36,036 bases of DNA from Gloeomargarita sp. SKYG116. GTDB lineage: Bacteria; Cyanobacteriota; Cyanobacteriia; Gloeomargaritales; Gloeomargaritaceae. The stretch is from positions 1 through 36,036 of the forward strand of contig JANWVM010000023.1 of the NCBI GenBank assembly GCA_025056115.1, given 5' to 3'. Both the position numbers and the translations under genes were made by a program. Position 1 is the first letter of the stretch, and each line of letters starts with the position of its first letter. Of this stretch, positions 1-36,036 are shown one piece after another. The notes beneath the pieces were generated by a model that had not been told where the DNA came from, did no database searches, and saw nothing but the letters and a program-made list of their open reading frames with translations.

Positions 1-740
1 TGGGCGTACTGCTGCATATTCCCCAGAATCCCCATCGAAGCTCGCTTGTCCAGCACCTTTTCCACTTCCGGCGGCAAGGAAATGTTTTCGATTAGCAACT
101 GGGTTAACTCAATCCCCCAGCGCTCCAAATCTGGTTGAATTTCCGCGCGAATTTTATTGCCCAAATCCCGATATTGCGCCGCTAAATCCAGCACCGGAAT
201 CTGACTACGCCCCAACCACGACGCAAAGCTGGAAACAATCTCATTGCGAATTTGATTGCTAATTTCATCCACCTGGAACAGACCATCAGTGCTCACCAAT
301 TGCTCCAGCATTTTGCGGGGGTCGGTAATGCGCATGGCATAGGTCCCAAACGCTCGCACCCGCACCGGCCCAAAGTCCGCATCCCGCAGCGTGATGGGGT
401 TTTGCGTCCCCCATTTCAAATTGGTGAAGTTGCGGGTGCTAAAGAAATAAACTTCCGCTTTGAAGGGGGAATTAAATCCGTGGGGCCAGGCTTTGAGCGT
501 GCTTAAGATAGGCAAATTGCGGGTGTAAAGCTCATACGTCCCTTCGGAAAATACATCGGCAACTTGGCCTTCGTTGACAAACACTGCCATCTGGCCAGGC
601 CGGACTATCAACTTGGCACCCTGTTTAATTTCGTTATTGAAGCGCTCGAACCGATAAACCAAGGTGGTATTGGTCTTGTCCAGCCACTCAATAACGTCAA
701 TAAATTGCCCGCGAAAAACGTTGAAGACTAACAACGCCAT
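1..740 (-). CDS. SPFH/Band 7 (YdjI-like, virion core-like) protein, partial
   Basis: Reading the minus strand from an ATG at 740 gives an uninterrupted frame of about 246 codons that leaves the window at base 1, so the C-terminus is missing. The product begins MALLVFNVFRGQFIDVIEW and continues through an SPFH-type core, with a conserved-looking VRPGQMAVFVNEGQ segment near residue 50 and the stretch LTQLLIENISLPPEVEKVLD near residue 220. This matches the soluble YdjI/virion-core-like SPFH proteins, which usually carry a C-terminal zinc-ribbon or shuttle segment (not visible here). SPFH proteins form oligomeric scaffolds, often at membranes; no N-terminal membrane anchor is seen. A G-rich stretch just upstream may act as the ribosome binding site. 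It is divergent from the GIY-YIG gene, with about 70 bases between the starts. The family call is confident; the cellular role is not known from sequence. Confidence 0.85.
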   Translation of the reverse strand, partial: MALLVFNVFRGQFIDVIEWLDKTNTTLVYRFERFNNEIKQGAKLIVRPGQMAVFVNEGQVADVFSEGTYELYTRNLPILSTLKAWPHGFNSPFKAEVYFFSTRNFTNLKWGTQNPITLRDADFGPVRVRAFGTYAMRITDPRKMLEQLVSTDGLFQVDEISNQIRNEIVSSFASWLGRSQIPVLDLAAQYRDLGNKIRAEIQPDLERWGIELTQLLIENISLPPEVEKVLDKRASMGILGNMQQYA

Positions 741-810
741 TGCCCCATCCCCCAGTCCCCGAGCTACTTGGCCAAGCTTGCTTTACTATACCATAAGGCT
801 CAAGGCGGGA

Positions 811-1416
811 ATGACCATGACCAAACCTGAGCAAATCAACCTATTTGATGGACAACAATGGCGGGCGATGAGCGCTCCCGGGGTTTATCGCACGGGTCTG
901 CCCCCGCTGGACTGGTCGCTGGAACAATTACAGGATTGGAAGCAGGCAGTTATCCGTTATCAACAAAACCAAACTGTTTTCATTCAGGGCGATTTCTGGA
1001 CGCAGCACACGAGTGCGACCTTGCCTTTGATTGACCCCTTTACACTGGGTAGTGAAAGCGACCGTTTTTTCCGTTTCCCCAGCCGTTTTCATCAAGGCGA
1101 CCCCTGCATTTATTTCGTCCTAGACCGGGCAGCGCCCCTGATTCTGTATATCGGCGAGACGGTGAATAGTCGTCAACGCTGGCAAGGACATCACGATTGC
1201 AAGACGTATTTGCGCCACTACTTGAACGCTCACCGGCGCTACGGATTGACCACCCAAATTTGCTGGACCTTTTATTGGGAAGTGCCCTGGCAAACCCGCC
1301 CCCGCAAGCAACTGGAACAAGCCCTGATTCAGCAGTGGTTGCCCCCCTTTAACCAAGAAAGCTGGTCGCGGTGGGGAGCGCCTTGGCGAATTCACTATCA
1401 GGCGACGCGGGACTAG
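811..1416 (+). CDS. GIY-YIG nuclease family protein
   Basis: A 201-residue protein from the ATG at 811, with a second ATG two codons later at 817. An upstream in-frame extension to 664 is low in plausibility because it overlaps the start of the divergent SPFH gene; AAGGCGGGA just ahead of 811 is a usable ribosome binding site. The GIY-YIG fold is visible: CIYFVLD as the GIY strand, then LYIGET as the YIG strand, RQRWQGHH carrying the conserved Arg, and a downstream Glu in RKQLEQALIQQWLPPFN. That is the order of a GIY-YIG catalytic core. It is a free-standing domain without helicase or UvrC parts, so the substrate is unknown; DNA cleavage or repair is only the family inference. Its TAG stop shares the CTAG at 1413-1416 with the stop of the convergent manC-type gene. 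Confidence 0.85.
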   Translation: MTMTKPEQINLFDGQQWRAMSAPGVYRTGLPPLDWSLEQLQDWKQAVIRYQQNQTVFIQGDFWTQHTSATLPLIDPFTLGSESDRFFRFPSRFHQGDPCIYFVLDRAAPLILYIGETVNSRQRWQGHHDCKTYLRHYLNAHRRYGLTTQICWTFYWEVPWQTRPRKQLEQALIQQWLPPFNQESWSRWGAPWRIHYQATRD

Positions 1417-3932
1417 GCGTGGTGTTGTTCCATGAATTGCTGCAACCGCTGGCGATATTCCTGGCCCCAATGGGTCACCCATTCCCGCTCTAAACCGTTG
1501 ACCACAAAGTGCAGTTGGGGTTCGGTGGCGTCAGGGAGAAATAACACCCAATGATCCGGGTCGTAACCCTGGGGAAAAATGCGCACGCCGTCGGTTAAAT
1601 CCAGCAGGTCAGGCGTGTGGGTTTCCACCAGATGACGCATCCAGGCCCCCTTCAACCGCCACGGACAATGAATGGTTTGGGATTTCCAAAACACCTGGGG
1701 CAAATGGGCGTTGATTTGGGCGAGCGACCGCTCCTGGACGGTGAGCAATTCCAGCAATTTGGCGGTGGTGAACATGGCGTCAAATCCAGGGTGCAATTGT
1801 GGAAAGATAAAGCCCAATTCGCCGCTGCCAGCACACAAAATGCGCGGTTTTTCTTGACAGGTACGCATCAGAGCCGTCGGGTTGGCTTTGGTGCGAATGA
1901 CGTGGCCTTCGTGGTAACGAGCAATTTGCTCAACAAGACTGCTGGTGGTCACCGGCACGGCCACCATGCCCCGGGGTTGTCCCGCTAGCACGAGTTCCAT
2001 CACCACCGCCGTTAACCGCGACCCCTGGATGGCTTGGCCCGTTTCATCCACCAGCACCAGCCGCTCCCCGTTGGCCCAAATCTGCACCCCCAGCTGCGCC
2101 CGCACCGCTTCCACCACGCGCCCCAATTGCTGGAGTGACGCTTCCCGTTCCTCGGCGGTCAGGGGCGTTTGTCGCAAACTGGCGTTGAGCACCAGGGGGT
2201 CGCACCCGTACCGCACCAGCAGTTCCGGCAGGATGGCCCCCGAAACCCCGTGCGCGTAGTCCACCACCACCTTGGCCCGCGATTGCCGGATGGCCTCCAC
2301 CTGGAGTTGCCCCTCGAAGGCGTCGCAGTACAGGTCCACCACCCGCGCCGGAATCACCATATCGCCAATATCCGCCAGCGCCGCCCGCCGAAATTCTTCC
2401 CGCACCAGGGTGGCTTCGATTTTTTTCTCCAGCGCCGGTGGAATGTTCAGCCCCTGGGCATCCAAAAACTCAATCAACACATGGCCAGGGTGGTCGGGGT
2501 CCAGCCGCACGTGGATGCCTCCCTCGACGTGGGATGTCCGGGCCACCAGGCGGCTGATGGGGATGGCGGTCGCTTCCAGGTTTTGCACCTGTACCCCCAC
2601 CGACATCAACCCGGCAATCACCGAGCGGGAAATCATCCGAGAAACCTTGCGCTGGTCGCGGGAGACCTGGACGTTGGCCCCCGGCGGTAAACAGGACCCA
2701 AACGCGGCTCCTAACCGCATCGCCAGTTCAGGGGTAATGTCCACATTGGCCAGGCCGGAGACACCCCGCACGCCAAACAGATGCCGTCGCGCCCCCGTGC
2801 CCCAGATGAGATTGGTGTTGACGGTGGCCCCTGGTTCGATGTACTTGCCCGGCCAGACCCGGCAGCGTTCCTGCACCAAGGCTTCTTCCCCGACCTGGCA
2901 CAGATGCCCCAGCACTGCCCCTTCCAACACCTGCGCGCGCGGCCCGATGCGACTGCCCCGCCCCACCACACAGGCCCGCAGGTGACTTTCTTCCCCCACC
3001 ATCACGCCGTTGAGCACAATGGCCCGCTTCAAGTCCGCCTGGGCTTCGACAATCACGTTGTCGCCAATCACGGTCCCCGGCCCCAAGCGCACCCCTGGCC
3101 CCAGGCGGCAGTTGTGCCCGATCAGCACCGGCGCTTCCCAGGTCACCGACGGGTCCAGGCGCACCTGTTCCCCCAGCCACAAGCCGTTTTGCACTTGCCG
3201 GTACGCTGGCGACAAATGCACCTTGCCCGTGAGCGCATCCCACTGCACCTGGCGGTAGCGGTCCAGATTGCCCACGTCGCACCAGTACCCTTTGGCCACA
3301 AACCCGTACACCGGTTCCCCTTGGGCCAGCAAATAGGGCAGCACGTCCTGGGCAAAGTCAGCGGGCTGGTCAGGGGCCAGGTAGGTGAGCGCCTCCGGTT
3401 CCACGATGTAAGCGCCGATGTTCACCGTGTCGGAAAAGACTTCCCCCGGCGTTGGTTTTTCCAGCAAGCGCACAATCCGCCCCTCGCTGTCGGTAATCAC
3501 CACCCCAAATTCCGCCGGGTCCGGGACATGGGTGAGCATGACCGTGAGTTTGGCGCCCCGTTGCCGGTGAAAATGAATGGCCGCCTGCAAATTGATGTCC
3601 GTAATCACATCGCCGCTGACCACTACAAAGGTTTCCGGCAGCAGAGACAAAACCTGGCGCACTGACCCCGCCGTACCCAGGGGACGCAGTTCCTCCACCG
3701 CGTAGGACAAGCGCACGCCCCAGTCGCGGCCATCCTGAAAATAGGACTGCACCGTATCCGGCAAGTAGTGCAATGTGACGATGCATTCCGTTAGACCGTG
3801 CCCCCGCAACCAGGCCAGCGTGTGCTCCAAAATGGGGCGATTCAATACTGGCAGCAAGGGCTTGGGGAGATCACAGGTCAACGGTCGCAAGCGCGTCCCA
3901 GCCCCGCCCGCCATCAACACCGCCCGGATCAT
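1413..3932 (-). CDS. Mannose-1-phosphate guanylyltransferase fused to degenerate phosphomannomutase-like domain
   Basis: An 839-residue multidomain protein. Residues 1 to about 235 form a sugar-phosphate nucleotidyltransferase with the GGAGTRLRPLT signature, PKPLLPV and the GDVITD metal motif near 107-112. Residues about 250-375 are left-handed beta-helix hexapeptide repeats. Residues from about 384 align with the alpha-D-phosphohexomutase fold (LFGVRGVSGLANVDITPEL onward, and TEPQLHFVVNG at the C-terminus). In that last part the phosphoserine loop normally reading ASHNP is HVRLDPD near residue 475, and the DxDxDR metal loop reads ANGERLVL near 620, so mutase activity is unlikely. The N-terminal domain should make an NDP-sugar, probably GDP-mannose, for polysaccharide or glycan synthesis. 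GGGGAG lies about eight bases ahead of the ATG. The gene is convergent with the GIY-YIG gene and divergent from the methyltransferase. The exact sugar specificity is inferred. Confidence 0.87.
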   Translation of the reverse strand: MIRAVLMAGGAGTRLRPLTCDLPKPLLPVLNRPILEHTLAWLRGHGLTECIVTLHYLPDTVQSYFQDGRDWGVRLSYAVEELRPLGTAGSVRQVLSLLPETFVVVSGDVITDINLQAAIHFHRQRGAKLTVMLTHVPDPAEFGVVITDSEGRIVRLLEKPTPGEVFSDTVNIGAYIVEPEALTYLAPDQPADFAQDVLPYLLAQGEPVYGFVAKGYWCDVGNLDRYRQVQWDALTGKVHLSPAYRQVQNGLWLGEQVRLDPSVTWEAPVLIGHNCRLGPGVRLGPGTVIGDNVIVEAQADLKRAIVLNGVMVGEESHLRACVVGRGSRIGPRAQVLEGAVLGHLCQVGEEALVQERCRVWPGKYIEPGATVNTNLIWGTGARRHLFGVRGVSGLANVDITPELAMRLGAAFGSCLPPGANVQVSRDQRKVSRMISRSVIAGLMSVGVQVQNLEATAIPISRLVARTSHVEGGIHVRLDPDHPGHVLIEFLDAQGLNIPPALEKKIEATLVREEFRRAALADIGDMVIPARVVDLYCDAFEGQLQVEAIRQSRAKVVVDYAHGVSGAILPELLVRYGCDPLVLNASLRQTPLTAEEREASLQQLGRVVEAVRAQLGVQIWANGERLVLVDETGQAIQGSRLTAVVMELVLAGQPRGMVAVPVTTSSLVEQIARYHEGHVIRTKANPTALMRTCQEKPRILCAGSGELGFIFPQLHPGFDAMFTTAKLLELLTVQERSLAQINAHLPQVFWKSQTIHCPWRLKGAWMRHLVETHTPDLLDLTDGVRIFPQGYDPDHWVLFLPDATEPQLHFVVNGLEREWVTHWGQEYRQRLQQFMEQHHA

Positions 3933-4030
3933 GCCACAGCTCCCCCTTTTCTCCCCATTATCACCAGCCCCACCGTCGCCGATGGCCTAAACTGAGAAAT
4001 GTGAAGTTATGTGACAGGTCGTACACAGTC

Positions 4031-4690
4031 ATGACAGCCCCTGTTCTGACGCCTGACCAGCGGCGCAAGTTGGATGAGCGCGACGATGCCCTGTTCTACC
4101 AGATGCCCCGGTTGGTGACCCACGTTGATGACGGGTTTATCCAGCAGTTGACGCAACTGTACCGAGAGCGCCTGACGCCGGGGGGCTGCCTTCTCGACCT
4201 GATGAGCAGTTGGGTGTCCCACTTGCCGCCGGAGATGGACTTTGCTGAAGTGGTGGGGCATGGGATGAACGCCGAAGAACTGGCCCGCAACCCCCGCCTG
4301 ACCCGCTATTTTGTCCAGAATTTAAACCGGGACCTGCGATTGCCCCTGGCCGACCACAGCTTTGATGCCGTGCTGAACGCAGTCTCGGTGCAGTATTTGC
4401 AGTACCCAGAAGCCATCTTTGCCGAAATCCATCGCGTGCTGAAGCCCGGCGGCATCGCCATCGTCAGTTTTTCCAACCGGATGTTTTATCAAAAGGCCAT
4501 CCAAGCCTGGCGGGATGCCACCGACGAGCTGCGCATTGAACTGGTGAAACGCTATTTTCAAGCGGTGCCCGGTTTTGGCGAGATAGAAGTGATTGCTCGC
4601 CGACCTGTCTCCGTCAACCTGGCCCTGGCGTGGCTAGGTCTGGGTGGGGGCGACCCGTTCTACGCGGTATTGGCCCGCAAGGTGGGTTAG
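4031..4690 (+). CDS. SAM-dependent methyltransferase (type 11-like, cyanobacterial/plant type)
   Basis: A 219-residue protein from the ATG at 4031; a GTG at 4001 would add ten residues and cannot be excluded. The C-terminal half carries class I methyltransferase features: FDAVLNAVSVQYLQYPE as the motif around strand 4, followed by EIHRVLKPGGIAIVSFSNR. The nucleotide-binding motif I is unusual, reading LLDLMSSWVSHLP rather than the glycine-rich DxGxGxG, and is followed by VVGHGMNAEELARNP. I recognise this arrangement from conserved proteins of cyanobacteria and plants whose substrate is not established. It sits three bases upstream of an ABC ATPase gene on the same strand, so the two are probably cotranscribed. 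Methyl transfer is the family inference; the acceptor is unknown. Confidence 0.8.
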   Translation: MTAPVLTPDQRRKLDERDDALFYQMPRLVTHVDDGFIQQLTQLYRERLTPGGCLLDLMSSWVSHLPPEMDFAEVVGHGMNAEELARNPRLTRYFVQNLNRDLRLPLADHSFDAVLNAVSVQYLQYPEAIFAEIHRVLKPGGIAIVSFSNRMFYQKAIQAWRDATDELRIELVKRYFQAVPGFGEIEVIARRPVSVNLALAWLGLGGGDPFYAVLARKVG

Positions 4691-4693
4691 GTC

Positions 4694-5320
4694 ATGTTGT
4701 CGCTTGTCAACGTCACCTATCACCCGCCGGCCAGTCCGCACCCCATCCTGCAGCAGATCAACCTGACGGTGCCGGCCCCGTCGTTGACTTTGATTGTGGG
4801 TTCCAGCGGTGCGGGGAAAACTACATTGTTGGAACTGGTGGCGGGTTTGGCGGCTCCCACCCAGGGGCATATCCGCTGGCGGGACCAAGCGCTGAAGCCC
4901 CAGGATTTGCAGATGGTGGCAGGACTAGTGTTTCAGTTTCCCGAGCGTCATTTTTGCGGGCTGACGGTGCTGGAAGAGTTGCGCTTGGGTCACCCGGAAC
5001 TCACGTTTGACCAAGTGCAGCAGGTGCTGGAAACGGTGCATCTGACCGATGTGCCCTGGCATCAACCGCCCCATTTGCTCAGCGGGGGGCAGCAACGCCG
5101 GTTGGCCTTGGCCGTGCAATTGATTCGCCAGCCCTACCTGTTACTCCTGGATGAACCCCTGGCGGGTCTGGACTGGTCCATGCGCCGACAGGTGCTGCAG
5201 TTGCTTCAGGAGTTGAAACAGCAGTGGTCGTTGCTAGTGGTGAGTCACGACACGCGGGAACTCAGCGCCATGGCCGACCAGGTGTGGCGATTGGAGCGCG
5301 GGACGCTGGTGGCCCCCTAA
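4694..5320 (+). CDS. ABC transporter ATP-binding protein, energy-coupling-factor-like
   Basis: A 208-residue single ATPase domain. Walker A is GSSGAGKTT at residues 36-44, the Q-loop region is FQFPERHF near 80-87, the signature is LSGGQQRR at 129-136, Walker B is LLLDEP near 150, and the switch His is in VVSHD at about 185. The FQFPE form of the Q-loop is typical of EcfA/CbiO-type ATPases of energy-coupling-factor importers, which take up metals or vitamins. No transmembrane EcfT or substrate-binding S component lies nearby, so its membrane partner must be elsewhere. Plastid-encoded-like homologues of this group exist in plants. It follows the methyltransferase gene after three bases. Its TAA stop overlaps the convergent cysA stop at 5317-5320. 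The transported substrate cannot be told from sequence. Confidence 0.85.
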
Positions 5321-6333
5321 ATGGAGTAGTTCAGGGGAAAACACCGAGCCTCGCGGGGCCGCACGTACACCTGCTGGTGGGGTTGCAACTGGAGTTGGGC
5401 AAACCGCTGCCGGTCAATCTGGGCCATCAGGGTCTGGCCGTCTTCTAGGGTCAATTCCAGGCGCACTTCTGGCCCTAGGTGCAACAGCCGTTGAATGCGG
5501 GCGGGGGTATGGGCTTCCTCGGGATTTGTACTAATAATAATGTCGTGGGGACGCAAAAACGCCTGGCCATGCCCCATATCTAGCCCCTGGCGCTGGAGCA
5601 ATCCGGCGTTTCCCGGCAAGACATTCACCGGCCCGATAAAGCTCATCACAAAGGGCGTTGCCGGATGGTCGTAAATTTCGGCGGGCGTGCCCACCTGTTC
5701 CACCCGGCCCTTGTGAATCACCACGATCTGGTCCGACAGTTCCATCGCCTCTTCCTGGTCGTGGGTGACAAACACGGTGGTGACGTGCATTTCGTCGTGC
5801 AACCGCCGCAGCCATGCCCGCAGTTCCTGGCGCACCCGCGCATCCAACGCCCCAAACGGTTCATCAAGCAGCAACACCTGGGGTTCGACCGCCAGCGCCC
5901 GCGCCAAGGCCACCCGTTGCCGTTGACCACCGGAGAGTTGGTGGGGGTAGCGGTCCCCCAGGCCCTGTAATTGCACCAGTTCCAGGAGCGTTTCTACCCG
6001 CTGTTTGATGCGTTGCTTGGGCACCTTGCGCACCTCCAGCCCAAAGGCAATGTTTTGCCGCACCGTCATGTGCTTAAACAGGGCGTAGTGCTGAAACACA
6101 AACCCAATGTTGCGCTCTTGCACCTGGCGATGGGTGGCGTCTTGGCCCGTCAGCCAGATTTTGCCCGTATCCGGCGTTTCCAACCCGGCAATCAAGCGCA
6201 ACAGGGTGGATTTGCCCGACCCCGACGGCCCCAGCAGTGCCACCAGCGACCCGGTGGGAATGGTCAGACTCACGTCATCCACCGCCAGGAAATTGCCAAA
6301 CCGCTTGGACACGTGCTCCACGACAATCCCCAT
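5317..6333 (-). CDS. cysA: Sulfate/thiosulfate-type ABC transporter ATP-binding protein (CysA-like)
   Basis: A 338-residue ABC ATPase of the CysA/PotA/MalK class. Walker [10 protein letters not shown] starts at residue 35, the signature LSGGQ is at 133-137, Walker B LLLDEP at about 154-159, and the switch His at 191. A C-terminal regulatory TOBE-type domain runs from about residue 240 to the end. [15 protein letters not shown] at the start and [11 protein letters not shown] near residue 230 are characteristic of CysA, the ATPase driving sulfate/thiosulfate import. However, no cysT, cysW or sulfate-binding protein genes are adjacent. Instead it is the last gene of a minus-strand cluster after a double-NIL protein (12 bases upstream) and a TauE/SafE gene, which keeps a sulfur theme. 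Molybdate or other oxyanion transport is a possible alternative. Convergent with the ECF-like ATPase, with a four-base overlap. Confidence 0.85.
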
Positions 6334-6345
6334 CGCCGTCGCTCC

Positions 6346-6903
6346 CTACACCGACCAATCCACCTGGTTATCGGCTTGCCAGACTTGGATGCCCCGCTGG
6401 CGCAAGTAGTCCAGTCCCTGGGCAATCTGCTCGGCGGTTCCCTGCACCTCCAGGTCAAACCAGCCATCGTCCTCGCGACTGGGACTGAGCAATCCCCCCC
6501 GCAGATTCACCACCAACCCGTACCCGGAAACCAGGCCCGATAGGATGGGCACATCGCAGGCCGCCTTGGGAATCCGCACGTGGATATGGGTGCGTTGGAC
6601 CGCCGTGGTTGCGGGCGGCATGACTGGAGTGGGCACGGTCATTTCTGGTGCATCGGCAATGGGGGACAGGTTAATCAACTCCCACTGGCGCTCCTGCATC
6701 ACCGCCAGGCAGCGTTCCAAAGCTGTTTCCGCGCCGTAGAGTTCCAAATCCAGCCAGGCTTCCGCTTGGTTTTGCGGGTCGAATAACGCACCCCGGATGT
6801 TCACCGTCACCCTGTAATGGGTAATCAACTGGGACAACACCGGTTCATCCTGACCGCCCGCCGGCACCCGCACCCGCACCGTTACCCGTTTGGCTTGCGT
6901 CAT
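6346..6903 (-). CDS. Protein with two tandem NIL domains
   Basis: A 185-residue protein from the ATG at 6903, chosen because GGGGAGG lies about seven bases upstream; a further in-frame ATG at 6954 would run into the upstream gene. Two homologous halves are visible: residues about 5-82 (VTVRVRVPAGGQDEPVLSQL, then VTVNIRGALFD) and about 102-180 (THIHVRIPKAACDVPILSGL, then LVVNLRGGLLSP), joined by a Pro-rich linker. Each matches the NIL domain, first described at the C-terminus of MetN methionine-import ATPases, where it acts as a small-molecule sensor. Here the domains are free-standing, directly ahead of cysA and behind a TauE/SafE gene. A regulatory or ligand-sensing role for the CysA ATPase is a reasonable inference but not shown. 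No enzyme motif is seen. Confidence 0.82.
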   Translation of the reverse strand: MTQAKRVTVRVRVPAGGQDEPVLSQLITHYRVTVNIRGALFDPQNQAEAWLDLELYGAETALERCLAVMQERQWELINLSPIADAPEMTVPTPVMPPATTAVQRTHIHVRIPKAACDVPILSGLVSGYGLVVNLRGGLLSPSREDDGWFDLEVQGTAEQIAQGLDYLRQRGIQVWQADNQVDWSV

Positions 6904-6944
6904 CCTGGGCCTCCCCCCGTCGGTCACCAGCTTCATTATCGTGC

Positions 6945-7307
6945 TCATCGCCACAGCAAATAGCGCAATCCCACCAGCAGCAAAAATCCCCCGTACAGCT
7001 TTTTCATCATCTCACTGGTGATAAACGGCTGATTGGCCAGCACTGCTCCCAGTCCATTGCCCAGGAGCAAGCCCACCACCATGATCACGGCGGCCCGCAG
7101 GTCCAAATTGCCGCTGCGGTGATACACCCAAGCCCCCACTAACCCAATTGGCAATACCTGCGCCGCCAGGGACGTTCCAGTAGCTACCTTCTGGTCAAAT
7201 CCCAGTCCTAGCACCAGCGCCGGCACCATAATCGCGCCCCCGCCAATGCCAAACATGCCCCCCGCCAAACCCGCAATCAGTCCCACCGTCAACAACGGCC
7301 CAATCAA
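6945..7307 (-). CDS. Half-size TauE/SafE-family membrane protein
   Basis: A 120-residue, very hydrophobic protein with about four membrane segments. It begins MIGPLLTVGLIAGLAGGMFGI and contains GGGAIMVPALV followed by VATGTSLAAQVLPIGLVGAW, which is the typical N-terminal repeat of the TauE/SafE (DUF81) family of sulfite, sulfonate or organic-anion exporters. Full-length family members have two such repeats and about eight helices, roughly 250 residues; this one has a single repeat, so it would have to work as a dimer. A strong GGGGGAAGGG lies ahead of the ATG. It is first in the minus-strand cluster with the double-NIL protein and CysA, which supports a role in sulfur-compound movement. The actual substrate is inferred from context only. 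Confidence 0.82.
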   Translation of the reverse strand: MIGPLLTVGLIAGLAGGMFGIGGGAIMVPALVLGLGFDQKVATGTSLAAQVLPIGLVGAWVYHRSGNLDLRAAVIMVVGLLLGNGLGAVLANQPFITSEMMKKLYGGFLLLVGLRYLLWR

Positions 7308-7422
7308 CGCCCTTCCCCCACAATACTACAGTAAGTTTATCGGATTTAGTGACAATTTAGGCAAGAACAGGCAAGGTCTGGAAGAAATCCCAAACGCTGG
7401 TTCGTTCACCCCGGTTGCTTGT

Positions 7423-7428
7423 TAGAAT
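7423..7428 (+). promoter_or_regulatory. Candidate -10 element for thyX
   Basis: TAGAAT matches five of six bases of the -10 consensus and would place a start of transcription about 20 bases before the ATG at 7455. No convincing -35 is present; TTCGTT at 7401-7406 is a weak candidate. Confidence 0.3.
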
Positions 7429-7454
7429 CGCCGGTATCAGCTTATTTTAAGGTC

Positions 7455-8396
7455 ATGCTGCAGCCCGGGGACATTCAGATCAAGGCCGACTCGCGCAATG
7501 CCGTCACGGGCGACCGGCTCACCACGGTGTTGCTCACGCGGTTTCCCTACACCCTGATCCAGGAATTGGCCACCCACCGGCTGCTGCGGCAAGGGGGAGT
7601 GGTGGAAGTGTTGGGCGACACGAATCCCTTTACCGAGTGGGCAAGCCGTTCCAGTGGTTCCACGCGGGCAATTCCGGTGGAGCGGGTGATTCAACGCATC
7701 CTAGACGACCCCTTTATCCCACGCTTCAGCCGCCACCAGAAGGGGATGCAGGGCGTAGAAGTGGATGACCCGGAGTTTCAGGCAGAAAATGAATGGGTGT
7801 GGCGGGCGGCGATGGAACAAAACATTGCCCTGGCGCGGCAACTGGCGGCCCAGGGAGTGCATAAACAGCATGTCAATGACCTGCTCAAGCCGTTTCTGCG
7901 CATCCCCATCTTAATCACCGCCACCGAGTGGGATAACTTTTTTTACCTGCGCACCGACAAGCCCTGTCGCCCAGAGTTTCGGGAGTGGGCTATCGGGATA
8001 CAGCAGGCAATCCAGGCGTCGCAACCGCAGGTGCTGCAACCAGGGGAGTGGCATATTCCCTTTGGCGACCAGATGCCGGCGGGACTGTCGCTGGCGGAGC
8101 AGTTGCAGGTGGCGGTGGCCCGGTGCGCTCGGCTGTCCTATGCCACCCACGACGGCAAGCGGGACGTGCAGGAAGATGTCCGGCTCTACCACCAATTGCT
8201 CCAGGATGGGCACATGGGACCCTTTGAGCACTGCGCGATGGCCGTGAGCGACTATCTCACCACGCCCCAGAAAATTCCCTGCTACGCCTATGTGCCGGGG
8301 CGCGATACGCCCGTGTTTACCCGTAATTTCCGAGGCTTTTACAGTTACCGGGCGATGGTGGAAGATCAACAATGGCCGTTGACGTTGCGAGCGTGA
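7455..8396 (+). CDS. thyX: FAD-dependent thymidylate synthase ThyX, with inserted signature loop
   Basis: A 313-residue protein from the ATG at 7455; a TTG at 7419 would add 12 residues but overlaps the likely promoter. ThyX methylates dUMP to dTMP using methylenetetrahydrofolate and reduced FAD. The longer phage/cyanobacterial form is recognisable from LIQELATHR at residues 34-42, SRSSGSTRAIPVERVIQ at about 64-80, the HKQHVNDLLKPF helix near 136, and LMQDG-like HQLLQDGHMGPFEHCAM further on. In relatives, the segment after THR runs straight into SRNxxSSRAIP. Here about 20 residues (LLRQGGVVEVLGDTNPFTEW and neighbours) intervene and the Asn is Ser. The gene leads a plus-strand cluster; the next gene, dcd-like, would supply its precursor. 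Catalytic competence is likely but should not be assumed. Confidence 0.87.
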   Translation: MLQPGDIQIKADSRNAVTGDRLTTVLLTRFPYTLIQELATHRLLRQGGVVEVLGDTNPFTEWASRSSGSTRAIPVERVIQRILDDPFIPRFSRHQKGMQGVEVDDPEFQAENEWVWRAAMEQNIALARQLAAQGVHKQHVNDLLKPFLRIPILITATEWDNFFYLRTDKPCRPEFREWAIGIQQAIQASQPQVLQPGEWHIPFGDQMPAGLSLAEQLQVAVARCARLSYATHDGKRDVQEDVRLYHQLLQDGHMGPFEHCAMAVSDYLTTPQKIPCYAYVPGRDTPVFTRNFRGFYSYRAMVEDQQWPLTLRA

Positions 8397-8401
8397 GAAC
8401 G

Positions 8402-8917
8402 ATGGTGCTTACCGACCAGGAATTGAACCAACTGTGTCAAGGCACACCGCCGCTAGTCACCCCCTTTGACCCGACCTTGATTAACCCAGCATCCATTGAT
8501 ATTCGCATCGGCACGTCGGCGCTAGTGGAGCAGGAAAATGGCGAGCAAGTGCCCCTGGATTTAAGTCCTTACAACGCGCATCAACCCTACATCCTGGAAC
8601 CCCAAACTTGGCTGCTGGTGGCGTCGCTGGAAGTGTTCCATATTCCCGAATTCACCGCAGGCGAAGTGCGCTTGAAATCATCGCGGGCGCGGGAAGGGTT
8701 TGATTTGTCCCTGGCGCTGTGGCTGGACCCTGGCTGGCATGGTTCCCACTTGACGATGGCGCTGCGCAATGCGACCCGCTTCCGGCGCTTGGGGATTTAT
8801 CCGGGGATGAAAATGGCCCAGGTGATTTTGCACCGGCTGTCGAACCGTCCCCACCGCAGTTATGCCGAAACGGGACGCTACAATCTTGACCGGCAAGTGC
8901 AGGGGTCCAAGGGTTAA
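8402..8917 (+). CDS. dCTP deaminase/dUTPase-family protein with altered active site
   Basis: A 171-residue protein from the ATG at 8402, five bases after thyX; an in-frame ATG at 8372 would overlap thyX by 25 bases. The family is clear from INPASIDIRIG at residues 27-37, KSSRAREG at 92-99, DPGWHG at 109-114, IYPGMKMAQVI near 132-142 and the C-terminal YAETGRYNLDRQVQGSKG. dCTP deaminases convert dCTP to dUTP, feeding dUMP to thymidylate synthase, which suits the thyX neighbour. The Ser and Arg of the RSSxxR motif are kept, with the first Arg as Lys. But at the position of the catalytic Glu in the family (TLELxN), this protein reads TMALRN, with Ala at 120. It may be inactive, use another residue, or act as a dUTPase-like or regulatory protein. 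Confidence 0.8.
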   Translation: MVLTDQELNQLCQGTPPLVTPFDPTLINPASIDIRIGTSALVEQENGEQVPLDLSPYNAHQPYILEPQTWLLVASLEVFHIPEFTAGEVRLKSSRAREGFDLSLALWLDPGWHGSHLTMALRNATRFRRLGIYPGMKMAQVILHRLSNRPHRSYAETGRYNLDRQVQGSKG

Positions 8918-8920
8918 AAA

Positions 8921-9190
8921 ATGGCGAAATTTGTGGTCATGGGCCACTATTGCGAAGACGTGCTACAGCGGCGGGAACCTTACCGGCAAGCCCATTTGGA
9001 CGGTCTGGCGCGACAAAAAGCCCAGGGGGTGCTGATGACCATCGGCCCGACCCAGGACCTGCGGCGGTTTTTCGGGATCTACGAAGCCGAGTCGGCAGAA
9101 CAGGTGCGGGCGCTGATTGAACAAGACCCCTACTGGCAAAACGGCATCTGGACGGATTACGAGGTGATTCCGTGGATTCAGGCCATCTGA
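8921..9190 (+). CDS. YciI-like (YCII domain) protein
   Basis: An 89-residue protein beginning MAKFVVMGHYCEDVLQRREP three bases after the dcd-like stop. It matches the YCII-related alpha/beta barrel family, with the conserved pattern of an N-terminal hydrophobic strand, RxPYRxAHL with the His-Asp-like pair (AHLDGLARQKAQG), GPTQD and the C-terminal DPYWQNGIWTDYEVIPW. YCII proteins form small ferredoxin-like dimers; some relatives have dehydrochlorinase or lactonase-like activity, but most, including the cyanobacterial ones, have no assigned role. It sits in the thyX to ldpA cluster, and its end overlaps the likely GTG start of ldpA by 19 bases, suggesting translational coupling. Family assignment is secure; function is unknown. 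Confidence 0.85.
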   Translation: MAKFVVMGHYCEDVLQRREPYRQAHLDGLARQKAQGVLMTIGPTQDLRRFFGIYEAESAEQVRALIEQDPYWQNGIWTDYEVIPWIQAI

Positions 9191-10173
9191 GGGCGCTGCA
9201 GGAACGGTCATGGTGCAAGTTCATTAGCGGGGCCAGTTTTGAAGACACGGCGGTCATTGAACCCCTGAGCTGGGTGTTTGCCCTGGCGGGTGTCCATTGC
9301 ATTGACGTGGCGGCGGACCCGGCGGTGGTGCAGGCGGCCTATCGAGGTATCCAGCGGGCCAACGTGCCCCATCCTCCCTGGCTGATGGTGAGCCTGAACG
9401 ACGACAGCGACCCCCATTTTCGCAAGGCCCACTTTGACCCAGCACTCTGTCCCTCGGATTGCCCCCGTCCCTGCGAACGGGTGTGTCCGGTGCAGGCGAT
9501 TAGCCCGGCGGGTGTAGCGACCCCTTTGTGCTATGGCTGTGGTCGGTGCTTGGACATTTGCCCCTATGGGTTGATTAGCGCCCGGACTTATGTGCATCGC
9601 CCCGAAGCAGTGGTAGCCCTCCTGCAAACCCAACCGGTGGCGGCCCTGGAAATTCACACCCAAGTGGGGCACGAACCCGGTTTTGCCCATTTGTGGAGCG
9701 TCCTGCGCCCCTGGGTGTCCCGCTTGCAGGTGCTGGCAATTAGTTGCCAAGACCACGAGCAGGTGATTCCTTATCTGTGGCGTTTGTACCACCTCATTAC
9801 GCCGTTGCCCTGCCCCTTGATCTGGCAAGCGGATGGACGGCCCATGAGCGGCGATATTGGGGCAGGCACCACCTGGGCCACTATTCGTCTGGCGCAAAAG
9901 ATATTGCAGGAAGGACCGCCAGGGTTTGTGCAGTTGGCGGGGGGCACCAATCAAGCGACGTGGCCACTAGTGCAACGCTTGGGTTTGCCGGTGCATGGCG
10001 TCGCCTACGGGAGTTATGCCCGCAAGTTGCTACAACCCTATTTGTCCCACTTGGAGGACCCCCAAACCCTGCATGCCGCTGTGAGTGCTGCCCAAACGCT
10101 CCTGCCTGCTAAAACACCCGGTGCTGGAGACTGGGCATCTGCCGCCGTACCTGAGCTAAACGTTCCGGGTTGA
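9172..10173 (+). CDS. ldpA: LdpA, circadian-clock-associated iron-sulfur protein
   Basis: A 333-residue protein from a GTG at 9172. LdpA (light-dependent period A) of Synechococcus adjusts circadian period to light intensity by sensing cell redox state and copurifies with clock proteins. Visible support: the LdpA-typical start WCKFISGASFEDTA, the segment IDVAADPAVVQAAYRGI, and two ferredoxin-like clusters, Cys 93, 97, 101, 105 and Cys 120, 123, 126, 130, able to bind two 4Fe-4S centres. The C-terminal half resembles a TIM-barrel-like LdpA domain (FVQLAGGTNQATW near 262). The last 20 or so residues lie over the 3' end of the convergent nitrilase gene (65-base overlap) and look poorly conserved. 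It is the last gene of the thyX-dcd-YciI cluster. The start is uncertain by a few codons. Confidence 0.87.
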   Translation: MDSGHLRALQERSWCKFISGASFEDTAVIEPLSWVFALAGVHCIDVAADPAVVQAAYRGIQRANVPHPPWLMVSLNDDSDPHFRKAHFDPALCPSDCPRPCERVCPVQAISPAGVATPLCYGCGRCLDICPYGLISARTYVHRPEAVVALLQTQPVAALEIHTQVGHEPGFAHLWSVLRPWVSRLQVLAISCQDHEQVIPYLWRLYHLITPLPCPLIWQADGRPMSGDIGAGTTWATIRLAQKILQEGPPGFVQLAGGTNQATWPLVQRLGLPVHGVAYGSYARKLLQPYLSHLEDPQTLHAAVSAAQTLLPAKTPGAGDWASAAVPELNVPG

Positions 10174-10921
10174 TTTCCGCCATCGCCAGTCCCGGCTGGT
10201 CGCCCGCATCGGCCAAGACCACGCCCCAGGGGTCCACAATCATCGCATGACCGTGGGTTTGCCGCCGGGGATAGTGCCACCCCACCTGAGCTGGTGCCAG
10301 GACGTAACAGGTGTTTTCAATCGCCCGCGCCTGCAGCAGCACCTGCCAGTGGTCCTTGCCCGTGTAGGCCGTAAACGCCGCCGGGATAAACAAAATTTCT
10401 GCCCCCACCTTCGCTAGATGCCGGTAGAGTTCCGGGAAACGCACGTCGTAGCAGATGGATAAACCGATGGCGCCTAAATCGGGCTGGTGATACACCGGGG
10501 GGAGCTGGGCGCCGGCAACCACAGTGCGGGACTCCTGGTAGGTGTTGCCGTCCGGGAGATTCACGTCAAATAAATGCACCTTGTCATAGGCGACGGCGAT
10601 TTCCCCTTCAGGCGTCATGACCAGCGCCCGGTTGTACACCCGGTGGTTGTCTGCCGGTACGGGCATCCCCCCCGCCAGTATCGTCACTTGGAACCGCTGG
10701 GCCAGGGTGCGCAGACATCGTTCCGCCGCCGTGGCAATGTAGGGTGCCTGGGTGGCTTTTTGCTGCTCGTCCCCCATGAAGGCAAAGTTCTCCGGCAGGC
10801 CAATCAGGATGGCACCTCGCCGGCAGGCCAATTCCACCAAATCGGTCAACTGATTCAGGTTTTGTTCAACATCCGGCCCACTGGTCATCTGCAGGGCAGC
10901 CGCCAGGTAGGAGTGCCTCAT
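10109..10921 (-). CDS. Nitrilase-superfamily amidase, Nit1-like
   Basis: A 270-residue carbon-nitrogen hydrolase. The catalytic triad is visible: Glu44 in LPENFAF, Lys114 in YDKVHLFDV, and Cys157 in LSICYDVRFPELYR. The YDKVHLFDVNLPDG context and C-terminal RRQMPSLQHRVF are typical of the Nit1/NitFhit branch, whose characterised members hydrolyse deaminated glutathione as a metabolite-repair step. That substrate is a family inference. The start MRHSYLAAALQMTSGPDVEQN fits the family N-terminus. Upstream by 38 bases on the same strand is the small RHH gene, so the two are probably cotranscribed. Its 3' end overlaps ldpA by 65 bases, but its own C-terminus aligns with the family, so the overlap probably comes from extension of ldpA. 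Confidence 0.87.
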   Translation of the reverse strand: MRHSYLAAALQMTSGPDVEQNLNQLTDLVELACRRGAILIGLPENFAFMGDEQQKATQAPYIATAAERCLRTLAQRFQVTILAGGMPVPADNHRVYNRALVMTPEGEIAVAYDKVHLFDVNLPDGNTYQESRTVVAGAQLPPVYHQPDLGAIGLSICYDVRFPELYRHLAKVGAEILFIPAAFTAYTGKDHWQVLLQARAIENTCYVLAPAQVGWHYPRRQTHGHAMIVDPWGVVLADAGDQPGLAMAEINPERLAQVRRQMPSLQHRVF

Positions 10922-10959
10922 GGGTCAGGGAGACGCACAGCCATATCCCGGTGTCACCC

Positions 10960-11109
10960 TTAGGTATGCCGCAGTTTACGAATTAGCTCCCGCAGCACGT
11001 CGGTTTTGGTGCGACCCTTAGCGGCGCAGTAACTCTCCAGTTTCATGAGCTCCTCATTGGGCAGGCGGATGGTCAGGACACGATCCGAAGGAGGTTTCGT
11101 TCTAGGCAT
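10960..11109 (-). CDS. Small ribbon-helix-helix (CopG/MetJ-like) DNA-binding protein
   Basis: A 49-residue frame read on the minus strand from an ATG at 11109 to a TAA at 10960. The product begins MPRTKPPSDRVLTIRLPNEE and ends VLRELIRKLRHT. It shows the RHH pattern: a short beta strand with alternating residues (RVLTIRLP), a first helix (NEELMKLESYCAAKG), then RTKTDVLRELIRKL as the second helix with the TK/S turn. Such proteins dimerise and insert the paired strands into the DNA major groove, often repressing their own promoter. The gene lies 38 bases upstream of the nitrilase and behind a good promoter with a palindrome at its start point, which fits autoregulation. The fold call is from pattern only; an antitoxin role is possible, but no toxin partner is seen. 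Confidence 0.8.
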   Translation of the reverse strand: MPRTKPPSDRVLTIRLPNEELMKLESYCAAKGRTKTDVLRELIRKLRHT

Positions 11110-11186
11110 AGCCAAAAGCACCGATGAATAACCAGAGTTGTACCGATCTTGTAGGGGAGCTTAATTCTGGAAGCTGCGACAACGTT

Positions 11187-11245
11187 GTACTCGGTATCGA
11201 AGTACCTTAATCAGGTATTAAACTACGTTTCGCTGTGGTTGGCAA
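11187..11245 (-). promoter_or_regulatory. Promoter and operator-like palindromes ahead of the RHH-nitrilase genes
   Basis: On the minus strand, TTGCCA (11240-11245) and TTTAAT (11217-11222) are separated by exactly 17 bases and each matches five of six sigma-70 consensus bases. Directly at the expected start point lies the palindrome TACCT-N5-AGGTA (11203-11217). A second one, GTACT-N9-AGTAC (11187-11205), overlaps it. The RHH gene begins about 100 bases downstream. The promoter match is strong by eye; operator function is inferred. Confidence 0.5.
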
Positions 11246-11266
11246 GCACTTGACAAGGGCGAACGG

Positions 11267-11668
11267 TCACAGGTTAGTGGTAATGGCGGCGACTGGACAG
11301 GCAGGAATACATTGTTCGCAAACGATGCAGCGACTCCGCGTAAAGGTCAACCGGAAGTGTCGGTCCAGGGCGAGCGCTTGCGTCGGGCAAACACCGGTAC
11401 ACAGCCCACAGTCAATGCACTTGTCCGTGTCAATGAGAATCTCGCGGCTGCTCTGGGCAACTTCGATGCCATTGTCTTTAAGCCACTCCAGCGCTGCCGC
11501 CATTTGGTCCATATCCCCCGATAGTTCCACGACCAGCTTGCCCACTTGGTTGGGAGCCACCTGCGCCCGGATGATATTCGCTGCAATGTTGAAATCCTTC
11601 GCTAGGCGGTAGGTAATCGGCATCTGCACCATCTGGCGGGGGAAGGTCAGGGTGACCCGTTGTTTCAT
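11267..11668 (-). CDS. NIL-domain di-cluster ferredoxin
   Basis: A 133-residue protein with an N-terminal NIL domain (about residues 1-73, VTLTFPRQMVQMPITYRLAK through LEWLKDNGIEV) and a C-terminal ferredoxin with two CxxCxxCxxxC motifs, Cys 84, 87, 90, 94 and Cys 114, 117, 120, 124, for two 4Fe-4S clusters. NIL-ferredoxins are conserved in cyanobacteria; related proteins in anaerobes and methanogens are tied to sulfur and homocysteine metabolism, which is a family association rather than proof here. The protein is soluble and would carry electrons in the cytoplasm. It is divergent from the STAS gene. The RHH promoter starts just past its stop codon, so it is probably transcribed separately from the RHH-nitrilase pair. 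Confidence 0.88.
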   Translation of the reverse strand: MKQRVTLTFPRQMVQMPITYRLAKDFNIAANIIRAQVAPNQVGKLVVELSGDMDQMAAALEWLKDNGIEVAQSSREILIDTDKCIDCGLCTGVCPTQALALDRHFRLTFTRSRCIVCEQCIPACPVAAITTNL

Positions 11669-11701
11669 GGCTAGAGGGACGCAGCGCTGGGATTTGCCTT
11701 C

Positions 11702-11709
11702 AGTATAAC
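11702..11709. promoter_or_regulatory. Overlapping divergent -10-like elements
   Basis: TATAAC (plus strand, 11704-11709) and TATACT (minus strand, 11702-11707) overlap in the gap between the NIL-ferredoxin and STAS genes. Each is one mismatch from the -10 consensus, but neither has a clear -35. If used, transcription of the two genes would be mutually exclusive at this point. Confidence 0.3.
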
Positions 11710-11756
11710 GACGGATGGGGCTAGGCAGAGAGATGGTCTATGCTGGGAAAGCAGTG

Positions 11757-12134
11757 ATGGATACCTGTCCCATGGACGTTGTGATTCTCACGCCCACCAC
11801 CCAAGAATCCTACAGAGAGACGGTGTTGACTTTGCCCATCACCCGGCTTGACAGCAGCCAAATCGCTCGCTTCAAAGCGCAGTACGAGCAGGAGATTGCT
11901 GGGCGAGCTTGTCACGTGGGCATTGATCTATCGCGGGTGGAATTCCTTGACAGTGCTGGCTTGGGAGCACTCGTCGCCTGTCATAAGCATGTGCGGCAAT
12001 TCGGCGGCCAGGTAGGTCTGATTGCTCCACGCCCGTTGGTGCTCAACCTACTGGCGATGACCTCCCTAGACAAAATCCTGCCCATCTACGCCAGTGTGGA
12101 CGATTTCACTAGCAGCGTCGCTCAAATCCCGTAA
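11757..12134 (+). CDS. STAS-domain protein, anti-sigma-factor-antagonist type
   Basis: A 125-residue protein from the ATG at 11757; other in-frame starts at 11715, 11733 and 11772 are possible, and the first would lie almost on the predicted transcription start. The STAS fold is shown by HVGIDLSRVEFLDSAGLGAL at about residues 53-72, with the phosphorylatable Ser66 in DSAGLG, followed by the helix ACHKHVRQFGG and the strand VGLIAP. Proteins of this kind bind anti-sigma or PP2C-linked kinases in partner-switching pathways, and phosphorylation of the Ser turns binding off. No kinase or phosphatase partner is encoded nearby. The 3' end overlaps the convergent mutL gene by 13 bases. Which pathway it serves cannot be told here. 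Confidence 0.83.
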   Translation: MDTCPMDVVILTPTTQESYRETVLTLPITRLDSSQIARFKAQYEQEIAGRACHVGIDLSRVEFLDSAGLGALVACHKHVRQFGGQVGLIAPRPLVLNLLAMTSLDKILPIYASVDDFTSSVAQIP

Positions 12135-13717
12135 CTTTTGCCAATTACCCAGTGCCGCCGGAAAAACCGGGCCAGTTGGGTTTCTGCCAGGGTAAGACAA
12201 ATCGGACGACCGTGGGGACAGGTGCGGGGGTGGCGCGTCGCTTGCCATTGCTCTAACAACGTTTGCATCTGGGGCAAGGTTAACGGCGTACCGTTACGAA
12301 TGGCGCTGCGACAGGCCAGGTCCACTGTGGCTTGCTCCCGGTCTGTGCATTGGCTCAATGTCACTAGCGCTGCTGCCCATTCGTCAGGACGCTCCGTTAA
12401 CACTTGGGGAATTTGCCGCACCGCCCATTGCTGGGGGCCAAAGGGTTCGGGGGCCAGGCCGTAGGCAGTCAACCGTTCTACCTGCTCTGGCGTCAGTTGG
12501 GTGAGAATCACGGGGCTGTCCAGCGGTAGCAGTTGCCATCCCTGCTGCAATTGTTCATACAACACTCGCTCGTGAGCAATGTGTTGCTCCACCAGCCACA
12601 GTCCCGTGGGATGTTCAGCCACGATGTAAGTGCCATGAATTTGCGCCAGGGCTTTGATTGCCGGACGGGTGGCGTAGCGGGGACTGGTTTCGGCGACCTG
12701 CATGAGTTTTTTCACCCGCGGGTAATCGGTTTTCACCGGTGGCGTTGCCTGTAAACACACATCACACAGGTGCAGCAGTTGCGCTTGCCAGTGCTCCCAG
12801 CGGCGCAGGTAAAGTTGGGTTTTGGCGGGATGACGATGCCAATCAACTTCTTCCGGCGGCACCCGCAAATGGGCAAACAACACCGGGAACCGGCCCCTGG
12901 GCAAAATGCGCTGAAAATGCTGGATAATAGCAGTGCTTAGTTCTGGTAGTTCGACACAGCGACCATTGACAGCCAGCCAAATCCGGTCTGGGCGAGGACG
13001 GTGGCAGGCATCGGGCAAGGCGATGGCCACCTGAATACCGTCTTGTTCCGTCCAGCGCAGGGATGCTGAGTCAAGGGGTGACCAAACTTGGTTCAGACGT
13101 TCCTCAAGGGTGCCCGGCCACAGATGCCACGTCTTGTTAGGGGTCTCAATTTGCCAAGTAACGTGCGGATGGCACAGGGCCATTTGATAAATCCACAGCT
13201 GAATGTGCCGTAACTGCTGGGGCCAACTGGGTAAAGCGTCGCGCCGCTGGGGCCAACCTGCAAACAAGTCGCTCACCGTCACAACGGTTCCAGGCGCGAG
13301 CGCCACCACCCGCTGCTGTCGCACCTGCCCCTGGTGATCGTACTGCACTTGCCACCCCTGGGACGCATCGGCGCAGCGGCTAGCAATGGTTAAACGCGAC
13401 AGTTGCGCCAGGCTGTAGAGGGCTTGCCCCCGAAAACCCAGGGTACGAATACGGCCCAAATCGTCCAAGGTTTGGATTTTGCTGGTGGTGTGAGGGCTAG
13501 CGGCAAGCATCAGCATCGCCAAGGTCATGCCCTGGCCGTTATCCGCCAAGCGAATTTGCTCCGGTTCTACCCGCAGATGCAGATAGGTGGCGCCGGCATC
13601 CAAGGCGTTTTCCACCAACTCCCGGACCACCGCAACTGGCGAATCAATCACTTCTCCCGCCGCCATGCGTTGGACCAGGTCGGGTGCAAGACGGTGCAGC
13701 ATCATAGCCAATGCCAT
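12122..13717 (-). CDS. mutL: DNA mismatch repair protein MutL
   Basis: A 531-residue MutL from the ATG at 13717; an upstream in-frame ATG at 13807 gives an unconserved extension. The GHKL ATPase is visible: QRMAAGEVIDSP near 16-27, the catalytic Glu33 and Asn37 in VRELVENALDAG, DNGQGM near 59-64, TSKI near 78, and TLGFRGQAL near 92-100, where relatives have GFRGEAL. The C-terminal endonuclease domain has EQHIAHERVLYEQ (usually DQHAxxER), ACRSAIR and CPHGRP, so the metal site seems kept in variant form. MutL links MutS mismatch recognition to strand nicking. A pair of overlapping TTGACA hexamers on the minus strand upstream may form its promoter. It is convergent with the STAS gene. MutS and MutH are not nearby. 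Confidence 0.93.
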   Translation of the reverse strand: MALAMMLHRLAPDLVQRMAAGEVIDSPVAVVRELVENALDAGATYLHLRVEPEQIRLADNGQGMTLAMLMLAASPHTTSKIQTLDDLGRIRTLGFRGQALYSLAQLSRLTIASRCADASQGWQVQYDHQGQVRQQRVVALAPGTVVTVSDLFAGWPQRRDALPSWPQQLRHIQLWIYQMALCHPHVTWQIETPNKTWHLWPGTLEERLNQVWSPLDSASLRWTEQDGIQVAIALPDACHRPRPDRIWLAVNGRCVELPELSTAIIQHFQRILPRGRFPVLFAHLRVPPEEVDWHRHPAKTQLYLRRWEHWQAQLLHLCDVCLQATPPVKTDYPRVKKLMQVAETSPRYATRPAIKALAQIHGTYIVAEHPTGLWLVEQHIAHERVLYEQLQQGWQLLPLDSPVILTQLTPEQVERLTAYGLAPEPFGPQQWAVRQIPQVLTERPDEWAAALVTLSQCTDREQATVDLACRSAIRNGTPLTLPQMQTLLEQWQATRHPRTCPHGRPICLTLAETQLARFFRRHWVIGKSYGI

Positions 13718-13819
13718 GCTTAATTCCCAATTTATCGTTCGGGAAAGTTGGCTAGCTGTTGAGATGGCTGGCGCTATCAACCTATGGCAAAATGCAGCCA
13801 GGATCAATAGATACAGTGA

Positions 13820-13857
13820 ATTACATTAGGGTGCTTCTATTAATTGTCAATTGTCAA
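13820..13857 (-). promoter_or_regulatory. Candidate mutL promoter with doubled TTGACA
   Basis: On the minus strand two TTGACA hexamers, each a perfect -35 consensus, lie seven bases apart (13852-13857 and 13845-13850). TGTAAT (13820-13825), five of six to the -10 consensus, follows the second after 19 bases, slightly longer than ideal. The mutL ATG is about 95 bases further on. Confidence 0.4.
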
Positions 13858-14009
13858 TGTGCAGCTGTAGGGGGCCACTCGCTGGCTTGCCCCTGGTTCC
13901 CATCATCTCTGCATGCTCACTAGGAAATTCTCTACCGGCTTGAATTTAGACATGATTCGGCATAAAGAACCCAGCCTTGCTACATCTTCCGCGAGGACTC
14001 TCTGCTCAT

Positions 14010-14039
14010 TTGGCGATAAAGATAAAGAAAAAATATAAC
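14010..14039 (+). promoter_or_regulatory. Candidate promoter for the TM-helix repeat protein
   Basis: TTGGCG (14010-14015, four of six) and TATAAC (14034-14039, five of six) are 18 bases apart. The predicted transcript would begin about 44 bases before the ATG at 14090, which has GGAAG close in front. Confidence 0.4.
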
Positions 14040-14089
14040 CGTTCCATCCCTGGGAATAGCGGTGGTAAAATTCGAGTTGCCTGGAAGAT

Positions 14090-15679
14090 ATGGTTAAGCA
14101 AATTGGGATAATGCTTATGCCGGTGGGATTACTGTTTGGTCAGCGGACGGTTGGTGGGTTGAAATTTGCTCAAGTCACCACTGGCACTGAACGATGGATT
14201 AATTTAAACTTCGAGCGTTTGGTGCCATTTTTATTCAACTTACTCGGAGCGTTGGGAATCTTTATTATAGCCTGGATCGTTGCTTCGCTCCTAGGGAGAG
14301 TGACTCAAACAATTCTTAAACGTACTGGGATTGATGACCGGCTTTCCCAACTAGTTTCTGGCACGGCGGAACCGCCAATTTCTGTTGGCAAATGGCTGGG
14401 GCAAATTATTTTTTGGTTGGTGCTGTTGTTGGGGCTAGTCGGGGCGTTGGATGTTTTGAATTTGTCTGGCGTTTCCCAACCGCTAACCCGATTGCTGGAT
14501 GAAATTTTTACCTACGCGCCGCGGTTGATTGGGGGCTTAATCTTGGCGGTCATCGCCTGGGGAGTAGCGACGGTGACCAAGCTGGTGGTGGTACGCCTGG
14601 CGCGTTCGTTGCAGTTGGATCAACCGCTGGAATTGCCGGCCCAGGCTGAAGGCGCAGCGCCTGTAACCGTGGGGGAAACGCTGGGGACAGCCTTGTACTG
14701 GTTTGTGCTGCTATTTTTCCTGCCGTTGATCCTGGATACGTTGCAGCTCCAGGGGCCACTCCAGCCAGTGCAGAATCTGTTGAATGAGCTACTGGCAGCG
14801 TTGCCCCGGATTTTGAAGGCAGTGTTGATTGGTCTGGTGGGCTGGCTGGTCGCGCGGGTGTTGCGGGCGATGACGAGTAATTTGCTGGTAGCGATTGGGG
14901 CTGACCACCTGGGTCAACGGATAGGTATCCAGGAACCGGTACGTCTTTCCCAGGTGGGGGGTGGGCTGGTGTATGTGCTGGTCTGGATTCCCACGGTGGT
15001 GGCGGCGCTAGAGGCTCTGGAAATTCAGGCAATTTCCCAACCGGCGGTGGCAATGCTGAATACGTTTTTAACGGCGTTGCCGCGGGTGTTTACGGCGAGT
15101 TTGATTCTGTTGGTCGCTTATGGGAGTGGGCGGTTGTTGGGTGAAGTGGTCACGCGGGCGCTGACGCAGGCAGGGTTTGACCAGGTGCTGAACTGGCTGG
15201 GGTTGCCGGCGCCGACAGAAATGCCACAAACGCCCTCGCAGGTGGTGGGGTTGATTGTGTTAGGGGGCGTGGTGCAGTTGGGCATCATTGCGGCGGTGGA
15301 GGTGCTGGAAATTCCCACATTGACGGCGGTGGCGACGGGGTTGCTGGTGATTTTGGGGCAAGTGCTGGTAGGGCTGCTAGTGCTGGCCGTGGGGTTATAC
15401 GCGGCAAATGTGACGTTTCGCTTGATTGCCCAAGCGGGGACGCCGCAAGCCCGGTTGTTGGCCCATGGGGCGCGGATTGCGACACTGGCGCTGGTGGGGG
15501 CGATGGCGCTACGGCAAATGGGGATTGCGGCGGACATTGTCAACCTGGCGTTTGGATTGTTATTTGGGGCGGTGGCTGTGGCAATTGCCATTGCGTTTGG
15601 GCTGGGAGGACGGGATGTGGTGGCCCAGCAACTCCAGGAATGGCGTACCCAGATCAAGCGGCCTCCTGAATCCGAGTAG
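14090..15679 (+). CDS. Membrane protein with about five conserved TM-helix repeats (MscS-associated type)
   Basis: A 529-residue integral membrane protein built from about five copies of a unit with the pattern L-PR(I/L)-x-A-x-LI-x-V-x-W-x(2)-A-R followed by an amphipathic helix. The units begin near residues 44, 136, 232, 323 and 416; examples are YAPRLIGGLILAVIAWG, ALPRILKAVLIGLVGW and ALPRVFTASLILLVAYG. This is the conserved TM helix often found at the N-terminus of mechanosensitive channel (MscS) family proteins. The MscS beta domain itself is not visible, and the protein ends in a short polar tail after AIAFGLGGRDVVAQQL, which does resemble the MscS pore-lining end. It is commonly annotated as a mechanosensitive ion channel family protein; channel activity is an inference. 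GGAAG precedes the ATG. Confidence 0.82.
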   Translation: MVKQIGIMLMPVGLLFGQRTVGGLKFAQVTTGTERWINLNFERLVPFLFNLLGALGIFIIAWIVASLLGRVTQTILKRTGIDDRLSQLVSGTAEPPISVGKWLGQIIFWLVLLLGLVGALDVLNLSGVSQPLTRLLDEIFTYAPRLIGGLILAVIAWGVATVTKLVVVRLARSLQLDQPLELPAQAEGAAPVTVGETLGTALYWFVLLFFLPLILDTLQLQGPLQPVQNLLNELLAALPRILKAVLIGLVGWLVARVLRAMTSNLLVAIGADHLGQRIGIQEPVRLSQVGGGLVYVLVWIPTVVAALEALEIQAISQPAVAMLNTFLTALPRVFTASLILLVAYGSGRLLGEVVTRALTQAGFDQVLNWLGLPAPTEMPQTPSQVVGLIVLGGVVQLGIIAAVEVLEIPTLTAVATGLLVILGQVLVGLLVLAVGLYAANVTFRLIAQAGTPQARLLAHGARIATLALVGAMALRQMGIAADIVNLAFGLLFGAVAVAIAIAFGLGGRDVVAQQLQEWRTQIKRPPESE

Positions 15680-15758
15680 CAGCGCTGGCGGTAGGCAATT
15701 ATCCTTTTAGGACGCCACCCTGTCGTTGGGTTTCTCGCTGACCCACGGGGCTGGGCGA

Positions 15759-15764
15759 TATAAT
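15759..15764 (+). promoter_or_regulatory. Consensus -10 element ahead of the FAS1 gene
   Basis: A perfect TATAAT lies 29 bases before the ATG at 15794, giving a predicted leader of about 20-25 bases. No good -35 is found at 16-18 bases spacing, so an activator or an alternative group 2 sigma factor could be involved. Confidence 0.45.
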
Positions 15765-15793
15765 GCGAGAGCAGTCCTATCCCCCTAGCGACC

Positions 15794-16261
15794 ATGGCTG
15801 ACATTGTCGATATTGCGGTAAACGCGGGTTCGTTCCAGACGTTGGTGACGGCAGTCCAGGTGGCGGGTTTGGTGGAGGCCCTCAAAAGCCCTGGCCCGTT
15901 TACGGTTTTTGCGCCCAATGATGAGGCTTTTGCTGCCCTGCCACCTGGCACCATTACCACTCTCGTCCAAAATCCCCCCCAGTTGGCCCGTATTCTCAAA
16001 TACCACGTGGTGCCAGGGCGTTATACCAAAGCGGATTTGCGAGATGGCGATTACCTGCAATCGCTGGAAGGCTCCCTGATCCCGATTTATCTGCAGGGGG
16101 ATGAGTTTGAAGTGAAAAACGCCACGGTTTTAGCCGCCGACATCCTAGCCGATAACGGGGTGATTCATGTCCTCAATCGCGTGATTCTCATGGGCGGGGA
16201 CGGCGGACGGCAGGGAGATGTGAGCAAGGGTTGGTATTCGCAACCGGTGACCGGACTCTGA
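15794..16261 (+). CDS. Single FAS1 (fasciclin) domain protein
   Basis: A 155-residue protein beginning [20 protein letters not shown]. One FAS1 domain covers about residues 3-133, with the two conserved blocks [15 protein letters not shown] (H1-like) and [10 protein letters not shown] (H2-like), and YHVVPGRY between them. FAS1 domains mediate adhesion or scaffolding and are usually secreted. Here no signal peptide or membrane segment is present, which is common for short cyanobacterial FAS1 proteins, so it may be cytoplasmic or exported by another route. The last 20 or so residues are Gly-rich and polar. It has its own -10 element upstream and is not tightly coupled to its neighbours. Domain call is secure; role unknown. 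Confidence 0.9.
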
Positions 16262-16355
16262 AATTTTGTTAACGTCACGGGCATCCATCTAACGTTTCAT
16301 TGCAAAAGTGGGGGCAAGTCCTACACAGACGGGGAGCAGGTGTTACCTTTAGCCA

Positions 16356-16553
16356 ATGTCTGTGCAGAGATGGGTGCCTATGTATCGTCGGAATCAACGG
16401 GATTGGCCGACTGCTCTAGCAACAGCGGGCTTGGGTGCAGGGGTGGTAACGTCCTGGGCAGTGATGCAAGGACAACATCCAGGCGTTGCCTTGGGCATTA
16501 CCCTGTTTGCGGCAGTCATGGCCGTCCTAGTGGACGAATTGCAGCAGGGATAA
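16356..16553 (+). CDS. Small predicted membrane protein
   Basis: A 65-residue frame from the ATG at 16356, with an alternative ATG at 16380 and no clear ribosome binding site for either. After a basic start (MSVQRWVPMYRRNQRDW), two hydrophobic stretches follow, ALATAGLGAGVVTSWAV and GVALGITLFAAVMAVLVDEL, separated by the short polar turn MQGQHPG. That arrangement predicts a two-helix hairpin in the membrane. The overall pattern resembles small conserved cyanobacterial membrane proteins, but I cannot name the family. It lies between the FAS1 gene and gltS on the same strand. The composition and position support a real gene over the overlapping 80-residue frame starting at 16340, which lacks such order. 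Confidence 0.6.
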   Translation: MSVQRWVPMYRRNQRDWPTALATAGLGAGVVTSWAVMQGQHPGVALGITLFAAVMAVLVDELQQG

Positions 16554-16592
16554 AGATAAAAGCAAAAACCAGGGGGATTTGAAGAAAAACAC

Positions 16593-16598
16593 TATAAT
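16593..16598 (+). promoter_or_regulatory. Consensus -10 element in the gltS upstream region
   Basis: A perfect TATAAT sits about 130 bases before the gltS start, without a recognisable -35. The leader between them contains the short palindrome TGCCA-CA-TGGCA at 16652-16663. I looked for an NtcA site (GTA-N8-TAC) and for glutamine-riboswitch-like sequence here and saw neither. Confidence 0.4.
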
Positions 16599-16727
16599 AA
16601 GGGATGCTGCACCTGCCTGGAACACGGCGCGTAGGTGTCGTTGGGGTATTGTGCCACATGGCATCAGCGAATCAGGTCATCGGCGGATGACAGCGGCAGG
16701 GAGGCGCGTCTTTAACAAACCCCCTCT

Positions 16728-19700
16728 ATGGAATGTTCAGAATACGGGTGTCCTATGAGCAATTCCCCTTGGCCTTGGTTGACCGATGAACGGGATGCCT
16801 GTGGTGTTGGCTTTATTGCCGACCGGCGCGGGCGAGTGAGTCACGATGTGGTCAGTCAGGCATTGGCCGCATTGACCTGCTTGGAGCATCGGGGCGGTTG
16901 CAGCGCTGACCGGGATTCCGGAGACGGCGCTGGACTCATGACCGGCCTGCCGTGGGGCATTTTGCAGGCATGGGCTGATGCGCCGGGATTGCCGCCTCTG
17001 GTACCGGGCCGGACGGGGGTCGGGATGGTTTTTCTGCCGCCTGCTGCGGTCGTCCCAGCGCAAGAGTGGGTTACCCAGGGGCTGCAAGCGGAAGGATTGA
17101 CAGTGATTGGCTGGCGGGAAGTACCCGTGCGCCGGGAGGTGCTGGGGGTGCAGGCGCGGGAAAATTGCCCAGCGATTGCCCAGGTCGTGGTGACGCACCC
17201 CTACTGGCAGAACGAGGTGTTGGAGCAGCGGCTCTATTTGGCTCGCAAGCGGCTGGAACGGCAGGCGGCGCAGCAACCCTGGGGTCAGGATTTGTATATC
17301 TGTTCCTTGTCCTGCCGCACAGTGGTGTACAAGGGGATGGTGCGGGCGGCGGTGCTGGGGGAGTTTTACCAGGATTTGCGGGATGAGCGGTATCAGAGTG
17401 CCTTTGCCATCTATCACCGGCGCTTTAGCACGAATACCATGCCCAAGTGGCCGCTGGCGCAACCGATGCGGTTGTTGGGGCACAACGGAGAAATCAATAC
17501 GCTGCTGGGAAATATCAACTGGATGATGGCGCGGGAGGCGAGTTTTGCGCATCCGGCTTGGGAGGGCCGCCTCGACGACCTGCGACCGGTGGTCAACGGC
17601 CAAAACAGCGACTCAGCCAATTTAGACAGTAGCCTGGAGTTGCTGGTGCGGTCGGGACGTAGCCCACTCGAGGCGATGATGTTGCTCATCCCCGAGGCAT
17701 ACCGGCATCAACCGGAGCTGGCCGCCTATCCAGAGGTGGTGGATTTTTATGAGTATTACGCTGGGCTGCAAGAACCGTGGGATGGACCGGCGCTGGTCGT
17801 GTTTAGCGATGGTCAGGTGGTGGGGGCAACGCTGGACCGCAACGGGTTGCGACCGGCTCGCTACGTGCTAACCCAGGACGATTGGGTGATTGTGGCCTCG
17901 GAAGCAGGGGTGGTCGAGGTGCCGCCGCAGCAGGTGATCGCCAAGGGCCGCCTCGGTCCTGGACAAATGCTGGCGGTGGATTTGGTCAAGGGGGAACTAC
18001 TCACGAACTGGACTATCAAACAGCGCGTGGCGCAACAACAGCCCTATGGAGTCTGGGTGAAACAGCATCGCCGGCATTTGGAACCACAGCCCTTTACCGC
18101 TGCGTGCCAAACCGATGCCGTGACCTTGCTGCGCCACCAAACCGCCTTTGGCTACACCGCGGAAGATGTGGAGATGATCATTGAGCCGATGGCCAGCACG
18201 GGCAAAGAACCCACCTTTTGCATGGGAGATGACACGCCGCTGGCGGTGTTATCGGACAAGCCCCATCTACTCTACGACTACTTCAAGCAGCGGTTTGCCC
18301 AGGTGACCAACCCGGCCATTGACCCCCTGCGCGAGAGCCTGGTGATGTCCTTAGAGATGGGACTGGGGGCGCGGGGGAATTTGTTACAGCCCCGGCCTGA
18401 AGATGCCCGGCAATTGTGGCTGCAGTCGCCGGTGTTGAATGAACAGGAGTTGCAAGCGATTCAAACCAGTGACTTCCAAACCGCGACCCTCAGCACGTTG
18501 TTTGATTTTACCCGCCCAGAGGCTTTGAAACAGGCCCTCGATGAACTGTGCGACCGAGCCGTGCAAGCGGTGCAGCAGGGGGCAGAAATTCTCATCCTTA
18601 GCGACCGGTTGGAACCTTTAACAGCGACGCGCACCTGGATACCGCCGTTGCTGGCTGTAGGTGCCGTGCATCACCACTTGATTACCCAGGGATTACGGCT
18701 GCGGGCGTCGCTGGTGGTGGATACTGCCCAGTGTTGGAGCACGCACCATTTCGCCTGTTTGATTGGGTATGGCGCGAGCGCAGTTTGTCCCTACCTGGCC
18801 TGGGAAACCGTGCGGCACTGGTGGCAAGACCCCAAGACACAAGCCTTGATGGAGCAGGGGAAACTGAGTCGTTGTACGGTCACCGAGGCCCAGGCGAATT
18901 ATCGGGCAGCGGTGGAGGCGGGCCTGCTCAAAATCCTGTCCAAGATGGGCATTTCCCTGCTGGCCAGTTACCACGGGGCGCAAATTTTCGAGATTTTGGG
19001 GCTGGGGCCGGAAGTGGTGGATCGGGCATTCCGGGGGACGGTCTCCCAGTTGGGCGGGCTAAACCTCGCCGAGCTAACCCAGGAGATTATGCGTTTCCAC
19101 CAGCAGGCGTTCCCGGAACTGACCCACAAGCGCCTAGAAAATTTGGGGTTTATCCAGGCCCGGCCCCGCGGGGAGTACCACATGAACTCGCCGGAGATGG
19201 CCAAGCTGCTGCATAAGGCGGTGCGTTCGGGTCGGGCGGAGGATTTTGCAGCTTACCTGCAACTGCTGGAGCATCGTCCCCCGACCGCGCCCCGCGATTT
19301 GCTCACCATTGCCAGCGACCGAGCGCCAATTCCCCTGGAGGAGGTGGAACCTGCCAGCCAGATCGTCACTCGGTTTTGCACCGGTGGCATGTCCCTCGGG
19401 GCCTTATCGCGGGAAGCGCATGAGGTGCTGGCGATTGCCATGAACCGCTTGGGGGGCAAATCCAATTCAGGAGAAGGCGGCGAAGACCCCTTGCGCTTTC
19501 GGGTGTTGACCGATGTGGACGAAACCGGGCATTCCCCCACCCTGCCCCATCTCAAGGGGTTGCGCAATGGCGATACCGCCAGCTCAGCCATCAAACAGGT
19601 GGCTTCGGGCCGGTTTGGGGTGACGCCGGAGTACCTCATCCAGGCCAAACAAATCGAAATCAAGATTGCGCAAGGGGCGAAACCGGGGGAAGGTGGCCAG

Positions 19701-21317
19701 TTGCCGGGGAAGAAGGTCAGTCCCTACATCGCCATGCTGCGCCGCTCCAAACCGGGCGTGTCCTTGATTTCGCCGCCGCCCCACCATGACATCTACTCCA
19801 TCGAGGACTTGGCCCAGTTGATTTTCGACTTGCACCAGGTCAACCCGCGGGCGCAAGTGTCGGTGAAGCTGGTGGCGGAAATCGGCATCGGTACCATCGC
19901 CGCAGGCGTGGCCAAGGCCAATGCCGACGTGATTCAAATCTCCGGTCATGACGGGGGGACGGGCGCTTCACCCTTGAGTTCCATCAAACACGCTGGTACG
20001 CCCTGGGAATTGGGGCTCACAGAGGTGCATCGCGTGTTGCTGGACAACCGCCTGCGGGACCGGGTGATTTTGCGGGTGGATGGCGGCCTCAAGACAGGAT
20101 GGGATGTGGTGATGGCCGCGCTGATGGGGGCGGAAGAATTTGGGTTTGGGTCGGTGGCGATGATCGCGGCTGGCTGTATCATGGCCCGCGTTTGTCACAC
20201 CAATAATTGCCCAGTGGGGGTGGCCACGCAACGGGAAGACCTGCGGGCTAGATTTCCGGGCCTGCCAGAACACGTGGTGAATTTCTTTTTATTCATCGCG
20301 GAAGAGGTGCGGCTGCTCCTGGCCCAAATAGGGTACCGGTCGCTAGCGGATATTGTGGGCCGAGCGGATTTGTTGCAACCCCGGTCGATCACTCTCAGCA
20401 AAACCCAGGGCCTGACCACCACGGTCATGACCCACCTGCCTGACACCCGCACCGACCGTCATTGGCTCCAGCACGAACCTGTCCACAGCAACGGTCCGGT
20501 TTTGGATGACGAACTGCTGGCCCACCCGGAGCTGCAACAGGCCCTTCACACCCACGGCACCTGGACGCTGGCGTTGCCGATTCGCAACACTGACCGGAGT
20601 GTGGGGGCGCGGATTGCGGGAGAAATTGCCCGTCTCCATGGCGATGACGGTTTCCGGGGCCACGTGACGCTCCAGTTCCGAGGCAGTGCGGGGCAGAGTT
20701 TCGGGGCTTTTAACCTGCCGGGGATGACGTTGCACCTGACGGGGGAAGCCAATGATTACGTGGGCAAGGGCATGCACGGCGGGGAAATTATTGTCGTGCC
20801 GGACCCGGATTTGGCCTGCGACCCCAGCGCGCAAGTGATTATTGGCAATACGTGTCTGTATGGCGCGACGGGGGGACGCCTCTTCGCCTATGGCCGGGCA
20901 GGCGAACGCTTTGCGGTGCGCAATTCCCTGGCGCAGGCGGTGATTGAAGGGGCCGGCGACCACTGCTGTGAGTACATGACCGGCGGCGTGGTGGTGGTAT
21001 TGGGGCCAGTGGGACGCAATGTGGGCGCGGGTATGACTGGCGGGTTGGCCTATTTCCTGGACGAAACGGGCGATTTCCCGGCCAAAGTCAACCTGGAAAT
21101 CGTCCGGATGCAGCGGGTGATGAGTCCAGCCGGGCAAGCCCAACTGCGCACCCTGATTGCCGATCACTACGAGCGCACCGGCAGCCGCAAAGCCGCCCGG
21201 ATTTTGGCCGAGTGGGAGTCTTACCTACCGCGGTTCTGGCAGTTAGTGCCGCCTTCGGAGCAAGACACGCCAGAAGCTCAGGGTGCCGCGCCGTTACCGC
21301 TGTTGGAACGGGTCTAA
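16728..21317 (+). CDS. gltS: Ferredoxin-dependent glutamate synthase
   Basis: A 1529-residue Fd-GOGAT, the full family length. It makes two glutamates from glutamine and 2-oxoglutarate using reduced ferredoxin, the main route of ammonium assimilation in cyanobacteria with glutamine synthetase. The N-terminal class II amidotransferase domain starts at Cys25 (ERDACGVGF), which is normally exposed by removal of the propeptide. The FMN-binding synthase barrel lies around residues 840-1200, with GEGGEDP and the 3Fe-4S ligands Cys 1150, 1156 and 1161 in [15 protein letters not shown]. The C-terminal GXGXG beta-helix domain runs about 1270-1480, with repeats such as [12 protein letters not shown] and GMTGGLAYF. 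No gltD-type small subunit is adjacent, fitting the ferredoxin form. The start could instead be the ATG at 16755 (MSNSPWPWL). A TATAAT at 16593 may drive it. Confidence 0.96.
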
Positions 21318-21371
21318 GGCAGCTTCGTCTCCAAGGGTTACAATGAAGGCCGGAACGATGGAGTATCGGTC

Positions 21372-22619
21372 TTGGTGCGCCTGGGGTTACTGCTGCTGTT
21401 GGTAGCGGGGGGAGTGTGGTGGCTAGACCGCTGGTGGCGACGACGTTCCCACAATCCGCTGCGTCTCACCCGCGGCTACTGGCAGATGGAAATCCAGGAA
21501 ACCGATCGCTGCCGCTGGCGGGGGCACTTGGAATGGGTCAATCCCAGCCTCCGCTACGAGGTCATGGTGCCGGAGTGTACCTTGCAGGTCAAGGTGCTGT
21601 CCCGCCACAGCTTGGAAGACATTCGGGTTACCGCGCAACTGATTTCCCATCATCCTGATGCCCCGACTCGCCCTGATGGTTACTGGCGCGCTCGCATTAT
21701 CAAGACCCGGCAACGGATAGGGATGGAAGTAGTGGTGGATATCCAAGGCCAGGACTTGAGCGGGTTGCAGGCAGCTTGGTTGCGCTTTGATTACGTCAGC
21801 TATGGACCGGCTGGTTGGCAGCCCCAGCAACAGCACGTCGTGTTACCCCTGGCCTTTCCAGACCCCACCCGCACCATCAATAGTCTGCACGTACCCGGTC
21901 AGGCCGAAATTTTACTCATTCATACCCACTTACTGAGCCACCTAGACGATCCGGTGGGCGTGGTGAAACGCTATGCCCTGCCCCATGCGTTGCCCGGCGA
22001 TATCGTGGTCATCGGCGAAACTCCGGTGGCGATCATGCAGGGGCGGTGGCGGCATCCCCAGCAAGTGCAACCCGGCTGGTGGGCGCGGCGGTTATGTACC
22101 TTTTTCGCACCTACCTCGAGCCTGGCGACGGCTTGCGGCATGCAAACTTTAATTGATTTGGTGGGGTGGCCGCGAGTGCTAGGGGCGTTTGTGGTGGGGG
22201 CGCTGGCGAAACTGGCGGGACGACCGGGTGTGTTTTATCAATTGGCCGGGGAACAGGCCGCGTTGATTGACGATGTCACGGGTACGTTGCCCCCCTACGA
22301 CCAGTTCATCGTCCTCGGGCCGGCGCGACCCCAAACAGTGGTGGATGACATCCGGGAACAGACAGGCCTGGCGGCGGCCATCGTAGATGTCAACGACTTG
22401 AAAGCAGTTAGAATAGTGGCAGCGACGGCGGATGTGGACCAGCAGTTTTTGACCCGTGTACTGGTGGACAATCCCGCTGGTAATGCTGATGAACAGACGC
22501 CGCTGTTGTTGATTCGCCCCCTAGCGACTGACCTGACGGATGACCTTGACGATTCGTCCCCCCCACCCCCAGGAGTGGAAATGGATACAGACCCACATGG
22601 GGGATGGCGACCTGGTTGA
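21372..22619 (+). CDS. CofE-like (F420-0:gamma-glutamyl ligase-related) cyanobacterial protein
   Basis: A 415-residue protein from a TTG at 21372 or a GTG one codon later; GGAG lies about eight bases upstream. Residues 1-20 form an N-terminal membrane anchor (LGLLLLLVAGGVWWLDRWW). The C-terminal half contains the CofE-related region: GDIVVIGETPVAIMQGRWRH, ACGMQTLIDLVG, FYQLAGEQAALIDDVTGT, YDQFIVLGPARP and AAIVDVNDLKAVRI. CofE adds glutamate to coenzyme F420, but cyanobacteria are not established F420 makers and this family is usually annotated only by similarity, so its substrate is open. The final 27 residues overlap the start of the next gene by 80 bases and look unconserved, with a Pro-rich stretch. 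TACAAT at 21339-21344 could be a -10. Confidence 0.75.
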   Translation: MVRLGLLLLLVAGGVWWLDRWWRRRSHNPLRLTRGYWQMEIQETDRCRWRGHLEWVNPSLRYEVMVPECTLQVKVLSRHSLEDIRVTAQLISHHPDAPTRPDGYWRARIIKTRQRIGMEVVVDIQGQDLSGLQAAWLRFDYVSYGPAGWQPQQQHVVLPLAFPDPTRTINSLHVPGQAEILLIHTHLLSHLDDPVGVVKRYALPHALPGDIVVIGETPVAIMQGRWRHPQQVQPGWWARRLCTFFAPTSSLATACGMQTLIDLVGWPRVLGAFVVGALAKLAGRPGVFYQLAGEQAALIDDVTGTLPPYDQFIVLGPARPQTVVDDIREQTGLAAAIVDVNDLKAVRIVAATADVDQQFLTRVLVDNPAGNADEQTPLLLIRPLATDLTDDLDDSSPPPPGVEMDTDPHGGWRPG

Positions 22620-23523
22620 GCGGCGCGGTTATACGTGGCTGGCAGTGACCGAGTCAGGGATTGTCGGCGGGATTCAGGTCGCTCCGTTTAACCGCAGTCG
22701 CAGCACGTGGCAGGTCCAGTGGGTCACTAGTGAGACGCTCGAGGTGGGGTCGCAACTGTTGCGTTATGCTCTAGAAACAGTCTTGGAGGCGCGCACCTGG
22801 GTGCTGGAAGTACCGACGCCGGATCAAGACAGGCTGGCTTTGTATCGGCAAAACGGATTTCAACCCCTGGCCCACTGCACCTACTGGCATTTGCACGGCG
22901 AAGCGTTGACGGCTCTGGCCCGGTCGTCCCTGGAGGCACCCCCTCTGAGTCCGGTAGGTCAGCGCGATGCCTATTTGCGTTACCAGTTGGACACAGTGGC
23001 GATGCCCCCCTTGGTTCGTCAAGTCTTTGACCGGCATCCCCAGGACTTTGTCGTACCCCTGTGGCGTACCCTGTGGTATCGTTGGCGAGCTTGGCAGGGG
23101 CAGGCGCGACCCATTCAAAACTACGTGTTTGAACCCCAACGCCAAGCTGCCATCGGCTATTTCTGTCTCTGGTTTGACCCCCAGGCCAGCCAGCCCCATC
23201 CGGTTGATTTAACCGTCCATCCGGCCTACACCTGGCTTTACCCGCAATTACTGGCCCATCTGACTAGGTTGGTGGCCCCGGAACCTGGTTTGCGCTTGAC
23301 TTGCATGGATTACCAACCGGAGCGGGAAGCCTGTTTTCGCTGGGCTGGCGCTGTGCCGCAGGGGGAAACGCTGTGGATGTGTCGCTCGGTGTGGCACAAG
23401 CTGCGGGAAGCGAAATTTTCGTTCCAGGAACTGCCAGGTCTAGCCGAAGTCTTACCCCATTTACAACCAGTGCCCCTCACCCAACGCGACTCGTTTGGCG
23501 GGGACCAGAACATGGCACAATGA
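22540..23523 (+). CDS. GNAT-like acyltransferase-family protein
   Basis: A 327-residue protein beginning MTLTIRPPHPQEWKWIQTH, a usual first strand and helix for a GNAT fold; the next in-frame ATG is 22597. The first half shows a degenerate acetyltransferase domain: WLAVTESGIVGGIQVAPF as the strand 2-3 turn, VGSQLLRYALETVLEARTW as the acetyl-CoA-binding region, and VPTPDQDRLALYRQNGFQPL with the typical ALY-NGF motif. The second half looks like another, more diverged GNAT-like unit (AIGYFCLWFD through PQLLAHLTRLVAP). The substrate is unknown. The 80-base overlap with the upstream CofE-like gene and the 21-base gap to ruvX place it in a tight plus-strand cluster. The family call rests on the first half; the second-domain call is tentative. 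Confidence 0.72.
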   Translation: MTLTIRPPHPQEWKWIQTHMGDGDLVERRGYTWLAVTESGIVGGIQVAPFNRSRSTWQVQWVTSETLEVGSQLLRYALETVLEARTWVLEVPTPDQDRLALYRQNGFQPLAHCTYWHLHGEALTALARSSLEAPPLSPVGQRDAYLRYQLDTVAMPPLVRQVFDRHPQDFVVPLWRTLWYRWRAWQGQARPIQNYVFEPQRQAAIGYFCLWFDPQASQPHPVDLTVHPAYTWLYPQLLAHLTRLVAPEPGLRLTCMDYQPEREACFRWAGAVPQGETLWMCRSVWHKLREAKFSFQELPGLAEVLPHLQPVPLTQRDSFGGDQNMAQ

Positions 23524-23544
23524 CCCTAAGATGTCCAAGTAGGA

Positions 23545-23982
23545 ATGGTTGTTGGTTTGGGTCTGGATATTGGTCGGAAACGGATTGGGGTAGCTATCAG
23601 TGACCCTACCGGTTTAGTGGTGACGGGTTTACCGACGTTGACGTGGCCGACGGCGCCCCAGGAACTAGCCCGCTTGGTCCAACAACGGCAACCCCACGTG
23701 TTGGTGGTGGGCCTCCCCCGCTATCCCGATGGCCGTCCCAGCGCCCAAACACGCTTTACCCGCAAACAAGGAGACTATCTGGGACGGTATCTGGGGTTAC
23801 CGGTTGTCTATGTGGACGAAGTCCTCACGTCCTGGGCGGCGGCCCAACAACTGGACCGGCGACGTTATCGGTCTGCGGCAGAATACCGAGCAGCGCTGGA
23901 CCAGCAGGCCGCTATCCTGATCCTGCAACAATGGCTGAGTCAACCATCCCCTTGTCGTTCTGGAGAAACCTATGGGTCGTAA
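23545..23982 (+). CDS. ruvX: RuvX/YqgF, pre-16S rRNA nuclease family
   Basis: A 145-residue protein of the YqgF family, which matures the 5' end of 16S rRNA and has an RNase H-like fold (older name: putative Holliday junction resolvase). Acidic active-site strands are visible: GLDIGRKRIGVAISD at residues 6-20, VVGLPRYPDGRPS in the middle, YVDEVLTSW, and DQQAAILILQQWL at the end. AGGA directly abuts the ATG, closer than usual. It is followed by the DUF3727 gene with an 11-base overlap, an arrangement I associate with cyanobacteria. Length and motif order are normal for the family, and no key residue appears lost. Confidence 0.92.
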   Translation: MVVGLGLDIGRKRIGVAISDPTGLVVTGLPTLTWPTAPQELARLVQQRQPHVLVVGLPRYPDGRPSAQTRFTRKQGDYLGRYLGLPVVYVDEVLTSWAAAQQLDRRRYRSAAEYRAALDQQAAILILQQWLSQPSPCRSGETYGS

Positions 23983-24529
23983 TTCCCAACATCACTTTGA
24001 CATCCCCGCGCAAGTGGTTCTGGTGGACGACCAGGGCCGGTCCTTGGCGTGTTATGTAGACCGCACTCTCGAGGTGGACGAACGCCCCTACCTGTTGCTG
24101 TTGCCGGTGGATACGCCGGTGGAATTGTTTGCCTGGAACGAGGCGGAAGACACGCTGTTGGACTTAGACGAGGAAGAACTGGCCAAAATTTTCCCTATCG
24201 CCCGCGACATCCTGGCCGAGCAGAACCTGAAACTGTTGGATACTGCCTTAACCTTGACGGCCCAAGGGGAATTACCCCAGCCCCAAGAAACGGAAACCCT
24301 GTTTTTGGACTACGAAAGCCAAGACGGGGAAATCGAATCCGAGGAATTTCAAGAACTGGGCATCTTTTACCATGAAGGTCGTCGCTACGGGGTGTACACA
24401 CCGATTGAACCGCTGTTGTTTTTTGCCCGCATCAACAGCGACGGCCAGCCGGAACCCCTCTCTGCCGAAGAAATGGAACGCATCGGTCCCCGCCTGGAAG
24501 CCCAGTTACTGGATGAACTCGACGACTAG
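23972..24529 (+). CDS. DUF3727-domain protein
   Basis: A 185-residue, strongly acidic protein, with many Glu and Asp in LFAWNEAEDTLLDLDEEELAK and in the C-terminal LDELDD. It has two parts: a DUF1292-like N-terminal half (VVLVDDQGRSLACYVDRTLEVD) and a C-terminal region (LGIFYHEGRRYGVYTPIEPL, then FFARINSDGQPEPLSAEE) that matches the DUF3727 family shared by cyanobacteria and plastid-containing plants and algae. No enzymatic motif is seen and no membrane segment is present. The function is unknown; the 11-base overlap with ruvX hints at a link with rRNA processing or ribosome assembly, which is inference only. Its TAG stop lies in a CTAG shared with the convergent cobM stop. Confidence 0.8.
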   Translation: MGRNSQHHFDIPAQVVLVDDQGRSLACYVDRTLEVDERPYLLLLPVDTPVELFAWNEAEDTLLDLDEEELAKIFPIARDILAEQNLKLLDTALTLTAQGELPQPQETETLFLDYESQDGEIESEEFQELGIFYHEGRRYGVYTPIEPLLFFARINSDGQPEPLSAEEMERIGPRLEAQLLDELDD

Positions 24530-25266
24530 GGTCGAAACAGGTGGCGGTGTTGGGGGTGGTACAGACACGAACGCCCCGCCTGAACGCCCAGTACGGGACT
24601 GACCACATACAAGGTCGTGCGGGTGAGGTTTTCCCGGTGGGTTAGGGCGGCCATCTCAGTCAAAGGCGCTAGCCAAATCCGCTCCTGCGGCCAACCCAAG
24701 CGATGACAGATAGCCACAGGGGTGTCAGAAGTGTAATGCTTTTGTAACTCAGCTTGTGCTTTGTCCACCAAACGGGCGCTCAGGTAAAGGGCCAGAGTGG
24801 CGCGATGGGCGGCCAAGTCAGCGAGATTTTCTGGCATGGGGGTTGCGCCGGGTGTGCGGGTGAGGATGACCGTTTGCACCACTCCTGGCAGCGTCCATTC
24901 CGTCAGTAAGCGGGCGGCAGCCAACTGTAACGACCCGATTCCCGGTACGATTTCGACCGCAACTCCTGCCTGGTGCAACGCCTGGATTTGCTCGGCAATC
25001 GCCCCGTAGATACTCACATCCCCCGACTGCAACCGCACGACGTGTTGACCGGCTCGGGCGCGGTCCACCATGAGGGGAATTAGCTCCTCCAGGGTCAAGC
25101 TTTTGGTGGGGATACGCGTACAGTCCGGACGAGCCAGCGCTACAATCGCCGGTGGAACCAGAGAATCCGCATACACCAGCACATCGGCTTGTTGAATGAG
25201 CCGCATGGCTCGCACGGTCAGTAGTTCGGGGTCGCCCGGTCCCGCCCCGACGATATAAACCTTCAT
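24526..25266 (-). CDS. cobM: Precorrin-4 C11-methyltransferase (CobM/CbiF)
   Basis: A 246-residue SAM-dependent tetrapyrrole methylase acting in cobalamin (corrin ring) synthesis. The family motifs are present: VYIVGAGPGDPELLTVRAMR at the N-terminus, ADVLVYADSLVPP near 28-40, VRLQSGDVSIYGAIAEQ near 78-93, the substrate-loop region VEIVPGIGSLQLAAA, and VILTRTPG. These features separate CobM/CbiF from uroporphyrinogen methylases. Cyanobacteria make a B12-type cofactor, and their cob genes are often scattered, as here where no other cob gene is adjacent. Whether the natural substrate is precorrin-4 or cobalt-precorrin-4 cannot be told. It is convergent with the DUF3727 gene (four-base overlap) and divergent from rlmB. 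Confidence 0.92.
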   Translation of the reverse strand: MKVYIVGAGPGDPELLTVRAMRLIQQADVLVYADSLVPPAIVALARPDCTRIPTKSLTLEELIPLMVDRARAGQHVVRLQSGDVSIYGAIAEQIQALHQAGVAVEIVPGIGSLQLAAARLLTEWTLPGVVQTVILTRTPGATPMPENLADLAAHRATLALYLSARLVDKAQAELQKHYTSDTPVAICHRLGWPQERIWLAPLTEMAALTHRENLTRTTLYVVSPVLGVQAGRSCLYHPQHRHLFRP

Positions 25267-25306
25267 AGTGGCTGGCCCCTATCCCGTTTGCCATTCTAGA
25301 GCCTGA

Positions 25307-25312
25307 TATAGT
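25307..25312 (+). promoter_or_regulatory. Candidate -10 element for rlmB
   Basis: TATAGT, five of six to consensus, lies about 30 bases before the ATG at 25341. It overlaps the alternative GTG start at 25311, which argues that translation begins at 25341. A matching -35 at standard spacing is not clear. Confidence 0.3.
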
Positions 25313-25340
25313 GGTATTTCTGGCGTCAATCAATCAACCA

Positions 25341-26186
25341 ATGCCCACGCAACCCCTGCGACCGAAACGACCCGTAACCCCGCGCGCCCCCAGGAAATCC
25401 ACACCGCCGCCGGAATTGCCGGATTACATCTACGGGCGGCACACGGTCTTATCAGCCCTGGAAGCCCAGCAGCCCCTGAACCGGGTGTGGATCATTCCCC
25501 AACTGCGCTATCACCACCGGTTTCAACCCCTGCTTACCCAAGCCCAAGCCCGCGGCACGGTGATTGACCAGGTGGAACCCAGCCGGTTAGACCAGCTCAC
25601 CCACGGCGCGAACCATCAAGGGGTTGTGGCCCAGGTGAGTCCCTACCGCTACTGGGACTTGGACCAGTTTCTCGCCCACATTCGCGCTCATCCCCAGCCG
25701 CTGGTGGTCTTGGCCGAGGGCATCATGGACCCCCAGAACCTAGGCGCTATCATCCGCACCACGGAAGCCATGGGCGGTCAGGGCGTGATCATTCCCCAGC
25801 GGCGGTGTGTGGGGGTCACCAGCACAGTCGCCAAGGTGGCTGCCGGCGCCCTCAGCCATTTACCAGTGGTGCGCGTGGTCAACCTGACACGGGCCTTAGA
25901 AGAACTTAAAGCCGCTGGTTTCTGGAGCTATGCCCTGGTGCCGGAAGCCCCTACCCCCCTCTACAAGGTCGAATTTGCCAATGCCGTCGCCCTGGTGGTG
26001 GGTTCCGAAGGTAGCGGTCTAACCCTGAACATCCGTCGCCACTGCGATGTTTCCCTGTGCATTCCCCTGAGCGGCCACACCCCTAGCCTCAACGCCGCTA
26101 TCGCCTGCGGTATGGCCCTCTACGAAGTCCGCCGCCAGCACCAACCCGCCCGTCTCCTCACCCCAATGCCTGATATATCCAACTGA
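25341..26186 (+). CDS. rlmB: TrmH/RlmB-family 23S rRNA ribose methyltransferase
   Basis: A 281-residue SPOUT-class methyltransferase from the ATG at 25341. The first 25 residues are Pro- and Arg-rich and probably disordered. An L30e-like RNA-binding domain follows (YIYGRHTVLSALEAQQPLNR to about residue 105), then the knotted catalytic domain with motif 1 (MDPQNLGAIIRTTEAMG), motif 2 (LVVGSEGSGL) and motif 3 (CIPLSGHTPSLNAAIACGMAL). RlmB methylates the 2'-O of G2251 in E. coli 23S rRNA. The related YacO/TrmH group of Gram-positive bacteria and plastids shares the domains, so the exact nucleotide is inferred. All catalytic residues expected from the family (Asn, Arg, Glu, Ser/Asn) are seen. Confidence 0.9.
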   Translation: MPTQPLRPKRPVTPRAPRKSTPPPELPDYIYGRHTVLSALEAQQPLNRVWIIPQLRYHHRFQPLLTQAQARGTVIDQVEPSRLDQLTHGANHQGVVAQVSPYRYWDLDQFLAHIRAHPQPLVVLAEGIMDPQNLGAIIRTTEAMGGQGVIIPQRRCVGVTSTVAKVAAGALSHLPVVRVVNLTRALEELKAAGFWSYALVPEAPTPLYKVEFANAVALVVGSEGSGLTLNIRRHCDVSLCIPLSGHTPSLNAAIACGMALYEVRRQHQPARLLTPMPDISN

Positions 26187-26222
26187 CATACGGCCTTAAT
26201 CCGGTCGTTGCTGGTGCAGTTC

Positions 26223-26275
26223 GCTACAAAAATTTAAGAAGAGTTACAAAAATTTAGTATCACTTTAGGTAGAAT
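26223..26275 (+). promoter_or_regulatory. Tandem HLR1-like elements and -10 ahead of the DUF1816 gene
   Basis: Two copies of TACAAAAATTTA (26225-26236 and 26245-26256) lie exactly 20 bases apart. Each extends to a form close to the HLR1 element bound by the response regulator RpaB, (G/T)TTACA(T/A)(T/A)-N2-repeat. The second reads GTTACAAA (8 of 8), AA, then TTTAGTAT (6 of 8); the first reads GCTACAAA (7 of 8), AA, then TTTAAGAA (6 of 8). TAGAAT at 26270-26275 is a candidate -10. The match is by eye and regulation is inferred. Confidence 0.4.
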
Positions 26276-26337
26276 CTAGGTAAAACACTGTTGGGGTTGG
26301 GCAACTTGCGTACTGGTGTCGCGGGTGGGATAAGACT

Positions 26338-26643
26338 ATGAGATTCAAAGAGTCGTTTCGGGAACTATTTATCTCGGTATTGGAGCGGGTCGGTTTGGCC
26401 TGGTGGGTAGAAATGCGGACGGAGCGTCCCCCTTGCCTGTACTACTTTGGGCCGTTTGCCACCCGTGAGGAAGCTGAGGCCGCGCAACCGGGTTATTTAG
26501 AAGACTTGCTGACGGAAAAGGCGGAGGGGATCACCTGGGTGATTCGGCAGTGTCGTCCTTCCGCATTGACCATCGAGAATCCAGACGGGATTGCGGCGGC
26601 CAGCGCCAACGGTGCTCATCAATCGCAACTGCCGCTGGGGTAA
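26338..26643 (+). CDS. DUF1816 protein
   Basis: A 101-residue protein beginning MRFKESFRELFISVLERVGL. The cyanobacterial DUF1816 signature is clear: GLAWWVEMRTERPPCLYYFGPFATREEAEAAQPGYLEDL, in segments around residues 19-57, then a basic strand (ITWVIRQCRP) near 65-75. Members are small and often occur in multiple copies; some domain collections relate the fold to phycobilisome linker-type or CpcD-like modules, but function is not established. The C-terminal 20 residues (AAASANGAHQSQLPLG) are not part of the domain and overlap the convergent glycosyltransferase by 25 bases. The 151-base upstream region holds tandem HLR1-like sites, suggesting light- or redox-responsive expression by inference. 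Confidence 0.82.
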   Translation: MRFKESFRELFISVLERVGLAWWVEMRTERPPCLYYFGPFATREEAEAAQPGYLEDLLTEKAEGITWVIRQCRPSALTIENPDGIAAASANGAHQSQLPLG

Positions 26644-27785
26644 ACCCGGCCTTTCCAGGCGCCCCCCCGACCCTGCCAGTAACGGCGGGCAGAGTCCATC
26701 GTCATCAGGGTGTAGAGAGCAGCAGCCAGGGGTAAGGTGAAACCCCACCAGGCGGGCAAGCGATACCAGCGCAGGGTAGGCGTGTAGAGCATGGCCATGA
26801 GTCCCCACGTCGCCAGTGCAATAGTCGCCCATAGCCCTTGCCCCGTCACGCCGCCCCACAGAGTGCCCACTAGCGGCCCCAGGTACACCAGACTCATGCC
26901 CACCACGGTGCCCAGCAATCGCCAGGGGGAATAGCGCAATTGCGTAAACGCCGTCCGGGCGACCATTTGCCAGATGCTACCCAGAGAACAGTAGCGGCGC
27001 ACGCTGATGGTTTGGTCTGTCAACCCCAACCACAAGGGCACACCCAGCGCCTTTACTCGTTGGGCGAGCGTGCAGTCATCAATCAGGGCGTCCCGTAGGG
27101 CTGCGAATCCCCCCAGTTGTTGCAGTATCTCGCGCCGTAGCAATATACAACCACCGGCGGCGGCAGCCGTGGGACGGCGAGGGTCATTTACCCAGGGGAA
27201 CGGGTAGAGTTTTTGGAAAAAAAACACAAACGCTGGGATCAGCAACCGGTCCCACACCGATTCACAGCGCAGCAAGACCATCCAGGACACCAAGCCCACT
27301 CCATCTGTTTCCGCCTTGGTCACCAAACGGGCAACGCTAGCAGGCCCATGGCAAATGTCGGCATCCGTTAGCAAAACGTACTTATAGCGGTCGCCCTGGG
27401 ATTGGATAGCTCGCCAGCCCTGCTCTAACGCCCAGAGTTTCCCCGACCAACCTGGTGGCAGGGGAGCGCCCGCCAGCACCTGCACAGGGTGTTTGCCAGC
27501 TTGGGCGATTTGCGCCGCAATGGTCGCTGTCCCATCCTCGCTCTGGTCGTCAATGACCCAAATTTCCAAAACACCGGCATACGGCTGGCGACACAGGCTG
27601 GGCAGGGTTTGGGGTAACGTCATCGCTTCATTGCGGGCGGGGATCAGTACGGCGACGCCTGGCCAGTGGGAGAGGGTTGACTGTACCTGGGGCAACACCT
27701 GGTCCGCGCGCCAGAAACCGCCCCGGAAGCAGGCCAGTCCCAACCACACCAATCCTGCCAATCCCACCACCAAGGCCAGCAGCAT
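26619..27785 (-). CDS. hpnB: HpnB-like family 2 glycosyltransferase, membrane-bound
   Basis: A 388-residue GT-A glycosyltransferase. Residues 1-20 form a membrane segment. The catalytic domain carries VAVLIPARNEAMTLPQTLPS near 43-62, IDDQSEDGT near 78-86, LPPGWSGKLWALEQGW near 109-124 (the GWSGKLWA pattern is typical of HpnB), LTDADI near 138-143 with the metal-binding DxD-like motif, and DDCTLAQRV near 240. The C-terminal part has about three more membrane helices. HpnB is named from hopanoid gene clusters and is suspected to glycosylate a hopanoid or related lipid. No other hpn gene is in this window, so substrate is uncertain; carotenoid or other lipid glycosylation is an alternative. It is divergent from the UbiG-like gene (47-base gap). 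Confidence 0.8.
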   Translation of the reverse strand: MLLALVVGLAGLVWLGLACFRGGFWRADQVLPQVQSTLSHWPGVAVLIPARNEAMTLPQTLPSLCRQPYAGVLEIWVIDDQSEDGTATIAAQIAQAGKHPVQVLAGAPLPPGWSGKLWALEQGWRAIQSQGDRYKYVLLTDADICHGPASVARLVTKAETDGVGLVSWMVLLRCESVWDRLLIPAFVFFFQKLYPFPWVNDPRRPTAAAAGGCILLRREILQQLGGFAALRDALIDDCTLAQRVKALGVPLWLGLTDQTISVRRYCSLGSIWQMVARTAFTQLRYSPWRLLGTVVGMSLVYLGPLVGTLWGGVTGQGLWATIALATWGLMAMLYTPTLRWYRLPAWWGFTLPLAAALYTLMTMDSARRYWQGRGGAWKGRVYPSGSCD

Positions 27786-27832
27786 GGTTGTATCTCTATC
27801 ATCGAAACGTCCCCCCTTATTATCCCGTCCCC

Positions 27833-28588
27833 ATGCCGCGCAATGACTTGACCTACTATGACCGACACGCTGACCAGTGGTGGCAACCCGGCGGTTCCCT
27901 CAATGTGCTGGCCTATCTCAACCCCGCCCGGTTCACGTTTTTCGACCAGTTTCTCCCGGATTGGCGAGGGGTGCGGGTGCTGGATGTGGGATGCGGCGGC
28001 GGCTTGACCTGCGAGTTTCTGGCCCAACGGGGCGCTCGCGTGAGTGGTGTGGACCCCTCAGCCGGTTCCATTGCCGTCGCTCGAGAACACGCCCAGCGCC
28101 AGGGTTTGGAGATTGACTACCGCCTGGGGGCGGGGGAAGCCCTGCCCTATCCGGACAGCGAATTTCAGGCGGTGGTGTGCGTGGATGTATTGGAGCATGT
28201 CCAGGATGTAGCCCAGGTGGTGCGCGAGTGCAGCCGTGTCCTGCAACCGGGGGGACTGTTCTTTTTCGATACGATTAACCGCACCTGGGAATCGCACGTT
28301 CTCATGATTTGGTTGCTTGAAGATGTCCTACGGCAAATTCCCCAGGGCATTCACGACTGGAAGAAATTTATTACCCCCGCTGAACTGGACCAAATTTTGC
28401 AACAAGCGGGTTTCCAAAACATGGTTTACCGAGGGTTCGACGTGACCAATGGCGGTGACTGGCAAGCGATGTTATCATTGCTGTTGATGGGCCTCAGACG
28501 CGCTGCCCAGCGGGGTTTACTCAACGTAAAAATCAACGACAATACTCGTGTTATTTACATTGGCAAAGCCGTCAAAAGCGCTGCCTGA
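27833..28588 (+). CDS. UbiG-like SAM-dependent O-methyltransferase
   Basis: A 251-residue protein from the ATG at 27833; upstream in-frame starts extend over the divergent gene and code for a low-complexity segment. It matches UbiG: YYDRHADQWWQPGGSLNVLAY and LNPAR at the start, motif I VLDVGCGGGLTCEFLA near 44-59, VSGVDPSAGSIAVAREHA, and a C-terminal TINRTWESH, LEDVLRQIPQGIHDWKKFI and VTNGGDWQAMLSLLLMGLRR. UbiG methylates both hydroxyls in ubiquinone synthesis, but cyanobacteria use plastoquinone and phylloquinone, so its quinone or lipid substrate here is unknown. It could act on another phenol. The gap to the divergent HpnB-like gene is too short for separate extensive regulatory regions. 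Confidence 0.85.
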   Translation: MPRNDLTYYDRHADQWWQPGGSLNVLAYLNPARFTFFDQFLPDWRGVRVLDVGCGGGLTCEFLAQRGARVSGVDPSAGSIAVAREHAQRQGLEIDYRLGAGEALPYPDSEFQAVVCVDVLEHVQDVAQVVRECSRVLQPGGLFFFDTINRTWESHVLMIWLLEDVLRQIPQGIHDWKKFITPAELDQILQQAGFQNMVYRGFDVTNGGDWQAMLSLLLMGLRRAAQRGLLNVKINDNTRVIYIGKAVKSAA

Positions 28589-28746
28589 AACCCGTTTGAT
28601 GACCGTGGCTTAACCCAAACCTTAAACCTGGATAAATTAATAGCAGCTCAGCCAGTGGGCAAGGCTAGAGTGTTAGCAACGGCAGCCGGTGATGACAATT
28701 CTGTACCCGGCGTAGTGATTCACAGAAACGCTTTGAGGGATTGGTT

Positions 28747-31185
28747 ATGGTTGCGACACCAACGAAGCCTGATGTTAGTAATCTGAGTGCGTTTGGTCCG
28801 GCCCGTTCCACCATTACCGGCGCACCCCTGTCACCGGCAGAGTTGCAACAGTTACACGCCTTTTGGCGGGCGGCCAACTACCTCGCCGTCGGGATGATTT
28901 ATCTCCAGGACAATCCGCTGTTGCGGCAACCCCTGAAGCCGGAACACATCAAAAATCGTTTGTTGGGTCACTGGGGGTCGAGTCCAGGAATTGCCTTTGT
29001 CTATACTCACCTCAACCGAATCATCAAAAAATTTGACCAAGATATGCTCTATATCGTGGGGCCGGGGCATGGGGCACCTGGTTTCCTGGCACCCTGTTAC
29101 TTAGAAGGAAGCTACAGCGAGTTTTACCCCAATTGCAGCTTGGATGAACGGGGGCTGCGGCGGTTCTTCAAGCAGTTTTCCTTCCCTGGCGGCATTGGCA
29201 GTCACTGCACCCCGGAAACGCCCGGTTCGATTCACGAGGGGGGCGAGTTAGGTTACGCCCTGTCCCACGCTTTTGGCGCCGCTTTCGATAACCCCAACCT
29301 GATTGTGGCGGCTCTGGTGGGCGATGGTGAAGCCGAAACCGGTCCCCTAGCGACGGCCTGGCACTCCAACAAGTTCCTCAACCCCATCCGCGACGGGGCG
29401 GTGCTCCCCATCCTGCACCTGAACGGCTACAAGATCAACAACCCCACCGTGCTGTCGCGCATCAGTCACGAGGAACTGGAAGCCCTCTTCCGAGGCTATG
29501 GGTACACGCCCTACTTTGTGGAGGGGTCGGAACCCGAGAGCATGCACCAGGCGATGGCAGCAACGCTCGACCACTGCATCACGGAAATCCACCGGATTCA
29601 AGCCGAAGCGCGCTCGACCGGTCAGGCGATGCGTCCCCGCTGGCCGATGATTGTATTGCGCACGCCCAAAGGTTGGACCTGCCCGGCCTACGTGGATGGC
29701 AAGAAAATTGAGGGGTTCTGGCGTTCCCACCAGGTGCCGATGGCGGATGTGAAGAAAAATCCTGAACATTTGCGCATCTTGGAGGAATGGCTGCGTAGCT
29801 ATAAGCCAGAGGAACTGTTCGACGAGCAGGGCGCGCCTCGACCGGAGATCAGGGCCGTTGCCCCCACCGGCACCAAACGCTTGGGTTCGACGCCCTATGC
29901 CAACGGGGGATACCTGCGGCGGGATTTGCGGATGCCCGATTTCCGCGACCCCAAGTATGCCATCCATGTCCCCAAACCAGCCACGATGGAGGCCATGAAC
30001 ACCAAACCCCTAGGGGCCTTCCTGCGAGACGTGATGCTCCTGAACCCCCACAATTTCCGGGTGTTTGGCCCGGATGAAACTACTTCTAACCGGCTGGATG
30101 CGGTGTACGAAGCGAGTAAAAAATTCTGGATTGCCGAGTATTTCCCCGAAGATGCCGACGGTGGGGAATTGGCGCCCGATGGACGGGTGATGGAGTACCT
30201 GAGCGAGCATACCCTAGAGGGCTGGTTGGAGGGCTACCTGCTCACGGGGCGGCACGGCTTTTTCTCTACCTACGAGGCTTTTGTCCACGTCATTGACTCC
30301 ATGTTCAACCAGCACGCCAAGTGGTTGGATATATGTAGCCACATCCCCTGGCGCCAGGCCATTTCCTCGCTCAACATCCTGATTACCTCCACGGTCTGGC
30401 GGCAAGACCACAACGGGTTTACCCACCAGGACCCCGGTTTTTTGGACATTGTGGTGAACAAAAGTTCCAGGGTGACCCGGATTTACCTGCCGCCGGATGT
30501 CAACTCGCTGCTGTCGTGTGCGGACCACTGCCTGCGCAGCAAAAACTACGTCAATGTCATTGTCTGCGACAAGCAACTGCACTTGCAGTACATGAACATG
30601 GACGAGGCGATTCGCCATTGCACCAAGGGCCTTGGCATTTGGGATTGGGCCAGCAATGACCAGGGCAGCGAACCGGATGTGGTAATGGTGGGTTGCGGCG
30701 ATATTCCTACCCAAGAGGCGCTAGCGGCGACGGCTCTGTTGCGCCAGGAGTTTCCCGATTTGAAGATTCGGTTTATCAACGTGGTGGACCTGTTCCGGTT
30801 GCAGCCCGAGAGTGAACATCCCCACGGTATGAGTGACCGCGATTTTGACAGTTTGTTCACCCTCGATAAACCCATCATCTTCAATTTCCACGGCTATCCC
30901 TGGTTGATTCACCGCTTGGCCTACCGGCGGCACAACCACCGTAACCTGCACGTGCGGGGCTACAAGGAGAAAGGCAACATCAATACGCCCCTGGAATTAG
31001 CCATTGCTAATAACATTGACCGGTTCTCCTTGGCGATGGATGTGATTGACCGGGTGCCAAAGTTGCAGGTGGCCGGAGCGCATGCCAAGGAAAAATTCCT
31101 GAATATGCAAATTGACTGCCGCAACTACGCCCACGAACACGGGACAGACATGCCGGAATTTGCCAACTGGCGCTGGCCGTTCTAG
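28747..31185 (+). CDS. xfp: Xylulose-5-phosphate/fructose-6-phosphate phosphoketolase
   Basis: An 812-residue thiamine diphosphate enzyme from the ATG at 28747; a TTG two codons upstream (28741) is less likely. It splits xylulose 5-phosphate or fructose 6-phosphate, with phosphate, into acetyl phosphate plus a triose or tetrose phosphate. Signatures: [20 protein letters not shown] near 99-118, [20 protein letters not shown] near 156-175, the cofactor site [19 protein letters not shown] near 194-212, and [18 protein letters not shown] near 510. Length and motif set are normal. In cyanobacteria the enzyme offers a carbon-saving route to acetyl units, used in dark or mixotrophic metabolism. An intrinsic terminator follows its stop at 31198-31242. 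Whether it is X5P-specific or dual cannot be told. Confidence 0.94.
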
Positions 31186-31197
31186 TGATTGCCTGCG

Positions 31198-31242
31198 AAA
31201 GGGGGAGAAGTACATTGCCGACATCACTTTTCCCCCTTTTTT
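31198..31242 (+). terminator. Intrinsic terminator after phosphoketolase
   Basis: A stem with arms AAAGGGGGAGAAG (31198-31210) and CTTTTCCCCCTTT (31227-31239) pairs over 13 bases with one G-T wobble. It encloses a 16-base loop and ends in a run of six T (31237-31242). It lies 13 bases after the stop codon. This is the clearest rho-independent terminator in the window, and it would partly or fully separate xfp from the ddh gene that follows at 31266. Confidence 0.75.
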
Positions 31243-31265
31243 GCCGTGCTTTAGGAGGAAGGGTT

Positions 31266-32276
31266 ATGAAAGTGGCTGTATTTAGCAGCAAATCCTACGA
31301 TAGGCAATTTTTAGACGCCGCCAACCGGGCAGCCGGTCACGAACTCATCTACTACGACGTGAAATTGGATGCAAGTACCGCAACGTTAGCTGGAGATGCC
31401 CAGGGCGTATGTGTGTTTGTCAACGATGTACTCGACCGGGAGACGCTCACCATTTTGCATCGCCAGGGGGTGAAACTGATTGCCCTGCGGTGTACGGGGT
31501 TCAATAACGTGGACTTGCAGGCGGCGGCGGAATTGGGATTAACCGTCGTGCGGGTGACCGCCTATTCCCCCTACTCAGTCGCTGAACATGCCATCGGTTT
31601 GATTCTCACCCTGAGCCGGAAATATCACCGGGCCTACAACCGCGTGCGGGAGGGTAATTTTTCGTTAGAGGGATTACTCGGGTTTGACTTGCACGCGCGC
31701 ACGGTGGGGATCATCGGCACTGGGAAAATCGGCATGGTGTTTGCGGAAATTCTCCAGGGGTTTGGTTGTCGCCTGCTTGGTTACGATGTTTATCCCAACG
31801 ACCGTTTTCCGCAGCTCAAAAACGCCCGCTATGTTACGCTCGACGAACTGTATGCCCAATCGGACATCATTTCGCTGCATTGTCCCCTGCTGCCAGAAAC
31901 CTATCACCTGATTGACCAGAGGGCGCTGGACAAGATGAAGCCCGGTGTGATACTGATTAACGTCAGTCGGGGGGCGTTGATTGACACGCGGGCGATGATT
32001 GACGGGCTAAAGTCGGGGAAAATTGGAGCGCTAGGTCTGGATGTGTACGAAGAGGAAGAAAATTTATTTTTCCAGGACTTGTCTATGCAAATCATTCAAG
32101 ACGATTTGTTTCAACGGTTATTGACTTTTCCCAATGTCATTGTCACAGGCCACCAAGCCTTTTTTACCCAGGAAGCCCTAACAGAGATTGCCGCTACGAC
32201 CATTGCCAACTTGAGTGATTTTGAGGCCGGTCGTCCTTGTCCCCATGAGATTCGTTACACCCCTAGAGCTGCGTAG
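31266..32276 (+). CDS. D-2-hydroxyacid dehydrogenase, D-lactate dehydrogenase type
   Basis: A 336-residue NAD-dependent dehydrogenase from the ATG at 31266, which has AGGAAGG eight bases ahead; a longer frame starting inside the xfp stop region is not plausible as it crosses the terminator. The D-LDH signature set is intact: NAD loop GTGKIG at 151-156, Arg235 in NVSRGALIDT, Glu264 in DVYEEEENLFF, and His296 in VTGHQAFFTQEAL. These agree with the catalytic residues numbered 235, 264 and 296 in Lactobacillus D-LDH. The DVYEEEENLFFQD tail is typical of D-lactate rather than glycerate dehydrogenases. The probable reaction is pyruvate to D-lactate with NADH. Possible other 2-oxoacids cannot be excluded. 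The next gene is pgm, 19 bases on. Confidence 0.9.
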   Translation: MKVAVFSSKSYDRQFLDAANRAAGHELIYYDVKLDASTATLAGDAQGVCVFVNDVLDRETLTILHRQGVKLIALRCTGFNNVDLQAAAELGLTVVRVTAYSPYSVAEHAIGLILTLSRKYHRAYNRVREGNFSLEGLLGFDLHARTVGIIGTGKIGMVFAEILQGFGCRLLGYDVYPNDRFPQLKNARYVTLDELYAQSDIISLHCPLLPETYHLIDQRALDKMKPGVILINVSRGALIDTRAMIDGLKSGKIGALGLDVYEEEENLFFQDLSMQIIQDDLFQRLLTFPNVIVTGHQAFFTQEALTEIAATTIANLSDFEAGRPCPHEIRYTPRAA

Positions 32277-32286
32277 TTAACTGTGA

Positions 32287-33929
<1,643 letters not shown>

Positions 33930-33930
<1 letters not shown>

Positions 33931-33947
33931 AAAAGCGCTCAGCGCCC
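33930..33947 (-). terminator. Candidate minus-strand terminator at the pgm end
   Basis: Read on the minus strand, GGGCGCTGAGCGC forms a short stem (about four to five GC pairs plus wobbles) with the loop TGA, directly followed by five T. It is placed to stop transcripts from the leuC-DUF29 side, though it is about 250 bases after the DUF29 stop. The stem is short, so this is tentative. Confidence 0.4.
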
Positions 33948-34199
33948 TAGTGAATCTGGTTTGTCGTTACGCTAGTCATCGCGTTTGGGTGGCAACGCCG
34001 TTGGTGGTTCTCTCTCCCCGACAAACAGAAGCCGTTAGATATATAGCCATGTCATTTCTGCTTGTCATACTCTTGGGTCGCAGGGCGTAGCCCCGCCTTT
34101 GTGTTTTTCTCCCATCTCTCTGACAAACTGAACAATGGGCTTTCCTAATGCTTGACACAGGCAGCAACCTAAATGTTTTTTGCTACAGTGAGCGAGGTG
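33931..34199. other. Gap between pgm and DUF29, the only spaced convergent 3' region
   Basis: This 269-base gap contains the candidate minus-strand terminator at 33930-33947 and a plus-strand hairpin GGGC-GTA-GCCC at 34083-34093. The latter is followed ten bases later by a run of five T, a weak possible pgm terminator. No gene of credible composition is seen in it. Confidence 0.45.
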
Positions 34200-34649
34200 C
34201 TAGGGCCAATCGGCGCGCGTATCGCAGAGAAAGTCATCCGCCAGCACTTGCAGGAAGGCGTAAGGGCATTGTTCGGGAAAGGTACGCAGAGGCAAATCTG
34301 TTTCTCGCAACGCCAGGTCCACTCCTGCTTCAAAGGCATCCGTCATGGCTTCATCGGCCAGAGCTTGGAGACTGGGATTGCGCCGTAGATGACGTCGAAT
34401 GGCCCGGCGTTGCTCCCGAATCGTTAAAAACCAGCTGCGGGAACGGCACTCTGGTTGGTATTGCCATTTCAGCAGGTGACCGATGAGAACGGTGAGTCGG
34501 CTAACCAGTTCTCGATACTCCTGCCGGCCCAACGCGGCGATTTCCTCCTGCAAATGGGGCCAGTCTAGCTTAGTGACATCCCGCTCAGCTAGGGCTTGCG
34601 CTTGCGCCTGGGTCCACGCATAAAAGTCCGTCTCGTACAGGGAATTCAT
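34200..34649 (-). CDS. DUF29 family protein
   Basis: A 149-residue protein beginning [20 protein letters not shown]. It has the DUF29 pattern: [10 protein letters not shown], then [25 protein letters not shown] near residues 28-52, [13 protein letters not shown] near 55-67, and [23 protein letters not shown] near 72-94. These proteins are mostly helical, occur in many copies in cyanobacteria, and have no known function. A nuclease or toxin link is sometimes suggested, which I cannot support here. The ATG overlaps the leuC stop as ATGA (34646-34649), so the pair is likely translationally coupled. That places DUF29 where leuD often follows leuC. The 3' side is spaced from pgm. Confidence 0.85.
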
Positions 34650-36036
34650 AGCAACTCCCGCACATCTGTCACCCGGCCTGTCACCGCTGCCGCCGCCACC
34701 ATCGCCGGACTCATGAGTAACGTGCGTCCTGTCGCTGACCCTTGCCGTCCCTTGAAATTGCGGTTGGACGATGACGCGCTGATTTGCCGCCCCTGCAACT
34801 TATCGGGGTTCATCGCCAAGCACATCGAACACCCCGGTGCGCGCCACTCAAACCCCGCCGCCAGGAAAATCTCATGGAGTCCTTCCGCTTCCGCCTGGCG
34901 TTTGACTGCTTCGGAGCCTGGCACCACAAACGCTTTGACGCCTGGATGCACCCGTCGCCCTTGGGCCACCTTAGCCGCTTCCCGCAAATCCGTAATCCGC
35001 CCATTGGTGCAACTGCCGATGAAACACACATCTACCGGCATCCCGGCAATCGGTTGTCCCGGCGTTACCCCCATATATGCGTAGGCTTCCTGGGCCAACT
35101 CCCGTTCCGGCGGCGGCAAGTCCTCGAGTTTGGGAATGCGCTCGTCCACCCCAATCCCTTGGCCCGGCGTAATGCCCCAGGTCACCGTTGGCGCAATGTT
35201 TTCCGCCTGAAACTGCACCACATCGTCGTATTCCGCATCGGGGTCGCTGGCGAACTGTTGCCAATAGGAAACGGCAGCTTCCCAATCCGCCGGTCGCAGG
35301 GGCCGTTCCCGCAAATAGTCATACGTCACCTGGTCAGGGTTCACATACCCACAGCGCGCCCCACCTTCAATGGACATATTGCAAATCGTCATCCGCTCCT
35401 CCATGTTCATAGCGTGGATGGTGCTGCCGCTGTATTCGTAGGCATAGCCCACCCCGGCTTTCACTCCCAGCGTGCGAATGATGTGCAAAATCACATCCTT
35501 GGCATAGACCCCCCGCGCCAGTGGCCCATCCACCTGAATCTTGCGCACCTTGAGTTTATTCACCGCCAGGGTTTGCGTCGCCAGGACATCCCGCACCTGC
35601 GAGGTGCCAATCCCGAACGCAATCGTCCCAAACGCCCCGTGAGTGGACGTGTGACTATCCCCGCAGGCAATCGTCATTCCCGGTCGGGTTAGTCCCAACT
35701 CGGGCGCAATCACATGCACAATTCCCTGATTCCCCGACCCAATGTTGTATAACTTAATGCCAAAGTCTTTGCAGTTTCTCTCCAGCGTTTCGATCATCTC
35801 TTCTGCGAGGGGGTCCAGGAAGGGGCGCTGGCGTTGGTCTGTCGGTACAATGTGGTCCACCGTCGCCACCGTCCGCTCTGGAAACAGCACCGGCAACCCC
35901 CGCTCCCGCAGCATGGCAAACGCCTGGGGGCTGGTCACTTCGTGGATCAAATGCAAAGCGATAAATAGTTGTGTTTGTCCGGACGGCAGGGTGGCCACTT
36001 CGTGCTCGGCCCAGACTTTATCAAATAGCGTTCCCC
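34646..36036 (-). CDS. leuC: 3-isopropylmalate dehydratase large subunit LeuC, 5'-partial
   Basis: About 463 residues of LeuC are visible; the frame runs off the right edge. Reading from the edge gives [19 protein letters not shown], so only about two or three N-terminal residues and the start codon are missing. LeuC with LeuD isomerises isopropylmalate in leucine synthesis using a 4Fe-4S cluster. Visible: [34 protein letters not shown] with its Cys, and [15 protein letters not shown] with two more Cys ligands, and the C-terminal NRNFKGRQG. Family length and cluster ligands are intact. LeuD is not downstream in this window; instead the DUF29 gene starts inside the leuC stop. Confidence 0.95.

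Follow-up and report, generated by a model that had tools for sequence, protein, structure and literature searches.

In the Gloeomargarita lineage, the gene of a DUF1816 protein is preceded by a row of four direct half-sites set in 10-bp steps, which has about an even chance of being a binding array for an RpaB-type regulator of the OmpR family that controls the gene, most likely by activation in low light. That RpaB is the binding protein, where transcription starts and which way control runs are all what we infer from the DNA. The window, meaning the whole stretch of 36,036 nt that was analysed, carries the following features at this locus:

25311–26186, plus strand: upstream neighbour, a SpoU-family rRNA 2'-O-methyltransferase gene (rlmB-like; Pfam SpoU_methylase 132.3 bits, SpoU_sub_bind 84.4 bits)
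26223–26230, plus strand: half-site 1, GCTACAAA (GTTACAAA in 4/7 genus genomes)
26225–26236, plus strand: 12-mer TACAAAAATTTA, copy 1
26233–26240, plus strand: half-site 2, TTTAAGAA, off consensus (TTTAAG in 7/7)
26243–26250, plus strand: half-site 3, GTTACAAA, a perfect octamer (ATTACAAA in 4/7)
26245–26256, plus strand: 12-mer TACAAAAATTTA, copy 2
26253–26260, plus strand: half-site 4, TTTAGTAT, off consensus (TTAG in 7/7)
26270–26275, plus strand: -10 element TAGAAT (TARAAT in 7/7, with the array ending 9 nt upstream in 7/7)
about 26282, plus strand: putative transcription start, placed about 7 nt after the -10 element
26293–26304, plus strand: conserved 5'-UTR block GGGGTTGGGCAA (10 of 12 columns invariant in seven genomes)
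26338–26643, plus strand: DUF1816 gene, 101 aa (PF08846, 99 bits, cut-off 27)

The array and its conservation

The original prediction described two copies of a repeat, 20 bases apart, ahead of TAGAAT. Their coordinates are confirmed: TACAAAAATTTA occurs twice with a start-to-start distance of 20 and a gap of 13 nt from the second copy to TAGAAT, and the window holds no third copy. The second copy does lie with a perfect first octamer, GTTACAAA, where the first copy has GCTACAAA, and the gene downstream is the DUF1816 gene that had been named, its PF08846 score standing far above the cut-off. The 12-mer pair is part of a 38-bp row (26223–26260) that reads, in 10-bp steps, GCTACAAA-AA-TTTAAGAA-GA-GTTACAAA-AA-TTTAGTAT; the repeat is real, but four half-sites describe it better than two sites do. 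Given a start near 26282, the computed positions of the two proposed sites, -59 to -42 and -39 to -22, agree with those expected, while the best pair in this genome is the middle one (26233–26250, -49 to -32), which the prediction had passed over.

A chance repeat in an AT-rich intergenic region is one explanation that the shuffles address directly. None of 100 whole-window shuffles produced a TACAAAAATTTA pair, and a non-overlapping 12-mer repeat arose in 4/5000 shuffles of the intergenic region (26187–26337) and in 0/5000 of positions 26220–26290. The half-sites were scored with a matrix built from the psaA, hli and sigma-70 gene promoters of the genus, the DUF1816 promoter being left out of training (six genomes per gene, 48 half-sites, equal weight per gene); RpaB binding at all three training promoters was assumed from gene identity, and psaD, with no clear site by eye, was kept out. 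Comparisons at psaA, hli, psaD and the sigma gene cover six genus genomes, G006 being absent. The array scores 25.2 bits and ranks first among the 71,998 positions of the window's two strands; the runners-up overlap it (19.5 bits at 26213), and the best non-overlapping position reaches 14.9 bits. With this first rank under a matrix not trained on it, the array fits the half-site profile of the lineage's photosynthesis-type promoters.

The array score was reached by none of 5000 local dinucleotide shuffles, whether of the 71-nt element or of the intergenic region, which speaks against chance. Taken singly, the pairs score 16.3 bits (middle, 26233–26250), 14.1 bits (26243–26260) and 11.1 bits (26223–26240), and in favour of chance the best of them was matched by 116/5000 element shuffles (2.3%) and 57/5000 intergenic shuffles (1.1%). 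What lies beyond chance is the four-site row taken together, along with its conservation; a lone pair is not rare.

Conservation was assessed in seven genomes of the genus, namely the window genome and six others. All seven keep the row, its 10-bp spacing and the 9 nt between it and the -10 element, and also, with small differences, both TACAAAA-N-TTTA-type copies 20 bp apart. Pairwise identity across the array is 0.896, with 31 of 38 columns invariant, far above the 35 nt of upstream flank (0.323, no invariant column) and the third codon positions of the gene (0.583), and among steps of 7–13 the score is maximal at 10 in every genome. A sequence-only model of the element finds one strong match per genus genome (E 4e-22 to 1.3e-18), its remaining matches there having E 0.04 or worse, and, at E up to 10, detects no second copy in the window genome. 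Conservation of the repeats upstream of the genus orthologues, named beforehand as a refutation test, is thus seen in 7/7 and already contradicts chance, which we regard as extremely improbable. Further downstream, the 5'-UTR block GGGGTTGGGCAA stands out with its 10 invariant columns of 12 against 16/51 for the whole UTR in the seven genomes.

Elsewhere in the window, the minus-strand pair GTCACATAACTTCACATT (3998–4015) is the top HLR1-type pair, with 20.6 bits and two mismatches. It outscores all three pairs of the array, to which it is unrelated, differs by one letter from the sigma-gene site of its own genome, and lies 15 nt before the ATG (4031, plus strand) of a methyltransferase gene.

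RpaB as candidate regulator and the direction of control

A review gives the HLR1 consensus as two KTTACAWW octamers with 2 bp between them (KTTACAWWN2KTTACAWW; PMC13421787). Direct half-sites at the 10-bp step are present in 7/7 genomes, and no octamer pair in the seven matches the consensus, each showing 2–4 mismatches; the array is on this ground HLR1-like and not proven HLR1. In the window, the three overlapping pairs have 3, 2 and 2 mismatches. In half-sites 2 and 4 the TTACA core differs at its C and its A, and the differences are themselves conserved. The HLR1-like contexts originally proposed hold in that an HLR1-type element does precede the DUF1816 gene, but the two sites then named carry 3 and 2 mismatches. 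For the TTAAG variant there is a predicted precedent: a table of predicted Synechocystis HLR1 motifs (PMC6331805) lists TTAAGATATATTACAA at slr0320, which is close to the middle pair. In the RpaB/RpaA ChIP paper (PMC5785211), a word search did not find HLR1 as a term.

HLR1 matches with up to three mismatches number 160+133 in the window genome versus 144+150 for a reversed-pattern control; being no higher than the control, these counts are no evidence by themselves. The strongest matches are six exact ones and 12 with one mismatch; some of these stand upstream of psaA, of an hli-type gene and of a sigma-70 gene. In 6/6 genus genomes the hli and sigma sites are found again at the aligned place, and psaA also has a row of four half-sites, GTTAGATAAATTTACATAAATTTATATATCTTTACGAT in the window genome, found in 6/6 genomes by best score alone. 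The psaA row (L044 1501–1538; G000:C186:2606–2643, plus strand) has 10-bp steps and lies on the strand opposite to psaA.

Several other HLR1-type sites were seen. Three half-sites in 10-bp steps (L235 1493–1520; G000:C182:3292–3319, plus strand) are followed, 20 nt on, by the ATG of an EamA transporter gene. In two genomes from another family, near-identical rows of TTACA and TTAGAAT half-sites, TGTTACAGAAATTTAGAATCGTTACAATGAGTTAGAATC at L127 1501–1539 (plus strand) and its counterpart at L124 1501–1539 (minus strand), precede a 200-aa ORF that looks DoxX-like by eye. A one-mismatch HLR1 lies at L037 1501–1518 (minus strand), where an 89-aa ORF with no Pfam match at E 0.001 begins 46 nt from the site start.

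The suggestion of RpaB as a possible regulator is borne out to the extent that the window genome encodes it (NF045944, 397 bits, cut-off 330). From this gene and the HLR1 matches at psaA, hli and the sigma gene, we infer that RpaB is the first candidate, and the array most likely binds this light and redox regulator. A different OmpR-family regulator could bind the same array, which would then not be a light-redox element. The genome has six Trans_reg_C proteins; of the four scanned, three fall below the curated cut-off for RpaB, their best models being RpaB, PhoB and NblR with scores below the respective cut-offs, and two of the five non-RpaB proteins are named by no scan. Half-sites 2 and 4 depart from the HLR1 consensus, and OmpR-family regulators commonly have direct half-sites spaced by roughly one helical turn. 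Against this stand the TACAAA in half-sites 1 and 3 and the rank of the array as the window's best match to the psaA/hli/sigma matrix, and SphR boxes look different, being of the CTTAACCT type. Another family member is unlikely as the regulator. As for NtcA, whose site is quoted as GTA-N8-TAC in PMC6331805, three exact sites occur in the window and none in the intergenic region; the nearest (26110–26123) is inside the methyltransferase gene.

The promoter itself bears on whether a regulator is needed. With one mismatch allowed, a -35-like hexamer 15–19 bp from the -10 element was found in 0/7 genus genomes, and TTACAA within half-site 3 lies 20 bp from it in 7/7. The missing hexamer favours a promoter that depends on its regulator. 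It is weak evidence for an activator, since most Synechocystis promoters are said to have no discernible -35 (PMC9241938). A promoter lacking a -35 at 15–19 bp would also suit A-tracts in helical phase, or an AT-rich element of UP type, acting through DNA bending or through contact with the alpha subunit of the polymerase and involving no specific regulator, and the window does have A5T3 tracts two helical turns apart. However, in 7/7 the TAC of each copy keeps its C, and TTTAAG and TTTAG keep their G, and the upstream A-tract is interrupted by G or C in 4/7, at a spacer position of the pair, which makes this reading very unlikely.

If RpaB, or at least an OmpR-family response regulator, is the binding protein, the four direct half-sites 10 bp apart would give room for two dimers side by side, occupying about -59 to -22 in place of a -35 element. 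Once bound, the regulator would bring RNA polymerase to the -10 element 9 bp away or hold it in place there, and expression of the DUF1816 gene would track RpaB occupancy and phosphorylation, and hence light and the photosynthetic redox state. The most likely outcome would be activation in low light, with phosphorylated RpaB bound.

The same array and regulator might instead repress, with the downstream half-sites blocking RNA polymerase and release in high light as for hli genes. According to PMC13421787, RpaB activates from sites at about -66 to -45 and represses from those at -38 to +23. At its putative position the array overlaps both zones. The downstream pair (-39 to -22) is almost entirely inside the repression zone, and the genus hli pair lies 5 nt before its own likely -10 element, both of which favour repression. 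Yet the upstream pair overlaps the activation zone, a promoter with no -35-like hexamer at 15–19 bp in 7/7 may need help, and the 9-nt gap between array and -10 element is fixed in 7/7, as expected for contact with the polymerase. On balance, repression appears rather unlikely, and activation by bound, phosphorylated RpaB is favoured with modest confidence.

DUF1816 promoters outside the genus

DUF1816 is present in 39/39 genomes searched, with 50 matches, and 48 upstream regions were examined, leaving out G020's weakest match and a stop-containing one in G023; L106, which has a stop in frame, was excluded from the protein alignment. An AlphaFold model of the DUF1816 protein has a mean pLDDT of 80.1, with residues 21–70 averaging above 90, and folds as a helix, two long strands, a helix and two strands. 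The model has no match among PDB structures at E 0.001 or better, and the sequence has no PDB match up to E 1 and no NCBIfam match. In the literature searched, supplements lying outside the search, DUF1816 and PF08846 are unmentioned.

Beyond the genus, the element model found no copy of the array beside DUF1816 in 32 genomes at E up to 1, a search in which a weak copy could be missed, because in many genomes 129 first-look candidates, only part of the total, were scored. Seven weaker matches of the element model elsewhere (E 4e-4 to 1) were inspected, and none is beside DUF1816. What precedes DUF1816 in many outside genomes is a sigma-70-like promoter, defined as TTGAAA or one of four similar hexamers, a spacer of 16–18 bp and TATAAH. 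Such a -35/-10 promoter occurs in 15/32 outside genomes (first copies), in 15/41 upstream regions (all copies) and in 9/28 named loci (L092 being the same record as G034), compared with means of 0.04 (genomes) and 0.08 (named loci) in 100 shuffles; in the genus, the combination of a listed -35 hexamer, 16–18 bp and TATAAH is found in 0/7.

The matrix scores gave an unplanned result: for 18/41 outside loci, at most 10 of the 200 shuffles of the locus reach its score. The three top scores come from opposite-strand sites that cover the -10 element, in G034 (23.9 bits), G013 (20.6 bits) and G031 (19.2 bits), and that of G034 exceeds some genus members (23.3 bits; lowest 17.9). A usable -10 element was present in 29 of the 69 upstream regions from outside the genus, of which 27 remained after duplicate removal; the other 40 lacked one and were not alignable. 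A minus-strand half-site of at least 4 bits, 10–11 bp downstream of the half-site supplied by the -10 element itself, is present in 17/27 aligned promoters (step 10 in some, 11 in others), a number reached in 0/1000 shuffles of the flanks (mean 2.0, maximum 8); these promoters are related by descent and do not count as independent, and the score result had been seen before the test was drawn up. A half-site 10–11 bp upstream is found in 6/27 (shuffles: mean 1.3, maximum 5, 0/1000). Unrelated control promoters have the half-site in 0/4, a sample too small for a useful comparison. At the Elainella locus (L097) the sequence is TTTACATT-ctg-GTTATACT-gc-GTTACACC.

The conserved stretch TTGAAAAAAGAATTGCAACGGAGTATAAC that precedes DUF1816 in other families is more than the coding end of rlmB, as it lies past the rlmB stop in several genomes, and it was analysed as a promoter. 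With the stop position set by a motif rule, the -10 element ends past it in 9/17 (L010, L011, L014, L026, L083, L084, L094, L096 and L097), so that coding is no explanation in those nine; in the remaining eight the stretch overlaps the rlmB end in seven, and rlmB was not found in one.

The half-site just past the -10 element in outside promoters counts in favour of the repression reading given above. The downstream minus-strand half-site lies in a repressor position, and DUF1816 may be a widespread RpaB target whose site has moved in the Gloeomargarita lineage. A fuller, tentative and rather doubtful version holds that DUF1816 has long belonged to the RpaB light-redox regulon: in many lineages, RpaB would repress from the other strand over the -10 element and start of a sigma-70 promoter, and in the Gloeomargarita lineage the -35 element would have been lost and the half-sites rebuilt as a row of four at -59 to -22. 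If true, the rebuilding could switch the gene from high-light release to low-light activation. The locus lets promoter rewiring be tested at a single conserved gene, in a lineage regarded as sister to plastids, and the array is a regulatory lead for a family with no known function found in all 39 genomes searched.

Comparison with known systems

The array resembles HLR1-type RpaB sites in its TTACA-type direct octamers, its 10-bp steps and its place near a cyanobacterial promoter, in the good match of half-sites 1 and 3, and in the presence of RpaB in the genome. It differs in that half-sites 2 and 4 are off consensus, in that four half-sites stand in a row reaching the -35 position, and in being a putative site. 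Within the genus, the psaA row likewise has four half-sites in 10-bp steps (6/6 genomes, by best score), but it lies far upstream of its TATAAT on the opposite strand and is nearer to the consensus in most of the six genomes.

In PhoB-type class II promoters, direct repeats replace the -35 element and end about 10 bp before the -10 element. These promoters differ from that of DUF1816 in half-site sequence and in regulator. The Synechocystis atpT promoter is active independently of its -35 region, its activity requiring an imperfect HLR1-like stretch between -45 and -60, and it is shifted by RpaB in vitro (PMC9241938). The DUF1816 promoter shares with it the imperfect HLR1-like region upstream, and activity that does not depend on a -35 region is what the atpT promoter offers as a parallel; the atpT region covers -45 to -60 only, whereas the DUF1816 array extends over four half-sites to about -22.
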